Shown: piece after piece, positions 1 to 64,000 of the stretch
How positions within the stretch are numbered: the first letter of the stretch is position 1
How the letters are laid out: every line of letters starts with the position of its first letter
Source of the DNA: Geothermobacter ehrlichii
Lineage (GTDB): Bacteria; Desulfobacterota; Desulfuromonadia; Desulfuromonadales; Geothermobacteraceae
Reading direction: 5' to 3'
Assembly (NCBI RefSeq): GCF_008124615.1
Contig: NZ_VNIB01000001.1
Span: forward strand, 310,001 to 374,000
Length of the DNA: 64,000 nucleotides
The notes under the pieces: generated by a model
What the model was told of the DNA's origin: nothing
Seen by the model: the letters and a program-made list of their open reading frames with translations, nothing else
Databases searched by the model: none
Made by a program: the position numbers and the translations under genes

Positions 1-945
1 CCCAGGGACGAGGCCAACACGGCCGAGTTCTATGCCCTGGGGCTGGACGAGATCCTGCCGCTGTCCGCCGCCCATGGTCATGGCGTCTCCGATCTGATCG
101 TCCGGCTGGAGGAGCTTTTGCCGCCGGTCCGCGAAAGGGAGCGCGCCGGGGACGAAACCCGCCTCGCCATCATCGGTCGCCCCAATGTCGGCAAGAGCTC
201 GCTGGTCAACCGCATTCTCGGCTACGAGCGGGTCGTCGCCAACCCGATCGCCGGCACCACGCGGGACTCGGTCGACACTCCTTTCACCTACAACCACCGC
301 AGCTATCTGATGATCGACACCGCCGGCATCCGGCGCAAGGGGCGCGTCAGCCAGAAGCTGGAAAAATTCAGCGTCATTCAGGCGCTCAAGGCGATGGAAC
401 GCGCCCATGTCGTGCTGGTGGTTATCGATGCGGCCGAGGGGGTGACCGACCAGGATCTCACCGTTGCCGGCTATGCCGAGGAGAAGGGGCGGGCGGTGAT
501 GCTGGTGGTCAACAAGTGGGATCTGGTAGAGAAGGATCACACCACCATGGGCAGCTACGTCAAGGATCTGCGCGCCCGCTTCAAGTTTCTGCCCCATGCG
601 CCGGTTCTGTTCGTTTCGGCGCTGACCGGACAGCGCGTCGCCAAAATCATGGCCGAGGTTGAGAAACTGGCCGATGAGTTCAACAGGCGGCTGCCGACAT
701 CGGCCCTCAACAAGGTGCTGCGCGAAGCGGTCGAGGCGCACCAGCCGAGCATGTTTCGGGGCAAGCGGCTGAAGTTCTTCTATGCCACCCAGACGGCGGT
801 CAGGCCGCCGACCATCACCGTCTTCGTCAGCCGGGCCGATGGTGTCCATTTCAGCTACCAGCGCTACCTGGCCAACAGATTCCGTGAAGCGCTCGGTCTG
901 ACCGGTTCTCCGTTGCGGGTGCGTTATCAGAGCCGCGAACATTGA
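1..945 (+). CDS. der: Ribosome biogenesis GTPase Der (EngA), 5'-truncated by window edge
   Basis: Der is a double GTPase needed for 50S ribosomal subunit maturation. The reading frame is open from base 1, so the start and first G domain lie upstream. The visible part has the end of G domain 1, a linker, and a complete second G domain with P-loop GRPNVGKS (about 177-200), a switch with AGTTRDS, the DTAG motif and NKWD for guanine recognition. It ends with the KH-like C-terminal domain typical of Der. Only the C-terminal 314 residues are present. Identification is secure from motif order and the tandem G-domain/KH layout. Confidence 0.96.
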   Translation, partial: PRDEANTAEFYALGLDEILPLSAAHGHGVSDLIVRLEELLPPVRERERAGDETRLAIIGRPNVGKSSLVNRILGYERVVANPIAGTTRDSVDTPFTYNHRSYLMIDTAGIRRKGRVSQKLEKFSVIQALKAMERAHVVLVVIDAAEGVTDQDLTVAGYAEEKGRAVMLVVNKWDLVEKDHTTMGSYVKDLRARFKFLPHAPVLFVSALTGQRVAKIMAEVEKLADEFNRRLPTSALNKVLREAVEAHQPSMFRGKRLKFFYATQTAVRPPTITVFVSRADGVHFSYQRYLANRFREALGLTGSPLRVRYQSREH

Positions 946-969
946 CGGAGAAAGCGCCGGTGAATGTGC

Positions 970-998
970 TTTACTTGTCGCCAAGGCTGGGATATATT
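970..998 (+). promoter_or_regulatory. Candidate sigma-70 promoter for the chemosensory operon
   Basis: A -35-like TTTACT (970-975) and a -10-like TATATT (993-998) are separated by 17 nt in an AT-rich gap between der and the first gene of the chemosensory cluster. The match is partial (4/6 and 5/6), so this is a prediction from spacing and base composition only. Confidence 0.4.
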
Positions 999-1077
999 TA
1001 TTTTCATTTAAATTTTCGCCCCTTATGGCGTTTTCCGGGGGATTCCCTCTGCCGGTTTCTGCAAAGGCTGATTGTCC

Positions 1078-2787
1078 ATGAGTCTGGTCGGTAATCTCGA
1101 AGATCTGGGGCTGGGCGATATCCTGCAGATCGTCAGTCTCAGTCGCAAGTCGGGTGTGCTGCGTCTACGCAGCCACGACCGGGAGGGGACGATCGTCTTT
1201 TTCAACGGCCAGGTCATTCGTGCCACTTCCAGTCAGCACCGTGAAAACCTGGGTCATCTGCTGCTTCAGCGAGGGATGGTCGACGCCGACACCCTGCGTC
1301 AGGCTTTGACGCTGCAGAAGCGGATGGCCGATCCGCCGCGGCTCGGCGTCATTCTCGCCGAGCACTTTCAGGTTGATTCCGAACTGGTCGAACAGGCGGT
1401 CAAGGAACAGATCGAGAAGGTCGTCTACAGCTTCTTCAGCTGGAACGAAGGCACCTTCGCTTTCGAGCTGTGCGAGCCGGAAGAGATGACGGATGCCCAG
1501 GCCCCTCTCGCCTACATGCTCGACAAGGGGCTCAACCCGCAGTGGCTGGCCATGGAGGGGAGCCGGATCCTCGACGAGAGGCGGCATCGCGGCGAGGACC
1601 TGGAGGATGTCGCCGCCGCGGAGGTCGCCGACATCGACGGTCTGCTGGGTGAGCTGGCCGAGGAAGATACTGAGTCTTCACCGGTTGTCGAGGCTGCGGT
1701 CGGCGATGCGGCAGCGAGGGCGGAAATTCCGGGGACGCAGCTGTTGCTTGTTGACGATGACTCCCTGACCCGCAATCTGCTGGCCGGCGAGCTGGATCGC
1801 CAGGGATTCCGGGTTGAAACCTTCGCCGATGGCCGTCCCTTTCTCGAGGCGCTGGAGGCGACGCGCCAGCGAGGGGGAAATCCGGTCCTGGTAATCGACC
1901 TGATCATGCCGCGCATGGACGGCAGCGGCATTCTCGGCGGTCTGGAGCTCGCCGAGAAGATAGCTGCCGGGGGGGATGTCTCTTCCGTACTGATTCTGAC
2001 CGATCACGCCAACCCTGACGCCGAAAAGATGCTGCGCAACAAGGGGGTGCCGGCGGTTTTGCGCAAACCGAAAAAGGACGAGCTGCAATCGGCATCGGGA
2101 CTGGACCGGTTGCGGGAACTGGCCGAAGAGATCGTCCTTTTTACCGGAAAATCACCGGCGGGCCCTGCCAAATCACAGCATGGGCTGGTCGATTTCGGTC
2201 ATGAACTGCTCGAAGAGCTTGGCGAATCCCCGGCGTCGCGTCCGGAAAAGCGCGAGGAATCACCGGGGCTGCGGCTGCTCAAGGGGATGCTGCAGGAGCT
2301 GAACAACCCTTCGCTGGGGGGAGGCATCATCCTGCTGGTTCTGCGTTTCGCCAGCGAGCTGATGAACAGGGCGGTGATTTTTCTGGTGCGCGGGGACGCC
2401 ATCGTCGGTCTGGGCCAGTTCGGTCTTGACAACGGCGTCGAGGCGGCCGACCAGAAGGTGTGTCGCATGCGCATCCCACTCGACCAGCCCTCGGTGCTGA
2501 CCCGGGCGTTGCGTGAGATGGTCCCGATCAAGACGGCACCGGGAGGTGAACATTGGGACCGTTATTTGCAGGATCAGCTCGGCGGTGAAGCGCCGCAGGA
2601 AATTTTCCTCGGTCCCATTCTCAGTGAAGGCCGGGCCGTGGCGTTGCTGTACGGCGACAATCTGCCCGAACGTCGTCCCATCGGCGACACCGAAACACTG
2701 GAAATTTTCCTTTCCCAGGCCGGATTGGCGATGGAAAAGGCCCTGCTGGAAAGGCGGCTGAAAATGAAGGAATCGGGAGAATTCTGA
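1078..2787 (+). CDS. DUF4388 - response regulator receiver - GAF-like protein
   Basis: Three-part signalling protein of about 569 residues opening the chemosensory cluster. Residues 1-135 match the DUF4388 (PATAN-type) domain, with a segment resembling SLSRKSGVLRL. Residues about 220-345 form a receiver domain with acidic DDD pocket residues, phospho-acceptor Asp in VIDLIMPRMDG and a C-terminal Lys in RKPKK. The last 190 residues look GAF-like, ending in QAGLAMEKALLERRL. I chose ATG 1078, which has an AAAGG at 1063-1067; an in-frame TTG at 1072 is an alternative. Its cluster position suggests it modulates or receives phosphate from CheA. Domain calls are from remembered family patterns; the role is inferred. 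Confidence 0.8.
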   Translation: MSLVGNLEDLGLGDILQIVSLSRKSGVLRLRSHDREGTIVFFNGQVIRATSSQHRENLGHLLLQRGMVDADTLRQALTLQKRMADPPRLGVILAEHFQVDSELVEQAVKEQIEKVVYSFFSWNEGTFAFELCEPEEMTDAQAPLAYMLDKGLNPQWLAMEGSRILDERRHRGEDLEDVAAAEVADIDGLLGELAEEDTESSPVVEAAVGDAAARAEIPGTQLLLVDDDSLTRNLLAGELDRQGFRVETFADGRPFLEALEATRQRGGNPVLVIDLIMPRMDGSGILGGLELAEKIAAGGDVSSVLILTDHANPDAEKMLRNKGVPAVLRKPKKDELQSASGLDRLRELAEEIVLFTGKSPAGPAKSQHGLVDFGHELLEELGESPASRPEKREESPGLRLLKGMLQELNNPSLGGGIILLVLRFASELMNRAVIFLVRGDAIVGLGQFGLDNGVEAADQKVCRMRIPLDQPSVLTRALREMVPIKTAPGGEHWDRYLQDQLGGEAPQEIFLGPILSEGRAVALLYGDNLPERRPIGDTETLEIFLSQAGLAMEKALLERRLKMKESGEF

Positions 2788-2819
2788 CGGAAACGGTTTT
2801 TTTGCCATGAGGGGAAGTT

Positions 2820-3209
2820 GTGGCTCATAAAATTCTCATCGCCGAAGATTCGCCGACCATGCGCGCCCTCATCGTTTCGACCATTGCGGCCATGGGCGAT
2901 TTCGACATCGTCGAGGCGGCCAATGGCTTCGAAGCCCTTCGCGTTTTGCCGCGTGAGCAGGTCGATCTGGTCATTACCGATATCAACATGCCCGACATCA
3001 ACGGGCTCGAACTCGTCAGTTTCGTCAAGAACAACCCCCGTTACCGCCATACCCCCCTGTTCATCATCTCGACCGAAGGGAGTAAAAAAGACCGCGAAAA
3101 GGGCATCGCCCTTGGCGCAGATGCCTATCTGGTCAAACCTTTCGCCCCCGAGGAGCTGCAGGCACTGATTCGTCGACACCTGTACGGGGAGGACGCCGGT
3201 GACGCGTAA
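2820..3209 (+). CDS. cheY: CheY-like single-domain response regulator
   Basis: A 129-residue stand-alone receiver domain. It has the acidic pair in AEDSPTMR, phospho-acceptor Asp in DLVITDINMPDINGLE, the conserved Thr/Ser in STEGSKKD and Lys in VKPFAPEE. It starts at GTG 2820 behind GGGGAAG and overlaps the next gene, cheA, by 11 bp, implying translational coupling. It is the likely phosphate acceptor from CheA. A second close paralogue ends the cluster at 13673-14053, so the two may share or split the output. Confidence 0.9.
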   Translation: MAHKILIAEDSPTMRALIVSTIAAMGDFDIVEAANGFEALRVLPREQVDLVITDINMPDINGLELVSFVKNNPRYRHTPLFIISTEGSKKDREKGIALGADAYLVKPFAPEELQALIRRHLYGEDAGDA

Positions 3210-5262
3210 GTCTTCCCAGGCCCTGCACGACTTTCTCGCCGAGGCCGAAGAGATTCTCGAGCAGCTCAACGTCGATGTCGCCCTGTTGAGCGAACAGGCC
3301 GAAAGGGGGGATATCGACCCCGATCTGGTCAACGCCATTTTTCGCGGCGCGCATTCGCTCAAGGGGTTGTCGGGCATGTTCGGTTTCGCCGACATTTCCG
3401 ATCTTTCCCACGAACTCGAAAACCTGCTCGACCGGCTGCGCCTGGGCAAGATCACTCCGGACGCCCGGCTGTTCGAGATCCTGTTCCAGGGACTCGAGCT
3501 GTTGACGTCGCTGGTGGCGGGCAAGGGAGAGGACGAGCACTTCACCCTCGACCTGGAGCCGCTGCGCGGCCGCATCGGCGCGCTGCTCGAAGGCGGCGCG
3601 CAGGCGCAGGACGATCCGCTGGCGGGCCTGGACCTGTCGACCGACATCCTGAACGTGCTGACCGAGTACGAGGAACACCGCCTGCGGGAGAATCTGGCCC
3701 GGGGACGGCATCTCTACCTAGTGAAGGCAAGCTTCAGTCTGGCCAGTTTCGACCAGGAGCTCGAGGAACTGACCGCAAGACTCAAGGAGAACGGCGAAGT
3801 CATCAGCACGCTGCCGGGACCGGGGGACGGCCTCGACCAGATCGGCTTCCAGCTGTTGACCGGCAGCGACCTCGATGCCGAACAGCTTGCCCGGTCGATC
3901 GACCGGGATCCGGAGGAGATCCGGCCGGTTTCCCGTCCTGCCGGCGGGGTGCGGCATTCCGTCGAGACCGGTGACTCCAAACCTGTCGTCGGCGGCGAAC
4001 CGTCTCCTTCGGCGGGAGCCGACGAACCGGCCGAATCCATCGACGGCGGCGGTACGCTCCGCTCCTTCAGCAGGACCGTCCGGGTCGATATCGAAAAGCT
4101 CGACAATCTGATGAACATCGTCGGCGAGATGGTCCTGTCCAAAGGCGCCATCAGCCGAATTGCCGATGAAATCCGGCACAGCGTCCCGGCAACGCTGGCG
4201 ACCGATCTGCAAAAGGCGGTGAAGGGGCTCGAGCGCCGTCTGGGCGAACTGCAGGCGGCGGTGATGGAGGTCCGCATGGTGCCGGTCGCCCAGCTGTTCG
4301 ACAAGATGAACCGCATTGTCCGGCGGGTGGCCAGTGAGCACCGGAAGCTGGTTTCGCTCAAGATCAGCGGCGCCGAAACCGAACTGGACAAGCTGATCGT
4401 CGAGGATCTGACCGATCCGCTGATGCACATTATCCGCAACGCCATCGATCACGGCATCGAGCCGCCCGAGGAACGTGCCGCCGCCGGCAAGCCGGAGCGG
4501 GCAACCATCGAACTGCGGGCGTCCCAGAAGGGCAACCATGTCGTGATCGAGGTGCAGGATGACGGCAAGGGGATCGATCCCGAGCTGGTACGGGAAAAGG
4601 CCGTCGCCAAAGGATTGGTCAGTCCGGGGGCTGATCTGGGCCGCGAAGAGATCTACGATCTGCTTTTTACTCCCGGATTCTCCACCCGGGACGAAGTGAC
4701 CGACCTGTCCGGTCGCGGCGTCGGCATGGACGTGGTAAAGAACAACATCGCCGCCCTTTCCGGCATGGTGGAGATCGACAGCGAAAAGGGGAAGGGGACC
4801 TGTATCACCATCACCCTGCCCATCACCCTGGCCATCATCAAGGCGCTGATCGTCCAGGTCTGCGGCCGGACCTACGCCATCCCCATCAATTCGGTGCTCG
4901 AGACCCTGATGATCGAACCGGACGCGATCGAAACCATCGAGGGCCGCGAGGTGATCGAACTGCGCAACACCACCCTGCCGCTGATGCGTCTGAGCGAGGT
5001 TTTCGGCCTCGAGCTGCGGTGCGAAAACGACGACCGCCTCTTCGTGGCTGTGGTCGGCATGGCGGAGAAGCGGATGGGGATCGTCGTCGATGAGCTGGCC
5101 GGGCAGCAGGACGTGGTCATCAAGTCGCTCGGCGCGGCCCTTTCTTTCGTCCGGGGGATCGCCGGAGCGGCGGATCTCGGCAACCAGAAGACCATTCTCG
5201 TCCTTGATGTCGGCGGACTGATGAACGAAGCGCTCAGGGGTGAGGCGACGGCCCATGTATAA
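3199..5262 (+). CDS. cheA: Chemotaxis-type histidine kinase CheA
   Basis: Hybrid of the usual CheA domains in 687 residues. An N-terminal Hpt domain has its phospho-His in RGAHSLKG (about residue 52). A P2-like region follows near 170-240, then the dimerisation domain, then the HATPase domain with N box (IRNAIDHGIE), G1 box (DDGKGID) and G2 region (GRGVGMDVV). A C-terminal CheW-like regulatory domain runs from about 545. It starts at GTG 3199 inside cheY and overlaps the next gene by 8 bp. It should autophosphorylate and pass phosphate to the receivers around it. No receptor gene is in the cluster, so its input must come from elsewhere. Confidence 0.95.
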   Translation: MTRKSSQALHDFLAEAEEILEQLNVDVALLSEQAERGDIDPDLVNAIFRGAHSLKGLSGMFGFADISDLSHELENLLDRLRLGKITPDARLFEILFQGLELLTSLVAGKGEDEHFTLDLEPLRGRIGALLEGGAQAQDDPLAGLDLSTDILNVLTEYEEHRLRENLARGRHLYLVKASFSLASFDQELEELTARLKENGEVISTLPGPGDGLDQIGFQLLTGSDLDAEQLARSIDRDPEEIRPVSRPAGGVRHSVETGDSKPVVGGEPSPSAGADEPAESIDGGGTLRSFSRTVRVDIEKLDNLMNIVGEMVLSKGAISRIADEIRHSVPATLATDLQKAVKGLERRLGELQAAVMEVRMVPVAQLFDKMNRIVRRVASEHRKLVSLKISGAETELDKLIVEDLTDPLMHIIRNAIDHGIEPPEERAAAGKPERATIELRASQKGNHVVIEVQDDGKGIDPELVREKAVAKGLVSPGADLGREEIYDLLFTPGFSTRDEVTDLSGRGVGMDVVKNNIAALSGMVEIDSEKGKGTCITITLPITLAIIKALIVQVCGRTYAIPINSVLETLMIEPDAIETIEGREVIELRNTTLPLMRLSEVFGLELRCENDDRLFVAVVGMAEKRMGIVVDELAGQQDVVIKSLGAALSFVRGIAGAADLGNQKTILVLDVGGLMNEALRGEATAHV

Positions 5263-6061
5263 GGAGTTTTACGGATTATCGGAACGTCCGTTCAGCAAGA
5301 CGCCCGATCCGCGCTTCCTCTATCTGAGTCGCGGGCACCGGGAGGCTCTGGCTCGTTTGCTCTATGCCGTCGAAGAGCGGGATCTGATCCTGCTGACCGG
5401 CGAGATCGGCTGCGGCAAGACCACCCTGTCGCGTGCCCTGATCGACGAGCTGGACGAGAATCACCAGGTCATCCTGTTCATCAATCCCAGGCTGACGCCG
5501 ATGGAGTTTCTCCGCATCCTCGCCACACGCCTGGGGGTGAAGAAGCCGGCCCGGACCAAGGCCGATCTTCTGGGGCAGATCGAAAGGGAACTCTACCGGT
5601 GTCACGAGGCGGGTCGCTGCCCCGTTCTGGTGATCGACGAGGCGCAGCTGGTGCCGCACAAGGAGCTGTTCGACGAGATCAGGCTGCTGACCAATTTCCA
5701 GCTCGATGACCAGAACATGATCTGCGTCGTGCTGATGGGACAGCCGGAACTGCGCCAGCGCCTGAAGCATCGGGCCTATGAAGCCCTGCGGCAAAGGATC
5801 GGACTGCAGTACAACCTGACGCCCCTCGACCGGGAGGAGACGGCCGCCTATCTGCGCTACCGCCTCGAGGTGGCGGGAGGGTTCCCCGAGCTGTTTGATG
5901 CCGACGCCGTCGACATGATCCATGAATATTCCGGCGGCATACCGCGCAAGATCAACCATATCGCCTCTCTGGCCCTGCTCGAGGGATTCGGCCGTGAAGC
6001 CGGAACCATTGACCGTGAGGTCATGCTCGCGGTCAGGCAGGAGCTGGATGCGGCCATTTAA
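5255..6061 (+). CDS. ExeA/GspA/MshM-family AAA ATPase
   Basis: AAA ATPase of 268 residues. The N-terminus MYKEFYGLSERPFSKTPDP is the signature of the ExeA/GspA family, which handles assembly of secretin or pilus machines at the cell wall. Walker A is GEIGCGKTT (about residues 50-58), Walker B LVIDEAQ (about 130), and the sensor region lies near MGQPELRQRL. There is no transmembrane segment and no peptidoglycan-binding domain, so it is the short cytoplasmic form. I use ATG 5255, which overlaps the cheA stop by 8 bp. Such an ATPase between cheA and a CheW-like gene is unusual and could link the pathway to type IV pili or secretion; that link is inference. Confidence 0.85.
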   Translation: MYKEFYGLSERPFSKTPDPRFLYLSRGHREALARLLYAVEERDLILLTGEIGCGKTTLSRALIDELDENHQVILFINPRLTPMEFLRILATRLGVKKPARTKADLLGQIERELYRCHEAGRCPVLVIDEAQLVPHKELFDEIRLLTNFQLDDQNMICVVLMGQPELRQRLKHRAYEALRQRIGLQYNLTPLDREETAAYLRYRLEVAGGFPELFDADAVDMIHEYSGGIPRKINHIASLALLEGFGREAGTIDREVMLAVRQELDAAI

Positions 6062-6093
6062 AAAAAAGAGAACCGAGCGAAAGCGGTTGCGTG

Positions 6094-6903
6094 ATGGATC
6101 TGGTCGAAATTCGCAAGAAGGCCAAGAAAAAGAAACAGGCGACATCAGGCAGGAAGACGGCAAAAGAGCGTTCCGAAATTCCTGCCACCGATGTCGCGCC
6201 AGTCGGCGGGCCGTCTGACACTGCTGATGCCGGCAAGCCGGAGGCCACCCCTGCTGTTGTCGACGACGGGGGGGCGGCCGGGGCCGATCATCCGTCCACA
6301 GCATCGGCACCGCTATCACCGGCGTCGACGCCCGAACCTGATACGCCGGCCGCCGCGAGCGGTCAGGACATGCTCGATCGGCTGTTCAGCGCGCAGAACG
6401 ATTTCTCCCTGGCGACCGAGGAAGCCTACCTCAAGGCTTTCGAGGGGACGAACGCCGAGGAAACGGGTCCCAGAGCCCGCTGGCTCGCTTTCGTTCTCGG
6501 CCGGGAGCACTACGCGGTCAGCATCGATCATGTCAGGGAGATCATCAAGCCGCGGGAGGTGACCGACATTCCCCGGGTTCCGGACTACCTGCTCGGGGTC
6601 ATTTCGCTGCGCGGTGTCATCGTTCCCATTTTCGATCTCTGCCGGCGGTTGCGGCTGGGAGAGAGCGGGCTGAGCGAGCATACGCGCATCATTGTCTGCG
6701 AACTGGGAGATCGCGTCGCCGGACTGCTGGTCGACAGCATTTCCCAGGTGGTTGATATGAGCGAAGAGCATATTGAGCCGCCACCGGCCATTCTGACCGG
6801 TCTTGACCGGGAAATGGTGGAGGGGGTCGGGCGCGTTCAGGGCCGGATGATCATCCTGCTCAATCTTGAACAGGTCCTGAACATCGAAGCGGAGACGGCA
6901 TGA
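6094..6903 (+). CDS. CheW-domain protein with long basic/disordered N-terminus
   Basis: The protein has about 269 residues. The first 20 are rich in Lys/Arg (IRKKAKKKKQ), followed by an Ala/Pro-rich probably disordered stretch to about residue 125. The C-terminal 145 residues are a CheW domain (AFVLGREHYAVSIDHVREII, VISLRGVIVPIFDL). CheW domains couple receptors to CheA. The long charged N-terminus suggests an added binding or localisation function. GTG 6091 directly before ATG 6094 is an equally possible start; no strong Shine-Dalgarno distinguishes them. It lies 32 bp after the ExeA-type gene in the same operon. Confidence 0.85.
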   Translation: MDLVEIRKKAKKKKQATSGRKTAKERSEIPATDVAPVGGPSDTADAGKPEATPAVVDDGGAAGADHPSTASAPLSPASTPEPDTPAAASGQDMLDRLFSAQNDFSLATEEAYLKAFEGTNAEETGPRARWLAFVLGREHYAVSIDHVREIIKPREVTDIPRVPDYLLGVISLRGVIVPIFDLCRRLRLGESGLSEHTRIIVCELGDRVAGLLVDSISQVVDMSEEHIEPPPAILTGLDREMVEGVGRVQGRMIILLNLEQVLNIEAETA

Positions 6904-6953
6904 TTGTCTGATTCCGCCTGCTGCCGGAAAACAGCCAAGGAAAGGAGTGGGCC

Positions 6954-7325
6954 GTGGACAGAAAAAAAATCCTGATCGTCGAAGATGAAGAGAGCCTGCT
7001 GAAGCTCGAGAGCATCCTCCTCACCTCCAAGGGCTACGACGTCCAGGGGGTTTCCAACGGGGCGGCGGCTCTGCGGGTGATTGATGAAGAGCCGCCGGAT
7101 CTGGTGCTGCTCGACATCATGCTGCCCGAAATGGACGGTTTCGAGGTCTGCAGGCGGATCAAGCAGAACGAAGCGACCAGGCACATTCCCGTGATCATGC
7201 TGACCGCGAAAAAGAGCCGGGAAGACATGGCCCGGGGCGAAGAGGTCGGTGCCGACTGGTATATCACCAAGCCGTTCAAGTCTGCCATGGTCATCGAAAC
7301 CATCCAGAGGTTTCTCGCAAGGTGA
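6954..7325 (+). CDS. Single-domain response regulator
   Basis: A 123-residue receiver domain with acidic EDEES, phospho-acceptor Asp in DLVLLDIMLPEMDGFEV, Thr in MLTAKK and Lys in TKPFKS. It starts at GTG 6954 behind AAGGAGTGG. The 3' end reads into the following CheW gene. This sequence is of the PhoB/PleD-receiver type (LLDIMLPEMDG) rather than CheY type, so it may serve as an extra phosphate acceptor or sink in the cascade. Confidence 0.87.
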   Translation: MDRKKILIVEDEESLLKLESILLTSKGYDVQGVSNGAAALRVIDEEPPDLVLLDIMLPEMDGFEVCRRIKQNEATRHIPVIMLTAKKSREDMARGEEVGADWYITKPFKSAMVIETIQRFLAR

Positions 7326-7333
7326 GCGTCCCG

Positions 7334-7846
7334 ATGCACAGGGATCAATCCGAAGAACGCCATACCGGTGGCCGTGTCGAGGTCCAGCTTGCCTGCTTTC
7401 GGGTGGGGCACCTTTACTACGGGCTGGACATCATGCGCATCAGGGAGGTGATCCGGCCGATGAAGATCACCCCGATACCGAAATCGCCGGCTTTTGTCGA
7501 AGGCGTGATCAACCTGCGCGGTGCCGTCATTCCGGTTGTCGACATGCGCCGGCGCTTCGATCTCGAAATTCCTCCCGATGGCCGCAAGACCCGCATCATG
7601 ATCTGTGCCGTGTCCGGCCGGGTCATCGGGCTGAAAGTCGACGAGGTCGCCGAGGTTCGCTCCTATGGCCGCGGCGACATTCAGCCGGCTCCCCACTACA
7701 TCAAGGGGCCGGAAGCGGAATTCTTTCTCGGCGTATGCCGCCGTGATGATGATCTGGTAATGATACTCGATCTGGAAAAGATCCTTTCCTCGGAAGAAAA
7801 GATAGATCTTGAAACACTGGGCGCCGAAGCCGAATCGACCGTCTGA
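7334..7846 (+). CDS. cheW: CheW adaptor protein
   Basis: Single CheW domain of about 170 residues with the usual ACFRVGHLYYGLDIMRIREVI, GVINLRGAVIPVVDMRRRF and GLKVDEVAEV segments. CheW bridges chemoreceptors and the CheA regulatory domain. ATG 7334 is preceded by AAGGTGAG at good spacing. GTG 7322, overlapping the stop of the preceding regulator, would add four residues. It is the canonical CheW of this cluster, alongside the longer CheW-like protein at 6094. Confidence 0.9.
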   Translation: MHRDQSEERHTGGRVEVQLACFRVGHLYYGLDIMRIREVIRPMKITPIPKSPAFVEGVINLRGAVIPVVDMRRRFDLEIPPDGRKTRIMICAVSGRVIGLKVDEVAEVRSYGRGDIQPAPHYIKGPEAEFFLGVCRRDDDLVMILDLEKILSSEEKIDLETLGAEAESTV

Positions 7847-7884
7847 GGCGGTGATCGTGGGGCCTGCTGACCCGGAAAAGACAG

Positions 7885-8757
7885 ATGATAGTGAACTGTC
7901 CCTCCTGTGCGAGCCGTATCCGGCTTGACGCCGCCAGGCACGCCGGCAAGCGGCTTCGTGTTCGTTGCCCTCGCTGCCGGTCGCAGCAGACAATCGACGT
8001 TCCTGCTGCCGCTGTCGGCTGTGGCGTCCTGGATGTCGTCGTTGCCCACAGCGATGCCGAACTGTGCGCGACCATCCAGCAGATTCTCGAGCAGGATGCC
8101 ATCGCCTGCCGCATCTGCTACAGCGGCAGCCAGGCGCTGGCCCTGATGGAAGATAAGCCGCCGCGGGTGGCGGTTATGGATGTCGCCCTGCCGGACCTGT
8201 TCGCCTTCCAGGTGGTGGAGCAGGTTCGTGAGCGACCGGGGCTGCGGGATGTCAGGATCATCCTGCTGTCATCCGTCTACAACCGGACGGCCTACAAACG
8301 GCGGCCGACCTCCCTGTACGGTGCCGACGATTACATCGAGAAGCATCATATCCCCGACGATCTGGTTCCCAAGATCAGGGCGCTGGCGGCCGGATTGCCA
8401 ACCCCCGGCATTCGCCCGCCGGAAAATGAACAGCAGAAGCTGCAGTGGGATGCCGTGAGCAGGAAAATCCGTCTCGCCGAACAGAAAGAGACGGAGGTCA
8501 GCCTCGGGGACCCGGAGATGGAAAAGGCCCGGCGCCTGGCGCGGATCATCGCCTCCGACATCGCCCTCTACCATCAGGACAAGGTCGAGCGGGGGCTGCG
8601 GGAAGGGAATCTGGATGCACTGTTTCAGCAGGAGCTGCAGGAAGGGGAGCGCATCTTTCTCGAACGGTTCGGTGGTAGCGAGAACCTGGCCAGAAAGCTG
8701 ATTCTCGGCGCCTTTCTCGAACTGCTCCGGATGCATTCCCTCGAAAAGGGGACCTGA
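7885..8757 (+). CDS. Zinc-ribbon (MJ0042-type) plus receiver domain protein
   Basis: A 290-residue protein. Residues 1-40 carry a zinc-ribbon of the MJ0042 type with two Cys pairs (CPSC and CPRC). Residues about 50-170 form a receiver domain with Asp in VAVMDVALPD and Lys in YIEKHHI. The C-terminal 110 residues are helical without a recognised domain. Zinc ribbon plus receiver proteins are typical of Deltaproteobacteria. It lies 6 bp before the HEAT-repeat gene. The receiver shows the central Asp but a less typical C-terminal region, so phosphorylation competence is uncertain. Confidence 0.78.
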   Translation: MIVNCPSCASRIRLDAARHAGKRLRVRCPRCRSQQTIDVPAAAVGCGVLDVVVAHSDAELCATIQQILEQDAIACRICYSGSQALALMEDKPPRVAVMDVALPDLFAFQVVEQVRERPGLRDVRIILLSSVYNRTAYKRRPTSLYGADDYIEKHHIPDDLVPKIRALAAGLPTPGIRPPENEQQKLQWDAVSRKIRLAEQKETEVSLGDPEMEKARRLARIIASDIALYHQDKVERGLREGNLDALFQQELQEGERIFLERFGGSENLARKLILGAFLELLRMHSLEKGT

Positions 8758-8763
8758 TCGACC

Positions 8764-10779
8764 ATGACCGAAATCAATGCGCAGCAACTGACCGAACTTT
8801 TTGCCTCGGAGCGTGAAGAGGAAAGACTGCGCGCCCTGCGCGGCCTGGCTGACCTGGGGGTCGAAAAACACCTGTCGCTTCTCTATCGGGCCTTCGGTGA
8901 CGAAAGCTGGCGTCTTCGCAAGGAAGCGACCGATCTCTTTCTTGCCATGCCGGCAGCAGGCGAGCTGGCCGGTGAAATAGTCGAGCTTCTCCACGCGCAC
9001 GACAATGCCGGTCTTCGCAACACGGCAGTCGACATCCTGATCCGTCTTGGTCGGCAGGCCGTTCCGCGGCTGCTCGAGGAGCTGCGCTGTCCGGATCACG
9101 ACGTGCGCAAGTTCGTGCTCGACATTCTTGGTGCGATCGGAGATCCGGAAACGGGCGAGGCGATGATTGCCTGTCTGGCCGATGCGGACAGCAATGTGCG
9201 GGCGGCGGCGGCGGAAAATCTCGGCCGGCTGAAGCTGGTCGAGGCGGTGCCGCGCCTTCTCGCCGCCATGGAAGAAGCCGACCTGATGTTCCGCTTCACC
9301 ATCCTTGAGGCGTTGGCGCAGATAGGCGCCGAGGTTCCTGTCGAACGGCTTCTCGCCTATCGGGATGAACCCCTTTTGCGCAAGGCGCTGTTTGACTGTC
9401 TGGGACATGTCGGCAACGATGCCGCGGTGCCGGTACTGCTCGAAGGTCTGTCCGATCCGATGAGCAACGTGCGCGAGGCTGCGGCTGTCGCGCTCGAGCG
9501 GATCGCAGGTCGCAACGTGGAGGCGGTTGGCGCCTGTCTCGGCGACGGCCGGGATCTCGGTCCCCTGCTGGCCGGTCTTCTCGAAAGCCGCAACGAATCG
9601 GTCCGCAGGGCGGCCATCCGACTGCTGGGCTGGATCGGGGACGAAAAGACGGCGGCTCAACTGCTTGAACTTGCGAGGGAGGACGCCTTTACCCGCGACG
9701 CAGTACAGGCACTGATTGCCATTGCCAACCGTTCCGCCTGCGCCCTGACCCGCCTGTGGACCGAAATCGATGCCCGCAGCCGTGCCTTTCTGGCCTATGT
9801 TCTCGGTGAGGCCGGCTGCGAGGAGAGCCGGCCGCTGTTGCTCGATGCCTTGCAGCAACCGGTGCCCGAACTGCAGCAGGCGGCGGGGCATGCTCTGGGC
9901 AAGGTCGGGGGGGCGGAGGCTCCACGCGCCCTTGCGGGTTGCCTGGCTGATTGCGAGCCGGAGATCATGGACACCCTGGTCCGGGCGTTGATTTCACTGG
10001 CCGGTCGCTACCCGCACGAGGTCGTCGGTGCCGCGACCGTTCTGTTTCAGGCCGAGGATGAACGGATCCGAACCGAGGCGGTGAACATTCTCGCCGGCAT
10101 CAACGACGGGGAGATCGTGCCCTTGGTCGTCATGGCGCTGAAGGACGAGAGTCCTTCGGTGCGTGCCGCTGCCGTTCGTGCCTGCTCGGGGCGGGACGAA
10201 GGCGAGCTCTGGCAGGCGCTTGTTCTGGCGCTGACAGACGAGGTCGGTGATGTGCGGCGTCTGGCGGCCGAGGCGATCGGCGGCAGCGGCCATCCGGATG
10301 CATGTGACGCACTGCGGCTGGCGGTGCAGGACGAGGATATCTGGGTACGGGCTTCGGCGGTGCGGGCCCTCGGGAGAATTGCTTCGGAGGAGGCGCTGGC
10401 GCTGGTCAGGGAAAAGCTCGCCGATCCGGTCGGCCTGGTGGTCATCGCCGGCCTGGAGACTCTGGTCGAAGCCGCACCGCAAAGCGCCGGCGAAGCCTTG
10501 GTCGAAGCTCTCGATCACGATGATGCCGAGGTGGTCATCGCCGCCCTGAAACAGCTGGCCCTGTCCGGCTGCAGCGACTGGGTCGCCGGCCGAGGCGAGG
10601 CGCTGCTCAATCATGGCAACTGGGAAGTCAGGCTGACAGCTGCGCGTACCCTGGTTGAGGTCGGGGCGGAACAGGTTGCGTCCCTGCTGGAGAACCGTCT
10701 GCTGATCGAGGGCGAAGATCTCGTCCGGCAGCAACTGGTCGAATTGTTGGAGGCCCTGCGGGCGGCCCGGGAGTTCTGA
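8764..10779 (+). CDS. HEAT-repeat protein of the chemosensory cluster
   Basis: A 671-residue protein built almost entirely of HEAT (PBS-lyase-type) repeats of about 31 residues, recognisable as recurring patterns such as DPMSNVREAAAVALERIA, DESPSVRAAAVRACSG and DEDIWVRASAVRALGRIA. HEAT solenoids are protein-binding scaffolds; no catalytic motif is visible. The gene is 6 bp after the zinc-ribbon/REC gene and 3 bp before cheR, so it belongs to the operon. It probably scaffolds the signalling complex, but no partner can be named from sequence. Confidence 0.85.
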   Translation: MTEINAQQLTELFASEREEERLRALRGLADLGVEKHLSLLYRAFGDESWRLRKEATDLFLAMPAAGELAGEIVELLHAHDNAGLRNTAVDILIRLGRQAVPRLLEELRCPDHDVRKFVLDILGAIGDPETGEAMIACLADADSNVRAAAAENLGRLKLVEAVPRLLAAMEEADLMFRFTILEALAQIGAEVPVERLLAYRDEPLLRKALFDCLGHVGNDAAVPVLLEGLSDPMSNVREAAAVALERIAGRNVEAVGACLGDGRDLGPLLAGLLESRNESVRRAAIRLLGWIGDEKTAAQLLELAREDAFTRDAVQALIAIANRSACALTRLWTEIDARSRAFLAYVLGEAGCEESRPLLLDALQQPVPELQQAAGHALGKVGGAEAPRALAGCLADCEPEIMDTLVRALISLAGRYPHEVVGAATVLFQAEDERIRTEAVNILAGINDGEIVPLVVMALKDESPSVRAAAVRACSGRDEGELWQALVLALTDEVGDVRRLAAEAIGGSGHPDACDALRLAVQDEDIWVRASAVRALGRIASEEALALVREKLADPVGLVVIAGLETLVEAAPQSAGEALVEALDHDDAEVVIAALKQLALSGCSDWVAGRGEALLNHGNWEVRLTAARTLVEVGAEQVASLLENRLLIEGEDLVRQQLVELLEALRAAREF

Positions 10780-10782
10780 TTC

Positions 10783-11661
10783 ATGCTCATTTTCTCCCCC
10801 GAAATTCCCATGAGCCTGGAGGAATTCCGCCTGCTGCGCGACTTCGTCTATCAGTATTGCGGCCTGCATTTCTCCGAGGATTCCAGATACATTCTGGAAA
10901 AGCGTCTCGGCCGTCGGCTGCAGCATCTTCGCCTGAACAATTACAAGGATTATTACTATTATCTGCGTTACAACGCGGCCCGGGACCAGGAACTGACCGA
11001 GCTGATCAACCTGCTGACCACCAACGAAACCTACTTTTTTCGTGAGGAATTCCAGCTCAGAAGTTTCAGTGAAGAGATCGTTCCCGAAATCTGCCGCCGC
11101 AAGCAGGAAAAGGGTGAGCGGCGCATCCGCATCTGGAGCGCCGGCTGTTCCACCGGCGAAGAACCCTACACAATCGCCATGCTGCTGCTGGAGAACCGGG
11201 CGGTTCAGGGCTGGCAGATCGAGATCATCGGTACCGACATCAGCCAGAGGGTGCTGCAGGTCGCCCGCAAGGGGCTGTACGGCGAAAGTTCTTTCCGCTC
11301 GACTCCCGAACGCTACCGCCAGCGTCACTTCCGTCCCCAGGACGGCAAGTGGCTGATCGACGACAGTGTGAAGCGGCTGGTCACCATCAGCCATCTCAAT
11401 CTCTTCGACCGACCGCGGGTGGCGCTGCTCGGTCGCATGGACATCATCTTCTGTCGCAATGTCATTATCTACTTCGATCTTCCAGCCAAGAAGAGGGTTG
11501 TCGAAACCTTCTACCAGCGCCTCAATCCAGGTGGATACCTGTTGCTGGGACACTCCGAATCACTGATGAACATCACCACTCTCTACGAACTCAAACATCT
11601 GCAGCATGACATGGTCTACCAGAAACCGCTCGACGACCTGCCGGGAGGGCTGAAGCCATGA
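10783..11661 (+). CDS. cheR: Chemoreceptor methyltransferase CheR
   Basis: SAM-dependent glutamate methyltransferase that adapts chemoreceptors. In 292 residues it shows the N-terminal helical CheR domain (EFRLLRDFVYQYCGL), the TTNETYFFRE segment, the SAM site (WSAGCSTGEEPYTIAM) and FCRNVIIYFD. There is no TPR tail. It starts at ATG 10783, 3 bp after the HEAT gene, and overlaps cheB by ATGA. Its presence implies that a methylatable receptor exists elsewhere in the genome, since none is encoded here. Confidence 0.95.
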   Translation: MLIFSPEIPMSLEEFRLLRDFVYQYCGLHFSEDSRYILEKRLGRRLQHLRLNNYKDYYYYLRYNAARDQELTELINLLTTNETYFFREEFQLRSFSEEIVPEICRRKQEKGERRIRIWSAGCSTGEEPYTIAMLLLENRAVQGWQIEIIGTDISQRVLQVARKGLYGESSFRSTPERYRQRHFRPQDGKWLIDDSVKRLVTISHLNLFDRPRVALLGRMDIIFCRNVIIYFDLPAKKRVVETFYQRLNPGGYLLLGHSESLMNITTLYELKHLQHDMVYQKPLDDLPGGLKP

Positions 11662-12743
11662 AGAACGGCAAGGTCAGGGTGCTGGTGGTCGACGACTCGG
11701 CCTACAACCGGCGTACCATCATCCGGTTTTTACAGGAGATGGAGGGAGTCGAGGTTGTCGGTTACGCCGTCAACGGAGAGGAGGGTTTGCGCAAGGTCTT
11801 CGATCTGAAGCCGGATCTCATCACCCTCGATCTCGAGATGCCCCGCATGGACGGCTTCTCTTTTCTGCGCATCCTGATGCAGAACCGGCCGACGCCGGTC
11901 ATCGTCGTCTCGGCTCGGGCCGACGACCAGAACGTTTTTCGGGCGCTTGAGTTCGGGGCCGTCGAGTTCGTCGCCAAGCCGAGCGCCCAGATCTCTCCGG
12001 AACTGTTCAATATACGCGACGACCTGGTTCGCAAGGTCTGCGAGGTGGCCGGTGCCGACATGAAGAAGGTGCTGGGCCGGGCCGCCGGGACGGCGGGCGG
12101 AGCTGCCGGCGAGTACAAAGGCGTCGTTCGCAAGGGGCAACGCCTGGCGGGCAAAAAGGGCGCTCCACCGCGCTTCGAGGCGGTGGTGATCGGCGCTTCG
12201 ACAGGAGGTCCCCCGGCGCTGCAGGCCATCTTTTCCGCCATCCAGCATCGGCCCGGTATCCGGTTCGCCGTTTCGCAGCACATGCCGCCGGGATTTACCC
12301 ACGCTTTCGCCGAGCGGCTGAACAAGTTCACCGCTCTTGATGTCAAGGAGGCGGAAAACGGCGATCTGTTTGCCCCTGACCGGGTTCTGATCGCTCCCGG
12401 CGGCAAGAATCTCGTCTTTCGCCGGCTCGGTGAGGATATCGTGGCCCAGGTCGTCGATCCATCCCCCGATCAGCGTTACACGCCTTCGGTCGACGTGATG
12501 TTTCGCTCTGCCAGTGAAATCTTCGGTTCGTCACTGCTCGGCGTGGTCCTGACCGGCATGGGCAATGATGGAGCCCGCGGTGCGCGCCTGATCAATGACC
12601 GTGGCGGCTGCGTCATCGCCGAATCCGAAGAGACCAGCGTCGTTTTCGGCATGCCCAAGGAAGCCATTGCCACCGGGTCCATCGACAGGGTCGTTCCTTT
12701 GAATGGAATATGCCGGGAAATTTTTCGCCGCTGTGGGGTATAG
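11658..12743 (+). CDS. cheB: Chemotaxis response regulator/methylesterase CheB
   Basis: A 361-residue protein with an N-terminal receiver domain (Asp in DLITLDLEMPRMDGFS) and a C-terminal methylesterase domain. The catalytic Ser lies in GASTGGPPAL, the His in SQHMPPGFT and the Asp in GMGNDGARG. CheB removes methyl groups or deamidates receptors when phosphorylated by CheA. It starts at ATG 11658, overlapping the cheR stop by 4 bp, so the two adaptation enzymes are translationally coupled. Confidence 0.96.
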   Translation: MKNGKVRVLVVDDSAYNRRTIIRFLQEMEGVEVVGYAVNGEEGLRKVFDLKPDLITLDLEMPRMDGFSFLRILMQNRPTPVIVVSARADDQNVFRALEFGAVEFVAKPSAQISPELFNIRDDLVRKVCEVAGADMKKVLGRAAGTAGGAAGEYKGVVRKGQRLAGKKGAPPRFEAVVIGASTGGPPALQAIFSAIQHRPGIRFAVSQHMPPGFTHAFAERLNKFTALDVKEAENGDLFAPDRVLIAPGGKNLVFRRLGEDIVAQVVDPSPDQRYTPSVDVMFRSASEIFGSSLLGVVLTGMGNDGARGARLINDRGGCVIAESEETSVVFGMPKEAIATGSIDRVVPLNGICREIFRRCGV

Positions 12744-12828
12744 ACCTGGAAAATGTGGATATTTTTGCGATTGGTTGTTAAGATGACGACCGATGTTTCA
12801 ATCAGATGAAATTGTCGAGGTGAGTGAC

Positions 12829-13659
12829 ATGTCGATGAATGAAGACGAACATCGAAGGGCGAGCAGTCGGGCCGAGGAGTTTCTCCAGGTCTTCAAGAAG
12901 GGCGCCGAGTTCACCCAGGAGCTGCTCAAGGAGAACGAGCGGCTCAGGTTTCAGGTGCTGAAACTGCAGGAGGAACGAAAGAAGGGGGTGCCGGTCGGCA
13001 GCGACAACGAGATTATCGCCAAGCTGCAGAAACGGATCGAGGAGCTGGAAAAGGAGAAGGCCGAAATTCTTGACCGCATCAAGGAGGTTGAGGCGGAAAA
13101 TCTCGATTTCGCCAATCGCTATGTCGATATCGAGAACGAAAACAACATGCTGGCCAATCTCTACATCGCCTCTTACCAGCTGCACTCGACCCTTGACTTC
13201 AACGAGGTTCTGCAGATCATTCTCGAGATCATCATCAACCTGATCGGCGGTGAGCAGTTCGCCGTCATGCTGCTCGACGAAAAAACCAACACCCTGCGGG
13301 CGGTTGCCTCCGAGGGCTTCGAGAAGGAGGAGTTGCCGGTCGTTTCGCTGGGTGATGGCATCATCGGCACCATGGCCAAGACCGGTGAAAACTACTTTGT
13401 CGACGAACTTGAGTCCTACCAGAAGGATCTGCACAGCCCGATGGTCTGTATTCCGCTCAAGATCAAGGAACATGTCATCGGCGTTATTGTCATCTACTCG
13501 CTGCTAGAACAGAAAAGCCGGTTCGCTGAGGTCGATTACGAATTGTTCACCCTGCTGGCCGGACATGCGGCCACGGCCATCTTCTCGTCGAAGCTCTACT
13601 CCGAGTCGGAACGGAAGTTGACCACCATCCAGGGCTTCATCGATCTGATGACCAAGTAG
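12829..13659 (+). CDS. Coiled-coil and GAF-domain protein
   Basis: Predicted 276-residue cytoplasmic protein. The first 120 residues form a strong coiled coil rich in Glu/Lys (KENERLRFQVLKLQEERKK). The C-terminal 140 residues are a GAF domain (LHSTLDFNEVLQIILEIIINL, then FAVMLLDEKTNTL). I prefer ATG 12829, which has GAGGTGA five bases upstream, over the longer ATG at 12793. GAF domains bind small ligands or mediate dimerisation. It lies 85 bp after cheB and 13 bp before a CheY gene, so it may be a soluble sensor for this pathway; that is inference. Confidence 0.8.
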   Translation: MSMNEDEHRRASSRAEEFLQVFKKGAEFTQELLKENERLRFQVLKLQEERKKGVPVGSDNEIIAKLQKRIEELEKEKAEILDRIKEVEAENLDFANRYVDIENENNMLANLYIASYQLHSTLDFNEVLQIILEIIINLIGGEQFAVMLLDEKTNTLRAVASEGFEKEELPVVSLGDGIIGTMAKTGENYFVDELESYQKDLHSPMVCIPLKIKEHVIGVIVIYSLLEQKSRFAEVDYELFTLLAGHAATAIFSSKLYSESERKLTTIQGFIDLMTK

Positions 13660-13672
13660 GGGGGAGAGGATA

Positions 13673-14053
13673 ATGGCGACCTACAAAGTTCTCATCGTTG
13701 AAGATTCACCGACCATGCGGCAGCTGATCGTCTTTGCGCTCAAGCGATTGCGGGGATTGCAAATCGTCGAGGCCAACGACGGTGTCGACGGCCTGAAGAA
13801 GCTGTCGACCGAAAAGTTCGATCTGATTCTGACCGACATCAACATGCCGATCATGGACGGACTGAAACTGGTTTCCCTGGTCCGCAACGATCCCGGATAC
13901 AAGGATGTCCCGATTGTCATCATCACCACCGAAGGGGCGAACGAGGATCGCGAGCGGGCCCTGGCGCTGGGAGCCAATGAATACATCACCAAACCGATTC
14001 AGACCACCAAGATTCTCGAGTCGGCGCGCCGGCTTCTCAACCTGCCGGGCTGA
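13673..14053 (+). CDS. cheY: CheY-like single-domain response regulator (second copy)
   Basis: A 126-residue receiver domain close in sequence to the cheY at 2820: EDSPTMRQL, phospho-acceptor Asp in DLILTDINMPIMDGLK, Thr in TTEGANED and Lys in TKPIQTTK. It starts at ATG 13673 behind GGGGGAGAGG. It is the last gene of the chemosensory cluster; the next gene, infA, has its own promoter-like sequence overlapping the intergenic region. Confidence 0.9.
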   Translation: MATYKVLIVEDSPTMRQLIVFALKRLRGLQIVEANDGVDGLKKLSTEKFDLILTDINMPIMDGLKLVSLVRNDPGYKDVPIVIITTEGANEDRERALALGANEYITKPIQTTKILESARRLLNLPG

Positions 14054-14083
14054 CCGGCCTGATCGGGGGCGCCGCCAGCGCGC

Positions 14084-14113
14084 TTGACAAGAAGCGTCGG
14101 TGTCAAGTTAAAT
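14084..14113 (+). promoter_or_regulatory. Candidate sigma-70 promoter of infA
   Basis: A perfect TTGACA (14084-14089) is followed after 18 nt by TTAAAT (14108-14113), about 50 bp before the infA start. The strong -35 and the position make this a reasonable promoter, though the -10 match is only partial. Confidence 0.5.
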
Positions 14114-14161
14114 AGCCGCGACGCGCGGAAAAAGGAACTCGACGTAAAGAAGGAGGAAAGG

Positions 14162-14380
14162 TTGGCCAAGGAAGAAGCAATCGAAGTCGAAGGGGAAGTT
14201 ATCGAGCCGCTTCCCAATGCCATGTTTCGGGTCAAGCTCGACAACGGGCATGTGGTTCTCGCCCACATTTCGGGCAAGATGCGCAAGTATTACATCCGCA
14301 TTCTCCCCGGTGACCGGGTTACGGTGGAACTTTCACCCTACGATCTGACGCGCGGTCGCATCACCTACCGGGAAAAATAG
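14162..14380 (+). CDS. infA: Translation initiation factor IF-1
   Basis: IF-1 of exactly 72 residues, the usual length, with the S1-like OB fold ([45 protein letters not shown]). IF-1 binds the 30S A site during initiation. The start is TTG 14162, decided by AGGAGG (14151-14156) five bases upstream and by the family N-terminus [11 protein letters not shown] longer in-frame start at 14084 falls inside the promoter and adds a non-homologous tail. Confidence 0.97.
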
Positions 14381-14447
14381 CCCCCGGTTCGTGACAAGTG
14401 ACAGCTTCGCCACCTTGCGGTGGCCAAGTCTTGTTCAGCAACCAATC

Positions 14448-14479
14448 GGAAAAGCCGGCATCTGCCGGTTTTCCTGTTT
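14448..14479 (+). terminator. Rho-independent terminator after infA
   Basis: Stem GGAAAA-(G bulge)-CCGGC with loop ATCT pairs to GCCGG-TTTTCC (14448-14474) and is followed by TGTTT. A second hairpin, GCCACC-TTGC-GGTGGC (14409-14424), lies just upstream. Together they would end infA transcription before leuS. Confidence 0.65.
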
Positions 14480-14502
14480 CAAGTCATGTACATTGTGAGA
14501 CA

Positions 14503-14560
14503 ACGTCCGGTGGGACCGGACGTCGGTCGCACGGTTTTCGGGGTCAGCCCCGCTGACAGG
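14503..14560 (+). promoter_or_regulatory. Structured leader of leuS with mutually exclusive hairpins
   Basis: A perfect 8-bp hairpin, ACGTCCGG-TGGGA-CCGGACGT (14503-14523), is followed by two overlapping alternatives. One is CGGGG-TCAG-CCCCG (14539-14552) and the other GTCAGC-CCC-GCTGAC (14543-14557). They cannot form together. The second ends right before the leuS Shine-Dalgarno AGGAGG, so it could gate ribosome access. No known riboswitch family is recognised. Confidence 0.35.
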
Positions 14561-14567
14561 AGGCAGT

Positions 14568-17132
14568 ATGCAGGAGCGCTATGACGCCAGCGCCATTGAG
14601 AGCAAATGGCAGAAGATATGGGAGGAGAGGAAGGCTTTCCGGGCCGATGCCGATCCCTCCCGCAAAAAATACTATCTGCTCGAGATGTTTCCCTATCCCT
14701 CCGGGCGCATCCACATGGGCCATGTCCGCAACTATTCCATCGGTGATGTGATTGCCCGTTTCAAGGCTCTGCAGGGGTACAACGTCCTGCACCCCATGGG
14801 ATGGGACGCCTTCGGCATGCCGGCGGAAAATGCCGCCATCCAGAACAAGATCCATCCGGCGGTCTGGACCCGGGAAAACATCGCCAACATGCGTTCCCAG
14901 CTGAAGAAGATGGGGCTTTCCTACGACTGGGACCGGGAGTTTGCCACCTGCGACCCCGAGTACTACCGCTGGGAACAGCTGATCTTTCTGCGCATGCTGG
15001 AGAAGGGGCTGGCCTACAAGAAGAGTTCGACGGTCAACTGGTGTCCCGACTGCCAGACGGTTCTGGCCAACGAGCAGGTCGAGGACAACTGCTGCTGGCG
15101 CTGCGGCAACGAAGTCGACGAAAAGGAACTCGAGCAGTGGTTCTTCAAGATCACCGACTATGCCCAGGAGCTGCTCGACGAGATGGAAAATCTCAGGGGC
15201 TGGCCCGAACCGGTGCTGACCATGCAGCGCAACTGGATCGGCCGCAGCGTCGGTTGCGAGATCGATTTTCCCGTCGAGGGAAGCGACCGCAAGATCCGGG
15301 TGTTCACCACCCGCCAGGACACCCTGTTCGGCGCCACCTTCATGTCCCTGGCGCCGGAACATCCCATGGCCCGCCAGCTGACCACGGACGAGAGACGCGA
15401 CGAGGTCGAGGCCTTCATCGCCAGGGTCAGGAAGATGGATCGCATCGTCCGCAGCGCCGGTGACTATGAAAAGGAAGGGGTGTTCACCGGCAGTTACTGC
15501 ATCAATCCCGCCACCGGCGCTCGCATGCCGGTCTTTCTGGCCAATTTCGTGCTCATGGATTACGGAACCGGTGCGGTCATGGCCGTTCCCAGCCACGACC
15601 AGCGGGATTTCGAATTCGCCCGCAAATACGACCTGCCCCTGGTTGTGGTCATCCAGCCGGACGGGGAGGTTCTCGACCCGGCCACCATGACCGAGGCCTG
15701 GACCGGTTCCGGCAGGCTGGTCAATTCCGGTCCCTTCGACGGTCTGGACAACGAGGCGGCCAAGGAGGAGATCGCCGCATGGCTGGCCGAAAAGGGCCTT
15801 GGCGCGCAAACGGTCAACTATCGCCTGCGCGACTGGGGCGTGTCCCGCCAGCGCTACTGGGGAACGCCGATCCCGGTCATCTACTGTGACAGTTGCGGCA
15901 TCGTTCCCGTGCCGGAAGAGCAGCTTCCGGTTCTGCTGCCCACCGATGTCGAGTTTACCGGGGAAGGGGGCAGTCCCCTGGCCCGGGTCGAAAGCTTCGT
16001 TAGGACGACCTGTCCCCGTTGCGGTCAGGCCGCGCGGCGCGAGACCGATACTTTCGACACCTTCGTCGAGAGCTCCTGGTACTTCGCCCGTTACGCCTCG
16101 CCGCATGAGGAAGGCGCGCCGGTCGACCGGGAGCAGGTCCGTTACTGGCTGCCCGTGGACCAGTACATCGGTGGTATCGAGCACGCGGTCATGCATCTGC
16201 TCTATGCGCGCTTCTTCACCAAGGTGATGCGTGACCTCGGTTTCGTCGATGGCGACCTGAACGAGCCGTTCACCAATCTGCTCACCCAGGGTATGGTCTG
16301 TATGGAGACCTGCTCCTGTCCCGAACATGGCTGGCTCTATCCGGAAGAGGTCAGGGACGGCCGCTGTGCCACCTGCGGCGCCGAGATCCGCACCGGGCGC
16401 ACAGAGAAGATGAGCAAGTCGAAGAAGAACGTGGTCGATCCCGACCATCTGATTGCCACCTACGGCGCCGATACCGCTCGGCTCTTCTCCCTGTTCGCGG
16501 CGCCGCCGGAAAAGGACCTCGAATGGAACGAGCAGGGGGTCGAGGGATGTTACCGCTTCCTGAACCGGGTCTGGCGGGCGGTTCACGACAACCTCGAGCT
16601 GGTCGGACAGGCCGGTGCCGTACCGGAGAAGCTCGACTCCGCTGCCCGGTCTCTGCGCCGACAGACCCACAAGACGATCAGGAAGGTGACGGAAGACATC
16701 GAAGGCCGCTTCCATTTCAATACCGCCATTTCCGCTGTCATGGAGCTGGTCAACGCCATCTACGGCTTCGAGGAGCGGCAGCGGCATCCGGAGGTGCTGC
16801 GCGAAGCGCTGGAGACGGTCGTCCGTTTGCTGAATCCTTTCGTGCCCCACATCGCCGCAGAACTCTGGGAGCGCCTCGGCCATGGCGAATCCCTGGAATC
16901 CCTCGGCTGGCCGCAGTATGACCGGGAGGCGCTGGTCGAGGATGAAATCCTCATCGTCGTCCAGGTCAACGGCAAGGTTCGCGGCAAGATTTCCGTTGCC
17001 GCCGATGCCGAACAGAAAGCGATCGAGGAAAAGGCCCTGACCGAACCGAACGTCGCCCGCTTCATCGAGGGCAAGACCGTGCGCAAGGTCATCGTCGTTC
17101 CCGGACGGCTGGTCAACGTGGTGGCCAACTGA
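14568..17132 (+). CDS. leuS: Leucyl-tRNA synthetase
   Basis: Class I synthetase of 854 residues that charges tRNA-Leu with leucine. Signature motifs are the HIGH-type HMGH in [14 protein letters not shown], the KMSKS loop in [14 protein letters not shown], Cys-rich zinc-type motifs in the insertion (WCPDCQ, CCWRCG), the CP1 editing domain ([11 protein letters not shown]) and the C-terminal [11 protein letters not shown] domain. ATG 14568 is preceded by AGGAGG. It heads an operon with lptE and holA; the lptE start overlaps the leuS stop. Confidence 0.98.
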
Positions 17133-17659
17133 TGCGTCCTTCCCGGTCCTTCCTTCTCGGGACTCTGTTGCTTGCCGGCCTGCTTCTGGTTGCCGGCTGC
17201 GGTTACCGCCTGGCCGGGCAGGGCACTTCCCTGCCCGGCGGCGTCAAGTCTCTCTACATCGCTTCCTTCGCCAACAAGACCGCCGAACCTTTCCTCGACA
17301 CCGCCATCTCCAATGCCCTGAGCCGGCGCTTCAATCGCAGTCGCAACCTGCGTGTGGTGGCCGAAGAGAACCAGGCCGAAGCGGTCCTTTCCGGGGCGGT
17401 AGTCGGTTATTCGAGTCGGCCGCTTTCCTACGACCGGCAGGACCGGGTTCGGGAATACAGGTCGAAAATGAAGGTCGAGGGCCGGCTGACGAGTGTTTCC
17501 GACGGTCGCATCCTCTGGCAGGGATCGGTCGGCTGGCAGGAAGACTATGCCGCCAGCGACAATCTCGCCCTGCAGGAGGATCGTGAGCGGGCGGCTGTCG
17601 AAGTCCTTGTCGAACGGCTGGCGGACGAACTCTACTACCGGCTGATGGACGATTTCTAG
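17132..17659 (+). CDS. lptE: LPS-assembly lipoprotein LptE
   Basis: Outer-membrane lipoprotein of 175 residues that plugs the LptD barrel for lipopolysaccharide export. The signal peptide ends in lipobox LVAGC (about residue 22), followed by GYRLAGQGTSLPGGVKSLYI, typical of the LptE/RlpB family. It begins at ATG 17132, one base into the leuS stop codon. The leuS-lptE-holA order is the conserved proteobacterial neighbourhood, which strengthens the call over the weak primary sequence conservation of LptE. Confidence 0.88.
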   Translation: MRPSRSFLLGTLLLAGLLLVAGCGYRLAGQGTSLPGGVKSLYIASFANKTAEPFLDTAISNALSRRFNRSRNLRVVAEENQAEAVLSGAVVGYSSRPLSYDRQDRVREYRSKMKVEGRLTSVSDGRILWQGSVGWQEDYAASDNLALQEDRERAAVEVLVERLADELYYRLMDDF

Positions 17660-17667
17660 GTGGCGAT

Positions 17668-18660
17668 GTGAAACCGGCTGAACTCAGGCAGCAGATTCTG
17701 GCCGACAGGATCCCGCCGCTGATCTGTCTGTATGGCGAGGAGCACTACCATCGCGATCAGCTGCTCGACCTGATTCTGGCAAAGGTTGTTCCGCCCGAGG
17801 CTCGCGATTTCAACCTGGATATCTTTCACGGCAAGCAGGTCGGCGGCCGGCAGTTGCTGGAACAGCTGCAGACCCTGCCGGTCTTTGCCCCCAGGCGTCT
17901 GGTCGTCGTCCGGGAATTCGACGCCCTGCCCGCATCGGAAAGCGAAATGCTCATCCCATGTCTGAAAAATCCGGTTCCCGAGAACGTTTTCGTCATTGTC
18001 GCCGACAAGATCGACAAGCGCCGGCGATTTTTTCAGGAATTCGGCAAAAAGGGGGTGCTGGTCGAATTCCGTCCCCTCTATGCCAACCAGATTCCCGCTT
18101 TTGTCAGGGAGCTGGTCGCCAGCCAGGGCTGGCGACTGACGCCGGAGGCCCTGGAGCTGTTCTGCCGGCGGGTCGGCACCAACCTGCAGGAGATCGAGGG
18201 CGAACTGGAGAAGCTGCGGACCTTCATCGGCGACCGCAACAGTGCCGATGTCGACGACGTGCGCACGGTCGTCACCGATATCCATGAAGAGAGCGTGTTC
18301 GATCTGGCCAACGCGGTCGGTCGCGGACGGACAGGGGAGGCGATTCATCTGCTGGGCCGGCTTCTGGAGGATGGACTGGCCCCGGTATTGATCCTGACGA
18401 TGCTGGTCCGCCATTACCGCCAGCTGTGGAAGACGAGCCTGCTGCTCGAAAGAGGCGTGCGGCGCAACGCGCTGGCCGGCGAGCTGAAGATCAAGCCCTT
18501 TTTTGTGGATGGACTGGTGGCGCAGGCGCGGCAGTTCGATCCGGGCCGGTTCCCGCATTTTTTCGAGCTGTTTCTGAAGACGGATCTGCTGCTGAAGACA
18601 GGAGGCGGTAATCCGCGAACGATTCTCGAACAGCTGATCATGCGGCTTGCCGCATCCTGA
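17668..18660 (+). CDS. holA: DNA polymerase III subunit delta
   Basis: Clamp-loader delta subunit of 330 residues, which opens the beta clamp at primed DNA. The N-terminal domain has LICLYGEEHYHRDQLL and the FNLDIFHGK segment. The middle region carries the usual NLQEIEGELEKLRTFIGD and VFDLANAVGRG motifs. The start is GTG 17668 with AGGTGG upstream, 8 bp after lptE. It is the last gene of the leuS operon and faces rpsT across a bidirectional terminator. Confidence 0.94.
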   Translation: MKPAELRQQILADRIPPLICLYGEEHYHRDQLLDLILAKVVPPEARDFNLDIFHGKQVGGRQLLEQLQTLPVFAPRRLVVVREFDALPASESEMLIPCLKNPVPENVFVIVADKIDKRRRFFQEFGKKGVLVEFRPLYANQIPAFVRELVASQGWRLTPEALELFCRRVGTNLQEIEGELEKLRTFIGDRNSADVDDVRTVVTDIHEESVFDLANAVGRGRTGEAIHLLGRLLEDGLAPVLILTMLVRHYRQLWKTSLLLERGVRRNALAGELKIKPFFVDGLVAQARQFDPGRFPHFFELFLKTDLLLKTGGGNPRTILEQLIMRLAAS

Positions 18661-18671
18661 GGTGGATAAAA

Positions 18672-18697
18672 AAACGGGCCCGTTCGCGGGCCCGTTT
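18672..18697. terminator. Bidirectional terminator between holA and rpsT
   Basis: Eleven-bp stem AAACGGGCCCG / CGGGCCCGTTT closed by a TTCG tetraloop, with A and T tracts on both sides. It can end transcription of holA on the + strand and rpsT on the - strand. Confidence 0.85.
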
Positions 18698-18705
18698 CGG
18701 TTTGC

Positions 18706-18969
18706 TCAGTCGAGCGCGTTGACCAGTTTGGTCAGGCGGGAGATCTTGCGGCTGGCGGTTGCCTTGTGAATTACTCCCTTGGAGGCCGCCTTGTCGATAT
18801 AGGGGACGGCCCTGGCCATGGTTGCCGCCGCCGCTTCCTTGTCACCGGCCGCGACAGCCTGGCGAACCTGCTTGACATAAGTGCGCATGGTCGAGCGGAT
18901 GTGGGTGTTGCGCGCGTTGCGCAGTTTGTTCTGGCGATAGCGTTTTTCAGCGGACTTGTGGTTGGCCAA
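18706..18969 (-). CDS. rpsT: 30S ribosomal protein S20
   Basis: Basic 87-residue protein beginning [13 protein letters not shown], the S20 signature. It binds 16S rRNA early in 30S assembly. The start codon is TTG (18969), with GGAGG (18979-18983) nine bases upstream. A UUG start is also used by E. coli rpsT, where it takes part in autoregulation; the same could hold here. Confidence 0.97.
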
Positions 18970-19004
18970 TGTTTTGTTCCTCCGTTGCGTTCTTTTTGCA
19001 GCTC

Positions 19005-19033
19005 TTTATAGCACCGCACTATGTGGCGGTCAA
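19005..19033 (-). promoter_or_regulatory. Promoter of rpsT
   Basis: On the minus strand, TTGACC (19033-19028) and TATAAA (19010-19005) are separated by 17 nt. This is a near-consensus sigma-70 promoter about 35 bp before the rpsT start. Confidence 0.7.
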
Positions 19034-19208
19034 GATAAAATGCATCAAATGTAAAATAAAAAGTGACGTAAAACCAATATGTTGCGGTTTGGTATCTGTG
19101 GATTAAAAGAAAATAATCCCATGTGCCTGCCCCGGTGTTGCCAACAGGCGGCCCGCCATCGCCGGAAAGGGTTTGTCAGGTCTCGTCAGCTGTGATAATC
19201 CTGTCGCA

Positions 19209-20801
19209 ATGTCCGAACGTCGTGAAATAACCCGGTCGACATCGATTCTCGGCTTCGCCACCGGCCTGAGCCGTATCGGCGGGCTGGTTCGCGACATGGT
19301 CGTGGCCTGGTTTTTCGGCGCCGGATTCGCCACTGACGCCTTTTTCGTCGCGTTTACCATCCCTAATCTGTTGCGTCGTTTCTTTGCCGAGGGCTCGCTG
19401 ACGGCGGCGTTCGTCCCCGTTTTCACCGAAATCTGCCAGCTGCGGGGCGAGGACGAGGCGAGGCGGGTGGCCAACATCTGCTGGACCCTGCTGACGTTGG
19501 TGATGGTCGCCGTGACTGCCATCGGCATCCTTTCTTCTCCGCTGCTGGTGCGGAGCATCGGTTTCGGATTCGGGGCTGTCGAGGGGAAGCTGGCTCTGAC
19601 CGACGGGCTGAACCGTCTCATGTTTCCCTACATCTTCTTTGCCAGCCTTCTGGCGCTGGCGACCGGCATCCTCAATGTCAGAGGACATTTTTTCGTGCCG
19701 GCGCTGTCGCCACTGATGCTCAACCTGTCGATGATCCTTTCGGCCGTCGCCCTTTCGGCCGTCTTCGATCCCCCCATCTACGCCCTGGCCGCCGGTGTTC
19801 TGCTCGGTGGCCTGTTGCAGCTTCTGATGCAGTTTCCGGTGCTGGCCCGGCACGGGTTCCTGCCGAAGCCGGACTTCGCCTTTGCTGATCTCACCGTGCG
19901 GCGCATCGCAGGCCTGATGGTGCCAGGCATCTTCGGGGTCGCCATCTATCAGATCAACGTCATTCTCACCCGCCTGCTCGCGTCTTTCCTGCCGCAGGGG
20001 AGTGTCAGCTATCTCTACTATGGCCAGCGCCTGTTTGAGTTTCCGCAGGGCGTCTTCATCGTCTCCCTGGCGCAGGCGGTGCTGCCGAGCATGAGCCGGC
20101 AGGCGGCGGCGCAGGATCTGGAGGAATTGCGCCATTCGCTCGATTTCGCCTTGTCCCTGATGCTGCTGGTCATTCTGCCGGCGACCGTCGGTCTGCTGCT
20201 GTGCGCCGAACCGGTCTATGCCCTCTTTTTCATGCGCGGTTCGTTCGACGCAACCGATGTCCGGCAGACGGCACTGGCGCTGGCCGCCTACGCGCCGGGA
20301 CTGCTTTTCGTCGGGTTCAGCCGCATTCTGGCGCCGACGTTCTATGCCCTCAAGGATACCCGCACACCGGTTCGGGTCTCCTTCTGGACTCTGCTGGTCA
20401 ACGCGGGGCTGGGATTGCTGCTCATGGTGCCCCTGCGGCATGTCGGCCTGGCGCTTGCCCTGAGTCTGGCGAGCATGTTCAACGCCGCCTTTCTCTGGTG
20501 GCGGCTGAAGCGGAAGCTGCCTGGACTGGGAGCGAAGAGGCTCGGCCTGCTGGCGCTTCGGCTTCTGTTGCCGGTGACGGTCATGGCGCTGACCGTGGCG
20601 CTGATGCTACGGCGGATCGACTGGCTGCAGGGCGGGCAGATGCTGACGAAAACAGCCCTGCTGGCCGCTGCCGTCGTGGCCGGTACCGTCGTTTACGGCC
20701 TGGCCTGTCTGCTGTTCAGGGTTCCCGAGGTTGCCGAGGCCTGGCGTCTGGTTCGGAGAAAATTCGGCGGAGGAAGAGATGGCGGATCTGGCTCACAGTG
20801 A
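19209..20801 (+). CDS. murJ: Lipid II flippase MurJ
   Basis: Polytopic membrane protein of about 530 residues, the MurJ/MviN family that moves lipid II across the inner membrane for peptidoglycan synthesis. The N-terminus after ATG 19209 (RSTSILGFATGLSRIGGLVR) is characteristic, followed by FFGAGFATDAFFVAFTIPNLLRR and the family's 14-helix pattern. The track start at 19173 adds twelve residues without homology, so I use 19209. Ribosome-binding sequence is weak. Its 3' end overlaps ogt by 23 bp. Confidence 0.95.
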   Translation: MSERREITRSTSILGFATGLSRIGGLVRDMVVAWFFGAGFATDAFFVAFTIPNLLRRFFAEGSLTAAFVPVFTEICQLRGEDEARRVANICWTLLTLVMVAVTAIGILSSPLLVRSIGFGFGAVEGKLALTDGLNRLMFPYIFFASLLALATGILNVRGHFFVPALSPLMLNLSMILSAVALSAVFDPPIYALAAGVLLGGLLQLLMQFPVLARHGFLPKPDFAFADLTVRRIAGLMVPGIFGVAIYQINVILTRLLASFLPQGSVSYLYYGQRLFEFPQGVFIVSLAQAVLPSMSRQAAAQDLEELRHSLDFALSLMLLVILPATVGLLLCAEPVYALFFMRGSFDATDVRQTALALAAYAPGLLFVGFSRILAPTFYALKDTRTPVRVSFWTLLVNAGLGLLLMVPLRHVGLALALSLASMFNAAFLWWRLKRKLPGLGAKRLGLLALRLLLPVTVMALTVALMLRRIDWLQGGQMLTKTALLAAAVVAGTVVYGLACLLFRVPEVAEAWRLVRRKFGGGRDGGSGSQ

Positions 20802-21318
20802 AAGCTGTGCCGTCCCCTGTGGACACCTGGCGCTGGTCGCCGAGCGGGACTTGTTGGTGCAGGTGGTCTTCTGCCCGGACCGGGCGGCGGTCGAAGCGGT
20901 GCTCGCCAAGGAATTTCCAGGGGCCGTGCAGGCTGAAACGCCGCTGCTACGCCAGGGAAGGCGGCAGATGGAGGACTGGTTTGCCGGTCGACTTACGGAA
21001 TTCACTCTGCCCCTTGCCTGGCACAGGGTGTCGGGGTTTGCCCTGCGCTGCCTGAGGGAGCTGGCGAAGGTACCTTATGGCGAGGTGATCAGCTATGGCG
21101 AGCTGGCGCAGAGGGCCGGCTCGCCCCGTGGTGCCCGCGCTGTCGGCGGGGTCATGGCGGGCAATCCCTGGCCCATCGTCATCCCCTGCCACCGGGTGCT
21201 TGCCGCCGGTGGCGGTTATGGCGGCTACAGCGGCGGTTACGGTCTGGAAAGCAAGCGCTGGCTGCTGAGCTTTGAGGCTAGTGTAAAAGCCCGATCTGCC
21301 GCAGCGCCTCGTAGCTGA
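20779..21318 (+). CDS. ogt: Methylated-DNA--protein-cysteine methyltransferase
   Basis: Suicide repair protein that takes the alkyl group from O6-alkylguanine. It has about 179 residues. The acceptor Cys lies in IPCHRV, with the upstream helix-turn-helix region (VPYGEVISYGELAQRAG) and the Asn-hinge region (VGGVMAGNPWPI). The start is ATG 20779 with GGAGGAAG upstream, inside the murJ end. The 3' end overlaps the convergent trmL gene by 41 bp. Confidence 0.95.
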   Translation: MADLAHSESCAVPCGHLALVAERDLLVQVVFCPDRAAVEAVLAKEFPGAVQAETPLLRQGRRQMEDWFAGRLTEFTLPLAWHRVSGFALRCLRELAKVPYGEVISYGELAQRAGSPRGARAVGGVMAGNPWPIVIPCHRVLAAGGGYGGYSGGYGLESKRWLLSFEASVKARSAAAPRS

Positions 21319-21748
21319 CGATGCCGACGGCCGTCGACAGATTGAGGCTGCGGACTTTTCCCGTCGGGATGGGGATGCGCAGGGTTCGTTCGCTGTGGGC
21401 GGCGAGCAGCTCGTCCGGCAACCCCAGGGTTTCCTTGCCGAAGACCAGAAAATCACCGATGGCGAAGTCGGCCTTCGTGTAGCAGCGTTCGGCCTTTTTC
21501 GAGGCAAACCAGAACCGAGCCCCGGGATGGGCGCGGCACAGCTCTTCGAAGCATGGCCAGACGTTGAGGTTGACCGCCGGCCAGTAGTCGAGCCCCGCCC
21601 GTTTGAGGTGCCTGTCGTCGAGGGAAAAGCCGAGCGGTTCGACCAGGTGAAGGGCGATGCCGGTGGCGGCGCACAGGCGGGCGATGTTGCCGGTGTTGGG
21701 CGGAATTTCGGGTTCGATCAGAACGATGTGCAGCGGCGGATTGTTCAT
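21278..21748 (-). CDS. trmL: tRNA (cytidine/uridine-34 2'-O)-methyltransferase TrmL
   Basis: SPOUT-family methyltransferase of 156 residues that methylates the wobble ribose of tRNA-Leu isoacceptors in E. coli. It shows the short TrmL/CspR layout: N-terminal VLIEPEIPPNTGNIARL, then FGKETLGLP, then the knotted SAM site in IPIPTGKVRSLNLSTAVGI. It starts at ATG 21748. The C-terminal codons overlap the convergent ogt gene. Confidence 0.94.
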   Translation of the reverse strand: MNNPPLHIVLIEPEIPPNTGNIARLCAATGIALHLVEPLGFSLDDRHLKRAGLDYWPAVNLNVWPCFEELCRAHPGARFWFASKKAERCYTKADFAIGDFLVFGKETLGLPDELLAAHSERTLRIPIPTGKVRSLNLSTAVGIVSYEALRQIGLLH

Positions 21749-21793
21749 GGTGGGGGACTATAGCACAGGGCAGGGGACGGTAGAGTGAGAAAA

Positions 21794-21817
21794 AAGGGGG
21801 CCCATTCGGGCCCCCTT
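21794..21817. terminator. Bidirectional terminator between trmL and the cytochrome gene
   Basis: A ten-bp stem AAGGGGGCCC / GGGCCCCCTT with an ATTC loop. It lies ten bases beyond the stop of the minus-strand cytochrome gene and would end that transcript. Confidence 0.8.
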
Positions 21818-21827
21818 GTTGTTGACG

Positions 21828-24200
21828 CTACCAGCTTTTGCCGCCGTGGCACTGGATGTTGCTGCAGTTTTTGCCGTCATAGCTGCCAACCCGGGTCGAG
21901 CCGCCACCGATAGTGGCGGCGGGGTCGGTTTCGAAGGCCGGCGTGGTCAGGTCGCCGAAGTGATTGCCCATCTTGGCTGTGTTGTGGCAATCGGTGCAGG
22001 CGTAGCCCTTGCTGATGTGCTTGGTGTGCTTGCCCGAGTTGTAGCTGTTGTACTGGCTGGTGCCGGCAGCGTGGCAGCTCGTGCACTGGCTGTCAACGTT
22101 GATGCTGCCGCTCCACCAGTCGGGCGTCGTCCTGCCGCCATGGCAGATGATGTTGCTGCAGGTTCCGTTCAGGTTGTCGGTGGCGACTCCCCCCTGGGCG
22201 TCGTAGGCGGCGGGGAAGCCGAGGTCGACCTGGCCGTTGTGATTGGCGCCGGTATGACAGACGGCACAGTCCGTCCCCACGCCCGGCAGGGCCTTGTGGG
22301 CCGCATGGGCGCCGGCGGTGTTCGGGGACGTGTTGCCGTTCGGCGGCTGGCCGTGGCAGGCGGTGCAATCACTGTAGTTGCCGCCGGTGTTGCCACCCGA
22401 GCCGGCGGGCAGGGCATCGGCGATCGCCTGCACCTCGGCCGCGGTCAGGGTGCTCAGGTAGCCCATGCCGCCGATATTGCCATCGATGGCGCTCTGGATC
22501 TGGCTGGCGGTACGTCCCGCCTTGCTGCTGCTGGCCAGGCTGCCGTGGCAGGAGGCGCAGTTGTTGGCGTAGAGAGTGGCGCCGTCCGGCTGGGTTGTGC
22601 CGCCACCGTTTCCGCCGCCGGTGTTGCCACCCGAGCCGGCGGGCAGGGCATCGGCGATCGCCTGCACCTCGGCCGCGGTCAGGGTGCTCAGGTAGCCCAT
22701 GCCGCCGACGTTGCCGTCGATGGCGCTCTGGATCTGGCTGGCGGTACGTCCCGCCTTGCTGCTGTTGGCCAGATTGCCGTGGCAGCCGGCGCATTCACTG
22801 TTGTAAAGAGCGATTCCATCCGGTGGCGTGTTGCTGTTTCCACCGCCGGCGTTGCCACCCGAGCCGGCGGGCAGGGCGTCAGCGATTGCCTGCACCTCGG
22901 CCGCGGTCAGGGTGCTCAGGTAGCCCATGCCGCCGATATTGCCGTCGATGGCGCTCTGGATCTGGCTGGCGGTTCTTCCGGGCTTGCCGGTGCTGGCCAG
23001 GTTGCCGTGACAGGCGGCGCAGTTGCTGGCGTAGAGGGTGGCGCCGTCCGGCTGGGTTGTGCCGCTGCCGGCATTGTCCCCGCCGCCGGAATTACCGCCG
23101 ATGCCTGTCTGCAGGCTGTCGGCGATCGCCTGCACCTCGGCCGCGGTCAGGGTGCTCAGGTAGCCCATGCCGCCGATATTGCCGTCGATGGCGCTCTGGA
23201 TCTGGCTGGCGGTTCTTCCGGGCTTGCCGGTGCTGGCCAGGCTGCCGTGACAGGCGGCGCAGTTGCTGGCGTAGAGAGCCGCACCGTCTGGCTGCATGCC
23301 GCCGCCCTGCCTCTGCATGGCAATGTCTTTGACGGTTTGCGGCAACTGGTTCATGACCGTCTGCATCTGGCCGGTCAGATCGCCTGGCTGAATGCCGCCG
23401 TTCTGCATGCCCGTTTTGGCCTGGTTCACCAGAGTATGGGTCTGCTCGACCATGGCCAGGATGATGTCGTCGAGGAGAACCGGGCCGGTCAGGTTGGGGT
23501 CGCTGGCGAGAGAAGAAGCCAGCTGGTCGATTTGCCGGGCATTGAGCATGGTCCTGATGGCATCGGCCATCTCCGTGACCAGGCTCTGGTCGGTGCCGGT
23601 CGTCAGGTCGGCCGGAGTCAGATCAAAGTTGTTTTTCGCTTCCAGCACGGCATTGACCGTCATGCTGGCCTGCAGCAGGGCGAGCTGGGTGTCGCTGACG
23701 CTGCCGGTACCGGCAAGGGGAGCCATGGGATCGTCGTTGATCTGGTTCGCCGTGATGGCGATGCCGGCATTCCGGCAGAGCTGGACCACCTCGTCTTCGC
23801 TGGCACCGTTGGCCACCAGGGTGGTCAGGGGTGAGACGACCAGGTCGCCGTTGGCCCCCTGAGGGACTCTGGCCTTGACCATCCCGGTGTAGGGCGTCAG
23901 GCCGTGGTTGCCGCGTTGCGAGACCTTGATACGCACGATCGAGCCTGCGGTCAGGGGACGTGCGAAGGAGAAGCGGCCCTGTTCGTCGGAAGGCGTGGAA
24001 GCGCGTTGCAGAACCGTTACGCCGTCGTCGGCGATTTCTTCGAAGACGGCGCCGACGATGTAGGGATCGACAGCGATGCCGCTGGTCGATGCCGTCAGGC
24101 CGGTCGTGCCCGAGGACGTCGAACTGCCGCCACCGCCGCAGGCTGCCAGAACGAGCAGCAGCCCGGCTGTCATCAGCCAGCTGATCAGGTGTTTGAACAT
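21828..24200 (-). CDS. Decaheme c-type cytochrome lipoprotein with four tandem single-heme modules
   Basis: Predicted 790-residue lipoprotein. The signal peptide ends in LVLAAC (Cys about residue 21), then GGGGSSTSS. A carboxypeptidase-regulatory-like/helical region reaches residue about 300. Four near-identical cytochrome c modules follow, with CAACH (residue about 314), CAACH (394), CAGCH (470) and CASCH (548), each with the GGMGYLSTLTAAEVQAIAD helix. The C-terminus adds CTACH, CAVCH, CTSCH, CTDCH and two CX4CH sites (CSNIICH, CSNIQCH), the pattern of the GSu C4xC/C2xCH family. Ten hemes are predicted. ATG 24200 has AGGAG eight bases upstream; the open frame further upstream is not needed. 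Probable outer-surface or periplasmic electron carrier in respiration of extracellular acceptors. Confidence 0.93.
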   Translation of the reverse strand: MFKHLISWLMTAGLLLVLAACGGGGSSTSSGTTGLTASTSGIAVDPYIVGAVFEEIADDGVTVLQRASTPSDEQGRFSFARPLTAGSIVRIKVSQRGNHGLTPYTGMVKARVPQGANGDLVVSPLTTLVANGASEDEVVQLCRNAGIAITANQINDDPMAPLAGTGSVSDTQLALLQASMTVNAVLEAKNNFDLTPADLTTGTDQSLVTEMADAIRTMLNARQIDQLASSLASDPNLTGPVLLDDIILAMVEQTHTLVNQAKTGMQNGGIQPGDLTGQMQTVMNQLPQTVKDIAMQRQGGGMQPDGAALYASNCAACHGSLASTGKPGRTASQIQSAIDGNIGGMGYLSTLTAAEVQAIADSLQTGIGGNSGGGDNAGSGTTQPDGATLYASNCAACHGNLASTGKPGRTASQIQSAIDGNIGGMGYLSTLTAAEVQAIADALPAGSGGNAGGGNSNTPPDGIALYNSECAGCHGNLANSSKAGRTASQIQSAIDGNVGGMGYLSTLTAAEVQAIADALPAGSGGNTGGGNGGGTTQPDGATLYANNCASCHGSLASSSKAGRTASQIQSAIDGNIGGMGYLSTLTAAEVQAIADALPAGSGGNTGGNYSDCTACHGQPPNGNTSPNTAGAHAAHKALPGVGTDCAVCHTGANHNGQVDLGFPAAYDAQGGVATDNLNGTCSNIICHGGRTTPDWWSGSINVDSQCTSCHAAGTSQYNSYNSGKHTKHISKGYACTDCHNTAKMGNHFGDLTTPAFETDPAATIGGGSTRVGSYDGKNCSNIQCHGGKSW
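22410..23290 (-). repeat. Four tandem DNA repeats encoding cytochrome modules
   Basis: Near-identical units with offsets of 234, 228 and 240 bp between successive copies (78, 76 and 80 codons). More than 40 bp around the AAEVQAIAD/GGMGYLS coding block is identical in all four. Linkers of Gly/Asn and TTQPDG differ in length. The high DNA identity suggests recent duplication or gene conversion. Confidence 0.9.
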
Positions 24201-24676
24201 AGAGAGAACTCCTTTCGTTCCGTTTGCTCGGACAGGCCCGCAGGACAGATGCCTGGAAAGGGGGCGGAATTTGTCCGGCGCAATTCTGTTTCGGAAACAG
24301 AGCAAAGGGCCAGCCCAAAAACATGCCCCAGGGATTTTCGTGCGGCCAGACACAGGTGCCCTGAAACGGAATGTGCGTGTGTCGACTGTGCGCATGTGCA
24401 GCCCGCGGCGCGGCATTCGGTTGAGCGGAACCAGAATGATGACTCAACAGGTAATGATTGCTGGTGTTTGGCGGCGTCCGGCAGAAAAGAGCGATCGTTT
24501 CACTCGGCTATGGATGAACGATGTCCCGAACGTGAACGGTTGAAGGATGAACGGATGAACAGGGGAAAAGTTGTTGTCGGACGGTGATTTAGCCAGCAAT
24601 ATTTTGGCTATTTGACAACATTTTGACTCAATCTGTCCGGGGGATCGGTTGCCCGGGACGACTGTGTCTGGCCGGT
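24201..24676. other. Intergenic region upstream of the cytochrome gene, no gene supported
   Basis: About 480 bp between the cytochrome start and the first small-gene leader. It must hold the promoter of the minus-strand cytochrome gene, but I see no convincing -35/-10 pair. A hairpin TAGCCA/TGGCTA (24590-24610) is present. Long open frames here are shadows with poor codon character. Confidence 0.6.
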
Positions 24677-24770
24677 GTGGCCAGGCAGAAGGCGTCCGGG
24701 AGTTAACCTGGAGGCACCACAACAAAGGAGGGGGGGATGATTTCAATCCGCATTGGCGACGATCTCCCCA
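24677..24770 (+). repeat. Small-gene leader module, copy A
   Basis: Contains GTGGCCAGGCAGAAGGCGTC, then GGGAGTTAACCTGG, then CACAACAAAGGAGGGGGG and the first 11 codons MISIRIGDDLP. It is nearly identical to copy B (25391-25487) across leader and first codons, and its first half resembles copy C (26757-26816). A hairpin CTGGCC/GGCCAG precedes it. Confidence 0.75.
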
Positions 24771-24778
24771 AAAGTTAG
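24737..24778 (+). pseudogene. Truncated copy of the 67-residue small gene
   Basis: ATG 24737 opens a 13-codon frame, MISIRIGDDLPKS, that matches the first 11 codons of the gene at 25453 (MILIRIGDDFP) and then stops. The shared leader and start show that this was a copy of that gene whose body was replaced by the unrelated 79-residue frame that overlaps it. Confidence 0.55.
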
Positions 24779-24992
24779 GGAGCGGTGCAGTCAAGAGTGG
24801 GGCAGGAACTACCGGATGGTCGAATCCTGCATCAACAGACAAAATGAAGCGAAACAAGCGATAAAGTGGTTGCGTCCACCGCCGGAGATCAAGGCCTATT
24901 GTCAAGACGAGTGGAGGACGGATTATGCCATGGTAAAATACTGCATCGAGTGGCAAAGCCAAGCAAAGCGGAACCTGGGGTACAAATACTAG
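24753..24992 (+). CDS. Small protein with two C-x-EW...C-x-Q repeats
   Basis: A 79-residue frame from TTG 24753. It has an internal repeat: CSQEWGRNYRMVESCINRQ followed by CQDEWRTDYAMVKYCIEWQ, each with two Cys, a conserved Trp, Met-Val and an A-K tail. The repeat argues that it is a real coding sequence; small proteins with this C...W..dy.M..YC..Q pattern occur in related bacteria, but I know of no function. The start is uncertain because the 5' end is fused to the leader of another small gene and the TTG sits inside that gene's codons. The four Cys could bind metal or form disulfides. Confidence 0.6.
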   Translation: MATISPKVRERCSQEWGRNYRMVESCINRQNEAKQAIKWLRPPPEIKAYCQDEWRTDYAMVKYCIEWQSQAKRNLGYKY

Positions 24993-25014
24993 AGCCAAAA
25001 GAGGTAGGGGGGGC

Positions 25015-25158
25015 ATGAACGCACAGTGCAGATCATCGTGGCAACCGGCAAAAAATGGAAACTGACGCAACTGGTCGGCTTTTTGGGGGCTGGCCATTGG
25101 AGTCGTGATGGTCGTCGGCAGTATGTCGACGGACTCAGCAACGGCGGGAAACGTGAAC
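25015..25158 (+). pseudogene. Short membrane-leader frame interrupted by an in-frame TGA
   Basis: ATG 25015 follows AGGTAGGGGGGGC. It reads 16 codons (MNAQCRSSWQPAKNGN) to a TGA at 25063-25065. The same frame then continues with RNWSAFWGLAIGVVMVVGSM and STDSATAGNVNYE, which looks like a transmembrane or signal-peptide segment with an ATA-like cleavage site. This looks like the decayed 5' end of a membrane or exported protein. Selenocysteine is possible in principle but no SECIS-like element is evident. Confidence 0.4.
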
Positions 25159-25159
25159 T

Positions 25160-25393
25160 ATGAAAGAGGGGAAATATTTCGTTGTCAAGACGCTTTCTGG
25201 CCACGGCGACAGCCTAGGCCTGGCCGGGTACAACACATTCGACGAGGCTAAGAAAGAGGTCGAAAAATGCAAGCATTGGCTGGGGTCGGTGAGAATTTAC
25301 AAGAAAATCCCGGGTGGTTTTGAGTTAGTCAAATACTATCAAAACGGAGTGCTGCACAACCTGGACGGGACAACTAGCCAGCCCAAGGCGTGA
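25160..25393 (+). CDS. Hypothetical small protein, 77 residues
   Basis: Frame of 77 residues from ATG 25160 (MKEGKYFVVKTLSGHGDS, ending DGTTSQPKA). Composition is that of a compact soluble alpha/beta protein with balanced charges and no signal or membrane segment. The upstream sequence lacks a strong ribosome-binding site. It overlaps, in another frame, the tail of the interrupted membrane-leader frame. I do not recognise the family. Its neighbours are other tiny genes with a common leader type. Confidence 0.5.
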   Translation: MKEGKYFVVKTLSGHGDSLGLAGYNTFDEAKKEVEKCKHWLGSVRIYKKIPGGFELVKYYQNGVLHNLDGTTSQPKA

Positions 25394-25487
25394 CCAGACT
25401 GAAGGCGTACGGGAGTTAACTTGGGGGCATCACAACAAAAAGGAGGGGGGAAATGATTTTAATCCGTATTGGCGACGATTTTCCAAG
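25391..25487 (+). repeat. Small-gene leader module, copy B
   Basis: Matches copy A: GTGACCAGACTGAAGGCGTA, GGGAGTTAACTTGG, CACAACAAAAAGGAGGGGGG, and the first 11 codons of the 67-residue gene. Differences from A are scattered substitutions and a 2-bp change between the G-tract and ATG. Confidence 0.75.
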
Positions 25488-25656
25488 AGAGTATGGCTCT
25501 TCCCACCAAATCGAAGAAGGCTGGGTTCTTCAGAAAATCACAGAGTGTCGGCTAGAGATGGCCCCCTGCGGAATCCAGATCAAAATTTGTCAAGACCCGA
25601 TAAATTTCATCTTTGAGTCCCCCATAGCTACAATCGGTGGAAAAGAGCGTGACTGA
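25453..25656 (+). CDS. Hypothetical small protein, 67 residues
   Basis: Starts at ATG 25453 behind AAGGAGGGGGG. The 67-residue product (MILIRIGDDFPREYG..., ending IGGKERD) has no signal peptide, membrane segment or recognised domain. The conserved start shared with the truncated copy at 24737 supports this start codon and shows that the gene has been duplicated locally. Its last codons overlap the GTG of a further 43-residue frame. Confidence 0.6.
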   Translation: MILIRIGDDFPREYGSSHQIEEGWVLQKITECRLEMAPCGIQIKICQDPINFIFESPIATIGGKERD

Positions 25657-25780
25657 CCGCCATCTCAGTAAGAAATGCCAGGCTCTTGAACTCGACGTGA
25701 GTGCGGCTTGGACGATGACCAATTTGAGCCTTGTCGGCTGTATCGAATTCCTGAAAAAGGTGGCGAAACTTCTCAGGTGA
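25649..25780 (+). CDS. Hypothetical very small protein, 43 residues
   Basis: GTG 25649 overlaps the stop of the 67-residue gene by 8 bp and opens a 43-codon frame: MTDRHLSKKCQALELDVSA, then AWTMTNLSLVGCIEFLKKVAKLLR. The amphipathic C-terminal helix and the tight overlap favour a translationally coupled gene. It is too short for most gene callers. No family is recognised. Confidence 0.42.
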   Translation: MTDRHLSKKCQALELDVSAAWTMTNLSLVGCIEFLKKVAKLLR

Positions 25781-25862
25781 GGAGAGGGGAAAGCCCCGCA
25801 TAGAGATATGGCGGCTTGGTAGGAGAGTTGTCAAACCACAAAACGGTTGAAGGGAGGGGGCA

Positions 25863-26714
25863 GTGGCAACGATACCGAGAAAAACGTGCGACAGATTTGT
25901 CAAGGAACTTGGAAAATATCAGACGGCCATCCAATCTGCTAAAGACCGAGAAATCAACGAAGCCGATACTATCTCGATCATAAAAGACATTCTGGCCGAC
26001 ATTTTCGGCTTTGACAAATGCGCTGAAATCACCAGCGAGTTCGCCAACTACAACACCTATTGCGACCTTGCCGTCAAGATCGATGGAAAGATCCAATACC
26101 TCATTGAGGCAAAAGCCGCAGGGCTCAATCTCAAAGAAAATCATCTTTGGCAGACCGTACATTACGGGGCTGCCGAGGGTATTCGGTGGGTCGTCCTTAC
26201 CAACGGCCACCTCTGGGAAATCTACAAAATTAGCTTCGTACGACCAGCCAAGGCAAACCTGGTCTGCTCCATCGATCTGCTCGAATTGACACCTTGCGCA
26301 AAAAAAGACCAGGAAAAGCTGTTTTTGCTGTGCCGTGAGGGGGTCAGAAAGGGGGCGATGGATAAGTTTGTTGAGCGCGCCCAAAGTGTGAACTGTTTTG
26401 TGGTCGCTGCCATCGTCACTAGCGCTCCGGTCACGAACGTCATCAGGCGTGAGTTGAAAAAACTGACCCCTGCTCTCAAGATTGACACTGTCGAGATCGA
26501 AGATATTCTGCGCTCAGAAGTCATAAGAAAATATGTCCTCGAGAGCGACGAGGCCAAAAAAGCATCAAGCAAAATCAAAAAGGGCTTGGCCAAAGCAAAT
26601 AAAAATCAGAGTCAAAAGGAGACGGAGAACCCATGGCCTGCTCAGGGCGAGCTGATTCTGTTGCTTTACAACGAGTATTCCGCCGGTACTACAGATCCCT
26701 ATGGAGGGGATTAG
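25863..26714 (+). CDS. Stand-alone HsdR-N-type nuclease domain protein
   Basis: A 283-residue protein resembling type I restriction R-subunit N-terminal domain proteins (HSDR_N family) that occur without helicase. The PD-(D/E)XK core is visible: Asp in YCDLAVKID (about residue 71) and EAK in YLIEAKAAG (about 83-85), with GIRWVVLTNGHLWEIY following. The C-terminal part is Lys-rich (KKASSKIKKGLAKANKN). It starts at GTG 25863 behind GGGAGGGGG. There are no hsdM, hsdS or helicase genes nearby, so it is not a classical restriction system. The catalytic triad is intact in sequence; the substrate is unknown. Confidence 0.8.
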   Translation: MATIPRKTCDRFVKELGKYQTAIQSAKDREINEADTISIIKDILADIFGFDKCAEITSEFANYNTYCDLAVKIDGKIQYLIEAKAAGLNLKENHLWQTVHYGAAEGIRWVVLTNGHLWEIYKISFVRPAKANLVCSIDLLELTPCAKKDQEKLFLLCREGVRKGAMDKFVERAQSVNCFVVAAIVTSAPVTNVIRRELKKLTPALKIDTVEIEDILRSEVIRKYVLESDEAKKASSKIKKGLAKANKNQSQKETENPWPAQGELILLLYNEYSAGTTDPYGGD

Positions 26715-26756
26715 CTTCTTCAGAGTTGAGACGATAAAAAAGCCGGCATGATCAGC

Positions 26757-26816
26757 GTGGCCAGGCAAGCAGCGTCCGGGAAAAGAACAACACAACCAAA
26801 AGGGGAGGGGGGCATG
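26757..26816 (+). repeat. Small-gene leader module, copy C
   Basis: GCGTGGCCAGGCAAGCAGCG, TCCGGGA, ACAACACAACCAAAAGGGG and AGGGGGGCATG resemble copies A and B in order and sequence, but the GTTAAC segment is missing. It leads into a different gene, the zinc-ribbon microprotein. Confidence 0.6.
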
Positions 26817-26921
26817 GCGTTAAAAAAGTGCAAAGAATGCGGTGGAAAGATCAGTAGCAAAGCCGAATATTGTCCGCACTGTGGAGCCAAGAACAGGCGC
26901 AAGGGGATTGGGCCCTGGTAA
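26814..26921 (+). CDS. Zinc-ribbon microprotein, 35 residues
   Basis: ATG 26814 follows GGGGAGGGGGGC and encodes 35 residues with two Cys knuckles, CKECGG and CPHCGA, in the order seen at the N-terminus of many small zinc-ribbon proteins (MALKKCKECG...). The usual following membrane or tail region is absent: it ends in RRKGIGPW. It could be a complete zinc-binding microprotein or a truncated remnant. It is the last gene of the small-gene islet. Confidence 0.55.
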   Translation: MALKKCKECGGKISSKAEYCPHCGAKNRRKGIGPW

Positions 26922-26981
26922 ACTCTACCGCCCGACGATCAGGGAAAAAACCAACCAGAAAATAAGCCGGCGCCCCGGCCC

Positions 26982-27030
26982 AAATGACTACACTCCCCCA
27001 AAGCCGGCAAAATGTAGTCATTTGTAGTCA
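26982..27030. repeat. TGTAGTCA/TGACTACA repeats beside tRNA-Leu
   Basis: AAATGACTACA (26982-26992) and TGTAGTCATTT (27013-27023) form an 11-bp inverted repeat, and TGTAGTCA recurs at 27023-27030. Short repeated octamers close to a tRNA 3' end are what one expects of arm-type integrase binding sites near an attachment site. No integrase gene is in the window. Confidence 0.45.
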
Positions 27031-27044
27031 ATTCCGAAAAACAA

Positions 27045-27074
27045 AAGGGGTTAGCGAAATCTCGCTAACCCCTT
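27045..27074 (-). terminator. Terminator of tRNA-Leu
   Basis: A perfect 13-bp stem AAGGGGTTAGCGA / TCGCTAACCCCTT with a 4-nt loop. On the minus strand it is followed by TTTTGTTTTT, making a strong rho-independent terminator nine bases beyond the tRNA. Confidence 0.88.
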
Positions 27075-27082
27075 GTACTTTC

Positions 27083-27169
27083 TGGTGCCGAAGGGGAGAC
27101 TCGAACTCCCACGGCCCTACGGCCACTAGACCCTGAACCTAGCGTGTCTACCAATTCCACCACTTCGGC
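27083..27169 (-). tRNA. tRNA-Leu (anticodon CAG)
   Basis: The minus strand starts GCCGAAGTGGTGGAATTGG and ends CTTCGGCACCA, with a 7-bp acceptor stem GCCGAAG/CTTCGGC, discriminator A and encoded CCA. The anticodon loop TTCAGGG gives CAG. A long variable arm (TGGCCGTAGGGCCG) and GGGAGTTCGAGTCTCCC T-arm fit class II tRNA-Leu. Confidence 0.96.
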
Positions 27170-27235
27170 GTTGAAGCGAGGCAATTTATAGCAAACCCCT
27201 TGCCCCATTGCAACAAAAAATTTCGCGCCGGAGCA

Positions 27236-28915
27236 TCAGTCATTTTCAAGGGTTGTCGCCTCGGGCTGAAGCCGCAGGGGAGACACCCGCAAAGTCCGAA
27301 AACGGCGCACTGTCACCTGTCCCGGTCGGGCTCCTTTTGTCTTGCCGATATCGCGTGTCAGGGCGCACATGACCTCGACGGATTTTTCGTCCCGGGCCCG
27401 CGACCAGCCGGCGGCGACGGCGGCGGCATACTCGAGATCGGCCTTTGGCACGTCGATGTCGCGGCTGTCCCGCCGCAGCACCAGGTGACAGCCCGGTACT
27501 CCCTTGGCGTGGAACCAGAAGTCGTGCGGTGCGGCGATCCGGGTGGTCAGGGCGTCGTTGCCGCGGCTGCTGCGCCCCCAGAGCAGGGTGAAGCCGGAAG
27601 GCGTTTTCGCCCGGTTCAGCGCCGGGGTGCCAGTGGGACGCCTGCGGGAGGCGGGTTCCCGGCAACTTGCTGCCAGCAGTCCCGCCGCCAGCAGCTCCGC
27701 CCGGATTTCGGTCAGATCCGCCGGTGTCGCGGCCTGCTCGAAATAAAGCCGGATTTCTTCCAGCCAGTCCAGTTCGTCGAGGGTTTCCCTTTGCCGGCGT
27801 TCAATGTGTTCGAGACTCAACTGGTACTTGCGGGCGAGCCGGAAGTACTTTTCGGCGTTCTGCTGCGGCGTCAGGGAGGGGTCGAGAGGAATGGCGACCG
27901 GTCCCGGCGGTTGTCGGTAGTAATCGGTAAGCCGCACCGAGGTCATCCCCTTTTTCACCCGGTGCAGCTGGGCAAGGAGCAGTTCCCCCTGCTGGCGGAC
28001 AAGCACGTGACCTTCTTTCTGAATTTTTTCCGCCTCGATTCTGACCAGCCGACGACGCAACTTCTTTTCCTGTTTGCGCAACGCCCGGTCGATTTCGCGT
28101 CGGGCATCCTCGACCGGTTCCGTACCGTTCGGGGGGGAACTCTTTTCATCGAGCAGGTGCGACAGTGAGCGGGCTTTCTTGTCGCGTTTGGCCGCAGGCG
28201 GCAGAACGACGATACGCTCGCGGCCGTCGGCCATCATGCGCACCGGGTGGAACTGCCCTGCCAGCAGTTGCCGGCGAAAGGTTTCGAGCACCTCCTGTGC
28301 AGTTTGGCCGGCCTCGACTTCCGCGGCCATCACCGCCGCCTGTGCGCCGGACATGGGCCAGAGCGTCGTTGTCAGCCAGTTCCGGAAGCTGTCGGCATCA
28401 CGGCACGAAGCGGGAATTTCCGGCAAACGTTCGAAAAGGGAGATCATCTGCCGCGCATTGGGCAGGTGATAGGGACGGCCGGGCAGCAACAGGCGGTTCT
28501 CCGTGCCTTTTCGCTGCCGTTTGAGGGCATCGATGATGCGGTCTTCGGCATCGGCCAGAACCAGGTTGCCGACCGGGCCGAACAGTTCGCAATAGAGCCG
28601 GACATCGCCTTTGGGACCGGCACAGTCGATACGAACGATCCGTTCCCGCCCCGCGCGGGCGAAACCCTGGATGCGGGCGATTCGTGCCCGCAACAGCCGG
28701 CAGAAGCCGGGAGGATGAAAGGGATTGGCGAAGGTGCGCTCGCTCAGGTGCAGCTTCGGATTTTGCCCGAGGGCCAGCAACAGGCGCAGGTTCCGCCCGC
28801 CGGTCCACAGCCGCATCACCACCAGGTCATCGGCGGGCTGGTGAATCTTTCCGACCGCGCAACCGGCGAGGGGGCTCAATTCGTGAAGCATCGCTTCTAT
28901 CTGCAGGTCATCCAT
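27236..28915 (-). CDS. rqcH: NFACT-family ribosome quality-control protein (RqcH-like)
   Basis: A protein of about 559 residues with an NFACT-N domain (MDDLQIEAMLHELSPLAG, then KIHQPADDLVVMRLW), a long coiled-coil middle (about 300-410) and a C-terminal NFACT-R domain (PHDFWFHAKGVPGCHLVLR, DLEYAAAVAAGWSRARDEK). Bacterial RqcH binds obstructed 50S subunits and adds alanine tails to stalled chains; older annotations call it fibronectin-binding. I use ATG 28915; GTG 28939 would add eight residues. It is divergent from metY. Confidence 0.88.
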   Translation of the reverse strand: MDDLQIEAMLHELSPLAGCAVGKIHQPADDLVVMRLWTGGRNLRLLLALGQNPKLHLSERTFANPFHPPGFCRLLRARIARIQGFARAGRERIVRIDCAGPKGDVRLYCELFGPVGNLVLADAEDRIIDALKRQRKGTENRLLLPGRPYHLPNARQMISLFERLPEIPASCRDADSFRNWLTTTLWPMSGAQAAVMAAEVEAGQTAQEVLETFRRQLLAGQFHPVRMMADGRERIVVLPPAAKRDKKARSLSHLLDEKSSPPNGTEPVEDARREIDRALRKQEKKLRRRLVRIEAEKIQKEGHVLVRQQGELLLAQLHRVKKGMTSVRLTDYYRQPPGPVAIPLDPSLTPQQNAEKYFRLARKYQLSLEHIERRQRETLDELDWLEEIRLYFEQAATPADLTEIRAELLAAGLLAASCREPASRRRPTGTPALNRAKTPSGFTLLWGRSSRGNDALTTRIAAPHDFWFHAKGVPGCHLVLRRDSRDIDVPKADLEYAAAVAAGWSRARDEKSVEVMCALTRDIGKTKGARPGQVTVRRFRTLRVSPLRLQPEATTLEND

Positions 28916-29057
28916 GGTCGTCAAACAGCCGGCCGCCACCTGTTGCGGTCGCGCCGGCTCTGCTATAGTCTGAACATGGTCCGGTTTGGATCATTTCACA
29001 CCATAAAACTGTAGAATTGCGGCATTTTTCTTGACTTTGTTTGTATTGTTTGCTTGA

Positions 29058-30386
<1,329 letters not shown>

Positions 30387-30409
30387 GACGGCAATTCCCG
30401 ATTTCGACC

Positions 30410-30446
30410 CGAGCCCGGTTACGAAAGTAGCCGGGCTCGTTTATTT
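30410..30446 (+). terminator. Terminator after metY
   Basis: CGAGCCCGGTTAC pairs with GTAGCCGGGCTCG around a GAAA loop and is followed by TTTATTTTT. It lies 23 bp after the metY stop and shortly before the convergent pfkA stop. Confidence 0.9.
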
Positions 30447-30481
30447 TTGTAGTCTGGGAGAGGTTCGAGCGCAGATCCTTT

Positions 30482-31564
30482 TTACCTGCCACAGCAGATC
30501 CCCAGCGCCTCGGCGGTGGCGACGAGCTGGCCGTCGGGATCGACCAGCCGCAGGTGGTTGATGGCGTCTTTGACCGGGACGGAGACGATCTGCTGCCCCC
30601 TGAGGGCGACCATTTTGCCGAATTCCTTGCGCCGGATCAGTTCGACCGCCCCGACGCCGAAACGGGATCCGAGGATCCGGTCGGTATGGGTCGGTGTGCC
30701 GCCGCGCTGGACATGGCCGAGCACCACGGTCCGGGTTTCGATGCCCAGTCCCTGTTCGATCTGGTGCGCCACCATGGCCCCGACGCCGCCAAGGCGTTCG
30801 ACGCCGGCGTTCTGCTCGGCGCTGACGGCGACGACGCGGCTTCCTTCCTTCGGCAGGGCGCCTTCGGCGACGACAACGACCGAGAAGTTGCGCCCCAGTT
30901 TCTTGCGGGTTTCCAGTTTGTGAAAGACGGCGTCGAGGTCGTAGGGGATCTCCGGCAGCAGAATGACGTCGGCGGAGCCGGCGATGCCGGCCTCGAGAGC
31001 GATCCAGCCGGCGTAACGCCCCATGACTTCGACCACCATGGCGCGACGGTGGCTTTCGGCGGTCGTGTGCAGCCGGTCGAGGGCCTCGGTGACGATGTGG
31101 ACGGCGGTGTGGTAGCCGAAGGTGGTGTCAGTGGCCGCCACGTCGCAGTCGATGGTCTTGGGGACGAAGACGCAGGGGATGCCGAGCTCCATCAGCCGCT
31201 TGCCGATGCCGAGGGTACCGTCGCCGCCGACCATGACCAGGGCGTCGGCCCCGGTCTTGCGGAAATTCTCCACCACCCGGGCCGAGAGATCCCGCACCAC
31301 CTTGCGCCCGTTCTCCTCCAGCTCGTAACAGAAGGGATTGCCCTTGTTGGTGGTGCCGATGATGGTGCCGCCGCGCGACAGGATGCCCTTGACCTGGTCC
31401 AGCCCGAGGGGGATCGGATCCCAGCCGTGCACCAGCCCGTCGAGGCCGTCGCGGATGCCGATGACCTCCCAGCCGTACTGGTAGATGGCCGAGCGGACGA
31501 CGCCGCGGATGACGGCGTTGAGGCCGGGGCAGTCGCCGCCGCCGGTGGAAATGGCGATTTTCAT
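30482..31564 (-). CDS. pfkA: 6-phosphofructokinase
   Basis: Enzyme of 360 residues that phosphorylates fructose 6-phosphate. It shows STGGGDCPGLNAVIRG at the nucleotide site, GGDGTLGIGK with Gly at the position that favours ATP over pyrophosphate, and PKTIDCDV with catalytic Asp retained. The Lys in PKTID places it in the mixed-substrate group III PFKs rather than the E. coli type. The usual TIDND reads TIDCD here. The C-terminal region has VVLGHVQRGGTPTHTDR. It starts at ATG 31564 behind GGAGG. ATP use is probable but not certain. Confidence 0.92.
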   Translation of the reverse strand: MKIAISTGGGDCPGLNAVIRGVVRSAIYQYGWEVIGIRDGLDGLVHGWDPIPLGLDQVKGILSRGGTIIGTTNKGNPFCYELEENGRKVVRDLSARVVENFRKTGADALVMVGGDGTLGIGKRLMELGIPCVFVPKTIDCDVAATDTTFGYHTAVHIVTEALDRLHTTAESHRRAMVVEVMGRYAGWIALEAGIAGSADVILLPEIPYDLDAVFHKLETRKKLGRNFSVVVVAEGALPKEGSRVVAVSAEQNAGVERLGGVGAMVAHQIEQGLGIETRTVVLGHVQRGGTPTHTDRILGSRFGVGAVELIRRKEFGKMVALRGQQIVSVPVKDAINHLRLVDPDGQLVATAEALGICCGR

Positions 31565-31827
31565 CTCATGACCTCCGTTGTCGGTTGGTTTGAACCTGCA
31601 TCTGAAAAATATCAGTATAACTTTTCGACCGGATGCGGGCGAAAATTGAGCCCCGCCGAATAATCCGGATTTCTTGAAGTCGCCAGACGATGCTGATAAG
31701 CTGCTGCAACCGGACCTGTGGCCGTGCGGTCGGCTCGGAGAGAGGATTCTGGCCGAGGGACGCCCGTTCTACCCGGTACCGAAACCTTGACTTTCTCGAT
31801 TTGCCCTGGTTTCAAGGAGAGACAGAG

Positions 31828-32358
31828 ATGGAAAAACGCTTCATCATGACCGCCTTCGGGCGTGACCGTGTCGGCATCGTCGCCGATGTCACCCGCATCC
31901 TTTTCGAGAACGGCTGCAATCTCGAGGAGACCAGCATGAACCAGCTGGCGGACGAGTTTGCCCTGATCTTGCTGTTCAACAGCCGGCAGGAGGATGTTGA
32001 GGCGTTGCTCGAGCGCGAGACGCGACGGCTCGAGCGGGAAAAGGGGATTTCCGCCTTCGTCCGGCCGCTGAGCAAAAGGAGCCCGGTTGCCGGCCGGGGT
32101 GGCGCGGCGGCGGTCGTTCATGTCGAAGGGGTCGATCAAGCGGGCATAGTCTACAAGGTGAGCCGTTTTCTCGCGGACAACGGTGTCAATATCGTCGATC
32201 TGAAATCGAACGTGGTTGCCTCACCCGGCAGCGGCACGACGCTCTATCTGATGGACATCCATGTGCAGCTTCCCGAGGGCGCTGACAGCTCCAGGCTTGA
32301 CGAGGGCCTGCAGCGGGTTGCCGATGAACTGAATGTCGATATCGGCCTGGAGGTCTGA
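31828..32358 (+). CDS. Tandem ACT-domain protein (GcvR-like)
   Basis: A 176-residue protein with two ACT domains: MTAFGRDRVGIVADVTRILF near the start and VEGVDQAGIVYKVSRFLADN from about residue 97. This layout is that of GcvR, the glycine-cleavage accessory regulator; ACT domains bind amino acids. It starts at ATG 31828 with AAGGAG upstream. Longer in-frame extension to 31690 lacks a ribosome-binding site. No gcv genes are nearby, so the regulated pathway is unknown. Confidence 0.85.
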   Translation: MEKRFIMTAFGRDRVGIVADVTRILFENGCNLEETSMNQLADEFALILLFNSRQEDVEALLERETRRLEREKGISAFVRPLSKRSPVAGRGGAAAVVHVEGVDQAGIVYKVSRFLADNGVNIVDLKSNVVASPGSGTTLYLMDIHVQLPEGADSSRLDEGLQRVADELNVDIGLEV

Positions 32359-32450
32359 GAGTTGCCGTTGAATTCTGGTGAAGGCAATCTTTTCGGCGGC
32401 ATTGGGAATGATTATCTTGCTGTTGCGAGATTCCGCCCGGAGGTTGAGAG

Positions 32451-32759
32451 ATGGATGCAGCGATGGAACGAGACTGGCGGTTGAAGGAAAATGACCGGAT
32501 TCTGACCGGTCTCTGGCTCGATCTGGGCAGCCGGATGGAGAAGGACGCGACCTGGCAGCGGATTCTCTGGTTGACCAGCGACTATCTGCAGCCCGTGGCG
32601 CAGGATGACGAGCGGCGGACCATCCTTTACCGGGATCCCGCCGATGGGCGCTACTGGGAGCTGCTTTTTCCCCGTCCCGAGCTGCCCGAAGGCGGCCCGC
32701 CGACCCTGCGGGTACTGGACGAGGAGGCTGCCAGGGAGGGATACCAGTTGAGAGAATAG
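32451..32759 (+). CDS. Imm27-like immunity-family protein
   Basis: A 102-residue protein resembling polymorphic-toxin immunity protein Imm27: WLTSDYLQPVAQDDERR, LYRDPADGRYWELLFPRPEL and GGPPTLRVL match the family pattern of DGR-x-WEL-x-x-P with a later GGPP-x-L. No signal peptide. ATG 32463 (after MDAA) is an alternative start. No toxin gene is adjacent, so it is an orphan here. Family call is from memory of the motif. Confidence 0.7.
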   Translation: MDAAMERDWRLKENDRILTGLWLDLGSRMEKDATWQRILWLTSDYLQPVAQDDERRTILYRDPADGRYWELLFPRPELPEGGPPTLRVLDEEAAREGYQLRE

Positions 32760-32779
32760 ACGGTTTTGCCGATGCGAAC

Positions 32780-32813
32780 AGAAGGGCCCTCACCGCAAGG
32801 TGAGGGCCCTTCT
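32780..32813. terminator. Strong bidirectional terminator
   Basis: Fifteen-bp perfect stem AGAAGGGCCCTCACC / GGTGAGGGCCCTTCT with a GCAA tetraloop, between the Imm27-like gene (+) and the end of the sensory operon (-). Confidence 0.88.
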
Positions 32814-32820
32814 TGTTACA

Positions 32821-33714
32821 TCAGGATTTACGGCTCAGGCGATCCATTGCCATCTTCAGGCTGATGCGCAGCCGTTCGAGCACGTCGGCCAGCTGGGCGA
32901 TTTCGTCTTTGCCCTTGGCCTCGATCTTCTGGTCGACCTTGCCGTCGGCCAGTTGTGAGGCGATCCGGGTGAACCGGGTCAGGGGCTTCATGGTGCCGTT
33001 GACCACGACGAAGACGGCGATGATGGAGACGGCCAGGATGCCGGCCATGATCATCAGCAGGGTGGCCTTGAGCCTGGCCTGGGCCATGCGGGTCTTGTTG
33101 AGCGAAAAGCCGATGCGAAAAGCTCCCCAGTGCTTGCCCTTGACATAGATGGGAGCCGAGATGTCCCACATGGTTTCGCCGGTGTCGCGATGATAGACCT
33201 GAAGCAGGGTTTCCCGGGTGTTCTTGGCCGCTTTGATGCCAACGGGGTCGTTGAAGATCCTCTTGGTTCGGTTGCCGACCAGGTCTTTCTTCTTGTCGCC
33301 GGTGATCGGTTGCTGATAGCGGGTGTTGTGGGTTGGCAGATAGCCGTTGATGTCGACGGCGACGGCGAAGACGACACTCTCGTCCTTGAGGAATTCGTCC
33401 TCCAGGGCAAGGATGGCCTTGTCCATGTAGGAGTCATAGACCGTATGGTATTTTGGCGGGTCGAATCCCGGAATGGGAACGTAATTGGTGTCGAACGCCT
33501 CCCTGACGGTGAAGACGCCGTTGTCGATGGCTTCTTCGAGCACCCTGCCCACCATCCTGGCGCCGACCAGGGCCTCGATCCGTCCGCGTTCGAGGAGCTG
33601 GTCCTCGAGGCTCTGGCTCTGCTGGGTGATGACGTAGAAGGAACCGGCGGCCATCACCACGAAAATGACCAGGTTGACCAGAACGGCGACCCTGGTGCCT
33701 ACCCGATTGAACAT
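32821..33714 (-). CDS. Membrane sensor with Cache-like domain and HAMP, no output domain
   Basis: A 297-residue protein. An N-terminal transmembrane helix (LVNLVIFVVMAAGSFYVI) precedes a periplasmic sensor domain (about 35-215) with NGYLPTHNTRYQQPITGD, NRTKRIFNDPVGIKAA and HWGAFRIGF. A second transmembrane helix (about 220-245) leads to a HAMP domain ending at residue 297. There is no methyl-accepting or kinase domain. The sensor domain is of the kind found in methyl-accepting proteins. It is the last gene of a six-gene operon and shares its sensor region with the upstream gene. Confidence 0.82.
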   Translation of the reverse strand: MFNRVGTRVAVLVNLVIFVVMAAGSFYVITQQSQSLEDQLLERGRIEALVGARMVGRVLEEAIDNGVFTVREAFDTNYVPIPGFDPPKYHTVYDSYMDKAILALEDEFLKDESVVFAVAVDINGYLPTHNTRYQQPITGDKKKDLVGNRTKRIFNDPVGIKAAKNTRETLLQVYHRDTGETMWDISAPIYVKGKHWGAFRIGFSLNKTRMAQARLKATLLMIMAGILAVSIIAVFVVVNGTMKPLTRFTRIASQLADGKVDQKIEAKGKDEIAQLADVLERLRISLKMAMDRLSRKS

Positions 33715-33783
33715 TGCATTGACCTCCTTGAAATGAAATGAAGCCGGCCCTGACAGAGGGTGAAAAAACTTATATCCGGCAGT

Positions 33784-34383
33784 CTACTTCTTGTAACCGA
33801 TGCGCAGGGCCCCCCAGTGCCGGCCGCGAACGAAGATGGGCACTGACAGGTCGGCCATCGTTTCGCCCGTGTCACGGCTGTAGTGCTGCACCAGGTAGGG
33901 TTTGATGTTGCGCGCCGCCGCCAGGCCGGTGCGGTCGTTGAAGATCCGTTTGGTCCGGTTGCGCCTGGTGTCGACGTCCGGATCGCCGGTCAGCGGCTGT
34001 GAATACTTCGCATTGTGGGTCGGCAGATAGCCGTTGCGATCGACGGCCACGACGAAAATGTATCGTTTTTCCCGGGCCAGGCAGTCGTCGAGAATCGGCC
34101 GCAGGATGCCGTCCAGTTTCTGGTCGTACTGGGTGTGAAACTTCTGCGGATTGGTATTGGGGATGGGGATGTAGAAGGTGTCGAAGAGCTGCGCCATCGT
34201 CAGCTGCCCCGATGTGAGCAGCAGTTCGAACTGGTCGATGATCTGCGCCGAGCACTCGCGGGCGTCCCGCAGGGCCTTTTGGTCGAAAGAGCTCAGGTTG
34301 TCGGCCGCCGGCGCCGCCGGCGGCGACAGAATCAGATAGAGCGCAATCACGGAATGAATGATAATCCTGCCGGGAACGGACAT
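33784..34383 (-). CDS. Secreted stand-alone copy of the Cache-like sensor domain
   Basis: A 199-residue protein with a signal peptide (IIIHSVIALYLILSPP, cleavage near APAADN) followed by the same sensor domain as the neighbouring HAMP protein: NGYLPTHNAKYSQPLTGD, NRTKRIFNDRTGLAAA, DTGETMADLSVPIFV, HWGALRIGYKK. No transmembrane anchor or output domain is present, so it should be periplasmic. The stop is followed 69 bp later by the membrane-anchored paralogue. It could compete for ligand or form mixed dimers; that is inference. Confidence 0.8.
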   Translation of the reverse strand: MSVPGRIIIHSVIALYLILSPPAAPAADNLSSFDQKALRDARECSAQIIDQFELLLTSGQLTMAQLFDTFYIPIPNTNPQKFHTQYDQKLDGILRPILDDCLAREKRYIFVVAVDRNGYLPTHNAKYSQPLTGDPDVDTRRNRTKRIFNDRTGLAAARNIKPYLVQHYSRDTGETMADLSVPIFVRGRHWGALRIGYKK

Positions 34384-34397
34384 CGGTTTGGCCTCCT

Positions 34398-34766
34398 TCA
34401 GTTCCTGGGGGTCCGGGGTTTGAGGGTGGCGAGAAAGCTGCGGACATCCTGCGCCAGTTTCTCACTGTCGCTGTCAGGCCGTTGGATGATGCCGAGAAAG
34501 TATCTGTCGAGCTTGAACAGGGCGAGATGCTCCTTTTCCTTGCGTCTGAGCATGAGGGTGTCGATTTGGCTGAAGCCGAGGGCCCGGGCGATGCTGTCGG
34601 CCTGCAACCCGCAGAGGGTGGTCAGGGCCGCCAGGTCGTCCGGATCGTCCAGATTGTGGGTGATGACCCGGCCGTCCCGCCGTACCAGAACAAAGGAGGC
34701 GACGCCGTCGATCTGGCTGATGCGGCGGGCGAAGCGCTCACTTGCCGAAGCTTTCCGCGTGTCCAT
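34398..34766 (-). CDS. Roadblock/LC7-like protein
   Basis: A 122-residue protein with the Roadblock/LC7 fold pattern: IDGVASFVLVRRDGRVITHN, a helix, then KEKEHLALFKLDRYFLGIIQ. In bacteria such proteins often act on small GTPases such as MglA or associate with signalling kinases. No GTPase is in the operon. It starts at ATG 34766, one base after the neighbouring Roadblock gene stop, so the two are likely co-translated. Confidence 0.7.
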   Translation of the reverse strand: MDTRKASASERFARRISQIDGVASFVLVRRDGRVITHNLDDPDDLAALTTLCGLQADSIARALGFSQIDTLMLRRKEKEHLALFKLDRYFLGIIQRPDSDSEKLAQDVRSFLATLKPRTPRN

Positions 34767-34767
34767 C

Positions 34768-35382
34768 TCAGCTCTTTCCCTTCAGTTCCGCGGTGACCAG
34801 CTCGCGGTAGCGGGCCGCCATCTCCTCGTCTCCGATCTCCCGCACGATGACGCTCAGCAGGCCGTTCAGCAGGTTGTCGCCGCCGGCACCGGTTCGTCTG
34901 ACTTCGGTCAAGGCTTCGTCAAACATGATGCTGGCCATGGGACCGACGACCTTGGCCAGCAGCCGGCGCATTGTTTCCGCCGCTTCGGGCAGCGGCTCGT
35001 CGGGGAGCAGGGCATCGGTTCTGGCCGCTGCCGTCTGGCTTCCGGAAACTGCCGGCTGAAAGTTTTCCATCGCCAGGTTGAGGGACATGCCCAGCAGGTT
35101 CATGTTGATCGCCGGATCACAGAGGATGGCCAGGCAGGTATTCTGATCGATGGGCCGGCAGACGATGGCGGTTTCCTCATACTGGAGGGTCAGGTCGGAC
35201 AGATCGGGAAAGTTGAGTCGTCCGGCGGCCAGAATCTTGGCCAGCAGGCGGCCGATTTCGTTCAGTCGATCCGTCTTGAACAACCCGGGTAGACTGTTGG
35301 CGACCAGCCCCTTTCGGGAATGGTAGCAGCAGGCGCCGATGACGCCCGGGATGGACTTGATTTCGGTTACGAGCTGCTGCAT
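34768..35382 (-). CDS. Roadblock-type protein with C-terminal helical domain
   Basis: A 204-residue protein. The first 115 residues look like Roadblock/LC7 (IKSIPGVIGACCYHSRKGLV, then ETAIVCRPIDQNTCLAILCD). The C-terminal 80 residues form a separate helical domain (AAETMRRLLAKVVGPMASIM, then FDEALTEVRRT). It starts at ATG 35382, 19 bp after the regulator gene. Two different Roadblock proteins side by side suggests a heterodimer, which is common for the family. Confidence 0.68.
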   Translation of the reverse strand: MQQLVTEIKSIPGVIGACCYHSRKGLVANSLPGLFKTDRLNEIGRLLAKILAAGRLNFPDLSDLTLQYEETAIVCRPIDQNTCLAILCDPAINMNLLGMSLNLAMENFQPAVSGSQTAAARTDALLPDEPLPEAAETMRRLLAKVVGPMASIMFDEALTEVRRTGAGGDNLLNGLLSVIVREIGDEEMAARYRELVTAELKGKS

Positions 35383-35401
35383 GGTGTGCCTCCTGCCCAG
35401 A

Positions 35402-36466
35402 TCAGGCCTCGTGGGCCAGCGTTGATTTCAGTTCGGCGAAGACTCGGGCCGGTTTGGCCCCGGGCTGCAGACTGGTCGCCACCCTGTAGGGCGGGTGGGC
35501 GAAAAGGATGGTCTTGCCGCCGTCGCCTTGGATGAGCATGTAACGCAGGTTGCCGCAGGCGAAGAGATTTTTCATCTCCGAGCAGATGCTCAGGTAGTAG
35601 GACGGATCGAGATGGGTGATGGAGCAGGGGGGCGAACTGTGCCGTTCGAGAAAGTTGTGCCCGTCGAAAACGGCGTATTCCCTGATGCCCGGATGCTCCT
35701 GCAGTGCCCGGGTCAACGCATCGAGCCGACGGGTTTCGTTGCTGGCGTCTTGCGTTGGGCTCTCGGGCGTTTCTCCGCCGGTTTCTGCGGCATTCCTTGC
35801 CGCCTCGTCCTTCAGGCGGAAGGCTTCCATGAGGATGAACTCGAGTGACGCATCGACCCGTTTCTGCTGCCTCCGGCAGATGTCGTCCATCTCGATTTCG
35901 GCCTCGTCCCAGGCCACGATCTGCAGTGCCGCCTGTTCCCCGCTCCGGTCTTTCGTATCGGCGTCGATCAGTTCGCCGCCGCGCAGATAGAGATAGCCGG
36001 CACGTCCGCGGCTGTGGACCTTGAGGGTACAGGTCTTCTTCTCCATGTGGATGAGCTGGAGAAAGGTCGACAGCGAGATGCCCTTGATGTAGCTCCGGCC
36101 GGTTGCGGTCAGCGCCCGGTCGATGGTTTCGGCCAGCAGGTCGATGTCGAGGGGTTTCTCCAGGTAGTGCAGGCTCGAATGGCTGGAGAGGCGCTCCTCG
36201 ATTTCCGGCGTGCCGAAAGCGGTCATGACGATGACCGGCAAGGTCGGATAGCTTCGGGAAACATGGGCCAGAAGCTGAAAGCCGTCCATCACCGGCAGCT
36301 TGAGGTCGGTGACCAGCAGATCGATCTTTTCGCCGCTCAATATCTGCAGGGCTTCCCGCCCGTTGCCGGCCAGAAACAGCCGGTAGCCCTTTCCCGTGGC
36401 CAGCAGACCGTCTTTGAGACTGAGCAGAAAGGGTTTTTCGTCGTCGACCAGCAGTATGTGCTTCAT
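35402..36466 (-). CDS. Response regulator with DUF4388 domain
   Basis: A 354-residue protein. Residues 1-120 are a receiver domain (VDDEKPFLLS, Asp in DLLVTDLKLPVMDGFQ, TAFGTPE, LEKPLDI). A DUF4388-like domain (SLSTFLQLIHMEKKTCTLKV, LYLRGGELIDADT) follows to about residue 225, then an acidic linker and a C-terminal Roadblock-like segment (EYAVFDGHNFLE). It starts at ATG 36466, overlapping the kinase stop by ATGA, so it is the cognate regulator of the adjacent kinase. The out-of-frame 393-residue reading in this region is a shadow. Confidence 0.86.
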   Translation of the reverse strand: MKHILLVDDEKPFLLSLKDGLLATGKGYRLFLAGNGREALQILSGEKIDLLVTDLKLPVMDGFQLLAHVSRSYPTLPVIVMTAFGTPEIEERLSSHSSLHYLEKPLDIDLLAETIDRALTATGRSYIKGISLSTFLQLIHMEKKTCTLKVHSRGRAGYLYLRGGELIDADTKDRSGEQAALQIVAWDEAEIEMDDICRRQQKRVDASLEFILMEAFRLKDEAARNAAETGGETPESPTQDASNETRRLDALTRALQEHPGIREYAVFDGHNFLERHSSPPCSITHLDPSYYLSICSEMKNLFACGNLRYMLIQGDGGKTILFAHPPYRVATSLQPGAKPARVFAELKSTLAHEA

Positions 36467-37569
36467 GTGAGTCCCGATGTCTCCATGTCGTGCGCAGGAA
36501 GGGTGGACGGTTCGTTCCTGTCGTGAAGAGGCAGGGCGATGACGGCACGGGTGCCGATCCCTTCGCGGCTGGTGATCTCCAGGCTGCCGTTCATCTTGGC
36601 CAACAGCTTCTGGGTGATGACCAGCCCGAGGCCGTTCCCTTCCGGCTTGCTGGTGCAGAAAGGCTGAAAGAGCTGTGTCAGCTGTTCTTCGTTCATGCCG
36701 CAGCCGTTGTCTTCGACTGTCAGCCAGGCGAGGCTGCCGTTGCCCTGGGCCTCGATGCGGATGCATGGAGACGGCCGGCCGGCCAGGGCATCGGCTGCAT
36801 TGGTCACGATATTGAGCAGGGCGTGGTGCAGGGCCTGCGGATCCATCAGTACCAGGATCTCTTTGGGGGGAAGGACGGTCAGCAGGCGGATGTTTTTGGC
36901 CTCGAGATCACGACGGATAAGCGACGAGAAGTGTACGATGAATTCTTTGAGCGGCTGAGGCCGGTTGTCGACCTTTTCAAACATGCTGAAGCTTTTGAGC
37001 GACTTCAGCAGGTATTCCATGCGCAGGATTTCGTGGTAGATTCGGTCGATGTACTCGGTAATGTTTTCGCGGCTGAAATGATCCAGGTTCTTGCGCAGGA
37101 CCGATGCGGTCATCTTGATGGAGTTGAGCGGGTTGCCGATCTCATGCCTTATGCCCGAAAAGATGAAACCCAGATTGTCCATGGTGTTGACCGCCTGGGC
37201 GATCGATTCCAGCCGGGTCTTGCGGGTGATGTCGCGGACGAGCAGGCAGAGATGTTTTTCCGCCACGGGGTAGATGGTGTAGCCGAGAATCTGCCTGCCG
37301 TGGTTGATGGTGCCGGGTTTGGCGCCGTGGCGGCTGGCGTCATCGATGCCCGGGAAGAAACCGGCGACGGTGTTGAAGCTGGGGGCGTCTCCCAGGTCGG
37401 GCAGGATCTTGCCGAGGGCCGGGTTGGCGAACAGCATACGGCGTTGCTGCGGGTCGAGAATGAGAATGCCCATGTCGAGGTTGCGCAGAACCTCGGCGTA
37501 GGTCCAGTCTTTCTCGACCGTTCCGGAAACGGCGGATTCATCGCTGTGGGTGTGGTTGCGGATAATCAT
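36463..37569 (-). CDS. PAS-containing sensor histidine kinase
   Basis: Soluble histidine kinase of about 368 residues. It has a PAS-type domain (GILILDPQQRRMLFANPAL), a DHp domain with phospho-His in GIRHEIGNPLNSIK, and a HATPase domain with N box (NIVTNAADAL), G1 (VEDNGCGM) and G2 (GNGLGLVI). I use ATG 37569, since the candidate promoter leaves only a short leader; TTG 37599 is a possible upstream start. There is no transmembrane segment. It heads the sensory operon. Confidence 0.87.
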   Translation of the reverse strand: MIIRNHTHSDESAVSGTVEKDWTYAEVLRNLDMGILILDPQQRRMLFANPALGKILPDLGDAPSFNTVAGFFPGIDDASRHGAKPGTINHGRQILGYTIYPVAEKHLCLLVRDITRKTRLESIAQAVNTMDNLGFIFSGIRHEIGNPLNSIKMTASVLRKNLDHFSRENITEYIDRIYHEILRMEYLLKSLKSFSMFEKVDNRPQPLKEFIVHFSSLIRRDLEAKNIRLLTVLPPKEILVLMDPQALHHALLNIVTNAADALAGRPSPCIRIEAQGNGSLAWLTVEDNGCGMNEEQLTQLFQPFCTSKPEGNGLGLVITQKLLAKMNGSLEITSREGIGTRAVIALPLHDRNEPSTLPAHDMETSGLT

Positions 37570-37604
37570 ATAACTGGTGTCGCGCGGCAAGCAAAACAAA
37601 CGCC

Positions 37605-37632
37605 ATTATAATGATTAAAACAACATGGGCAA
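37605..37632 (-). promoter_or_regulatory. Candidate promoter of the sensory operon
   Basis: On the minus strand, TTGCCC (37632-37627) and a perfect TATAAT (37610-37605) are 16 nt apart. Transcription would start near 37598, about 30 nt before ATG 37569. Confidence 0.55.
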
Positions 37633-37802
37633 GAAAAAATCGCCTAATCTGTTGGAATAAAAATAAAATTCATTTCGCGGTGCGATGGACGATAAATTTT
37701 AATCGTAATTTGTCGTTCATTGTTGAAAAAAATAATCCGGAGTTTCATTTTGCTGTCTGGCGGCAGGGTGGACGTTCCGGCGACAAACGGAGGTGACTGC
37801 TC

Positions 37803-38333
37803 ATGCGTTACAGGCTGGTTTTGGGGGATATCACCCGGCTGAAGGTCGATGCGATCGTCAATGCCGCCAACCGGACGCTGCTGGGAGGCGGCGGTGTTGA
37901 CGGCGCCATCCATCGGGCCGCCGGACCGGAGCTGCGCGAGACTTGCCGTCGTCTGGGGGGCTGCGAGACCGGCGATGCCAAGATGACACCCGGCTTTGCG
38001 CTGCCGGCCGCCCATGTCATTCATACCGTCGGTCCGGTGTGGAAAGGGGGCGGTCGCGACGAAGAGGGGCTGCTGGCGTCCTGCTACCGCAATTGCCTGA
38101 GGCTCGCCCTGGAGAACGGTTTGCGAAGCGTCGCTTTTCCGTCAATCAGCACCGGCGCCTACGGATTTCCCGTCGAGAAGGCATGCCGGATTGCGCTGAA
38201 CGAGGTCGCGGCTTTTGTCGATGTTCACGCCGACGCATTCGACGAAATCGTTTTCTGCTGCTTTTCGGCCTCCGATCGCGACGTTTATCGCGTGCTCATG
38301 CAGGAGTTGGGGCTGGCTTTCGATCAGGCCTGA
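37803..38333 (+). CDS. Macrodomain protein (O-acetyl-ADP-ribose deacetylase type)
   Basis: A 176-residue macrodomain of the YmdB type, which removes acetyl or ADP-ribosyl groups. Signature: [45 protein letters not shown] and [10 protein letters not shown]. It starts at ATG 37803 behind GGAGGTG. The 3' end overlaps the convergent flhB C-domain gene by 10 bp. No NAD-related gene is adjacent. Confidence 0.9.
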
Positions 38334-38620
38334 GGAGATTCCGTGCTGTCGGCGAAGCACCGGTTGAGGCGGTAGACAAAGGCGAGAACTTCGGCGACCG
38401 CCTGGTAGAGATCTTCCGGGATTTCCGTATCGAGGGGCATTCTGGCCAGCACTTCGACCAGATCGCCGTCGGCGACGATGGGGACGCCGGCATTTTCCGC
38501 CGCCTGGATGATCCGGCGGGCCAGTTCGCCTCTGCCGGTGGCGACGATTTTCGGTGCCCTGTCTTTCTTCGGGTCGTAACGCAGCGCGGTCGCCAGGTGT
38601 TCGTTCGCCTGTCCGGTCAT
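38324..38620 (-). CDS. FlhB C-terminal-domain-like protein (FlhB2 type)
   Basis: A 98-residue cytoplasmic protein that aligns with the part of FlhB downstream of its NPTH cleavage site: [20 protein letters not shown] here against SVALKYDRETMLAPQVVAKG in FlhB at 61862, and later [16 protein letters not shown] against MFTAVAEILAYVYSVK. It lacks the membrane domain and the NPTH motif. It therefore resembles the self-cleaved FlhB fragment as a stand-alone gene. It ends the flagellar cluster next to the fliK-like gene; likely role is substrate switching of the export apparatus. Confidence 0.82.
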
Positions 38621-38622
38621 CG

Positions 38623-39642
38623 TCAGATCCTCGTGTCGAGAACGCCGCGGGTTCCGCCAGTCAACAGATGCAGCAGATGTCGTTCCGGCTGCACCCTTCC
38701 CCGGGTCAGATGCATGGAGCGCAGTCCCAGGGGGGTCAGGGCGTCCTGCAGTTCCTGCCGGAACTCTTTCACGGCGGCCAGAACCTCTTCCCGCTCTACT
38801 TCCAGGCGCAGATCGAGTCCGGATTCGTCTTTCAGCAGCTTGATGTCGACCGTGCCGATGGCGCTCATGCTGAGCAGAATGCGCAGTCGGTCCGTTTTCT
38901 GTCCGTCTTTGTCCTTCGGCCGCCCCTCTTCGTACAGCAGGTAGCCGTAGTCGATGAAGGGGAGGGGAAGCGGGAGAAAAAAGAGCCCGTCCCGGGCCAG
39001 TCTGGCATGAAAAAGCTGCATCGATTCAAGCAGTTGCATTGAAAGCCTGACCTCTTCTCGAGGGTGTTCCGAACCCTCTGCCTGCAACCTGAGCAGCAGT
39101 CCTTTCAGGCAACCCAGTGCTTCGTCCGTTTTGCCATCTGCCAACTGTCGTTCGAAGTCGAGCCCCAGAGACTCGAGGATGGTGCGCAGGATCCGGCCGT
39201 CAACTCTTTCCGGCTCTTCCAGGGCGCGGTGCATGGCCGCCAGGAAAGCCCGGGCAGTGTCCGGTACCTTGTCCGGCGAGAATCCGTTTTTTTCCGATAG
39301 CAAACCGAGCAGATGTTCAACCTGCAACTGGCGGCCGACCAGGTGCAGCACCCGTCGTATGTGGTCGTCCATGGACGGAAAGAGCAGTTTGAGTACGAGC
39401 CCTTCACCATTTTCGGCCAGCTGCAGGTCGAGTTTCTGCCCCTTGGCGAGGGGGACTTCCGTCTCGACCCAGTACGTTTTGCTGTCGACCTGCAGCAGCA
39501 CCCTTTCCAGACCGCCCTCGACGACCGATGCCCGGACGATCTGGTCACGGCGCAGATTCTGCTCCCGGCTTTCTCTGGACAGCACGGCGCCGGGATTGGC
39601 GGTGGGGGCCGCGGGCGCGGCCAGCGGATTGATCAGACTCAT
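38623..39642 (-). CDS. FliK-like flagellar hook-length control protein
   Basis: A 339-residue protein whose C-terminal 100 residues (LRILLSMSAIGTVDIKLLKD, then VKEFRQELQDALTPLGLR) fit the flagellar hook-length control domain. The N-terminal half is variable. FliK senses hook length and flips FlhB export specificity; sitting two bases from an FlhB C-domain gene supports this. FliK is usually larger and a second copy may lie elsewhere in the genome, so I call it FliK-like. Confidence 0.68.
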   Translation of the reverse strand: MSLINPLAAPAAPTANPGAVLSRESREQNLRRDQIVRASVVEGGLERVLLQVDSKTYWVETEVPLAKGQKLDLQLAENGEGLVLKLLFPSMDDHIRRVLHLVGRQLQVEHLLGLLSEKNGFSPDKVPDTARAFLAAMHRALEEPERVDGRILRTILESLGLDFERQLADGKTDEALGCLKGLLLRLQAEGSEHPREEVRLSMQLLESMQLFHARLARDGLFFLPLPLPFIDYGYLLYEEGRPKDKDGQKTDRLRILLSMSAIGTVDIKLLKDESGLDLRLEVEREEVLAAVKEFRQELQDALTPLGLRSMHLTRGRVQPERHLLHLLTGGTRGVLDTRI

Positions 39643-39694
39643 GACTTTCGTATCGGCTGCCTTGCGGCAAAGGTTTACCCGGAGGATGAAAAGG

Positions 39695-40405
39695 TCAGGT
39701 TTTCCCGCCGTTTTCTTTTTCGGTCAGGCTCGGGCTCAGGGCTTCGCCGAGCAGCCTGATGCGATCGGTCATGACGCGAAACTGTTCGCGGATGAAGAAT
39801 GTTTCGATGATATCGGAATCTTCGCTGGAGAGATTGAGAAAGGCGACGGCTATTTCCTGTTTGCCGGCACCCTTGGGAAGGGCCCTGATGATCTGGCCCG
39901 TAACCTGAACCGGGCGAAAAGCATGACCGGGGAGGCTGATCTCGAGATTGACTTTTTGGCCGGGATGAAAATGATCGTCGGTCAGAAAGCAGATGCCGCT
40001 CGTGCTCAACGTCACCTGACGCGGTTTGGCCTTGCGCAGGCGGGACCAGGCGCTGTGGCCGGTCCATTCCCGAATGCGGACCCGGGCCTGGATGCGGCAT
40101 GATTTTCGGGTCGATTTGTGGGTCTGCCTGTCCCTGAGGGTCAGCGCATAGCGGCGGGGACCGAGAATCCGTACCAGTCCGGCATGGTAGAGGTGAACCC
40201 TGTCACCGAGCTCCTGGGTCAGAACCCATTCCTGGTGGTCGTCGATGGCCGGTTCGTTCTCGTCGGTTTTCTGTATTCGGATGATCAGGGGATCGGCTGT
40301 CTCTTCCACTGCTCCGTCGAGGGTGACCCTGTTCCCCCTGGCGATGGGAATGGTGACGCTCAACAGGCTGCCTTCTTGCAGGTCGGAAGCAAGATCCTTC
40401 ATCAT
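39695..40405 (-). CDS. PilZ-domain protein (YcgR-like), degenerate second motif
   Basis: A 236-residue protein with a YcgR-type N-terminal domain and a C-terminal PilZ domain. The c-di-GMP RxxxR motif is RKSCR in STRKSCRIQAR. The second motif, normally (D/N)xSxxG, reads TLSTSG, lacking the Asp/Asn. In flagella such proteins bind c-di-GMP and slow the motor. The weakened motif may lower or abolish ligand binding. It overlaps the upstream PilZ gene by 4 bp. Confidence 0.78.
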   Translation of the reverse strand: MMKDLASDLQEGSLLSVTIPIARGNRVTLDGAVEETADPLIIRIQKTDENEPAIDDHQEWVLTQELGDRVHLYHAGLVRILGPRRYALTLRDRQTHKSTRKSCRIQARVRIREWTGHSAWSRLRKAKPRQVTLSTSGICFLTDDHFHPGQKVNLEISLPGHAFRPVQVTGQIIRALPKGAGKQEIAVAFLNLSSEDSDIIETFFIREQFRVMTDRIRLLGEALSPSLTEKENGGKT

Positions 40406-41073
40406 CCGGCTCCATGTCTGTCATCCTTGACCCGGACTCTTTTGCGCAGCTGTTCGCGCTGGCGGGCGAAACAGTAGGAGATGATCTTGTCGCGATCCTT
40501 GGGGGAGATGTCGAGAAAGGCGACGGCTACCTCCATGTGTCCTCCCCGTTTTTCGTCGATGCGGACGACCTGGCCAACGCATTCGGCGTCGATTTCCGTC
40601 AGGTCACCGAAACAGAGCTTGACCATGATCTTGTCGCGCAGGCGCAAATGGGTACTGGCAGGAAAGCGGATGCCGCCGCCGCTCAGGTTGACCCTGGTCT
40701 TTTCGGCGGCGTGTTCCTCGTCCTGGTCGACGGGGCGGTAGAGCAGGGAGAGCTCGGTGTCGATACGGAAATATTCCCGTTTCTGCCCGCTCGAAAAGCT
40801 CTCGACATTGATCAGGCGCAGTTTGCCGGATGCCGACAGGCTGTCGATGCGGGCCCTGACGATATAAACCATGTCGCTGACATCGAAGGAGAGGGTGCAT
40901 TGACCTTCGAGGTCGAGCTCTTCGGCCGGAAGCTGGTCGGGGAAGAAGGAGACGTCAAAAAAGCCGTTCTCGACGCGTTCGGGGATGCAGTCGAGACTCA
41001 GGGTGCGGCGTCCGATAAGGGGAACGTTGATGCGCACCACCTGGTTGTCGGCCAACAGTTCGATCGTCTCCAT
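40402..41073 (-). CDS. PilZ-domain protein (YcgR-like), intact c-di-GMP motif
   Basis: A 223-residue protein with a YcgR-like N-terminal beta domain (residues 1-100) and a PilZ domain carrying RxxxR (REYFRID) and NLSGGG, both intact. It should bind c-di-GMP. It starts at ATG 41073 and ends overlapping the second PilZ gene. The side-by-side pair, one complete and one degenerate, lies between the FliT-like gene and fliK-like gene and probably regulates motor function. Confidence 0.82.
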   Translation of the reverse strand: METIELLADNQVVRINVPLIGRRTLSLDCIPERVENGFFDVSFFPDQLPAEELDLEGQCTLSFDVSDMVYIVRARIDSLSASGKLRLINVESFSSGQKREYFRIDTELSLLYRPVDQDEEHAAEKTRVNLSGGGIRFPASTHLRLRDKIMVKLCFGDLTEIDAECVGQVVRIDEKRGGHMEVAVAFLDISPKDRDKIISYCFARQREQLRKRVRVKDDRHGAG

Positions 41074-41117
41074 GATTCAGACCTGCCGGAATTTCCGGCG
41101 TATGGCATGAGCGAGAG

Positions 41118-41534
41118 TCAGAAATTGACGTGGACAACCTGTCCTCTCCGGGGGCCGGCGCTGCGATAGCCGGTCATGGCCGCACGTCCCAGACGGTTTT
41201 GGCGCAGTTCATTGTCGAGTACGACGATCTTACCTTCGATCCGGTCGACCAGCAAGCTGTTGACCCTGGCCACATCGGCAAGCAGCTCCCGGCGTATGGC
41301 AAGAAGATCTTCCGGCAGACTTTCCAGTCCGGTCTGCTGCACCAGACGCCTCAGCTCGCCGTCGAGCTGTTTTGCCCGGTTCTGCATCTGTCCGAGACTG
41401 CGCAGCGACTCTCTGACGGCGAATGTGGTGGTTTTCGGCATGTCGGCGTAGAGTTCTTCCATGAAGCGCAACATGTGCCGGTAGTGTTCGTTGCAAACTT
41501 TCATCAGTTCGTAGAGGCTCTGTTCCTGTTTCAT
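41118..41534 (-). CDS. FliT/FlgN-like flagellar export chaperone candidate
   Basis: A 138-residue highly helical protein (MKQEQSLYELMKVCNEHYRH, central ELLADVARVNSLLVDRIEGK, ending GQVVHVNF). The position directly after fliS, where FliT-type chaperones lie, and the size point to a flagellar export chaperone. Sequence alone does not prove it. It starts at ATG 41534, 12 bp after fliS. Confidence 0.55.
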   Translation of the reverse strand: MKQEQSLYELMKVCNEHYRHMLRFMEELYADMPKTTTFAVRESLRSLGQMQNRAKQLDGELRRLVQQTGLESLPEDLLAIRRELLADVARVNSLLVDRIEGKIVVLDNELRQNRLGRAAMTGYRSAGPRRGQVVHVNF

Positions 41535-41546
41535 GGACGCTTGCTC

Positions 41547-41990
41547 CTAGGGCATCATCTGCGCGTATCCGGCCGCGGCATTCTTGCCTGCACGTTCGGC
41601 CCGTTTTTCGGCCTGCTGTTGCTGGTAGGCCTCGATGGCTTCGGTCCAGGTGGCTCGCAGTTCGCGCAGCAGGGATTCGACATTTTTCAGCGGTGCCGGA
41701 TCGTTGTTCAGGTTGGCCCTTGACAGCTCGCGCACCATGAAATTGTACAGGGCATCGAGATTCTCGGCGATTTCGCCGCCGATCTGGTGGTCGAGGGTGT
41801 CGGAGAAGGTGGTGATGATATGCATGGCCTTGCTGATACCTTCGGCCTTGGCCACCATGTCGCGGTTGGCCAATCCCTTGATGGCGCGGACCGTGTGACG
41901 GATGGCGGCGTCGTAGAGCATGATCAGAATCTGCTCGGGGGGTGCCTGATTGACCTGATTCTGCTGATACTGGTTCCAGAAGGCATTCAT
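41547..41990 (-). CDS. fliS: Flagellin export chaperone FliS
   Basis: A 147-residue helical chaperone that binds flagellin's C-terminus. It shows the FliS pattern: YQQNQVNQAPPEQILIMLYD, IRHTVRAIKGL, then LDHQIGGEIAENLDALYNFM. The C-terminus carries an Ala/Lys-rich tail. ATG 41990 shares a base with the fliD stop, so it is coupled to fliD. Confidence 0.92.
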   Translation of the reverse strand: MNAFWNQYQQNQVNQAPPEQILIMLYDAAIRHTVRAIKGLANRDMVAKAEGISKAMHIITTFSDTLDHQIGGEIAENLDALYNFMVRELSRANLNNDPAPLKNVESLLRELRATWTEAIEAYQQQQAEKRAERAGKNAAAGYAQMMP

Positions 41991-43363
41991 TATTTTTTAC
42001 TCCACATGTTTTGCAGCATGGTCATCTGTTGGGTCAGGTAATCGCCCTGCGCGTTGAGGGCGCTCACCAGGGTTTCCATGGCGTTGAACTGGTCGAGCAG
42101 ACGCTGTTCCCGTTTGTCGAGGCGGTCCTGAATGCGCTCGATATTGGCATTGATCCGTTCGATGGTGCGGTTGATGCTTTCCTCGCGCGAGGTGAGAAAA
42201 CCGGTGCTGTCATCGGTCAGGGATTCGAGCGTCGTTTCGAATTTGGTCGCTATGCCCTCGGTGGTGTCGTTGCCGGCAAGCAGGCTGACGATGCTGTCGA
42301 GGTCACGGTCGATGGCGTCGGACAGCTGGGTGTCGTCGACTACCAGGGTTCCGTCCCGCTGGGTCTCCAGCCCGAGGTCGGCCAGGCTCTGGAAACTGCC
42401 GCCGGTATCGACTACGGTGGTGAGCAGGTTCTGCAGACGACGCTTGATGCTGTTCATGCCGGCATCGCCCGCCAGCACTCCGGCGTTTTGGCCGTCCTTT
42501 GCCGACTGGCTGGAGACGAACGTCATGATCTTGTTGTAACTGTCGACAAAGGACTTGATCTTGTTCTTGGTGGCGTCCCGATCGATTGTCACGGTCAGGG
42601 TTGCCGTGGTGGCGCCGCCGTCGGCCTGGTCGACGCTGAAGGTGACGCCCGGAATGGCGTCGGTGAAGACATTGCTGTTGCTGTAGATGTCGACACCGTC
42701 AACCTGAACGTGCGCCTGGCTCGCCTGTTGCGTTTCGGTCAGAACGGGATTGGCGTAGCTGCCGCCGGTCAATCCCGAAAAGTCAATGTCGAAGCCGACG
42801 TCGGCGGGATCGCCTGCCGTCTTGCCTGAGACCACCAGCCGGTACGGGCTGGTGGTCCCGTCGTTGATGATGGCGGCCATGATCCCGAGATTGGCGTCGT
42901 TGATGGCGCCCACGATCCCTTCCAGGGAGTTGTTGGTGCTGTCGATGGTGATGTCGTGACTTACGCCGCCGACAGTGACGGTGATGGTGCCGGTACCGAA
43001 CGACGCGGCGGTCTTGTCGGCATAGCCCTGGGAGATATCCTTCTCCACCTGGGCGAAGCTGAACGACTTGATCTGGTAGCTCCCCTCCATGGCGGAGGAT
43101 GTGGTCGTGCTGACCGAAACCAGGGGCTCACCGGTTACCTGGCTTTTTCGTCCCTGTAGGTCGTCCGCCTTGGCAAGATCCCTGACCTTGCCGAGCAGTT
43201 CCGTCAGCGCGTTGCCCAGAGTTTTGTAGGCGTCGAGACGGGCGTTCTGGTAGTCACGGTCGAGCTTGAGGGTCTCGACCGGTTTGCGTTCGACCTCCAT
43301 CAGCCCGTCGATGAGGGACGCGGTGTCGATACCAGTTGCCAGACCGTTGAAGTTGATCGTCAT
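41990..43363 (-). CDS. fliD: Flagellar filament cap protein FliD
   Basis: A 457-residue filament cap protein that guides flagellin folding at the tip. The N-terminal FliD_N domain is recognisable (INFNGLATGIDTASLIDGLM), and the C-terminal coiled-coil region (LDKREQRLLDQFNAMETLVS) is typical. It starts at ATG 43363, 23 bp after the flaG stop, and overlaps fliS. Confidence 0.94.
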   Translation of the reverse strand: MTINFNGLATGIDTASLIDGLMEVERKPVETLKLDRDYQNARLDAYKTLGNALTELLGKVRDLAKADDLQGRKSQVTGEPLVSVSTTTSSAMEGSYQIKSFSFAQVEKDISQGYADKTAASFGTGTITVTVGGVSHDITIDSTNNSLEGIVGAINDANLGIMAAIINDGTTSPYRLVVSGKTAGDPADVGFDIDFSGLTGGSYANPVLTETQQASQAHVQVDGVDIYSNSNVFTDAIPGVTFSVDQADGGATTATLTVTIDRDATKNKIKSFVDSYNKIMTFVSSQSAKDGQNAGVLAGDAGMNSIKRRLQNLLTTVVDTGGSFQSLADLGLETQRDGTLVVDDTQLSDAIDRDLDSIVSLLAGNDTTEGIATKFETTLESLTDDSTGFLTSREESINRTIERINANIERIQDRLDKREQRLLDQFNAMETLVSALNAQGDYLTQQMTMLQNMWSKK

Positions 43364-43386
43364 GTTGTGATGCCTCTTCGCCTTCT

Positions 43387-43734
43387 TCAGCTTTCCATGT
43401 CGACCATCAGGCCGCGCAGATCCTGCAGGGCCTTGATCGACTTGAGCAGCTCTTCGTTCGGTATCTGGCGAATGACTTCGCCTGTTTGGCGATCGACAAC
43501 CCGGATGACCAGGGCGTTGACATCTTCGTTCATTTCAAACCGGACGCTGTACTGGCCGTCTTGGGAGAGTTCCTTGATCCTGTCGAACAGTTCCTCGGAA
43601 TTGACTTTCTTTTCCGCTTTTTCGGGGTCAGGGAGATCCTGTACCGGCAACCGGTCCTGACGGACCTGCTCCGCCGGTTCCTGGGTTTTGGGAGGACCGA
43701 GCCCCCCTCCCGGTGTAATTGCCGTGATGCTCAT
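43387..43734 (-). CDS. flaG: FlaG family protein
   Basis: A 115-residue protein of the FlaG family, which affects filament length. Motif: LSQDGQYSVRFEMNEDV, LVIRVVDRQTGEVIRQIPNEE. It lies between fliC and fliD, the usual position. Confidence 0.88.
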   Translation of the reverse strand: MSITAITPGGGLGPPKTQEPAEQVRQDRLPVQDLPDPEKAEKKVNSEELFDRIKELSQDGQYSVRFEMNEDVNALVIRVVDRQTGEVIRQIPNEELLKSIKALQDLRGLMVDMES

Positions 43735-43776
43735 GCCAGCCTCCCTTCGCTAACCATCCGTCTGTTCAGGAAAGGG

Positions 43777-43800
43777 CGGGGGCCGCCGATCCGGCCCCCG
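43777..43800 (-). terminator. Likely terminator hairpin after fliC
   Basis: An 8-bp stem CGGGGGCC / GGCCCCCG with an 8-nt loop lies 15 bp beyond the fliC stop on the minus strand. It lacks a good T tract, so it may only partly stop transcription into flaG-fliD. Confidence 0.5.
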
Positions 43801-43815
43801 TACCCAGCTTCCCGG

Positions 43816-45261
43816 TTACTGCAGCAGAGACAGGGCCAGCTGCGGAGCCTGGTTGGCCTGAGCCAGAACCGCGACACCGGCCTGCTGCAGAATGTTGCTC
43901 TTGGTCATCGATGCCGTTTCCTGAGCGATGTCGGCATCGAGAATACGCGAACGGGCGGCCGAGAGATTCTCGGCAACGTTCTGCAGGTTGGCGATGGTGG
44001 TTTCGAAGCGGTTCTGCACCGCACCGAGGTCGCCGCGGATCGAGTCGATGGAGCCGAGAGCGGAGTCGATGCGCTTGATCGCCTCCTGGGCGCCGCTGGC
44101 GGTGGAAATATCGACCGAGTCAAGGCCTTGGGTATCCTTAGCGATGCCGGCGGCGGTGAAGCCGATGTCGGCCTGGGTACCGCCGATGGCGATGGTGTCG
44201 AGGGCCGAGAGTTCGATCTTGCCGCGCAGGGTGTCGCTGGCGGCGGCCGCGAAGTCGCCACTGCCGTTGTTGATACCGTCGGTGCCTGTGGTGAAGCCGG
44301 TGCCGCTCTCCTCGACCACAATGTTGCGGCCATCGGCAGCGGTCAGGGTCAGGGTGCTGCCGTCAGAGCTGGCGATGACGCCGGTCTGGCCGGAAACGGC
44401 GTTGATGGCATCGCGAACATCGGTGACGCTGAGGGCGGTCGACACGTCGGCGTTGTTGTAGACCGTCACGCCGTTCACCTTCAGGGTGTAGGTGTCACCG
44501 CTGGTGCCGCCGACGGCGGCGAAGGTCGTGTTGCCGCTGGTGGACGCCGTGGCGGTAAGACCGGCGATACCGGCGTCATTGATGGCTGCGGCCTTGGCGT
44601 AGGCCGAGTCGCCGCCACGGTAGGTCGTGTCGGTGCTGTGGGCGAAGTTGGCACTGTTGGCGATGTTGTAAGTAGCGCCGCCGCCGACGGAGATGGTGAT
44701 GTCGGTAGCGTTGTTGGCGCTGACCTCGCTGCCGGTCCCCTTGGCGATGAAGCCTATGCTGGCGGCCTTGGCGCTGCCGATGGTGAAGGAGATGGTTTCA
44801 CCGGCGTTGGCACCGACCTGGAAGGTCGCCCCGGAGAAGGAACCGTCGAGAACCCGGCGGCCGTTGAAGGTGGTGGTGGTGGCGATGCGGTCGAGTTCGC
44901 TCACCAGCTGGCTCACCTCGGCCTGCAGGGACTTGCGGTCGGAGCTGCTGTTGGTTTCATTTGCCGACTGCAGGGCCAGTTCACGCATGCGCTGCAGAAT
45001 GTTGGTGCTCTCCTGCAGGGCACCTTCCGCCGTCTGGGCCAGGGAAATACCGTCGTTGGCATTGCGGGCGGCCTGGTTCAGGCCGCGGATCTGGGCCGTC
45101 ATCCGGTTGGCGATGGCCAGGCCGGCGGCGTCGTCCTTGGCGCTGTTGATGCGCAGACCCGAAGAGAGGCGCTGCATCGATTTGGCCAAGGCTCCCTGAG
45201 ACTTGTTGAGGTTACGCTGGGCGTTGAGAGAAGAGATGTTGGTGTTGATTGTCAGTGCCAT
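43816..45261 (-). CDS. fliC: Flagellin
   Basis: A 481-residue flagellin. The conserved N-terminus ([40 protein letters not shown]) and C-terminus ([20 protein letters not shown]) form the D0/D1 coils. The centre is a variable Thr/Ser/Ala-rich surface region. The start is ATG 45261, with GGAGG nine bases upstream; extensions upstream read through the leader. A sigma-28 promoter and a CsrA-like leader precede it. Flanking glycosyltransferase and methyltransferase genes suggest that the filament is modified. Confidence 0.97.
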
Positions 45262-45308
45262 TGTCCATTTCCTCCGTGAAGTGTTTTTTGGCGGGCTTCC
45301 GTGCCCGC
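45262..45308 (-). promoter_or_regulatory. Predicted CsrA-binding leader of fliC
   Basis: On the minus strand a hairpin GCGGGC-ACGGAA-GCCCGC (45308-45291) shows GGA in the hexaloop. CACGGA recurs at 45278-45273, overlapping the Shine-Dalgarno CGGAGG. The two sites are 25 nt apart. Further GGA motifs lie in the leader (around 45336-45330 and 45372-45366). This matches the two-site design by which CsrA represses flagellin translation in B. subtilis. Confidence 0.6.
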
Positions 45309-45401
45309 TTTGGAACAGTGTGTCGAACCTCCATGGGGCGGCCACAATCCACGTTAGATGGTCAACCTCCTTGGCCAGGTATTCCCCGCGTTCACCGTCA
45401 C

Positions 45402-45429
45402 GTATCGGTTGTTGCCGGAAATGGCTTTA
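45402..45429 (-). promoter_or_regulatory. Sigma-28 promoter of fliC
   Basis: TAAA (45429-45426) and ACCGATAC (45409-45402) separated by 16 nt resemble the FliA consensus TAAA...GCCGATAA (6/8 in the -10). The -35 overlaps the stop of the upstream gene. The leader would be about 135 nt. Confidence 0.7.
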
Positions 45430-46983
45430 GTTTTTTCTGGAGACAGGGGTAGGAAAGAAGCGGGTCAGTGCCTGGGAAATGGTGCAGAACAGTGAAGAGG
45501 GGGAGGCGTATTGGCTGGAACGGCGGAACAGGCGCAGGGAATCGTACCAGGGGGACGTTTCCAATGGCGAGAACCAGCGCCAGTCGTGAGCTTTGGGGAG
45601 AAGAACCCAGCAGGGGGTGCCGACGGCACCGGAAAGGTGTACCGTGGAATTGTCGATGGAGATGACCAGATCGAGTCTTTGCACCAGAGCGGCGAAGCTT
45701 TCGAGGTCGGCCATGGGGTCGATGCCGGGCAGCTGTACGATTGGCAGCCCGCTTGCTTCGAGCTCGGCTTGGCAGTCGCCATATTGCAGGTTGATCCAGT
45801 GTGCCTCGAATCCTTTCAGCAATGGGGCCCATTGCGACAGAGGGATGGAACGGGTCGCCCGGACCCTTGGTTCCCGCCCCCCACGCCATGACAGCCCGAT
45901 GAGGGGTTTGTCCTTCGCGACCAGGGTGGCGAGCTGCCGGTCAATTTGCTCGGCCAGCTTCGGGTCGACCATCAGTCGGGGGGACGGTGTCGGAAAATGC
46001 TGCAGGTTTGTCCGGAAAAGTGAAGGAAGGTCCCCGGCAAACAGGGCCAGATCGATGTCGGTCTTTGCCGGAAGGGGATCGTTGGCGGTACAGATGTGAA
46101 TCCCGGGGAAAGAGCGTCGCAACAGTCCGGATAGGCGGGGGTCGCATTCCACTGTGCAATGCCGGGCCACGGCCATCAGATCGGGCAGGCAGGTAGCGAA
46201 CATGATCTCGTCGCCGATCCCCTGCTCGCGCCGGATGAATAGTCTTTTCCCGGCCAGGTTCTCTCCCTGCCACATGGGGTAGGGAACAGGTCTGACCGGA
46301 TTGGCAGCCATGAATGCCTGAGAACGCCAGCGCCAGCTGTATTCCCGCCAGCCAGGTTCCAGCTTTCCGGTCACCAGCAGGCTGCCGGCCAGGTTGAAAT
46401 GCAATTCTGCATCCTCTGGAGTTATTGCCAGGGCCTTGCGATAGATGGGGATGGAGTCTTCGAAATCTCCTCTGGTTTTGACCAGGGTTGCCAGGTTGTT
46501 CAGTAGCTCTGGGTGGTCAGGTTCCTGTTCGACGGCTTTGCGCAACAGGGTGATGGCTTCGTCGAGCCGGTCGAGGTCGCGCAGGACAATGGCCAGATTG
46601 GCGCGGGCATCGTTGCGTTTCGGAGCGAGTTTCAGCGTTGTGCGGTAGTGTCGTTCGGCTTGCTGCAGATTGCCCAGATGTTGCAGACAGACCGCAAGGT
46701 TGAAATGCGCGTTTTGGTCATCGGGTGCCAGCTGCAGGGCCTTGCTAATGAGTTCGGAGGCTTCCTCGAAGTGTCCGGTTTGGCTGGCGACAACCCCAAG
46801 CATGTGCAAAGCCTGGGCGCAGGACGGTTTTTGACGCAGGATGTCGCGGTAGATGCGTTCCGCCGTGACCAGGTTTCCCTGCTCGTGACAGGTTATGGCC
46901 AGGTTCAGGGCGGCTTGAATTTCGGGCGGGTGTGCGGTCGGCCTTTTGCTTTTGGCCGATTTTTTTCTCACTTTGGCAGCCAT
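45427..46983 (-). CDS. TPR-repeat glycosyltransferase-like protein
   Basis: A 518-residue protein. Residues 20-220 hold about six TPR repeats (PDDQNAHFNLAVCLQHLGNL, HPELLNNLATLVKTRGDF). The C-terminal 270 residues resemble the glycosyltransferase-9-like tail seen in TPR glycosyltransferases (RREQGIGDEIMFATCLPDL, GLSWRGGREP, ISIDNSTVHLSGAVGTPCWV). It probably glycosylates flagellin, since it lies directly upstream of fliC. TTG 46989 is an alternative start two codons earlier. Confidence 0.8.
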   Translation of the reverse strand: MAAKVRKKSAKSKRPTAHPPEIQAALNLAITCHEQGNLVTAERIYRDILRQKPSCAQALHMLGVVASQTGHFEEASELISKALQLAPDDQNAHFNLAVCLQHLGNLQQAERHYRTTLKLAPKRNDARANLAIVLRDLDRLDEAITLLRKAVEQEPDHPELLNNLATLVKTRGDFEDSIPIYRKALAITPEDAELHFNLAGSLLVTGKLEPGWREYSWRWRSQAFMAANPVRPVPYPMWQGENLAGKRLFIRREQGIGDEIMFATCLPDLMAVARHCTVECDPRLSGLLRRSFPGIHICTANDPLPAKTDIDLALFAGDLPSLFRTNLQHFPTPSPRLMVDPKLAEQIDRQLATLVAKDKPLIGLSWRGGREPRVRATRSIPLSQWAPLLKGFEAHWINLQYGDCQAELEASGLPIVQLPGIDPMADLESFAALVQRLDLVISIDNSTVHLSGAVGTPCWVLLPKAHDWRWFSPLETSPWYDSLRLFRRSSQYASPSSLFCTISQALTRFFPTPVSRKN

Positions 46984-47000
46984 GTGCAAAAGCAGATCGC

Positions 47001-47780
47001 TCAGCCGTCGGCAAACCTGAGCTGTGGGCAGAATTGAGGATAGGTTTGTAGATTTTTTGACTCAATATTGGCCGGCACCTGGATTGCGGGCCGCGGCAGA
47101 ATGTAGCAGCCAGGATCACCCCAGTTGAACATGGCTTCTGTAATTTCACGACCCTGGGTTGCCGGAAAGGGAAAGTAGTCCTGAATTCCGGCGAACTCGT
47201 ACCCGGCATCGGCACCATGAGCCGATGATTTGCCTCTTTCCGGATGGATGGCTTCCTTTTTTCGGACGATGAGACTGGTTTCGAAAGTTCCCAGAATCTG
47301 CGCTTTGCTGCAGTCGAAACCGGCCATGATCAGATGATAGCAGAGCAGGGGGATGCTGAAATTGTTGATGTGTCCCGAAATCAGGCGTTCGCGTGGGTGG
47401 TAGGGGACGGTGAGAGCCAAAATGCCCCTTTCGGGAAGCAGGCTGAAGACCTTGTCGAGAAACAGGCCGACATTGCGTTGATGCTCGAGAACGTGCGAAC
47501 ACCAGATGACGTCGAAGCGACGATCGAAGTCGATTTCGAGAAAATCACCGCAGTAATCGGCCTGGTGGAACAGGTCAACACTGTACACCTGTTTGCCGAA
47601 ATACTCGAAAAACCGCTTGTGTTCACCAGAACCCGAGCCGATGTCGAGTACCGTCTGGAACCGGTAGGAACTGAGCAGTCGAAAAATGGTGTGCACGCCC
47701 CAGTCGAGACGAAAGTTGAGGGGGGCCGAGTCGGCTCCCGCTTCCATGCGGGATTTTTTCGTCCTGCTCTTTTGGCACAT
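47001..47780 (-). CDS. Class I SAM-dependent methyltransferase
   Basis: A methyltransferase of about 259 residues with motif I VLDIGSGSGEHKRFFEYFG, the acidic end of beta-2 in VYSVDLF, and DVIWCSHVLEH, as in Methyltransf_11-type enzymes. I start at ATG 47780, eight bases after the fliW stop; a longer frame runs through fliW in another reading frame. Its position between fliW and a glycosyltransferase suggests modification of flagellin glycans, which is inference. Confidence 0.82.
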   Translation of the reverse strand: MCQKSRTKKSRMEAGADSAPLNFRLDWGVHTIFRLLSSYRFQTVLDIGSGSGEHKRFFEYFGKQVYSVDLFHQADYCGDFLEIDFDRRFDVIWCSHVLEHQRNVGLFLDKVFSLLPERGILALTVPYHPRERLISGHINNFSIPLLCYHLIMAGFDCSKAQILGTFETSLIVRKKEAIHPERGKSSAHGADAGYEFAGIQDYFPFPATQGREITEAMFNWGDPGCYILPRPAIQVPANIESKNLQTYPQFCPQLRFADG

Positions 47781-47787
47781 GGTTGTG

Positions 47788-48210
47788 TCAGACGGTCGGC
47801 AGCGGGGTGCGGGTGTTGTAGGGGGCGCCTTCGAGTATGACCTGCAGGCAGCGGTTGGTTTCCGGGGCAAAGAGAAGCGGCGCAGCCAGGTTGAGGGTGA
47901 CCGATTTGTCAGGGTGGATGGTGACAATGGCGAGGGCATGGGCCTGCTCGGGGCGCGCAATGTTCAGCTTGGCCATTTCGGTCTTGTCGGGAACGACCTT
48001 GTAGTCGAGGAAGAAGTTGCCCGGTTCGGTGAGCAGAAAGGCGATGTCCTTGTCCTCGACACTCTGGATCCAGAAGAGGAGATTTCCTTCCCGGTTGGGC
48101 ATGACGACGAAGTCGCGCAGTTGTTCGAAGCCGATCAGGCCCTCGGGAAAGTGGATAAGGTTGGCTTCCTGGTATTCGATATCCCCGAATCGGGTGCCGG
48201 TGATTTTCAT
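47788..48210 (-). CDS. fliW: Flagellar assembly factor FliW
   Basis: A 140-residue protein. FliW binds flagellin and CsrA: when flagellin is scarce it sequesters CsrA and so relieves fliC repression. Motifs: FGDIEYQEANLIHFPEGLIG, LLFWIQSVEDKDIAFLL. It starts at ATG 48210, sharing ATGA with the csrA stop. Confidence 0.93.
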   Translation of the reverse strand: MKITGTRFGDIEYQEANLIHFPEGLIGFEQLRDFVVMPNREGNLLFWIQSVEDKDIAFLLTEPGNFFLDYKVVPDKTEMAKLNIARPEQAHALAIVTIHPDKSVTLNLAAPLLFAPETNRCLQVILEGAPYNTRTPLPTV

Positions 48211-48455
48211 GGCCGCGGTTGTTTTTTGTTTGTGTCGAGTTTTCGGCTCAGGGCTTGCAGATCCACAGGTTCCCATTGCGTCGCCTTCCGGTTTTCGTTG
48301 GTGATCCGTTCGTAGACCTCGAGACGATGGATCTTCTTCGAACGCGGCGCGTCGATGCCCAGTCTGATGCTGTTGCCGCGCACTTCGACGACGGTGATCC
48401 TGATATCGTCTCCGATGATGATTCCTTCTCCGCTTTTGCGAGTCAGTACGAGCAT
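48207..48455 (-). CDS. csrA: Carbon storage regulator CsrA
   Basis: An 82-residue RNA-binding protein beginning MLVLTRKSGEGIIIGDDIRI and VVEVRGNSIRLGIDAPRS, the CsrA signature, with a 20-residue C-terminal extension (LQALSRKLDTNKKQPRP) beyond the 61-residue E. coli form. It binds GGA motifs in mRNA leaders, here probably fliC. It is coupled to fliW by ATGA and has its own sigma-28 promoter. Confidence 0.96.
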   Translation of the reverse strand: MLVLTRKSGEGIIIGDDIRITVVEVRGNSIRLGIDAPRSKKIHRLEVYERITNENRKATQWEPVDLQALSRKLDTNKKQPRP

Positions 48456-48473
48456 CCTTGCCCTCCATGGCTC

Positions 48474-48501
48474 TTATCGGCCATATCGTTCGTTTCGTTT
48501 A
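48474..48501 (-). promoter_or_regulatory. Sigma-28 promoter of csrA-fliW
   Basis: TAAA (48501-48498) and a perfect GCCGATAA (48481-48474) are separated by 16 nt. Transcription should start near 48467, giving a leader of only about 12 nt that is almost all Shine-Dalgarno (GGAGGGCAAGG). Confidence 0.82.
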
Positions 48502-48622
48502 GCAGGATGTTGGAGAAAATCGGTTGTGGCAGGCGATGCGATTTTTCCAGTTCCATGTCAGGTGATCCGTTTCCGGTCCGACCAGGACGGGCACCGGTGT
48601 CCCGTGTTGGCTCCGGCCGGTT

Positions 48623-49561
48623 TCAGAGGTAGTTGAGTATCGACAGTTCCGAGATTCTGCCGGTGACGGCGAGGGCGGCCTGCAGGGCCGATTCCTGCTT
48701 CTTCAGGTTGGCGATGGTTTCGACCAGATCGGCGTCCTCGTAGCGGGAGAGAATCTCGCGCATGCGGATTTCCATGTTTTCCATCCGTCCCAGCGCTTCT
48801 TCGAGTCGGCTGCCGTTGTTCCCCATGATGCTGCGATGCCGCCGCACCTGTTCCATGCTCGACTCGAGACCGGACATTTCCGCTTCGATTGCCGCCGAAT
48901 CGTTATTGCGCAGGGCATCCTCGAGGCGTTTCATAACCCCGAAGACGTCGGTGCCGTCGGGGTCGGTGACACCGTCATTGTCGGCATCGCCCAGCAGCAG
49001 GGCATTGCCGGTGATATTGACGCGGGTTACCTCGCCGGGCCCGGTCGCCAGGTTGAAGGCTCCGTTGTCACCGTTGTACAGGACCGGGCGTGGATCGTTG
49101 ACCGGATCGTAGGCCGGGTTTTCGACAAAGGGTCTGGTATGGATCTGGTGCCCCGAAAAGAGGTACTTGCCGTCGAACTGGGCGTTGCCCATGTCGAACA
49201 GTTCCTTGCGCAGCTGGGCCACCTCGTTGGCATAGGTCAGACGGTCTTCGGCGTTGAGGCTGTCGTTGACCGCCGCGATGGAGATTTCCTTGGCCCGCAC
49301 CAGGATGTTCTCCATGTTGTCGAGATAGTAGTCCTGGTTGTCGATCCGATCGATGCCGGCGTTGATGGTGCGGGTAAAGCGGTTGGCGCTGACGATATCG
49401 GCGCGGGCGTAGAGGGTCGGCCGGATGGCCGAGGGATCGTTCGAGGGGCGCTGCAGCTTCTTGCCGCTGGCCGTCTGCACGCGCAATTCCTCGAGACGGG
49501 AGTTGATCCGGTTCAGGTTCCCGAGCAGGCTGCGGTAGGTTGTTCCCATGGTAGCGCGCAT
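48623..49561 (-). CDS. flgL: Flagellar hook-associated protein FlgL
   Basis: A 312-residue junction protein joining hook and filament. It has the flagellin-like N-terminus (MRATMGTTYRSLLGNLNRIN, RLEELRVQTASGKKLQRPSN) and C-terminal helix (KKQESALQAALAVTGRIS). It starts at ATG 49561, 3 bp after the flgK stop. Confidence 0.94.
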   Translation of the reverse strand: MRATMGTTYRSLLGNLNRINSRLEELRVQTASGKKLQRPSNDPSAIRPTLYARADIVSANRFTRTINAGIDRIDNQDYYLDNMENILVRAKEISIAAVNDSLNAEDRLTYANEVAQLRKELFDMGNAQFDGKYLFSGHQIHTRPFVENPAYDPVNDPRPVLYNGDNGAFNLATGPGEVTRVNITGNALLLGDADNDGVTDPDGTDVFGVMKRLEDALRNNDSAAIEAEMSGLESSMEQVRRHRSIMGNNGSRLEEALGRMENMEIRMREILSRYEDADLVETIANLKKQESALQAALAVTGRISELSILNYL

Positions 49562-49564
49562 GGT

Positions 49565-50944
49565 TTACCTCTTGATCATCAGAACGCTGTCCATCATTTC
49601 GTCGACCGTGCTCAGAAACTTGGCCGAGGCCTCGAACGCCTTCTGGTACTGCAGCAGGTTGATCATCTCTTCTTCGATGGAGACGCCGACCGTGGACTCG
49701 CGCAGGTTCTCCAGTTGATCGAGGCTGTCCTGCAGTCCGCTGACCGCCAGTCTGTTCTGGCTGGCTTCGATGCCTATCGTGGAGGTGATTTTGCCGTACC
49801 ATTCGGTATAGGTATCGGTGCCGTTGACAAAGCTGGTGTCCTTGAGAGTGGCCAGCTGCAAGGCGTTGCCGTTGTCTCCGGGGGCGCTGCTGACACCGGC
49901 GGCCACTTCGGTGGTGCTGGTGACAGCGACCGCCATCAGGGTGGCGGCGCCGCTGACAGCGGCTGGCTGGACGAAGAAATCGCGGCCGCTGACGCCATCC
50001 AGTCCGCTGCCTGCCCGGTGCAGGCCGTTGACCTGGGTGGCGAGATCGTAGGCCAGCTGGTCGAGGCGTCCCTGCAGGTCCGGAATCAACTGGTCACGGG
50101 TGTCGAGCAGGCCGCGGAATTCACCGCCCCAGCCGCTGCGTGGAACCTTGAGGGAAGCCGAACTGGTGTTGACGTTGATCTGCACGCCACCGGTGGTGTG
50201 AACCGTTTCCAGCTGCAGGGCGATCCCCCCCTCGACCAGGGGGAGTCCACCGGGAAGTTGCAGGGAGATCATGCCGACCTTGTCCTCGACGGCGGAGACG
50301 CCGATCTCCCCGGCCAGTTCCTTGATCAGCTGGTCGCGCTGGTCGCGTTCGGCATTGGCCGCGTGGCCGGCGTATTCGACGGTTGAAATCCTCTTGTTCA
50401 GATCGGCGACCTGCCGCAGTTTCAGGTTGATGGTGTTGACCTTGCTGACGAGCGTGTTGTCGATGTTGCCGCGAATGTCTTCCAGGCGATTCCAGGCCGT
50501 GTCGAACGATTGCGACAGACGCTGTCCGTACTGGATGACCAGTTCACGTTCGACGCTGCCGTCCGGGTTGGTCGAGAGTTCCTGCCAGGCGTCGAAAAAG
50601 CGGTCGATGTCGGCGACCAGGCCGGTGTCGTCGATGGGCAGGGAACCCTCGATTTCGGCAAGCGGCGAGGTCTTGGCCTTTTCCTGCCCGAAATCGGCGT
50701 TTTTCTGGCGGATTTCGCCGGTGAGAAAGGCGTCGTGGGCGCGTTCGATGGAGCCGACCCGCACTCCCTGGCCGATGAAGAAATCACCGAAGGCGAGAGT
50801 CGGGTAGGGGGTCAGGTTGGGGGTCTGTCGCGAATAGCCGGGGGTGTTGACGTTGGCGATGTTGTTGCCGACGACCTCGATGGCCTTCTGCTGGGTGGTG
50901 ATGGAGGTTTTGGCCGCGTTCAGAGCGTTGACGATACCACCCAT
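49565..50944 (-). CDS. flgK: Flagellar hook-associated protein FlgK
   Basis: A 459-residue hook-filament junction protein. N-terminus IVNALNAAKTSITTQQKAIE, VVGNNIANVNTPGYSRQ; C-terminus VGVSIEEEMINLLQYQKAFE with the basal-body rod signature. It starts at ATG 50944, one base after flgN, and lies in the order flgM-flgN-flgK-flgL. Confidence 0.96.
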   Translation of the reverse strand: MGGIVNALNAAKTSITTQQKAIEVVGNNIANVNTPGYSRQTPNLTPYPTLAFGDFFIGQGVRVGSIERAHDAFLTGEIRQKNADFGQEKAKTSPLAEIEGSLPIDDTGLVADIDRFFDAWQELSTNPDGSVERELVIQYGQRLSQSFDTAWNRLEDIRGNIDNTLVSKVNTINLKLRQVADLNKRISTVEYAGHAANAERDQRDQLIKELAGEIGVSAVEDKVGMISLQLPGGLPLVEGGIALQLETVHTTGGVQINVNTSSASLKVPRSGWGGEFRGLLDTRDQLIPDLQGRLDQLAYDLATQVNGLHRAGSGLDGVSGRDFFVQPAAVSGAATLMAVAVTSTTEVAAGVSSAPGDNGNALQLATLKDTSFVNGTDTYTEWYGKITSTIGIEASQNRLAVSGLQDSLDQLENLRESTVGVSIEEEMINLLQYQKAFEASAKFLSTVDEMMDSVLMIKR

Positions 50945-50945
50945 G

Positions 50946-51302
50946 TCAGACCTTCCCGGAAAGGAGTTTTCCGCCGCCGGTGATTTCGACTCTCTGGCCG
51001 GCCGGGTTGTAGGCGGGTTCGGTCATCTGGCGGCTGTAGAAATTGAGCATGTCCCGCACCCAGTTCAGCGAAGACCAGAAGAGGTAGGCGTTGCGGCGGT
51101 TCTCCTCACGGATGGTTTCCGCCAGCGCCTGTTCTTCGGGATCCTGGCTGCCGAGGTCGAGTTCGCGCAGTTCGGCCAGCAGCCTGTTTTTTGCTTCGGC
51201 CAGACGGACAAGTTCATCGGTATCGAGATCGATGGCGCACTGGCGCTCCTCGAGGATGAGCCCGTGGAGCTGTTCCATCTTTTCCCTGGCTGTGGCATTC
51301 AT
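50946..51302 (-). CDS. flgN: FlgN-type export chaperone
   Basis: Helical 118-residue protein (MEQLHGLILEERQCAIDLDT, then LAETIREENRRNAYLFWSSL) matching the FlgN family, the chaperone for FlgK and FlgL. ATG 51302 lies four bases after the flgM stop. The longer frame reaches into flgM in another frame and is not used. Confidence 0.85.
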   Translation of the reverse strand: MNATAREKMEQLHGLILEERQCAIDLDTDELVRLAEAKNRLLAELRELDLGSQDPEEQALAETIREENRRNAYLFWSSLNWVRDMLNFYSRQMTEPAYNPAGQRVEITGGGKLLSGKV

Positions 51303-51306
51303 CGGA

Positions 51307-51609
51307 TCAACGGTCCTCGAAGATATACTTGAGCAGACTTTTGGCGACCTTTTCCGGATCGGGATCGTAGCTGCCATCGGCCACCTGCTGTTTCAGCCTG
51401 GCCACTTTTTCGGCTCGGGCGGCGTCGTTGGCCGGTTCCGACCGATCCAGCCGGGCGGCCTCGCGGGCGAAGGAAGATATTTTGACTTTGTCGACCGCGG
51501 GTGTGGTTTCGCCGGCAACCTTGTTCTCCTTGCGATCCGGTTGCGTGTTCGGTTCCCCCATCCTGCCCGTGTTGATCAATGGTTTTCCGGTGTGAATCTT
51601 GACAGTCAT
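51307..51609 (-). CDS. flgM: Anti-sigma-28 factor FlgM
   Basis: A 100-residue protein with disordered N-terminus and C-terminal sigma-binding helices (ARAEKVARLKQQVADGSYDP, EKVAKSLLKYIFEDR). FlgM holds FliA until the hook is finished and FlgM is exported. ATG 51609 follows AAGGTGG; the extension to 51630 is not needed. A sigma-28 promoter lies 90-125 bp upstream, so FlgM is made under control of its own target. Confidence 0.92.
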   Translation of the reverse strand: MTVKIHTGKPLINTGRMGEPNTQPDRKENKVAGETTPAVDKVKISSFAREAARLDRSEPANDAARAEKVARLKQQVADGSYDPDPEKVAKSLLKYIFEDR

Positions 51610-51706
51610 GATGTCCACCTTTGTTGGCAATGCCTTCGGGGCAACGGCTCCATCGGGAGCAGTGGTAAAGAGTTGGCAATGGCAGTTGATTCTTTACCTG
51701 ATCCTC

Positions 51707-51734
51707 GTATCGACGCAAGACGGCGTCAAGTTTA
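51707..51734 (-). promoter_or_regulatory. Sigma-28 promoter of flgM-flgN-flgK-flgL
   Basis: TAAA (51734-51731) and GTCGATAC (51714-51707) are separated by 16 nt, with 6/8 match to GCCGATAA. The leader to flgM is about 90 nt. Confidence 0.68.
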
Positions 51735-51784
51735 GCAAAAAATCACAGAAAAGAGCAGGGGCATTCCCGGGGGGGCTGCTGTCC

Positions 51785-52096
51785 CTAGGGAATCCTGTTT
51801 TTGGTCTGTTGACGGCTCAGCCGTTCGTACAGGGTCCGGCCGATGCCGAGGCCGTTGCCCCGACCGGCGATTTGCCGGGCGATTTCGATATCCATCATCT
51901 CCCGGTAGATGTCTCTGCCGGCGTCCTTGTCCAGCAGGCCGCTGTCGGGCACGGTCGCGTGCATGCCCTTGAGCATCGACTGGATGAACAGGGCCTCGAA
52001 TTCGCGGCAGGCCTGACGCAGTTCGGCGTTTTTGTCCGATGTTTTTTCCCCTTTTCCGAATGAAAGTTCAGTCGGAAGAAGACCGGGGATCTTCAT
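51785..52096 (-). CDS. flgJ: FlgJ-like rod-binding protein, short form
   Basis: A 103-residue protein with the rod-binding domain of FlgJ (LRQACREFEALFIQSMLKGM, DIYREMMDIEIARQIAGRG) but no muramidase domain. The short form is common outside Enterobacteria. It starts at ATG 52096, 12 bp after flgI. Confidence 0.9.
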   Translation of the reverse strand: MKIPGLLPTELSFGKGEKTSDKNAELRQACREFEALFIQSMLKGMHATVPDSGLLDKDAGRDIYREMMDIEIARQIAGRGNGLGIGRTLYERLSRQQTKNRIP

Positions 52097-52108
52097 GCTT
52101 TACTCCCG

Positions 52109-53200
52109 TCAGAGAATGACCAGTTCGGCATGCAGGGCGCCCGATGCCTTGATCGCCTGCAGAATGGCGATCAGGTCGCGTGGCGAGGCGCCGATGGCAT
52201 TGAGTGCCCGGGCGATTTCGGCGATCGATACCCCCATGGGCAGAACGACCAGCTCACCGCTGCCTTCACTGACTTCGATGTCCGTTTTCGGGCTGGCGAC
52301 GGTCTTGCCTCCGGGAGCCAGCGCCTGAGCCTGGGAGACCTCGGTTTGTTCGTTGATGACCAGGCTGAGGTTGCCGTGCGAAACGGCGACGGTATCGATA
52401 CGGACATCCCTGCCCATGACAATGGTGCCGGTCTTTTCGTTGACCACGATCCGGGCGGGAGCGTCCGGCTGGATCTCGAGGTTTTCGACTTCGCTCAGGA
52501 AACCGACGAGCCGTCCCCGGTAGGATTCCGGCAGGCGGATGCTGACGCTGGCGCCGTCCCTCGGACGGCATATGTCGGATCCGAAATGTCTGTTGATCGC
52601 CTGCGCGATGCGGGCGACGGTGGTGAAATCGTTGTCGTCCATCCGGTAGGTCAGCAGGCCGTCTGCCGGCAAGTCAATCCGGACGCCCTGTTCGACTATG
52701 CCGCCTGCCGGTATGCGTCCCACCGTCGGGTGGTTTTTCTGCACCTTGGCGGCCTTGCCGCCGAAGGAGAGGGAACCGACGACCACCGGCCCCTGGGCGA
52801 CGGCGTAGATTTTTCCGTCCGGTCCCTGCAGGGGAGTGAGCAGCAGGGTGCCGCCGGCGAGGGATTTGGCATCGCCGATCGACGAAATGGTGACGTCGAC
52901 TCTGTTGCCGGGACTGGCGAAGGGAGGCAGCTGCGCCGTCACCATGACCGCGGCGACGTTGGAAATCTTGACGTCGTTCCGGTTGACGGTAATGCCCATG
53001 CGGTCGAGCATGTTGACCAGGGACTGAATGGTGAACTGGGTGCTTTTGCTGTCGCCGGTTCCGTTGAGACCCACGACCAGTCCGTAGCCGACCAGCTGGT
53101 TGGAACGGACACCGTCGAGATGGGCGACGTCCTTGAGGCGTACCGCCTGGGCGGGAAGGGCGAAGATGAGTGTCAGAATGATGATGCTCAGATACCGCAT
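52109..53200 (-). CDS. flgI: Flagellar P-ring protein FlgI
   Basis: A 363-residue periplasmic ring subunit. Signal peptide MRYLSIIILTLIFALPAQA, then VRLKDVAHLDGVRSNQLVGYG. Conserved blocks: GLNGTGDS, LLTPLQGPDGKIYAVAQGPV, IVMGRDVRIDTVAVSHGNLS. Full length for the family. It starts at ATG 53200. Confidence 0.97.
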   Translation of the reverse strand: MRYLSIIILTLIFALPAQAVRLKDVAHLDGVRSNQLVGYGLVVGLNGTGDSKSTQFTIQSLVNMLDRMGITVNRNDVKISNVAAVMVTAQLPPFASPGNRVDVTISSIGDAKSLAGGTLLLTPLQGPDGKIYAVAQGPVVVGSLSFGGKAAKVQKNHPTVGRIPAGGIVEQGVRIDLPADGLLTYRMDDNDFTTVARIAQAINRHFGSDICRPRDGASVSIRLPESYRGRLVGFLSEVENLEIQPDAPARIVVNEKTGTIVMGRDVRIDTVAVSHGNLSLVINEQTEVSQAQALAPGGKTVASPKTDIEVSEGSGELVVLPMGVSIAEIARALNAIGASPRDLIAILQAIKASGALHAELVIL

Positions 53201-53219
53201 GGACGAAGCCTCCCGAGCC

Positions 53220-53906
53220 TCAGAAGGGCCAGATGTTGTCGAGAACCCGGGTCATCCAGCCAGGCTTCTGCTTGTCGCTGACCACACCCTTGCCGGTGTA
53301 GGCGATGCGGGCGTCGAGAATGTATTTCGAATCGACGATGTTGCCGGAGGTAATGTCGGTCGGCCGCACCAGTCCTGTCAGCTGGATGTACTGGGTTTCG
53401 TTGTTGACCGTGACCGCCTTGTTCCCTTCGATGCGCAGGTTGCCGTTGGGCAGCACTTCGACCACCTGGGTGGTCAGGGTGGCGACCAGGTCTTCCTTGC
53501 GGGTGGTCTTGCCGCCGCCCTGGAAATCGTTCTTGTAGCTGGCCGACAGGAGCTTGGCCGGGTCGATGCCGCTGGCCAGGTGAGCCAGGTCCTTCTCGAA
53601 ACGGAAGAATTTGGTGATGTCGGCCGAGATCGAACTCGAACGGTCCGTTTCTGTCGTGGCCTCCTTGCTTGCGCTTGCCCGTTCGTAGATGGCGACGGTC
53701 ACGATGTCGCCCACCCGCCGCGCTTTCAGGTCAGTAAACAGGTCGCCGCCGCGATCGGCCCAGATCGAGCCGGCCGGCCGGTCTGGTGGGGGCGGGGACG
53801 GCGGAGCCGGAATGGCGCCCCGAAGCTGTGGGGGCGGTGCCTGCGGCGGTGGAGCGCAGGCCGCGAGCGGAAGGACAAGAGCTATCATCAGCCAGGTTCT
53901 CTTCAT
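53220..53906 (-). CDS. flgH: Flagellar L-ring lipoprotein FlgH
   Basis: A 228-residue outer-membrane lipoprotein. The lipobox is LAAC (about residue 17), followed by a Pro-rich linker. Conserved segments: GSIWADRGGDLFTDLKARRV, GDIVTVAIYERASASKEA, LRIEGNKAVTVNNETQYIQL. It forms the L ring. It starts at ATG 53906, adjacent to flgA. Confidence 0.95.
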   Translation of the reverse strand: MKRTWLMIALVLPLAACAPPPQAPPPQLRGAIPAPPSPPPPDRPAGSIWADRGGDLFTDLKARRVGDIVTVAIYERASASKEATTETDRSSSISADITKFFRFEKDLAHLASGIDPAKLLSASYKNDFQGGGKTTRKEDLVATLTTQVVEVLPNGNLRIEGNKAVTVNNETQYIQLTGLVRPTDITSGNIVDSKYILDARIAYTGKGVVSDKQKPGWMTRVLDNIWPF

Positions 53907-53908
53907 GG

Positions 53909-54856
53909 TCAGAACTCCACCCTGACCTGCCCGGGTCCGGTGACCCGGCAGAGTATGATCTTCTGTGATCCGATGTTGCGTACCGGGATGGTTTCGCCCG
54001 GTTTGCCGTCCCGTTTGGCGATGCCCTTGGCGGACAGACTGAGGGCACCGCTTCTGAGAACGATGGTGACCGGTTGGCCACGCCTGACGACGGGCGGTGT
54101 TGCGACCACGCCGTGGGTGAGGACGTCGCCACGGCGCAGGGAGCGTTTCAGTTTCTTGCCCGGCAGCTCTTCCATCTGAAAAAACGGCTGGTGAAGACGG
54201 TTGATCTCGCGTTCGGCCAGGGTTACGTCGTCGGCGCCGAGCAGCGTTCCCCTGGGCAGATCCCGGGTCAGAACGGCAACCCTGGCCCGGCCGACGACCT
54301 CCCCCCGAACGGTCAGGTTGCGTTCGACCCGGCCGTTGACCCGGAAGATCAGGTTGAAGCTGCGGGTCTTGAGCAGGTCGGGATCGGACGGACGCACCTC
54401 GCTGCGCAGCTCTCCCCTCGGCAGAACGAAGGGGGGCGGGAACTGCAGGTTTTGGAACGAGAGCCGGACGCCGGGGTAGTTCCGGCTCTGTTTGACAAGG
54501 TAGTCGTCGAGGATCCGGCGCAGGCGTTCCGTTCCGACGCGGATGCCGCCTCTTTTCACGACAACGACATCGGCACCGGTAAATACGCTGCCGGACAGGT
54601 CCGGATCGATCTGGAGAAGCCGCTGGCGCAGTTCAAGGCTGTCGATTCTGACTTCCTGCCCCGGTCGCGGAGCCGGTCCCAGGCGCAGGTTCTCCAGGTA
54701 GGCTTTCATGTTCCGGTCCGCCTCGATGTCGGCGATCTCTCCCAGGGTCAGTTCGCTGCCATCGATGATAGCACGCTGGCGCCAGTCGATGGTCAGCGCC
54801 TGCGCGGCGCCGGTCGAGAACAGAAGGAGCAGGATGCATGAAAGCCAGGATTTCAT
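53909..54856 (-). CDS. flgA: Flagellar P-ring assembly chaperone FlgA
   Basis: A 315-residue periplasmic protein with signal peptide (MKSWLSCILLLLFSTGAAQA) and a C-terminal SAF domain (VAVLTRDLPRGTLLGADDVT, VTIVLRSGALSLSAKGIAK). It aids P-ring assembly. It starts at ATG 54856, 12 bp after flgG. Confidence 0.93.
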   Translation of the reverse strand: MKSWLSCILLLLFSTGAAQALTIDWRQRAIIDGSELTLGEIADIEADRNMKAYLENLRLGPAPRPGQEVRIDSLELRQRLLQIDPDLSGSVFTGADVVVVKRGGIRVGTERLRRILDDYLVKQSRNYPGVRLSFQNLQFPPPFVLPRGELRSEVRPSDPDLLKTRSFNLIFRVNGRVERNLTVRGEVVGRARVAVLTRDLPRGTLLGADDVTLAEREINRLHQPFFQMEELPGKKLKRSLRRGDVLTHGVVATPPVVRRGQPVTIVLRSGALSLSAKGIAKRDGKPGETIPVRNIGSQKIILCRVTGPGQVRVEF

Positions 54857-54868
54857 CGTTGCGATCCG

Positions 54869-55654
54869 TCAGGCCAGGTTGTTGGTCATCTGCAGCATTT
54901 CGTCGGCGGTCTTGATCGCCTTGGAATTGATCTCGTACGCCCGCTGGCCGGCGATCATGGCCACCATTTCCTCCATGACGCTGACGTTGCTCCCTTCGAG
55001 ATAGCCCTGGGAGATGGTGCCCAGACCGAGTTCTCCGGGAATGCCCGTTGTCGGTGCGCCGGAGGCCGGGGTTTCCTTGAGCAGGTTGCGGCCGATGCTG
55101 AACAGGCCGGCCGGGTTGCTGAAGGTGGCCAACTCGAGCTGGCCGATCTGGCTGCCGGCCGAGCTTCCGTCGAGGAAGGCTTCAACGGTTCCGTCTTCGT
55201 GGATGGCTACCCGGGTGGCATTCTCGGGGATGGTGATCTCGGGGATGACGGGATAGCCGTCGGAGGTGACCAGGCGGCCGGTGCTGTCCTTCTTCAATGC
55301 GCCGGCGCGGGTGTAGACCGTTTCACCGTTGGGCAGCTGCACCTGGAAGAAACCGTCGCCTTCGATCGCCAGGTCGAGCTCGTTGCCGGTCTGAATGATG
55401 TCGCCCGGGGTGAAGATCTTCTGCACGGCTGCAGTCCGGGTTCCGAGCCCGATCTGAATGCCGGTTGGAACTTCCGTTCCGGTGCTGCTGGTGCCGCCGG
55501 CATTGCGAATGGTCTGATAGAGCAGGTCCTGAAAATCGGCCCGGCTCTTCTTGAAGCCGGTGGTGTTGACGTTGGCCAGGTTGTTGGCGATGACGTCCAT
55601 GTTGAGCTGCTGGGCTTCCATGCCGGATGCCGCGATGGAAAGCGCCTTGATCAT
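54869..55654 (-). CDS. flgG: Flagellar distal-rod protein FlgG
   Basis: A 261-residue rod protein. The N-terminus [40 protein letters not shown] is diagnostic, and the C-terminus [20 protein letters not shown] is the basal-body rod signature. It starts at ATG 55654. Confidence 0.97.
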
Positions 55655-55670
55655 GGTTCCACTCCTTTGC

Positions 55671-56408
55671 CTAGAAAGCGCCTATCTCCGCCGCCTTGGT
55701 GGCGAGCTGGCCGTAGGCCTTGATCAGTTTCTGGTAGGCTTCGAAATCCCGTTCGTATGACACCATCCGGGTCATTTCCGTCAGGGGACTGACGTTGGCC
55801 GTCTCGATCCACCCCTGCAACAGCTTTGGATTGTCCATCGGCAGGGGGGACGTTCCCTGCGGGGCGGCCAGCAGCCCGCGCCCTTTGCGCGTCAGGGTGA
55901 CATCGTCCGGAAAGTCGACCAGCTGCAGCCGTCCCACCTGCTGGCCGTCGCGCAGTATCGTTCCGTCGGGATCGATCTCGATCCGTCCGCCTGCCGGCAG
56001 GGTGATGGGGCCGCCTTCACCGAGAACCGGATAGCCCGCGCCGGTGAGCAGAACGCCATCCGGCGAGCGGGAAAAATTACCCTGGCGGGTATAGAACTCG
56101 CCGCCGGTCTTCGGATCCTGCACCCGGAAATAGCCGCGTCCGATGATGGCGACATCGAGGGGATTGCCGCTCTTTTTCAGCTCGCCCGGGGTGTTGTCCC
56201 GGGAAACCCGCTGCAATCTGGCGGTGGTGACCAGGTCTCCCCCCTGTTGCGCACGAACCAGCGCGGCGTCGAAGCCGGGAACATCCCGTCTGAAGCCGGG
56301 CGTGTTGGTGTTGGCCAGGTTGTTGGTAATGATGTCGATGGCCCGCAGGCGGCTCATGGCGCCCGAGGCCGCCGAAACCAGGCCGGCGTTGTAGGCCGTA
56401 TCCGTCAT
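55671..56408 (-). CDS. flgF: Flagellar rod protein FlgF
   Basis: A 245-residue rod protein of the FlgF/FlgG family ([20 protein letters not shown], then [20 protein letters not shown]). It lies directly upstream of flgG in the usual order and is shorter than FlgG. It starts at ATG 56408 overlapping the DUF2802-type gene by ATGA. Confidence 0.9.
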
Positions 56409-56812
56409 GCCGCGATCTCCTCCGGATCGGAAGCGAGCGGCCGCAGGCTGGCCAGTTTGACCAGCTGCTCCGCTTCGCCCTTGCCGATTTCGAGTATCTG
56501 GGCGATCTGGGCCGGGTCGAGCCCGTGCGACGCCAGCGAATTGATGTAGCGATACCGGTCCGACATGTTGCCGGCCGTCACCTGCTGGCGGATCATCGCT
56601 TTCATGTTGGCGGCCAGCAGATCGGTATCGAAAGCGGCCTTTTCCACAGCCGGTTTTGCTTCTTCATTTTCAGAGATCCTGCTGCTGACCCTGACCAGTT
56701 GCCGGCTGAGCCGGTTGAGCTTCAGAAAGAGAAGGATGAAGCAGGCCAGACTGACCAGGGTTGTGCCGGCGAGAAGCATGAAGGTGTATTCGGGCCTGAA
56801 CATGGAACTCAT
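56405..56812 (-). CDS. Single-pass membrane protein, DUF2802-like
   Basis: A 135-residue protein with one transmembrane helix (TFMLLAGTTLVSLACFILLFL), a coiled linker and a C-terminal helix-turn-helix-like stretch (GLDPAQIAQILEIGKGEAEQ) resembling DUF2802 proteins that occur next to fliA in flagellar clusters. It overlaps fliA and flgF by ATGA on each side, so it is coupled in the operon. A second ATG at 56803 is possible. Function unknown. Confidence 0.7.
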   Translation of the reverse strand: MSSMFRPEYTFMLLAGTTLVSLACFILLFLKLNRLSRQLVRVSSRISENEEAKPAVEKAAFDTDLLAANMKAMIRQQVTAGNMSDRYRYINSLASHGLDPAQIAQILEIGKGEAEQLVKLASLRPLASDPEEIAA

Positions 56813-57579
56813 TCTCCCTTCGCCTTTTTCGGGAGCGGCGGCATCGTCGTGCGGCGGCTCAGCTTGACCTTCAGCTTCAGCAGGGCCTGGCTGTGAATCT
56901 GCGACACCCGGCCTTCGGAGATGCCGAGAACCTCGGCGATTTCCTTCTGCGTCAGTTCCTCGTGATAGTAGAGCGCCACCACCAGCCGTTCCTTTTCGGA
57001 CAGCTTGCTGATATGTTCCGCCATCTCCCGGGTCAGATCCGCCGCCTCCAGTTCGTCGAGCGGGCTCTTGCCGTTTTCGTCCTCGAGGTTTTCGATGATG
57101 GTCCGTCCGCCTCCATGGTCGTCGAGGGATTCGTTGAGGCTGATGCAGCCCAGGTAGGAGACTTCGCCGAGCAGCGACTGGTATTCTTCCAGGGGCATGT
57201 CGAGTTCGGCGGCGATCTCCTCTTCTTCCGGCGCCCGTCCGAGCTTGCGTTCGAGGCGTTCGATGGTACGGGCCAGTCGGGCGTGTTTTTCGCGCAGGCT
57301 GCGCGAGAACCAGTCCATGCGACGGACCTCGTCCAGCACCGCTCCGCGGATGCGCCGTTCGGCGAAGGTCTTGAACTGGACGCCCTTGGACGGATCGTAG
57401 CGGTTGGCGGCGTCGACCAGTCCCAGCATGGCGGCGCTGCAGATCTCGTCCTTGTTGACGAAGGTCGGCACCTGGGTGACCATGCGTTCGACAAGGAAGT
57501 TGACCAGCGGCAGGTGAGCGCGGATCAGCTGGTCCCGGTCGAGCAGCCCGGTTTCGGTGTAGGTGGCGGTTTCGTTCAT
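56809..57579 (-). CDS. fliA: Flagellar sigma factor FliA (sigma-28)
   Basis: A 256-residue sigma factor of the FliA/WhiG group. Region 2 (DRDQLIRAHLPLVNFLVERM, NRYDPSKGVQFKTFAERRIR), region 3 (ARLARTIERLERKLGRAPEE) and region 4 (YYHEELTQKEIAEVLGISEG) are complete. It should read the TAAA-N16-GCCGATAA promoters in this window, and be held by FlgM. It starts at ATG 57579 overlapping flhG. Confidence 0.94.
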   Translation of the reverse strand: MNETATYTETGLLDRDQLIRAHLPLVNFLVERMVTQVPTFVNKDEICSAAMLGLVDAANRYDPSKGVQFKTFAERRIRGAVLDEVRRMDWFSRSLREKHARLARTIERLERKLGRAPEEEEIAAELDMPLEEYQSLLGEVSYLGCISLNESLDDHGGGRTIIENLEDENGKSPLDELEAADLTREMAEHISKLSEKERLVVALYYHEELTQKEIAEVLGISEGRVSQIHSQALLKLKVKLSRRTTMPPLPKKAKGE

Positions 57580-58484
57580 GATTCACCTCCCTGATTCAGG
57601 GTGAAAAAGCGTTTCCAGAAAAATTGCACGGTCCCCTTGGGGGCCTGTTCCGTCGGTGTCGCCAGGGCGCGGGCCAGGGCCTCGAAGGCGGAACTCGTTT
57701 TCTGGTTGGGGAAGAGTTCCACCACCGGTTTCTGCCGACGGACGGCTTCCTGCATTCGGGGGTTTTGCGGAATGCAGCCGAGATAGTCGATGGAGATGTC
57801 AAGGTAGCGGTTGGAGACGATGGTCAGCTTCTGGTAGACATCCAACCCCTCGTCGATCTGCTGCACCTGATTCACCACCAGGTGAAACGACTTCTGGTGA
57901 TAACGGGTCGAAAGGAGTTTCATCAGGGCGTAGGCATCGGTGATGGCGGTCGGTTCGGGCGTGGTGACCACCAGGATATCCTGTGCCGCGACGTTGAAGT
58001 AGGTGACGTTCTCCGAGATGCCCGCTTCGGTGTCGATCAGCACCAGGTCGAATCGTCCGTGCAGGCTGTCGAGATCGTCGAGAAAGCGCCGTTTCTGGTC
58101 GGTGTTCAGGTGGGTCAGGTGCTGCAGGCCCGACCCGGCCGGAAGGATGCTGATGCCGGCGGGCCCGCTGGTCATGATCTCGGTCAGGGAGCGTTCGCCG
58201 GCGAAATAGTGGTTCAGGTTGTAGCGGGGGGTCAGGCCGCACATGACATCGATGTTGGCCAGACCCAGATCGGCGTCGATGACCAGAACCCTCTTGCCCA
58301 TGCGCGCCAGGACGACGGCGACGTTGGTGGCGATGGAGGTTTTGCCGACGCCGCCCTTGCCGCTGGTGATGGAGATCACCCGCGCCGCAGGGGCTGAGGC
58401 CGTGCCGCTGTCGACGGCGGTGAGCCGGTGCTGGCGGCTGCGCAGGGTTCCCGCCTGATCAAAGCGTCCGTGGATGACGTTCAT
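57576..58484 (-). CDS. flhG: Flagellar number regulator FlhG (MinD-like ATPase)
   Basis: A 302-residue ParA/MinD-type ATPase with deviant Walker A (SGKGGVGKTS at about residues 41-50), DADLGLANIDVMCGL and a second Asp in LVLIDTEAG. FlhG limits the number of flagella by acting on FlhF. ATG 58484 has GAGGTG upstream. It overlaps fliA and lies 11 bp after flhF. Confidence 0.93.
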   Translation of the reverse strand: MNVIHGRFDQAGTLRSRQHRLTAVDSGTASAPAARVISITSGKGGVGKTSIATNVAVVLARMGKRVLVIDADLGLANIDVMCGLTPRYNLNHYFAGERSLTEIMTSGPAGISILPAGSGLQHLTHLNTDQKRRFLDDLDSLHGRFDLVLIDTEAGISENVTYFNVAAQDILVVTTPEPTAITDAYALMKLLSTRYHQKSFHLVVNQVQQIDEGLDVYQKLTIVSNRYLDISIDYLGCIPQNPRMQEAVRRQKPVVELFPNQKTSSAFEALARALATPTEQAPKGTVQFFWKRFFTLNQGGES

Positions 58485-58495
58485 CGAATTCACCT

Positions 58496-59773
58496 CTACT
58501 GCTGTCCCAGAATGCATTCGGCAACCACCTTCGGTTCGGCGGCCAGAATGTCTTCGGGAACTCTCTGGCCGTTGGTCAGACAGGATATCGGCAGGTTCTG
58601 TCGCAAAGGGATGTCGAGCAGGGCGCCGCGCTGCGCTGTTTCGTCCACCTTGCTGAAGATCAGGCTGGCCAGTGGAATGCGGCGGAAACTGCCGACGATG
58701 TCGACCAGGTCGCGGCCGCGGGTTCCGGTGGCCAGCACGAGATGGTTTTCGGTTCTGGCTTCGGGGCCGAGAAAGGCGGCGATTTCGGCCATGCCGGCCT
58801 CGTCGCGATGACAGCGGCCGCTGGTATCGATCAGGATCAGGTCCTTGTCGCTGTGGCGGGCGAAAGCCGTCTGCAGCTGTTCCGGAGAGTAGATCACCTC
58901 GACCGGCAGGTTCATGATCTCGCCGTAGACGCGCAGCTGCTCGGCCGCCGCGATGCGGTAGGTGTCGATGGTGAACAGGGCGAGCCGGCCCGAATGCCGC
59001 TGCAGGTAGCTGGCCGCCAGTTTGGCGATGGTGGTGGTCTTGCCGACGCCGGTCGGTCCGACCAGGGCGAGCCGTTTCTGCCCCTGTCCGCCGGCGAAGG
59101 GATGGGTGAACTGCACCAGGTCGCTGATGGTGTCGAGGAAGAACTGGTTGAGATAGGACGGGTCGGCCAGCTGCTGCGGATGGAGCCGCTCGCCGGCGTA
59201 GCGGGCCAGGGTCTCGGCGGTGGCGTCTTCGAGGTCGTGCGCCTTGAGGCTGGCGACCAGCTGTTCGATGACGGCGTCCTTGGCGGGCTTTTGCTGCCAG
59301 GGCGGCTGCGGCTGCACCGGCGCTGCCGGTTGCGGTGCCGGCTGTTGCACCGGCCGGTTGAGTTCGCGAATGGCCGCCTTGAGTTCTTCCAGTTCCGAAC
59401 GCAGGGCCGAAACATCCTGGCGGGCGAGCTGCTCTCGCAGGCTCTGGATCTCCGCCTCGACCGGATCGATGACTTTCCGCTGCCGCCAGATGTCCCGGTA
59501 GTCGATGCGATCGGCGACGGCGGCTCTTGTCGTCGCCTTGCCGCCCCGGCGGCCTTTGCCGGCAGGAGCTTCGACCGGCCGGGTTTCAGTTGCGGCGCCG
59601 CTGTCGTCTTCCTCGATGGCCGCGGTGATTTCGATCCGGGGGCGGCCGAGAAGACCGAGACCGTTTTTGCGGATGGTCCGGGTCGAGAGGATCAGGGCGT
59701 CCGGTCCGAAGGTCTCCTTGACCTTCTTCAGGGCCGCGGCCATGCTGTCGGCTTCGAACACTTTAACCTGCAT
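58496..59773 (-). CDS. flhF: Flagellar placement GTPase FlhF
   Basis: A 425-residue SRP-type GTPase that sets the pole of flagellar assembly. It has an N-terminal basic/linker region (TRTIRKNGLGLLGRPRIEIT), then an NG domain: GPTGVGKTTTIAKLAA, DTYRIAAAEQLRVYGEI and DTSGRCHRDE. It starts at ATG 59773, overlapping flhA by 11 bp. Confidence 0.94.
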   Translation of the reverse strand: MQVKVFEADSMAAALKKVKETFGPDALILSTRTIRKNGLGLLGRPRIEITAAIEEDDSGAATETRPVEAPAGKGRRGGKATTRAAVADRIDYRDIWRQRKVIDPVEAEIQSLREQLARQDVSALRSELEELKAAIRELNRPVQQPAPQPAAPVQPQPPWQQKPAKDAVIEQLVASLKAHDLEDATAETLARYAGERLHPQQLADPSYLNQFFLDTISDLVQFTHPFAGGQGQKRLALVGPTGVGKTTTIAKLAASYLQRHSGRLALFTIDTYRIAAAEQLRVYGEIMNLPVEVIYSPEQLQTAFARHSDKDLILIDTSGRCHRDEAGMAEIAAFLGPEARTENHLVLATGTRGRDLVDIVGSFRRIPLASLIFSKVDETAQRGALLDIPLRQNLPISCLTNGQRVPEDILAAEPKVVAECILGQQ

Positions 59774-61850
59774 GGAGGCTCACCGTTCCCAGGGACCGCA
59801 CCATCATGTCGGGCGCGATCTCGTTGTGCGAAAGAACGACCAGGTGCGGCAGGTACCGCTCGGTCAACCTTTTGACATGGGGTCGGATTGTTGGCGCGGT
59901 CAGCAGCACCGGCGGTGTGCCTCCGGACATGTTGCCAATGGTCTGGCTGAGGCGGTCGATGATCCGGTGGGCGATGTTCGGATCGAGAGCCAGGTAGCTG
60001 CCTTCGGTCGAATTCTGGATCGAGTTGTGGATTGTTTCCTCGATCTCGCGGTCGAGGGTGATCAGGTTCAGGTTCTGCCCGTCTTCGGCGTAACGGCCGC
60101 TGATCAGGCGCCCCAGGGCGGCCCGGACCTGCTCGGTCAGGTAGGTGGGATCCTGGGACACGCCGACGTAGTCGGCCATGGTTTCCAGGATGGTCCGGAT
60201 GTCCCTGATGCTGACCTGTTCTCTGAGCAGATTCTGCATGACGCGCATGATCAGTCCTGTGTTCAGAATGTCGGGAACCAGTTCCTCGACCAGTTTCGGA
60301 TAGGTCTTTGCCAGGGAGTTGAGCAAGTTCTGTACCTCTTGCCGCCCGAGCAGTTCGTGCGCGTGCTTTTTGATGATTTCGCTCAGGTGGGTGCTGACCA
60401 CTGTGGCGCAGTCAACCACTGTATATCCGGCTATTTGCGCGCGATCCTTCTTGTCTTCGGTGATCCAGATGGCGGGCAGTCCGAAGGCCGGTTCGGTGGT
60501 TTCGATGCCGGTGATCTGCTCGGTGGCTGTGCCCGGATCCATGGCGAGATATTGACCCGGGAACACTTCTCCGACACCCACCTTCACCCCCTTGAGCAGA
60601 ATGCTGTACTGGTTGGGGGCGAGCTGCAGATTGTCCTTGATGTGTATCGGCGGAATGATGAAGCCCATGTCCATGGCGAACTGTTTGCGGATCGCCTGGA
60701 TCCGCGGCAGCAGGTCGCCCTCCTGGTTGGCGTCGACCAGGGGAATGAGTCCGTAGCCGACCTCGAGTTCGAGCAGGTCGACATGCAGCAGCTCGTCGAA
60801 GTCGATCTCGGCTGGTTCTTCCTCGGCGACGTCGACGGCCTCCGCTTCTTTCGCCTCGCGGGCGGTCTGGGCCTTCTGGATCTGCCAGGCCGACAGCCCG
60901 ATGAGGGCGGACAGGACGACGAAGGGGATGGTCGGCAGCCCGGGGATGATGGCGAAGACGAGCAGGATGCCCGACACCAGCCAGAGGGCGCGCGGATGCA
61001 TGGTCATCTGCCCCTTGAGGGTGGTGCCGAAATCGCTGCCGCCGGCGGCGCGGGTGACCAGGATGCCGGCCGCCGTCGAGATGATCAGGGCCGGAATCTG
61101 CCCGACCAGGCCGTCGCCGACGGTCAGGATGGTGTAGGTGCGGGCGGCCTCCATGGCCGGCATGCCGTTCTGCAGCACGCCGATGACGAAACCGGCGCCG
61201 ATGTTGACCAGGGTGATGATGATGCCGGCGATGGCATCGCCGCGGACGAACTTGCTGGCACCGTCCATCGCCCCGTAGAAATCGGCTTCCTCGGCGATCT
61301 CCTGACGTCGGTTGCGGGCGGTTTCCTCGTTGATCAGGCCGGCGTTGAGATCGGCGTCGATGGCCATCTGCTTGCCGGGCATGGCGTCGAGGGTGAACCG
61401 GGCCGCCACCTCGGCGACGCGGCCGGCGCCCTTGGTGATGACCATGAAATTGATGACCACCAGGATGCAGAAGATGACGATGCCGACCACGTAGTTGCCG
61501 CCGACCACGAACTGGCCGAAAGCGCGGATGACGGTTCCCGCCGCCGAGACGCCCTCCTGGCCGTGCAGCAGGATCAGCCGGGTCGAGGCGACGTTGAGCG
61601 ACAGCCGGAACAGGGTTGTCGCCAGCAGCAGCGACGGAAAGCTCGAAAAGTCGAGGGTGCGCGTGGTGTAGAGGGTGATGATCAGAATCACCAGCGAAAT
61701 GGTGATGTTCAGAGTGAGAAAGAGGTCGAGCAGAAGGGGCGGCAGGGGGATGATCATCACCATCAGCACCAGGACCAGCCCCAGTCCGACGATGATATCG
61801 GTCCGCATCATGGTTTTCGCCCAGTTGTGGCGTTCGGCAAGCGCTATCAT
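59763..61850 (-). CDS. flhA: Flagellar export gate protein FlhA
   Basis: A 695-residue export gate protein with eight predicted membrane helices in the first 330 residues (LVLVLMVMIIPLPPLLLDLF, DFSSFPSLLLATTLFRLSLN) and a large cytoplasmic domain with conserved ALDPNIAHRIIDRLSQ near the C-terminus. ATG 61850 follows GGAGGC. It is coupled to flhF. Confidence 0.97.
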   Translation of the reverse strand: MIALAERHNWAKTMMRTDIIVGLGLVLVLMVMIIPLPPLLLDLFLTLNITISLVILIITLYTTRTLDFSSFPSLLLATTLFRLSLNVASTRLILLHGQEGVSAAGTVIRAFGQFVVGGNYVVGIVIFCILVVINFMVITKGAGRVAEVAARFTLDAMPGKQMAIDADLNAGLINEETARNRRQEIAEEADFYGAMDGASKFVRGDAIAGIIITLVNIGAGFVIGVLQNGMPAMEAARTYTILTVGDGLVGQIPALIISTAAGILVTRAAGGSDFGTTLKGQMTMHPRALWLVSGILLVFAIIPGLPTIPFVVLSALIGLSAWQIQKAQTAREAKEAEAVDVAEEEPAEIDFDELLHVDLLELEVGYGLIPLVDANQEGDLLPRIQAIRKQFAMDMGFIIPPIHIKDNLQLAPNQYSILLKGVKVGVGEVFPGQYLAMDPGTATEQITGIETTEPAFGLPAIWITEDKKDRAQIAGYTVVDCATVVSTHLSEIIKKHAHELLGRQEVQNLLNSLAKTYPKLVEELVPDILNTGLIMRVMQNLLREQVSIRDIRTILETMADYVGVSQDPTYLTEQVRAALGRLISGRYAEDGQNLNLITLDREIEETIHNSIQNSTEGSYLALDPNIAHRIIDRLSQTIGNMSGGTPPVLLTAPTIRPHVKRLTERYLPHLVVLSHNEIAPDMMVRSLGTVSLHAG

Positions 61851-61861
61851 TCATGCCTCCT

Positions 61862-62926
61862 TCAGAACGACTTCTTCTTGACGCTGTAGACGTAGGCCAG
61901 AATCTCGGCCACGGCGGTGAACATCTCTTCCGGGATGGTCTGGCCGACCTCCAGCTGGTAGAGCGCCCGCGCCACGGGAACGTTTTCCACCATCACCACC
62001 TTGTGCTCGCGGGCGATCTCGCGGATTTTCATCGCCAGATGATCCGCCCCCTTGGCGACCACCTGCGGTGCCAGCATGGTTTCGCGGTCGTACTTGAGAG
62101 CCACCGACAGATGGGTCGGGTTGGTCACCACCACGTCGGCTTTTGGCACCTCGGCCATCATCCGCTTGCGCGCCATCTCCTGCTGGATGGAACGGACGCG
62201 GGCCTTGAGGTGCGGATCCCCCTCGGTCTCCTTGAATTCTTCCTTGATCTCCTGCTTGGTCATCTTCATCCGCTGCTCCATCTCCCAGCGGACGAAGAGA
62301 TAGTCGAACAGTGCAAGCACGACCAGCACGCCGCAGCTTTTGAACAGCACCAGCCCGGCGATGCGGCCGAGAAAGCGGACGGTTTCCCCCAGGGGAGCGT
62401 CGACCAGCAGCACGCTTTCGGCGAAAGAGGCATGGACCGTCTTGAAGGCGACGAAACCTACCAGGCCGACCTTGGCCAGTGACTTGACCACCTCGACGGC
62501 GCTGCGCTTGGAAAAGAATTTCTTCGCCCCCTGGATCGGGTTGAGCTTGCTCAGGTCGGGTTCGAGCGGCTTGGTGGTCAGCAGAAAGCCGATCTGCATG
62601 ATGCTGCCCAGGGCGCCGACGACGAGCACCATCAGCAGCAGCGGGGCCAGCAGCATGCCGACCTGCTGCAGCAGGGCCAGGGCGAGATCGTAGACCGAGT
62701 CTCCAGTCACGTCGATTTCGCCGGCTCGGCGCCAGATGTCGGCGACCAGAAACTGCAGCCTGGGCCAGAAGAAGGGCAGATAGAAGTACCAGAGCAGCAG
62801 GGCCGAGGTCAGCAGAAGGGCGGTGTGCACCTCCTTGCTCTGGGCGACCTGGCCCTTCTTGCGAAAGTCTTCCCGGCGTTTCTGTGTCGCCTGTTCCGTT
62901 CTTTCCTGATCCTGTTCTTCCGCCAT
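61862..62926 (-). CDS. flhB: Flagellar export switch protein FlhB
   Basis: A 354-residue protein with four membrane helices and the autocleaving NPTH motif in VVTNPTHLSVALKYD (about residue 268). It switches export from hook to filament subunits. The cytoplasmic C-domain after the PTH aligns with the separate gene at 38324. It starts at ATG 62926, 3 bp after fliR. Confidence 0.97.
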   Translation of the reverse strand: MAEEQDQERTEQATQKRREDFRKKGQVAQSKEVHTALLLTSALLLWYFYLPFFWPRLQFLVADIWRRAGEIDVTGDSVYDLALALLQQVGMLLAPLLLMVLVVGALGSIMQIGFLLTTKPLEPDLSKLNPIQGAKKFFSKRSAVEVVKSLAKVGLVGFVAFKTVHASFAESVLLVDAPLGETVRFLGRIAGLVLFKSCGVLVVLALFDYLFVRWEMEQRMKMTKQEIKEEFKETEGDPHLKARVRSIQQEMARKRMMAEVPKADVVVTNPTHLSVALKYDRETMLAPQVVAKGADHLAMKIREIAREHKVVMVENVPVARALYQLEVGQTIPEEMFTAVAEILAYVYSVKKKSF

Positions 62927-62929
62927 GAC

Positions 62930-63712
62930 TCACCCCTGCAGGGCCGAAAAGAGCAGGGCGAAACGCTGCCCCAGGTCGTTGAATTCCTGGTTGAGCAGGG
63001 CAACCAGCAGATTGAGGGTCAGCCCGATCAGCAGAAAACTGATGCCGATGTTCAGCGGAAAAGAGAGCAGAAAGACGTTCAGCTGCGGAAAGACCCGCGC
63101 CATGATGCCGAGAACCAGGCCGGACAGCAGCAGGACGGCCAGCACCGGCGCGCTCAGCTGGACGCCAAGGGTGAACATGCGGCCGGCCAGCTCTAGCAGG
63201 TAGGGGATGGCCCCGCCGGAAAAATTCCACCGGCCGGGCGGCAGCAGGCGGAAGGAGGAAATCAGGGCCTCGATGAAGTAGTAATGAATGTTGAGCGACA
63301 GAAAGATCAGAATGGCCAGAATGTTCTGGAACTGCGAGATCAGCGACACCTGCCGCTGGTTCTGGGGATCGAAGACGTTGGCGGCTGCGAAGCCCATCTG
63401 GTAGCCGATGACGGTGCCACCGAGCTCGACGGCGGTGAAGATAAAGCGGGCGATATAGCCGACCATCAGCCCCAGGAGTCCCTCGCCGGCCAGCAGCACG
63501 GCCAGCGCGACCGGCGCGAACGTCATCTGCGGAATCAGATCCCGGACCAGGGGGAAGACCACCAGGGTCAGCATCACCGTCAGGGCGACGCGGATCCGCA
63601 TCGGAGCCTGGCTGCTGCCGTAGATGGGCAGGGTGCCCATCAGGGCGCCGATGCGCACCAGGCAGATCAGCAGCGCCTGGATGGTGGCGGTAGAGAGGAC
63701 CGGCAGTTCCAC
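62930..63712 (-). CDS. fliR: Flagellar export protein FliR
   Basis: A 260-residue polytopic membrane protein of the type III export gate (FliP/FliQ/FliR core). Segments RIGALMGTLPIYGSSQAPMR, GLMVGYIARFIFTAVELGGT and FVIGLTLNLLVALL-like end match FliR. The start codon is GTG 63712, with GGAGGCTGA upstream inside the end of fliQ. Confidence 0.95.
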   Translation of the reverse strand: MELPVLSTATIQALLICLVRIGALMGTLPIYGSSQAPMRIRVALTVMLTLVVFPLVRDLIPQMTFAPVALAVLLAGEGLLGLMVGYIARFIFTAVELGGTVIGYQMGFAAANVFDPQNQRQVSLISQFQNILAILIFLSLNIHYYFIEALISSFRLLPPGRWNFSGGAIPYLLELAGRMFTLGVQLSAPVLAVLLLSGLVLGIMARVFPQLNVFLLSFPLNIGISFLLIGLTLNLLVALLNQEFNDLGQRFALLFSALQG

Positions 63713-63717
63713 GGGCG

Positions 63718-63987
63718 TCAGCCTCCGAGATGTCCGATCTGGCCGTACAGATCGCGAGTGAAGGCGACCATGACCCGGATCATCCAGGGGGCGGTGATTA
63801 CCAGCGCTACCAGCACGGCGACGATCTTGGGGATGAAGGTCATGGTCTGTTCGTTGATCTGGGTGGCGGCCTGAAAGATGCTGATGACCAGGCCGACCAC
63901 GACGGCGCAGACCAGCATGGGGCCGGAGAGCATCAGCACCATTTCCACGGCGCGGCGGCCGACATCGATGACCATTTCGGGTGGCAT
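63718..63987 (-). CDS. fliQ: Flagellar export protein FliQ
   Basis: An 89-residue membrane protein with two helices (VEMVLMLSGPMLVCAVVVGL, ITAPWMIRVMVAFTRDL) and the family core SIFQAATQINEQTMTFIPKI. I use ATG 63987, preceded by AGGAG; an in-frame TTG two codons earlier is less likely. The operon continues upstream beyond the window, where fliP is expected. Confidence 0.95.
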   Translation of the reverse strand: MPPEMVIDVGRRAVEMVLMLSGPMLVCAVVVGLVISIFQAATQINEQTMTFIPKIVAVLVALVITAPWMIRVMVAFTRDLYGQIGHLGG

Positions 63988-64000
63988 GGGCAACTCCTCT

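Follow-up and report, generated by a model that had tools for sequence, protein, structure and literature searches.

An AT-richer islet with three copies of a leader ending at start codons beside tRNA-Leu(CAG) in Geothermobacter ehrlichii

The SAS/ESAS elements of cluster K mycobacteriophages include a 13-bp sequence, GGGATAGGAGCCC, which lies a few bases ahead of the start codon and recurs many times, in various phages, in front of differing gene families (PMC3203893). A leader with some likeness to these elements is found in Geothermobacter ehrlichii, within an islet of about 2.5 kb (~24.5-27.08 kb) that lies between a cytochrome gene and tRNA-Leu(CAG) in the window, the 64-kb (64,000-nucleotide) stretch of DNA analysed here. 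The GC content is about 0.50 in the islet and about 0.64 in the flanks. An earlier note, made from the sequence, described an AT-richer islet of tiny frames with a nuclease-like gene, adjoining tRNA-Leu, and all of these elements are confirmed (Table 1).

Table 1. Features of the islet and its tRNA-side flank (window positions)
Feature	Position	Strand	Basis or remark
Leader copy 1	24673..24736	+	Sequence model and alignment
13-codon frame MISIRIGDDLPKS, behind leader copy 1	24737..24778	+	Homology to the 67-aa gene start over the first 11 codons
79-aa frame	24753..24992	+	Contains the 33-aa motif C-EW-NY-MV-C-Q-A twice in tandem
Probably broken small gene	25016..25170	+	Suggested by coding signal
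77-aa frame, coding-like, orphan	25160..25393	+	Codon-score frame signal
Leader copy 2	25386..25452	+	Sequence model and alignment; 5' end overlaps the 77-aa stop codon
Orphan 67-aa protein (MILIRIGDDFP...) following leader copy 2	25453..25656	+	
47-aa frame, coding-like	25637..25780	+	Codon-score frame signal; overlap with the 67-aa frame at the latter's end
Nuclease gene, 283 aa, HSDR_N / PD-(D/E)xK	25863..26714	+	GTG start behind GGAGGGGGC
Leader copy 3, shortened	26753..26813	+	Sequence model and alignment; middle block missing
35-aa zinc-ribbon protein, behind leader copy 3	26814..26921	+	
Third, inverted TGACTACA copy	26985..26992	+	Octamer search
Tandem TGACTACA-NN-TGACTACA, proposed remnant integrase arm-type sites	27013..27030	-	At +52 and +62 from the end of the tRNA
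Intrinsic terminator hairpin of the tRNA	27045..27074	-	Similar hairpins in own genome and relatives
tRNA-Leu (CAG), presumed attachment site	27083..27169	-	ARAGORN, Rfam tRNA; 3' end toward the islet
Fibronectin-binding (NFACT-type) gene, adjacent to the tRNA	27236-28939		Pairing with the tRNA kept in most relatives

The islet and its integration site

Apart from the tRNA terminator, the islet DNA was not found in any of the 57 relatives compared. A same-genus genome (G001) was left out as an empty-site control because its sequence ends before the tRNA. Past the tRNA, the sequence differs in each of 13 examined relatives, and four of these carry DUF6538-type phage integrase sequence after the same tRNA, as a gene or as an N-terminal remnant: one has a Phage_integrase frame as well, and the other three have the N-terminal part only. 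In G012, a 22-bp duplication of tRNA nucleotides 19-40 bounds a 3.5-kb island. These findings show that tRNA-Leu(CAG) is a hotspot of integration in this order of bacteria. No duplicated tRNA core was found at the other end of the islet, and no tRNA 11-mer within 27 kb.

The octamer TGACTACA has just three copies in the 64 kb, all of them at 26985-27030, and its tandem pair is proposed to represent integrase arm-type sites. The four relatives with integrase sequence at the tRNA carry equivalent tandem repeats at +49 to +51, against a null of ~0.01-0.02 per locus. A tandem repeat at +51 is also present in G014, which has no nearby integrase frame; therefore, repeats of this kind may be left over from other elements or serve another role. 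No integrase or transposase was found among the islet frames by Pfam, PHROG and further searches, the same outcome as in the earlier note.

Together, these results suggest that the islet was probably gained by horizontal transfer and is what remains of an integrative element, in all likelihood one end of a prophage or of a phage-like island. A tyrosine integrase would have inserted the element at tRNA-Leu(CAG). The element would later have lost its integrase and far attachment site, retaining a strip of small same-direction genes and an intact-looking PD-(D/E)xK nuclease gene. By this account the islet is mostly an ordinary relic of foreign DNA. The joint absence of integrase sequence and of a second attachment site, together with the lack of a repressor 5' of the nuclease, is evidence against this reading.

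The leader copies

The three leader copies described in the earlier note exist, all on the same strand, and shuffle-controlled alignments bear them out. A 77-position sequence model matches 24673-24744, 25386-25461 and 26753-26822, all on the + strand, with E-values of 3e-21, 2e-22 and 4e-16 (copies 1, 2 and 3) in 803 kb; since the model was built from these copies, the values are no independent test of them. Such a test gave a score of 128.5 for copy 1 against copy 2 (shuffle maximum 41) and of 54.5 for copy 1 against copy 3 (shuffle maximum 39). When both strands of the window were searched, the best matches of copy 3 were copies 1 and 2.

All three copies end at the start codon, overlap the Shine-Dalgarno sequence, and keep GTGGCCAGGC, GCGTCCGGGA and ACACAACMAAA outside it. 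A G-tract Shine-Dalgarno precedes five islet starts, not those of the leader genes alone. Copy 3 is without the middle block TTAACyTGG, and thus the order of blocks claimed previously is kept only with a gap. Copies 1 and 2 share 85% identity across 93 bp, a stretch that spans the start codon and 11 common codons (MISIRIGDDLP / MILIRIGDDFP), with 54 of 63 positions identical ahead of the ATG (86%) and 28 of 33 past it (85%). Copies 1 and 2 therefore consist of more than upstream sequence. The leader RNA has no conserved fold (the three copies have z of -2.5, +1.2 and +0.9) and matches no known RNA family in Rfam; no sigma-70 promoter was placed in the leader by a + strand scan, and no sigma-54 match was found by eye.

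Searches beyond the locus, covering the remainder of the same genome, 98 relatives, 277 class genomes, 395 phylum genomes, IMG/VR and 85,000 genomes, found no further leader, nor was the shared N-terminal peptide pattern found in viral contigs. The weak own-genome matches that were inspected sit within ordinary genes. Matches in the 85,000 genomes (21) and at class level (seven) are short, do not extend over the leader and were set aside as chance, and one of the rejected short matches is merely a similar Shine-Dalgarno sequence.

The earlier note had inferred cassette-like exchange with a conserved 5' module; by its own account, a leader unique to this locus would refute this. The presence of one leader before different bodies at three sites is in keeping with a cassette system of exchanged bodies. 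However, no copy lies beyond the locus in any collection searched, a result that already refutes the cross-genome form. In addition, no recombinase, attC or other recombination site was seen, and copies 1 and 2 share coding sequence past the ATG, leaving a cassette system very improbable. Thus, of the earlier interpretation, the foreign origin and the single leader with differing gene bodies stand, but exchange through a conserved 5' module does not. Local duplication followed by downstream divergence or replacement fits better than a transferable cassette, because copies 1 and 2 share a coding start and show the same degree of divergence before the ATG as after it (86% and 85% identity).

We infer that the leader is a duplicated translation-start module. 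It would serve as the expression module of the element, consisting of an unpaired A/C-rich stretch, a very strong G-tract Shine-Dalgarno and then the start codon. It would have been copied locally along with the first codons of a gene (copies 1 and 2), and the copied leader would then have been fused to, or placed ahead of, different gene bodies. The duplicated leader would thus be a small worked example of a gene start that is copied and joined to new bodies. This putative function is read from the anatomy of the leader.

An unlikely alternative holds that the leader, from an unknown family of phages, functions as a start-associated sequence to which a factor binds, comparable to SAS/ESAS. 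Placed before several small genes, it would recruit a translation or transcription factor specific to the element. This would explain why three same-strand copies end at a start codon and keep blocks beyond the Shine-Dalgarno, an anatomy that parallels SAS/ESAS (PMC3203893). Yet the leader was not found in any other genome or any phage searched and lacks a conserved RNA fold, and no selection on it is visible between copies 1 and 2, because these diverge equally in the leader and the shared codons. It is distinctly improbable that the leader represents an SAS analogue from outside the mycobacteriophages, a gene-start module specific to its element that copies itself in a phage genome with the first codons of a gene and captures new bodies; if it did, new small phage proteins with a common N-terminus would arise.

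The nuclease gene and the small frames

The nuclease matches Pfam HSDR_N_2 (1.2e-5) and the phage protein family phrog_17239 (1.7e-72), and residues E59, D68, E82, K84 and Q97 are invariant in 22 sequences. Its AlphaFold model (pLDDT 86) has weak Foldseek matches to DrdV, HsdR and Cas4, with a best E of 0.009. The profile match and the conserved D...ExK, Glu and Gln predict an intact-looking PD-(D/E)xK enzyme of the HSDR_N kind. By Pfam, the ATPase part is absent from the 283-aa protein, and no HsdM/HsdS partner genes are present among the islet frames; a type I restriction-modification system was rejected on these grounds.

Relatives of the nuclease are present in 58 viral contigs, in favour of a phage-derived element. 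In a sample of IMG/VR, a Cro/CI-type HTH lies upstream in at least 9 of 36 cases, and 12 tyrosine and 3 serine recombinases are found among 35 downstream neighbours. No repressor lies upstream of the nuclease in the islet. Other relatives are located on Leptospira plasmids and beside ordinary genes (G048), which counts against that reading. In temperate phages, its probable role is to cleave incoming DNA or to protect the lysogen in some other way. The gene draws attention to a little-described type of nuclease, often kept by temperate phages next to a repressor and an integrase, as a candidate prophage-encoded defence.

The islet itself could be a compact operon of several genes, for anti-phage defence or of the toxin-antitoxin type, with the nuclease as effector and the small proteins as regulators or antitoxins. 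Consistent with this are the conserved catalytic residues of a restriction-type nuclease, its weak similarity to a type IIG enzyme in PADLOC (4e-7), and the position, as tRNA hotspots often hold defence genes. Such an operon is nevertheless quite unlikely, given that the small frames match no known defence system in PADLOC and that the phage relatives of the nuclease occur without these small genes.

The reading frame appears disrupted in two places. The ATG frame of copy 1 stops after 13 codons, and the body behind it (24753-24992) is read in the +1 frame; relative to copy 2, one extra base in a C-run near 24769 shifts the frame off the 79-aa body. The motif of the 79-aa frame is found in viral contigs, as one copy at the C-terminus (L184) and as two tandem copies (L185), and the weak genome matches of this frame that were inspected are chance. 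Within 25016..25170, where a G-run lies near 25085, the coding signal switches from the 25026-25163 frame to the 25105 frame, the latter with a hydrophobic stretch. Searches for relatives of the 67-aa and 77-aa proteins and of the 47-aa frame found none. The zinc-ribbon protein matches Pfam Zn_Ribbon_1 at 2.6e-5, just under the cutoff, and has PHROG matches to 1.8e-9.

The disrupted frames behind copy 1 and within 25016-25170, the uniform divergence of copies 1 and 2, and the loss of the integrase would also be expected of a neutral relic, in which a gene start was duplicated in tandem by chance in decaying phage DNA and the leader and small frames are now inert. This reading is possible but doubtful: the nuclease, 67-aa, 77-aa and zinc-ribbon frames are all open, strong ribosome-binding sites are present at the nuclease, 67-aa and zinc-ribbon starts, and copy 3 keeps the start-proximal blocks despite an unrelated body.

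Comparison with known systems

Like SAS/ESAS, the islet repeat overlaps the Shine-Dalgarno, ends a few bases before the ATG of differing small genes, and has a single orientation. Unlike SAS/ESAS, it has a different sequence in which GGGATAGGAGCCC is absent, is longer (about 65 nt), and was found as three copies at one locus, two of them including shared codons, and in no phage searched. The row of small promoterless-looking genes resembles integron gene cassettes, but the islet has no integron integrase, no attC was seen, and its repeats are 5' leaders that end at start codons. The nuclease of Thermus phage Riverbug (XKB90104.1) is 37% identical over 253 aa, with a similar length and the same catalytic residues. 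It lies directly behind a LexA-like regulator and two genes ahead of an integrase, whereas the islet nuclease lies among orphan small genes. Compared with tRNA-integrated islands and prophage remnants, the islet differs in having neither an integrase nor a second attachment site and in that only 2.5 kb is left. Like them, it sits at the 3' end of a tRNA, is foreign in composition, is missing from relatives and has viral gene content; its tandem repeats, candidate arm-type sites, lie at the distance seen in the four relatives with integrase sequence.

The leader and its copies

The leader occurs three times, on the plus strand throughout, where the earlier note had placed it. Copies 1 and 2 align with 85% identity over 93 bp (score 128.5; shuffle maximum, 41). 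Copy 3 retains the first block common to the other two (GTGGCCAGGC...GCGTCCGGGA) and the start-proximal block (ACACAACCAAAAGG.GAGGGGGGcATG), with the middle of the leader absent; across the entire window, on either strand, nothing matches it better than copies 1 and 2.

Features of the islet and its flanks, in window positions
Feature	Position	Strand
Cytochrome-like gene	21828-24199	-
Tandem 234-bp units	22380-23294	
Leader copy 1	24673-24744	+
Leader copy 2	25386-25461	+
Leader copy 3	26753-26822	+
Terminator hairpin behind tRNA	27045-27074	
Gene adjoining tRNA-Leu(CAG)	27236-28939	

Copies 1 and 2 remain homologous past the ATG, for 11 codons (MISIRIGDDLP and MILIRIGDDFP), with identity at 54 of 63 positions upstream of the ATG and 28 of 33 downstream. 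That the leader and the codons have diverged equally points to duplication of a gene start, one copy of which later became attached to another body. Thus, the claim that a different gene follows each leader holds for the gene bodies, but not for the first codons behind copies 1 and 2. The ATG frame behind copy 1 stops at codon 13, and the coding signal then shifts to the +1 frame, in which the 79-aa frame lies. At the frame change lies a C-run with one base more in copy 1 than in copy 2. The extra base may result from decay or from faulty assembly, or may mark a site of frameshifting. The stretch 25016-25170 also looks frame-broken.

Outside the islet, only weak or short matches to the leader were found, whether it was used as a DNA query (own genome, 98 relatives, and 277 genomes of the class), as patterns (IMG/VR and 84,980 genomes, in exact scans that would miss diverged leaders), or as a profile (its own genome again, 395 phylum members, and the viral loci gathered in this analysis). 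Those matches that were read in context were rejected as chance. Within the limits of these searches, the leader is unique to the locus, the very result that the earlier note had named as refuting its cassette idea.

G-tract ribosome-binding sites precede five starts in the islet, and the leader places an A/C-rich, probably unpaired stretch ahead of such a site. No conserved fold of the leader and no match to known RNA families were found. Its anatomy suggests that the leader may boost translation.

Another duplicated gene-start sequence is present in a virus: in viral contig L184 (1548-2200), one sequence, encoding xxCPYSV, precedes each of two consecutive genes, with CTGTCCCTATAGTGTAAGAC before the second. 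By eye, it resembles a T7-like promoter lying on the other strand.

The nuclease and the small frames

The 283-aa protein matches HSDR_N_2 just above the cutoff (1.2e-5) and phrog_17239 strongly (1.7e-72). Its relatives are found in a Thermus phage (37% identity), Leptospira plasmids (41%), one genome of the order (56%), and 58 viral contigs (29-55%). Residues E59, D68, E82, K84, and Q97, invariant across 22 aligned sequences, form the pattern of PD-(D/E)xK nucleases. The predicted structure is confident (pLDDT 86); its Foldseek matches, which include HsdR and Cas4, are weak (best E 0.009, DrdV). In the viral contigs, upstream neighbours carry a Cro/CI-type helix-turn-helix in at least 9 of 36 cases and a LexA-type peptidase domain in 5 of 36; downstream, recombinases account for 15 of 35 neighbours. 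Thermus phage Riverbug has the same regulator-nuclease-recombinase layout. In viral contigs L107-L164, the HSDR_N-type nuclease (phrog_17239) repeatedly adjoins temperate-phage repressor and recombinase genes, and it is a candidate prophage defence gene. Upstream of the nuclease copy in genome G048 lie two paralogous small genes (L085:285-743 and 1749-2090) of ~100 aa with GENF.F...G..RKFGF..RR.

Two 33-aa repeats make up the 79-aa frame; their motif ends proteins in two viral contigs and is tandem in one. The 35-aa protein is a predicted zinc ribbon, and the 67-, 77-, and 47-aa frames, all orphans, show some coding signal. The neighbouring cytochrome-like gene contains nearly four tandem units (86% match); the unit codes for a domain with a heme c motif (CAACH).

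Probable origin at the tRNA-Leu site

The islet is indeed AT-richer than its surroundings, with ~50% GC versus ~64%. tRNA-Leu(CAG) and its adjoining gene form a conserved pair in relatives, and the DNA past the tRNA varies. In 4 of 13 relatives, sequence for DUF6538, the N-terminal part of phage-type tyrosine integrase, begins <100 nt from the tRNA; one of these (G018) additionally has a Phage_integrase frame. In one relative (G012), tRNA segment 19-40 recurs 3.5 kb downstream and bounds a mini-island. Close copies of the tRNA's terminator hairpin (GGGGTTAGCGAAATCTCGCTAACCCC) occur at other sites of the same genome and in about a dozen relatives, G000:C2:216922 and 196046 being among the positions.

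At ~50 nt beyond the tRNA, all 4 relatives with DUF6538 sequence have a tandem 7-9-mer, one of them mismatched, that repeats at a 12-bp step. The window has TGACTACA twice at +52 with a 10-bp step, and the sole third copy of this octamer in the 64 kb lies ~20 bp beyond the pair; the double repeat had no other occurrence in 136 genomes of the order. Chance would give a tandem repeat in that interval at about 1-3% per locus, and we read these repeats as putative integrase arm-type sites. G014, a relative with no nearby integrase frame, also has a tandem repeat at the arm-site position (GTTGCAGAT, 51 and 62 nt past the tRNA; L067), which may be a further relic at this tRNA.

Most likely, phage-like DNA inserted at tRNA-Leu. 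The integrase and the far end would then have been lost, leaving a strip of one-direction genes whose G-tract ribosome-binding sites are unusually strong. We consider the islet a real but mostly ordinary relic, and the leader duplication a curiosity. The islet resembles a tRNA-integrated island in position and composition, but has neither an integrase nor a second attachment site, and for this reason is called a remnant. Its leader lacks the defining sequence and the recurrence of the start-associated sequences of cluster K mycobacteriophages, but is like them in placement (PMC3203893).
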